A DNA stretch of 6,186 bases from a bacterium (GTDB taxonomy: Bacteria > Joyebacterota > Joyebacteria > Joyebacterales > Joyebacteraceae), in assembly GCA_025774935.1 (NCBI GenBank), contig JALGZK010000038.1:1-6186 (forward strand), read 5' to 3'. A program made the position numbers and the translations under genes. The notes beneath the pieces are model-generated. The model had not been told where the DNA came from, searched no databases, and worked only from the letters and a program-made list of their open reading frames with translations. Shown in pieces: positions 1 through 6,186 of this stretch (positions are counted from its first letter, which is position 1; every line of letters begins with the position of its first letter).

Positions 1-2
1 GG

Positions 3-1712
3 GCGAAGTACGAGACGGGGCTCGCCTTGGCTGTCCTCTCTGAGCTCCTCGCCAGTTCAGAAGCGATTGACGAGGCCATCTCGGTCGCGAAGGAGGCGAG
101 TGATCTCTTCCTGGAGCTTGGAGCGAGGCGGGACTTCGCTAGTGCGCAAGCGGTGTTGGCGGATTTGGCCGGGAAGGGGCACGCGACCCCGTCTGGTCTT
201 CCTGTTGAGCGGGAGCGTCTCACCGCCCTCTACGGCTCCAGCCGAGCTCTGGCGACAGCGGGCTCCGTCGCCGAGCTACTGCGAACAACGGCTGACTCGG
301 TCGCCGCAGAGGTGGCTGCCGAGAACGCAGCCGTTGTGCTCCTCGGTTCTTCGGGCGGCGTCGACCCGGTCGCGTCCGCCCTGAGCGACTGCGACAGCCT
401 GGAGTCGGACCTCGCCGTGCTCGCCCCGGTGCTCATCACGTATCTCCGCGACTCAGGTCAGAGTCCCCTTCGCGTTGATACGTCTGATGCACCGGAGCAG
501 ATTGCGCCTCTGCTCAGAACACAGGGGATTCGGAGCGTGCTGCTCACCTCACTTGTCTCCGGCGAGAGAACGCTGGGTATGCTCTATCTCGACTACCGTC
601 GTCGCGACGGGTCGTTCTCCGAGGAGGACCGGCGCTTCGCGGAGGCGCTGGCCGCGCAGGCAGCGACAGCCATCGAGAACGCACAGCTGCGCGCGGGTCT
701 CGAGGACGAGATTGAGACCCTGCGATGGGAAGTCGACGCACGCCACTCCTTCGCTAGCATCATCGGCCAGAGTCTAGAGATGCAGCGGCTATTCACCCTG
801 CTCGAGAAGGTCTCGCGCACGGCAGTGACCGTTCTGATTGAGGGCGAGAGCGGCACGGGAAAGGAACTGGTCGCTCGCGCGATTCACGGCAACGGTCCTC
901 GGAAGAAGGAGCGCTTCGTCGCGCAGAACTGCGCCGCTCTCCCAGAGCAGCTGCTCGAGAGTGAGCTGTTCGGGCACGTCCGCGGTGCGTTTACCGGGGC
1001 ACTGCGCGACAAGCCGGGGTTGTTCGAAGCCGCCGACGGGGGAACGTTCTTCCTCGATGAGATTGCCGACATGCCTCCATCACTCCAGGTGAAGCTCCTG
1101 CGGGTTCTCCAGGACGGGGACATCCGGCGGGTTGGGGCGACCGATCCTATCAGCGTGGACGTCAGAATCGTCGCGGCGACCAACAAGTCGCTCAAGGACG
1201 AAGTTGCTGCCGGCAGGTTCAGGGAGGACTTGTTCTACAGACTCGACGTCGTTCGCGTCACGATGCCGCCCCTGCGCGACCGCCGTGACGACATCCCTCT
1301 TCTGGCCCAGCACTTCCTCGACAAGTTCGCCGGAGGGCGGGACTGCGATCCGGTACCGGGCTTCTCTGAACGAGCCATGGACCTTCTCGTGAACTACGAC
1401 TGGCCGGGGAACGTGCGAGAGCTGGAGAACGAGATTCAGAGGGCGGTCGCCCTCTCGGAGCCCGGAGCGTCGATAACATCAAGTGCTTTGTCGGAGCGGA
1501 TACGGTCGGTGCAGGTGGCGATACACCCGCCAAAGCCGGGGACACGCCTGTCGCTGAAAGACATGGTGGAAGACGTGGAGAAGCGTGTAATCCTCCAGGT
1601 CCTGCATGAGAACAGCTGGAACAAGTCGAGAACCGCGCAGGCACTCGGCCTGAGCAGACAGGGTCTGCTCAAGAAGATCGCTCGGTTTGGCCTGAAGCCG
1701 GTCGAGGAGTGA
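3..1712 (+). CDS. Sigma-54-dependent enhancer-binding regulator, TPR-like/GAF/AAA+/Fis HTH (5' partial)
   Basis: This is a cytoplasmic transcription activator that would use ATP hydrolysis to open promoters bound by sigma-54 RNA polymerase. The frame is open to the left edge (codons from base 3), so the TTG at 27 is probably not the start. Residues below count from that TTG. Residues 1-50 are Ala/Leu-rich helices resembling the end of a TPR array. A GAF sensor domain spans about 65-222, followed by a short coiled linker (223-240). The AAA+ domain has Walker A GESGTGKE (273-280), the sigma-54 contact loop GAFTGA (320-325), Walker B FFLDEIAD (341-348), the arginine-finger region FREDLFYRLDVV (398-409) and sensor II WPGNVRELEN (459-468). 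A Fis-type helix-turn-helix covers about 516-556. All AAA+ motifs are intact, so it should be active. There is no response-regulator receiver domain in the visible part; the signal probably enters through GAF or the missing N-terminus. Relatives with TPR plus GAF often begin with a Ser/Thr kinase domain, which cannot be seen here. purM follows after 46 bases. Confidence 0.95.
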   Translation, partial: AKYETGLALAVLSELLASSEAIDEAISVAKEASDLFLELGARRDFASAQAVLADLAGKGHATPSGLPVERERLTALYGSSRALATAGSVAELLRTTADSVAAEVAAENAAVVLLGSSGGVDPVASALSDCDSLESDLAVLAPVLITYLRDSGQSPLRVDTSDAPEQIAPLLRTQGIRSVLLTSLVSGERTLGMLYLDYRRRDGSFSEEDRRFAEALAAQAATAIENAQLRAGLEDEIETLRWEVDARHSFASIIGQSLEMQRLFTLLEKVSRTAVTVLIEGESGTGKELVARAIHGNGPRKKERFVAQNCAALPEQLLESELFGHVRGAFTGALRDKPGLFEAADGGTFFLDEIADMPPSLQVKLLRVLQDGDIRRVGATDPISVDVRIVAATNKSLKDEVAAGRFREDLFYRLDVVRVTMPPLRDRRDDIPLLAQHFLDKFAGGRDCDPVPGFSERAMDLLVNYDWPGNVRELENEIQRAVALSEPGASITSSALSERIRSVQVAIHPPKPGTRLSLKDMVEDVEKRVILQVLHENSWNKSRTAQALGLSRQGLLKKIARFGLKPVEE

Positions 1713-1749
1713 TTGCGGTGTTCCGTCCGCGTATCGCTGGCATCAAACG

Positions 1750-1754
1750 AGGAG
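1750..1754 (+). promoter_or_regulatory. Ribosome binding site of purM (AGGAG)
   Basis: AGGAG sits four bases before the ATG at 1759. It fixes the purM start, which also places the family's N-terminal YNSAGVNIDAG segment at residues 13-23. No convincing promoter is visible in the 46-base gap, so purM may be read through from the upstream regulator gene. Confidence 0.7.
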
Positions 1755-1758
1755 ACCG

Positions 1759-2797
1759 ATGAACGACACGAACCGCAGGCCGGACCGACCCTCCTACAAC
1801 TCCGCAGGCGTCAACATCGACGCCGGCCAGAAGGCCGTGGAGCTCATGAAGTCCGCGGTCCGTTCCACCTGGAACGACGGCGTCCTGGCGAAGTACGGCT
1901 CGTTCGCCGGGCTCTTCAAGCTGGACGCTGCCGATCGAGGCGGTGACGTCCTCGCCGTCACGATCGACGGGGTCGGGACGAAGCTCAAGGTCGCCGTCAT
2001 GTGTGAGCGCTACGCGTCGGTCGGCATGGACCTCGTGAACCACTGCACGAACGACCTCCTCGTACAGCGTGCGACACCTCTGCTCTTTGCCGACTATTTC
2101 GCGAGCTGCGCGCTGGGCCCCGAGATCGTTGCCGAGGCCGTGTCGGGCATGTCGGAAGCCTGCCGGGCTGTCGACTGTGTCCTCATCGCGGGGGAGACGG
2201 CGGAGATGCCCGGGGTCTACTGCGAGGGCGAGATCGACCTCGTCGGATGCATGATTGGACTCGCGCAGAGCAGCGACGTCATGGACACGCCGGCGGTCAC
2301 GCCCGGAGACGTTCTGATCGGGCTTCCTTCCACCGGGCTCCATACGAACGGGTACTCGCTCGCGCGACACATCCTGTTCCACGAAGCGGGGATGTACGTC
2401 GAGACTCGCGTGCCCGAGCTGGAGGGCACCTTGGGCGAAGAGCTCCTCACGGTCCACCGCGAGTACCTGACAGTCCTCAGACCCCACCTCGGCAGCAGGC
2501 GCATCCACGGGCTCGTCCACATAACAGGCGGCGGGTTCTTCGACAACATAGCGAGGATCCTGCCGGACGGATGTGAGGCCGTGGTCCAGAAGTCCTCGTG
2601 GGATCCCCTCCCCATCTTCAAGCTGCTCGTGTCGCTCGGCGATCTCCCAGACGAGGAGGCCTATCGGGTCTTCAACATGGGAATCGGGATGGTCGTGGTT
2701 GTGGATAGCGACGCGGCGGACGATCTCCTCGACGAGTTCAGCGCACCCTCTGCGCCTGCCGTGGAGGGTGGGGGAGGCAGGAGTGGTTCTGGCGTAG
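1759..2797 (+). CDS. purM: Phosphoribosylformylglycinamidine cyclo-ligase (AIR synthase), frameshifted near the 3' end
   Basis: PurM converts FGAM to aminoimidazole ribotide with ATP, the fifth step of de novo purine synthesis, in the cytoplasm as a dimer. Recognisable blocks are YNSAGVNIDAG (13-23), DGVGTKLK (70-77), FADYFA (110-115), AGETAEMPGVY (144-154; the first Ala is usually Gly), GLHTNGYSLAR (193-203), HITGGGFFDNIARILP (254-269) and FNMGIGMV (305-312). The frame that starts at 1759 is good up to about residue 329 (DDLLDEFSA). It then becomes an 88-residue low-complexity tail ending at 3012 that does not look like PurM. One frame over, bases around 2750-2797 read LPWRVGEAGVVLA then TAG, which matches the usual PurM ending (A-W-R-I-G-E-x-x-G-x-V). 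Joining the two gives about 345 residues, the normal family length. The span 1759-2797 is 1039 bases, one more than a multiple of three, so one extra base between about 2740 and 2757 (for example in the CCC at 2746-2748) explains it. I give the restored span; the uninterrupted reading frame runs 1759-3012. Confidence 0.9.
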
Positions 2798-2830
2798 TTG
2801 CTTGCTGCCGAGCTCGATCAGCCTTCCGTA

Positions 2831-2861
2831 GGGCCCCTGTGAGACTCCTCCACGGGGGTCC
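2831..2861. terminator. Strong hairpin after purM, possible two-way terminator
   Basis: An 11-base-pair stem (arms 2831-2841 and 2851-2861, with two G-T wobbles) encloses a nine-base loop. It lies 34 bases past the restored purM stop, between convergent genes, where a shared terminator would be expected. No T-run follows on either strand, so intrinsic termination is uncertain. A structured 3' end is the alternative. Confidence 0.35.
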
Positions 2862-2926
2862 TGTCGTTCCGGGAGCGTCGCCCCGGGGCACGCGGCTCCG
2901 TTGGCTCGGGTCAGTGGATGGAGTCG

Positions 2927-2949
2927 TTTTGAATCCCGTTGGGGACGCC
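2927..2949 (+). other. tRNA 3'-end-like scrap (possible remnant or integration scar)
   Basis: TTTTGAATCCCG followed by TTGGGGACGCC resembles the T-loop, T-stem 3' arm and acceptor 3' strand of a tRNA. A possible acceptor partner, GCGTC-GCCCC, lies at 2875-2884, about 75 bases from the 3' end. A D-arm-like stretch (GTCAGTGGATGGAG) is at 2909-2922. However, the T-stem 5' arm does not pair, no anticodon arm fits, and CGG replaces CCA. It is not a working tRNA. A decayed tRNA or an integration footprint is possible, and so is chance. Confidence 0.2.
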
Positions 2950-2992
2950 GGATACGGCTCCCTGCGTCGGACGTACTCAGGACCGCTAGCAC

Positions 2993-3045
2993 TTACCTGT
3001 ACTGCGCCTTGACGCCGCCCCAGGCGGTATCGAGTTCTCCATTCC
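2993..3045 (-). other. Out-of-frame C-terminal tail (WGGVK motif) just past the small secreted gene
   Basis: Directly downstream of the TAG of the 3046-3300 gene, in the -1 frame, the - strand reads NGELDTAWGGVKAQYR and then TAA (2993-2995). The end of the neighbouring P-domain protein reads SSWGSVKGIYR then stop, sharing W, G, V, K, Y and R in register with the stop. This looks like the original C-terminus of the small secreted protein, cut off by the loss of one base near 3046. Coding in this form is inferred; the sequence shows only the motif and its position. Confidence 0.5.
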
Positions 3046-3300
3046 CTACTGACATGGACCACACGAATCGCCGTGTTCGAGATGGGCAGCGGCGGCGTCA
3101 ACGCTCACCGTGAGAGTGCGGGAGTTGTCGGGATTGCCGGGCGGTCGATGGCAGATAGCCACAAACCCGTCACCGTCTTCGTCCGCGCAGCCGGCAGAGA
3201 TGTCCTTCGATCCTCGAGTCTCACATGGCGCGCAGCCAAGTCCGCAACAGAGAACACAGAGGGCTGCGAGGGTTGCCGTGAGAGCCACATAGCGCTTCAT
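3046..3300 (-). CDS. Small secreted Cys-rich protein with CHRPPGNPDN...HGDxxGPC module
   Basis: The product is 84 residues from the ATG at 3300; an in-frame upstream start 13 codons earlier lacks a ribosome site and would spoil the signal peptide. Residues 1-23 form a signal peptide (MKRY, then a hydrophobic Ala/Leu/Cys core). GLGC at 20-23 could be an imperfect lipobox, so a lipoprotein is possible. An acidic DEDGDG loop (40-45) resembles calcium-binding loops. The segment CHRPPGNPDN (50-59) to AHLEHGDSCGPC (72-83) matches a module I recognise from surface and secreted bacterial proteins, where it typically reads CHxPPGNPxNxxT...AHLxHGDxxGPC. Its biochemical role is unknown to me. There are nine cysteines, suggesting an exported, oxidised fold. 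The gene ends right after the module, but a tail with a neighbour-like motif continues in another frame (2993-3045), so the present stop may result from a frameshift. It lies 77 bases downstream of the P-domain gene on the same strand, probably co-transcribed. Confidence 0.75.
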   Translation of the reverse strand: MKRYVALTATLAALCVLCCGLGCAPCETRGSKDISAGCADEDGDGFVAICHRPPGNPDNSRTLTVSVDAAAAHLEHGDSCGPCQ

Positions 3301-3306
3301 TTCCCG

Positions 3307-3313
3307 CTCCTTT
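3307..3313 (-). promoter_or_regulatory. Ribosome binding site (AAAGGAG) of the small secreted gene
   Basis: On the - strand AAAGGAG lies six bases before the ATG at 3300. This decides the start against the longer in-frame option beginning at 3339. Confidence 0.75.
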
Positions 3314-3377
3314 CTATTGGAACGCCGCCTCGACCGCATCAGAGCTGACCTCCCTCATGGGGCCCGATGGTCCGGGG

Positions 3378-4043
3378 CTATCGGTAGATGCCCTTCACGC
3401 TTCCCCAACTCGACCGCTCGACGGGCGTGTCCTCGTAGAGCAAGCTCACTTCCCAGAAGGGCACCTCGCCTTGATCGGACAGGGCCCCGTCCGCGCCCCA
3501 CAGCCAGAAGCACCCGCCCGACGGCAGGCCGTCGAAGACGCTCAGACCGACGCTGTCGTAGTCCGGCGCGTAGCAGTCAGTCGGTATCTCCCCGACGGGG
3601 AACTCCTCGATGGAGGTGGAAGCGGCGTCATCGAAGGTGAACCACCCGTCCAGCCAGGCCTCGTGGCCGCAGCAGCCATCCGGCGGGCATCCCTCGAGCC
3701 CGGGGCGACAGAGCACCTGGCCGATGACGTCGGCCAGGCCGTCGCAGTCGGTGTCGTAGAGGAGCCACAGTCTGAGATCGCCGATGTACGTGTGGTCGAT
3801 GTCCGCCGAGAATATGACGTCTTCGATGGTCTCGCCGTCAGGCGTCTGGATGGGACCGAAGACCACGCCGGCCGGATCCGCGTCCGGTATCACGCCGCCG
3901 ATGTGGCTCAAGGTCACGAAGTTCTCGTTGCCACAGTGCTCGCGCATCGTGCTCACGGTGGCGCCTCCGCTCTCCTCCACCCGGGCCAGCGCCGTGCCCG
4001 CAATGAGCAGGCAGGCAGCTGACAGCATCAGCATTGGTCTCAT
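3378..4043 (-). CDS. Secreted P-domain-like (proprotein-convertase P-domain type) protein
   Basis: The product is 221 residues from the ATG at 4043. Residues 1-20 (MRPMLMLSAA, CLLIAGTALA) are a Sec signal peptide ending in an A-L-A cleavage site. The mature part reads as one beta-rich domain like the P-domain that follows many subtilisin-type and other secreted proteases. The marks are IDHTYIGDLRLWL (82-94), FTFDDAASTSIEEFP (135-149), LSVFDGLPSGG (167-177) and WLWGADGALSDQGEVPFW (180-197). DTDCDG (98-102) resembles a metal-binding Asp loop. The mature protein has eight cysteines (37, 100, 112, 119, 124, 125, 157, 178), consistent with disulfides outside the cytoplasm. No protease domain is attached, so a stand-alone binding or structural role is inferred; its partner is unknown. 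It ends in SSWGSVKGIYR, a candidate C-terminal tag (see findings). The in-frame start at 4121 was rejected because it precedes the signal peptide and lacks a ribosome site. The 3046-3300 gene follows on the same strand. Confidence 0.8.
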   Translation of the reverse strand: MRPMLMLSAACLLIAGTALARVEESGGATVSTMREHCGNENFVTLSHIGGVIPDADPAGVVFGPIQTPDGETIEDVIFSADIDHTYIGDLRLWLLYDTDCDGLADVIGQVLCRPGLEGCPPDGCCGHEAWLDGWFTFDDAASTSIEEFPVGEIPTDCYAPDYDSVGLSVFDGLPSGGCFWLWGADGALSDQGEVPFWEVSLLYEDTPVERSSWGSVKGIYR

Positions 4044-4049
4044 GATCGA

Positions 4050-4058
4050 CCCTTCCTT
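4050..4058 (-). promoter_or_regulatory. Ribosome binding site (AAGGAAGGG) of the P-domain gene
   Basis: A purine-rich AAGGAAGGG precedes the ATG at 4043 by six bases on the - strand. It supports that start, which also opens a clean signal peptide. Confidence 0.65.
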
Positions 4059-4311
4059 ACTGATCCGGCGTCGGTGTCTGAAGAGCGCGTGCAGACTGCC
4101 CCAGGACATGCCCTCCAGCACCGCCGGGAATCGTCCTCGCGTCCTCGCTTGGCCCGCCCGGATCCACCAGGCGGGCCTCCGATCGCCACCCGCAGCCGAC
4201 AGTGAAGACTACCAGCTGCCTGTCGCCGATTCCACCCTCGACCATCACGTCCCAGTGGTCGCGAATGAGAGCGTGCATTCCCGCGAGGAAGCTCCAGGTC
4301 GTCTCATGCAC
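4057..4311 (-). pseudogene. Possible gene remnant between the kinase and P-domain genes
   Basis: The 287-base gap 4044-4330 holds no confident gene. One frame could start at a GTG (4311) and encode 84 residues, but it has no ribosome site. Its first part has an alternating, aromatic-rich look (DLNYSLEVHETTWSF just before and after the GTG, then LVVFTVGCGWR ending at 4183). This is reminiscent of the last strands of an outer-membrane beta-barrel. From 4182 on the frame turns into Pro/Gly/Arg-rich sequence and runs through a GC hairpin, which is unlike a protein. A second frame carries SWGSLHALFR at 4077-4106, similar to the C-terminal motif of the neighbouring gene but not followed by a stop. 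Decayed gene debris is my reading; chance open frame in GC-rich DNA is the main alternative. Confidence 0.2.
4151..4177. terminator. GC-rich perfect hairpin downstream of the kinase/TPR gene
   Basis: Arms GGCCCGCC (4151-4158) and GGCGGGCC (4170-4177) pair perfectly over eight bases around an 11-base loop. It lies about 150 bases past the stop of the kinase/TPR gene and about 110 bases before the P-domain gene, where it could end transcription between them. No T-run follows, so intrinsic termination is not certain. Confidence 0.35.
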
Positions 4312-4330
4312 CTCGAGGCTGTAGTTGAGA

Positions 4331-6186
4331 TCACCGGCCGGGCCTGCGAACCGGCGGTCGGTCGCCGACGTCCGATTCCGCCTCCACCAGTGACTGGAAC
4401 CTCGGGGACTCCCTGAGCGGGTCCCACTTCGGGTCGAGGCGAAGGAGCGGGGCGGACATCCAGGACGGAATGGACAGGAGGTACTCCAGGAGATCGATGG
4501 CCTTCTCGTGCTCGCCCACGAGGGCGTAGATGAACGCCAGGTCCTCGACGCGGAACGGGCCGATGACAGCGTTCTTCGCGACCGACATGCCCTTCACAGC
4601 CAGTTCGCCCTCGCGAACGGCGTCCTCGTTCCGGCCGAGGCCCGCGTAGGCGATGCCGAGCGAGCTGTGGACGCGGTAGTCCTCCGGCCGCTCTGCGATC
4701 TCCGATTCCAGCAGGATCCGCGCGGACTCGAAGTGGCTTCGGGCACCTTCCGCGTCGCCCATGAGCATGTGGGTCCAGCCCTCCAGCAGCGCCCTGGGGA
4801 CGAACCACCACTGGCCCTCGTCGAAAGGGCCCCAGGCGAGAGCCAGGGTGTCGAGCGCCTTCCGGAAGTCCCTGGCCATCAGCTCCAGACGGAACCAGTT
4901 GAACCGCTCGGCCGCCGACGAGTACTCGGAGGGTCTCGCGCCCCTCTGGGGGATGGCCTCCATCGTCCCGCGGGCACGCTCCATGTCGCCTCGCCACAGC
5001 AAATGGTTCCAGACCTTGCACACGTAGGCGAGCACCTGGTCGGGGGCGAGAGCGATCGAGCGATCGTAGTAGCGCTCGGCCTCCGCGTAGTCCCGGATCG
5101 TCATGCACGCGCACCCGGCTTCGTGGGGGAGGCTCGCGTCCCGCGGGCTCAGCTCGAAGGCCCTCTTGTAGTGCTCCACCGTCTGCCGGATCTTCCCCTT
5201 CCTCTTGAGGATCGCGGCGACGACGGCGAGGATCCTCGCGTCGTTCCGGAGGTCCCGCTCGGCGATGGCGAACTCCGCGAGCGCCTGCTCGAACTCCTGA
5301 TGGCACCAGTAGTGATAGCAGCCGAGGGCGAGGTGGGCGTCGGGAAGGTCCGGGTCGAGCTCGAGCGCCCGGTCGACCGCCTCCTTCGCTTGGGCCACGT
5401 TCGACTCGGTTCGGTCATGGCCGTGGAAGAAGAGCGCGGAGTGTGCCTTCGAGAGCTCCGCGTGGGCGAGCGCGAACGAGGGATCGAGCTCGACGGCGCG
5501 CTCGAACATCTGCGCCGCCAGGCGGAAGTCCTCCTCCAGATAATCGGGCCGCCCTGCGTACTCCAGCCCCCTGAGATAGGCCTGGTAGGCGTCGATGTTG
5601 TCCGTCGGTCTGGCCTTGAGCGCGCGCCGCTCCCTGCCGGAGAGCTCGACCTCGAGGGCCTCGACGATGTTGCTCGAGATCTCGTCCTGGATCTCGAAGA
5701 CGTCGCTCAGTTCCCGGTCGTAGCGTTCCGACCACAGGTGGTAGCCGTTGGCGACGTTCACGAGCTGCGCCGTGATCCTGAGCCGGCTGCCCGACTTCCG
5801 GACGCTCCCTTCGAGGAGCGTCTCTACGTTGAGCTTCCTGCCGATCTCGCGGATGTCCTCGCACCGGTCCTTGAACGCGAAGGCGGAGGTGCGGGCGACT
5901 ACGCGCAGACCCTCGACCTGAACGAGGGCGTTGATGATCTCCTCGGCCATGCCGTCGCAGAAGTACTCCTGCTCGGGGTCGGCGCTCATGTTCGAGAACG
6001 GCAGGACGGCGACCGAGGGCTCGGGCGCAGCGGCCCGGGTCTCAACGGTGAGGGCGGCGGAGTCGGAGCCGCCGCGGAGGGTCCTGAGATCGTCCAGCAT
6101 GGCGCCGGCATCGCAGTAGCGCGAGTCCGGGAGGACGGCGAGCGCCTTGCTGACAACCGACTCGAGCCCGGCGGGTACGTCCGGAC
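4331..6186 (-). CDS. Ser/Thr protein kinase (C-lobe end) fused to TolB-like domain and TPR repeats (5' partial)
   Basis: The frame is open to the right edge (codons from 6184); the Met at 6100 is internal. The first 40 or so visible residues, PDVPAGLESVVSKAL to LDDLRTLR, match the end of a bacterial Hanks-type kinase C-lobe (PxxLexivxKAL...RYxxaxemLxDLrxLr). Counting from the Met at 6100, a TolB/FlgO-like domain follows at about 28-155 (SVAVLPFSNMSADPEQEYFC, LRVVARTSAFAFK, LLEGSVRKSGSRLRITAQLV, YHLWSERYDREL). TPR-type helical repeats then run from about 193 to 545, for example FERAVELDPSFALAHAELS, VDRALELDPDLPDAHLALG and YYDRSIALAPDQVLAYV. The protein ends with DPKWDPLRESPRFQSLVE, the usual last segment of this family. 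The kinase part presumably phosphorylates regulators, with the TPRs as a docking platform. The linker between kinase and TolB-like domain is only about 20 residues with no membrane helix, unlike many relatives. The catalytic residues lie outside the window. No gene partner is obvious; a 287-base gap separates it from the P-domain gene. Confidence 0.93.
   Translation of the reverse strand, partial: PDVPAGLESVVSKALAVLPDSRYCDAGAMLDDLRTLRGGSDSAALTVETRAAAPEPSVAVLPFSNMSADPEQEYFCDGMAEEIINALVQVEGLRVVARTSAFAFKDRCEDIREIGRKLNVETLLEGSVRKSGSRLRITAQLVNVANGYHLWSERYDRELSDVFEIQDEISSNIVEALEVELSGRERRALKARPTDNIDAYQAYLRGLEYAGRPDYLEEDFRLAAQMFERAVELDPSFALAHAELSKAHSALFFHGHDRTESNVAQAKEAVDRALELDPDLPDAHLALGCYHYWCHQEFEQALAEFAIAERDLRNDARILAVVAAILKRKGKIRQTVEHYKRAFELSPRDASLPHEAGCACMTIRDYAEAERYYDRSIALAPDQVLAYVCKVWNHLLWRGDMERARGTMEAIPQRGARPSEYSSAAERFNWFRLELMARDFRKALDTLALAWGPFDEGQWWFVPRALLEGWTHMLMGDAEGARSHFESARILLESEIAERPEDYRVHSSLGIAYAGLGRNEDAVREGELAVKGMSVAKNAVIGPFRVEDLAFIYALVGEHEKAIDLLEYLLSIPSWMSAPLLRLDPKWDPLRESPRFQSLVEAESDVGDRPPVRRPGR

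Follow-up and report, generated by a model that had tools for sequence, protein, structure and literature searches.

Two peptide endings of the form W-G-x-V-K-x-x-Y-R-stop lie on the minus strand of the 6,186-nucleotide stretch analysed here (the window), and raise the question of whether they are copies of a signal by which this lineage sorts its exported proteins. The original prediction placed both at the ends of genes for secreted proteins and suggested that they might be a lineage-specific tag for sorting, processing or anchoring. Both copies are present exactly where they had been reported, among the following features:

3378..4043, minus strand: gene carrying copy 1, with its ATG at 4043, encoding an exported protein of 221 aa from a family of unknown fold
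3984..4043, minus strand: predicted Sec signal peptide of that gene, MRPMLMLSAACLLIAGTALA, called from the sequence with a heuristic
3378..3428, minus strand: complete tag, copy 1, TPVERSSWGSVKGIYR-stop, with the core WGSVKGIYR-stop at 3378-3407, which fits the logo of the 67 copies in the genome
3046..3339, minus strand: small secreted ORF of 97 aa with the hydrophobic N-terminus MKRYVALTATLAALCVLCCGLGC, probably the former or frame-broken owner of copy 2
2993..3022, minus strand: core of copy 2, WGGVKAQYR-stop, with the extended reading GNGELDTAWGGVKAQYR, stranded and out of frame

Copy 1 ends a gene whose frame could be extended upstream to 4121 and whose product has homologs of 47-82% identity in related genomes; comparison of orthologs from other genomes of the phylum shows that the ending is kept. 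The product had been called a P-domain protein, a label that found no backing in Pfam (E<=10) or in the PDB, whether searched by sequence or by profile (10 homologs). Inspection by eye shows no more than a HTYIGDL-like signature, the protein has no Pfam, NCBIfam or PDB match, and an AlphaFold2 model run without an alignment reached a mean pLDDT of 31.

Copy 2 had been taken for the C-terminus of the small secreted ORF, which in fact stops earlier, at 3048-3046, after ...HGDSCGPCQ. The frame of copy 2 is one base off relative to this upstream ORF (a -1/+2 shift) and extends for 34 codons only, back to its own upstream stop, with no signal peptide; the statement that both proteins carry signal peptides thus holds for the copy-1 gene and fails for copy 2. 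Among 20 related genomes of the phylum none has a clear ortholog of the small secreted gene, the only hit being a partial match of 34% identity in genome G016. A frame break, through mutation or an assembly error in this 6.2 kb contig, appears likelier than an independent short gene, because nearly all other copies in the genome end real genes for exported proteins. The ORF of purM (1759-3012, plus strand) runs into copy 2 on the opposite strand; its match to TIGR00878 stops at residue 329 of 417, its natural end is apparently lost around 2745 and its last ~85 residues look out of frame, possibly through a frame break or assembly error. Since purM also seems to have lost its end, this short contig may be decaying in part or contain errors of sequencing or assembly.

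Beyond these two copies, the motif recurs among the exported proteins of the genome, as the original prediction had anticipated. Searched as a DNA pattern, W-G-x-[VIM]-K-x-x-[YF]-R-stop has 67 exact matches in the genome of the window (3.24 Mb, 40 contigs). The reversed pattern has none in the same 3.24 Mb, and 200 dinucleotide-preserving shuffles of the window produced no match (mean 0.00, largest 0); these controls rule out a chance origin. Among the genomes compared, which are draft MAGs, the motif is found in all 20 of the window's phylum (13-67 matches each) and in 76 of 80 from a second phylum, that of genome G044 (1-27 matches). Outside the window's family, a stricter pattern had matches in just 15 of 366 bacteria. 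A pattern tightened once more, run independently over 84,980 GTDB genomes, returned 67 stretches, and all of those with a named phylum belong to Eisenbacteria, Krumholzibacteria, Effluviviaceae or, in one case, Gemmatimonadota. Eisenbacteria and Effluviviacota have been placed together (PMC11323493), and the window's genome probably lies close to them.

The 67 copies from the genome itself and 89 from named contigs give a consensus of about 16 residues, [ST]-P-V-E-x-x-[ST]-W-G-x-I-K-[AGS]-[LM]-Y-R-stop, in which P, V and E each occur in 51-73% of copies although they are absent from the search pattern. All four codons for Gly, six for Arg and every one of the three stops occur among the copies, and the Tyr codons vary as freely; this choice of codons indicates selection on the peptide and not a repeated DNA element. 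The position is strictly C-terminal except for four near-terminal copies followed by 1-9 extra residues. Relaxed forms also exist, among them a final YK, WS for WG and, in orthologs, WT for WG. A functionless DNA repeat, or an ending inherited within one paralogous family, could account for the tandem paralog clusters found among the tagged genes (for example, L074 and L076). However, the synonymous variation, the strict position, the 39 unrelated body families that bear the tag and its conservation in distant phyla leave this explanation with next to no credence, and conservation at the level of the peptide refutes it.

Some 70-90 exported proteins of the genome that are otherwise unrelated carry the tag, corresponding to about 2-3% of its genes. 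To relate it to export we used heuristic gene calls on about 1 Mb of the genome (690 genes), made up of stretches centred on tag sites and 15 stretches picked regardless of tags. With the relaxed motif, 67 of 70 closed tagged genes encode a signal peptide against 230 of 570 untagged genes (odds ratio 33, p = 9e-21), as scored by a home-made rule that accepts about 40% of untagged genes too; the contrast is therefore probably conservative, and the tag is not equally frequent on cytoplasmic proteins. When the strict motif and the absence of any other membrane helix were required, the counts were 51 of 59 tagged and 174 of 581 untagged genes. At independent loci in other genomes, 59 of 70 and 18 of 24 tagged frames have a signal peptide. 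For eight of 66 tags in the window's genome no signal peptide could be detected in the frame, which is mostly a broken one; the exceptions inspected in this genome are mostly broken or truncated frames, and two belong to a family with an in-frame TGA that is described below.

The proteins that precede the tag are varied, with right-handed beta-helices in 11 of 67 and MAM-like, starch-binding, cohesin, lamin-tail, plastocyanin-like and other domains in the remainder. The NCBIfam domains choice_anch_V and choice_anch_J terminate a few residues before the tag; 'choice-of-anchor' domains, as their name implies, are found with one or another C-terminal anchor depending on the lineage. In genome G011, a homolog of the window protein has an extra domain of ~110 residues inserted before its end, yet still finishes with TWGNIKALYR, and in another tagged family one paralog terminates right where the tag would start.

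Altered endings were also seen at single loci. At L214:1078-2295 (minus strand; G011:C177), a homolog of the window protein adjoins a tagged paralog and is itself tagless, a natural case of loss. A paralog of the window protein at L212:1270-2256 (minus strand; G000:C36) continues for several dozen residues past its tag, TSWGKVKAQYR, as though a stop were missing. The secreted protein encoded at L088:9104-9967 (plus strand; G000:C22, ~55.1-56.0 kb) has a degenerate terminal tag, PVNERTWSGIKALYGP, with two stops; ~65 codons downstream in the same frame lies another tag, HATWGSIKALYR, which is intact but stranded like copy 2 of the window.

The genome of the window also encodes type A C-terminal domains (CTDs) of the type IX secretion system (T9SS), with 43 of 44 C-terminal regions matching TIGR04183 (L060-L185) and 43 of 44 matching FlgD_ig. 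As a positive control, the T9SS CTD models (TIGR04183 / PF18962) recovered 43 of 44 and 40 of 44 untagged CTD proteins. No T9SS model is among the Pfam or NCBIfam families of the 67 tagged proteins, which sets them apart from type A cargo; nor does any family that Pfam or NCBIfam (June 2026 release) lists for these proteins model the tag. The literature covered by our search, outside which lie preprints and most subscription journals, holds no description of the motif and no study of T9SS in these phyla. C-terminal sorting tags as such are known; to our knowledge, a helix-free one of ~16 residues is new.

While the tag is a peptide of ~16 residues and the type A domain an Ig-like fold of ~100 residues, the two have much in common. 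Both are C-terminal, follow many unrelated bodies of Sec-exported proteins and occur in genomes that encode SprA. The last residue is basic in 87% of tagged and 93% of type A proteins against about 19% of other genes; tags in the strict set end in Arg, and those in the relaxed set mostly in R or K. The two endings also alternate on the same body families within one genome: homologous beta-helix proteins end in either the tag or a type A domain, as seen for L081 (tag) and L185 (CTD), which are 39% identical over about 310 aa (E 6e-58). They are mutually exclusive, with 66 proteins carrying the tag only and 46 the CTD only; the one overlap is an artefact of the regular expression. The type A domains are found on larger proteins, with a median of 636 aa compared with 235 aa for the tagged ones.

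This interchange, the choice-of-anchor bodies and the retention of the tag behind an inserted domain lead us to read it, with high confidence, as a C-terminal sorting signal of some kind for Sec-exported proteins. The lineage-specific tag of the original prediction is upheld to that extent, and its biochemical role would be as set out below.

Genomes that bear the tag also encode the T9SS translocon. SprA (PF14349) was found in 21 of 22 genomes tested, nearly all of them tag-bearing, and in 67 of 80 genomes of the second phylum; the remaining 13 all match the full-length profile TIGR04189, two very incomplete genomes weakly. The tag and SprA could thus not be dissociated: genomes lacking a match to the N-terminal model match the full profile, and among the 22 and 80 genomes no adequately complete tag-bearing genome is clearly without it. 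C25 (PorU-like) peptidases are present in 22 of 22 genomes tested, with 26 copies in the window's genome. No recurrent shuttle partner stood out in the neighbourhood of SprA or among the immediate gene neighbours of the tags, where a count made without a formal test returned no shuttle class, only tags adjoining tags.

T9SS CTD proteins have been described as restricted to Bacteroidota (PMC10202324, a 2023 review). The abundant type A CTDs, SprA and 26 C25 peptidases seen here belong to what appears to be a non-Bacteroidota phylum, and are of note against that description.

Reported T9SS signals range from ~100 residues (type A) to 235 (type B) (PMC12618676), and more than one signal class, each with a different shuttle, is known for the system (PMC12618676, PMC10202324). 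Type B signals and their PorP/SprF shuttles are a precedent for a second class with its own shuttle (PMC12618676); however, they comprise 150-235 residues and are usually encoded beside the shuttle gene, whereas the tag is far shorter, which counts against a T9SS role, and has no shuttle class among its neighbours. On balance we favour, at about an even chance or slightly better, the reading that the tag is a short cargo signal of T9SS, alternative to the known ones and served by a lineage-specific shuttle, and place an independent receptor or enzyme next. The link to T9SS is drawn from co-occurrence and from the interchange of endings, as the findings include no receptor or dedicated enzyme; the basic last residue common to the tag and the type A domain may in addition reflect a single reader.

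In the pathway that we propose, tagged proteins would reach the periplasm by means of a Sec signal peptide, and a lineage-specific outer-membrane receptor there may read the free C-terminal peptide through its Trp-Gly, amphipathic IKxLY and terminal Arg. This putative receptor would move the protein across or onto the outer membrane. The likeliest path is type IX secretion, for which these genomes encode the SprA translocon. On that reading there would be two kinds of cargo signal, the ~100-residue type A domain and the short tag, the latter probably passed to a PorV/SprF-like shuttle of its own. Recurrence over the genome, C-terminal position, association with signal peptides, modularity, interchange with type A domains and co-occurrence with SprA are direct observations. 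A receptor for the tagged proteins, their transport and any cleavage or anchoring are hypothetical.

The tag also resembles the GlyGly-CTERM, PEP-CTERM, MYXO-CTERM and LPXTG tags, being a short signature with a basic end on dozens of unrelated exported proteins of one genome, choice-of-anchor bodies included. Those tags are tripartite, with a motif, a transmembrane helix and a basic cluster (PMC3237569, PMC11980579), and GlyGly-CTERM was recognised by the logic that we apply to the tag (PMC3237569). In contrast, the motif described here ends at the stop with no helix after it: a membrane helix is absent from the last 35 residues, and the maximum 15-residue hydropathy has a median of 0.47. The original prediction was right to distinguish the motif from LPXTG, PEP-CTERM and the long T9SS domain.

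Rhombosortase, exosortase and myxosortase are enzymes that act on their own tags, and a phylum-restricted enzyme or outer-membrane receptor might likewise anchor, cleave or modify the tagged proteins independently of T9SS. Consistent with such a separate pathway are three genomes that have SprA and no match to the tag (G064, G066 and G101), the many-to-one pattern over 39 body families, the choice-of-anchor domains before the tag and its dissimilarity to every listed Pfam or NCBIfam model. The helix-free tail is unlike sortase-type tags, however, and the tag-bearing genomes of adequate completeness among those tested all appear to have SprA, so that we consider this pathway rather unlikely. 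The broader proposition of a sorting system spread over several phyla, in which a helix-free tag of ~16 residues has a reader distinct from the known sortase-like and T9SS readers, is a tentative one that we rate a little higher.

The tag might instead be a non-covalent docking motif with no role in transport, its amphipathic C-terminus binding a surface scaffold or a membrane leaflet. The W..IK.LY spacing would fit an amphipathic turn with a basic end, and the last residues tolerate change, as a docking peptide might: the endings YD, YQ, YRE and YRP and a few extra residues were all found. However, homologous bodies exchange the tag for a T9SS transport domain, and the basic C-terminal residue common to both points to transport; we regard docking as improbable.

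Two known C-terminal signals were considered and rejected. The BAM beta-signal ends in an aromatic residue and belongs to beta-barrels, while the tags end in Arg, or mostly R/K in the relaxed set, and follow beta-helix, choice-of-anchor and other non-barrel bodies. The ssrA tag added by tmRNA has a different predicted sequence here, ADYQPAYVC, and the motif is encoded in the genes themselves. The tmRNA, predicted by ARAGORN at L075:10063-10421 (minus strand), is unusual in that its tag is without the usual terminal AA.

Several machines for secretion or anchoring, among them sortase, exosortase, rhombosortase, myxosortase and T9SS, were discovered by way of C-terminal sorting signals. Present on about one gene in every few dozen and in at least two phyla of uncultured bacteria, the tag predicts which exported proteins these bacteria sort further, probably to the surface. 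As a T9SS signal it would be far shorter than those known and would show the minimal needs of the translocon; otherwise, there is a new machine to be found. In either case it gives annotators an immediate and highly specific profile.

In one tagged family, two paralogs that are 39% identical and one ortholog share an in-frame TGA, at a position that aligns in all three:

G000:C1:449047-449781 (L060:9048-9782), plus strand: paralog
G000:C21:36721-37320 (L084:5722-6321), plus strand: paralog
G002, L034:931-1530, plus strand: ortholog

No tRNA-Sec was seen in the ~1 Mb sampled of the window's genome. Coding is conserved on both sides of the TGA (...GYGFG-TGA-GPFSM... and ...GWGIG-TGA-NAVPT...), which suggests UGA recoding, perhaps as selenocysteine, or readthrough in an exported protein.
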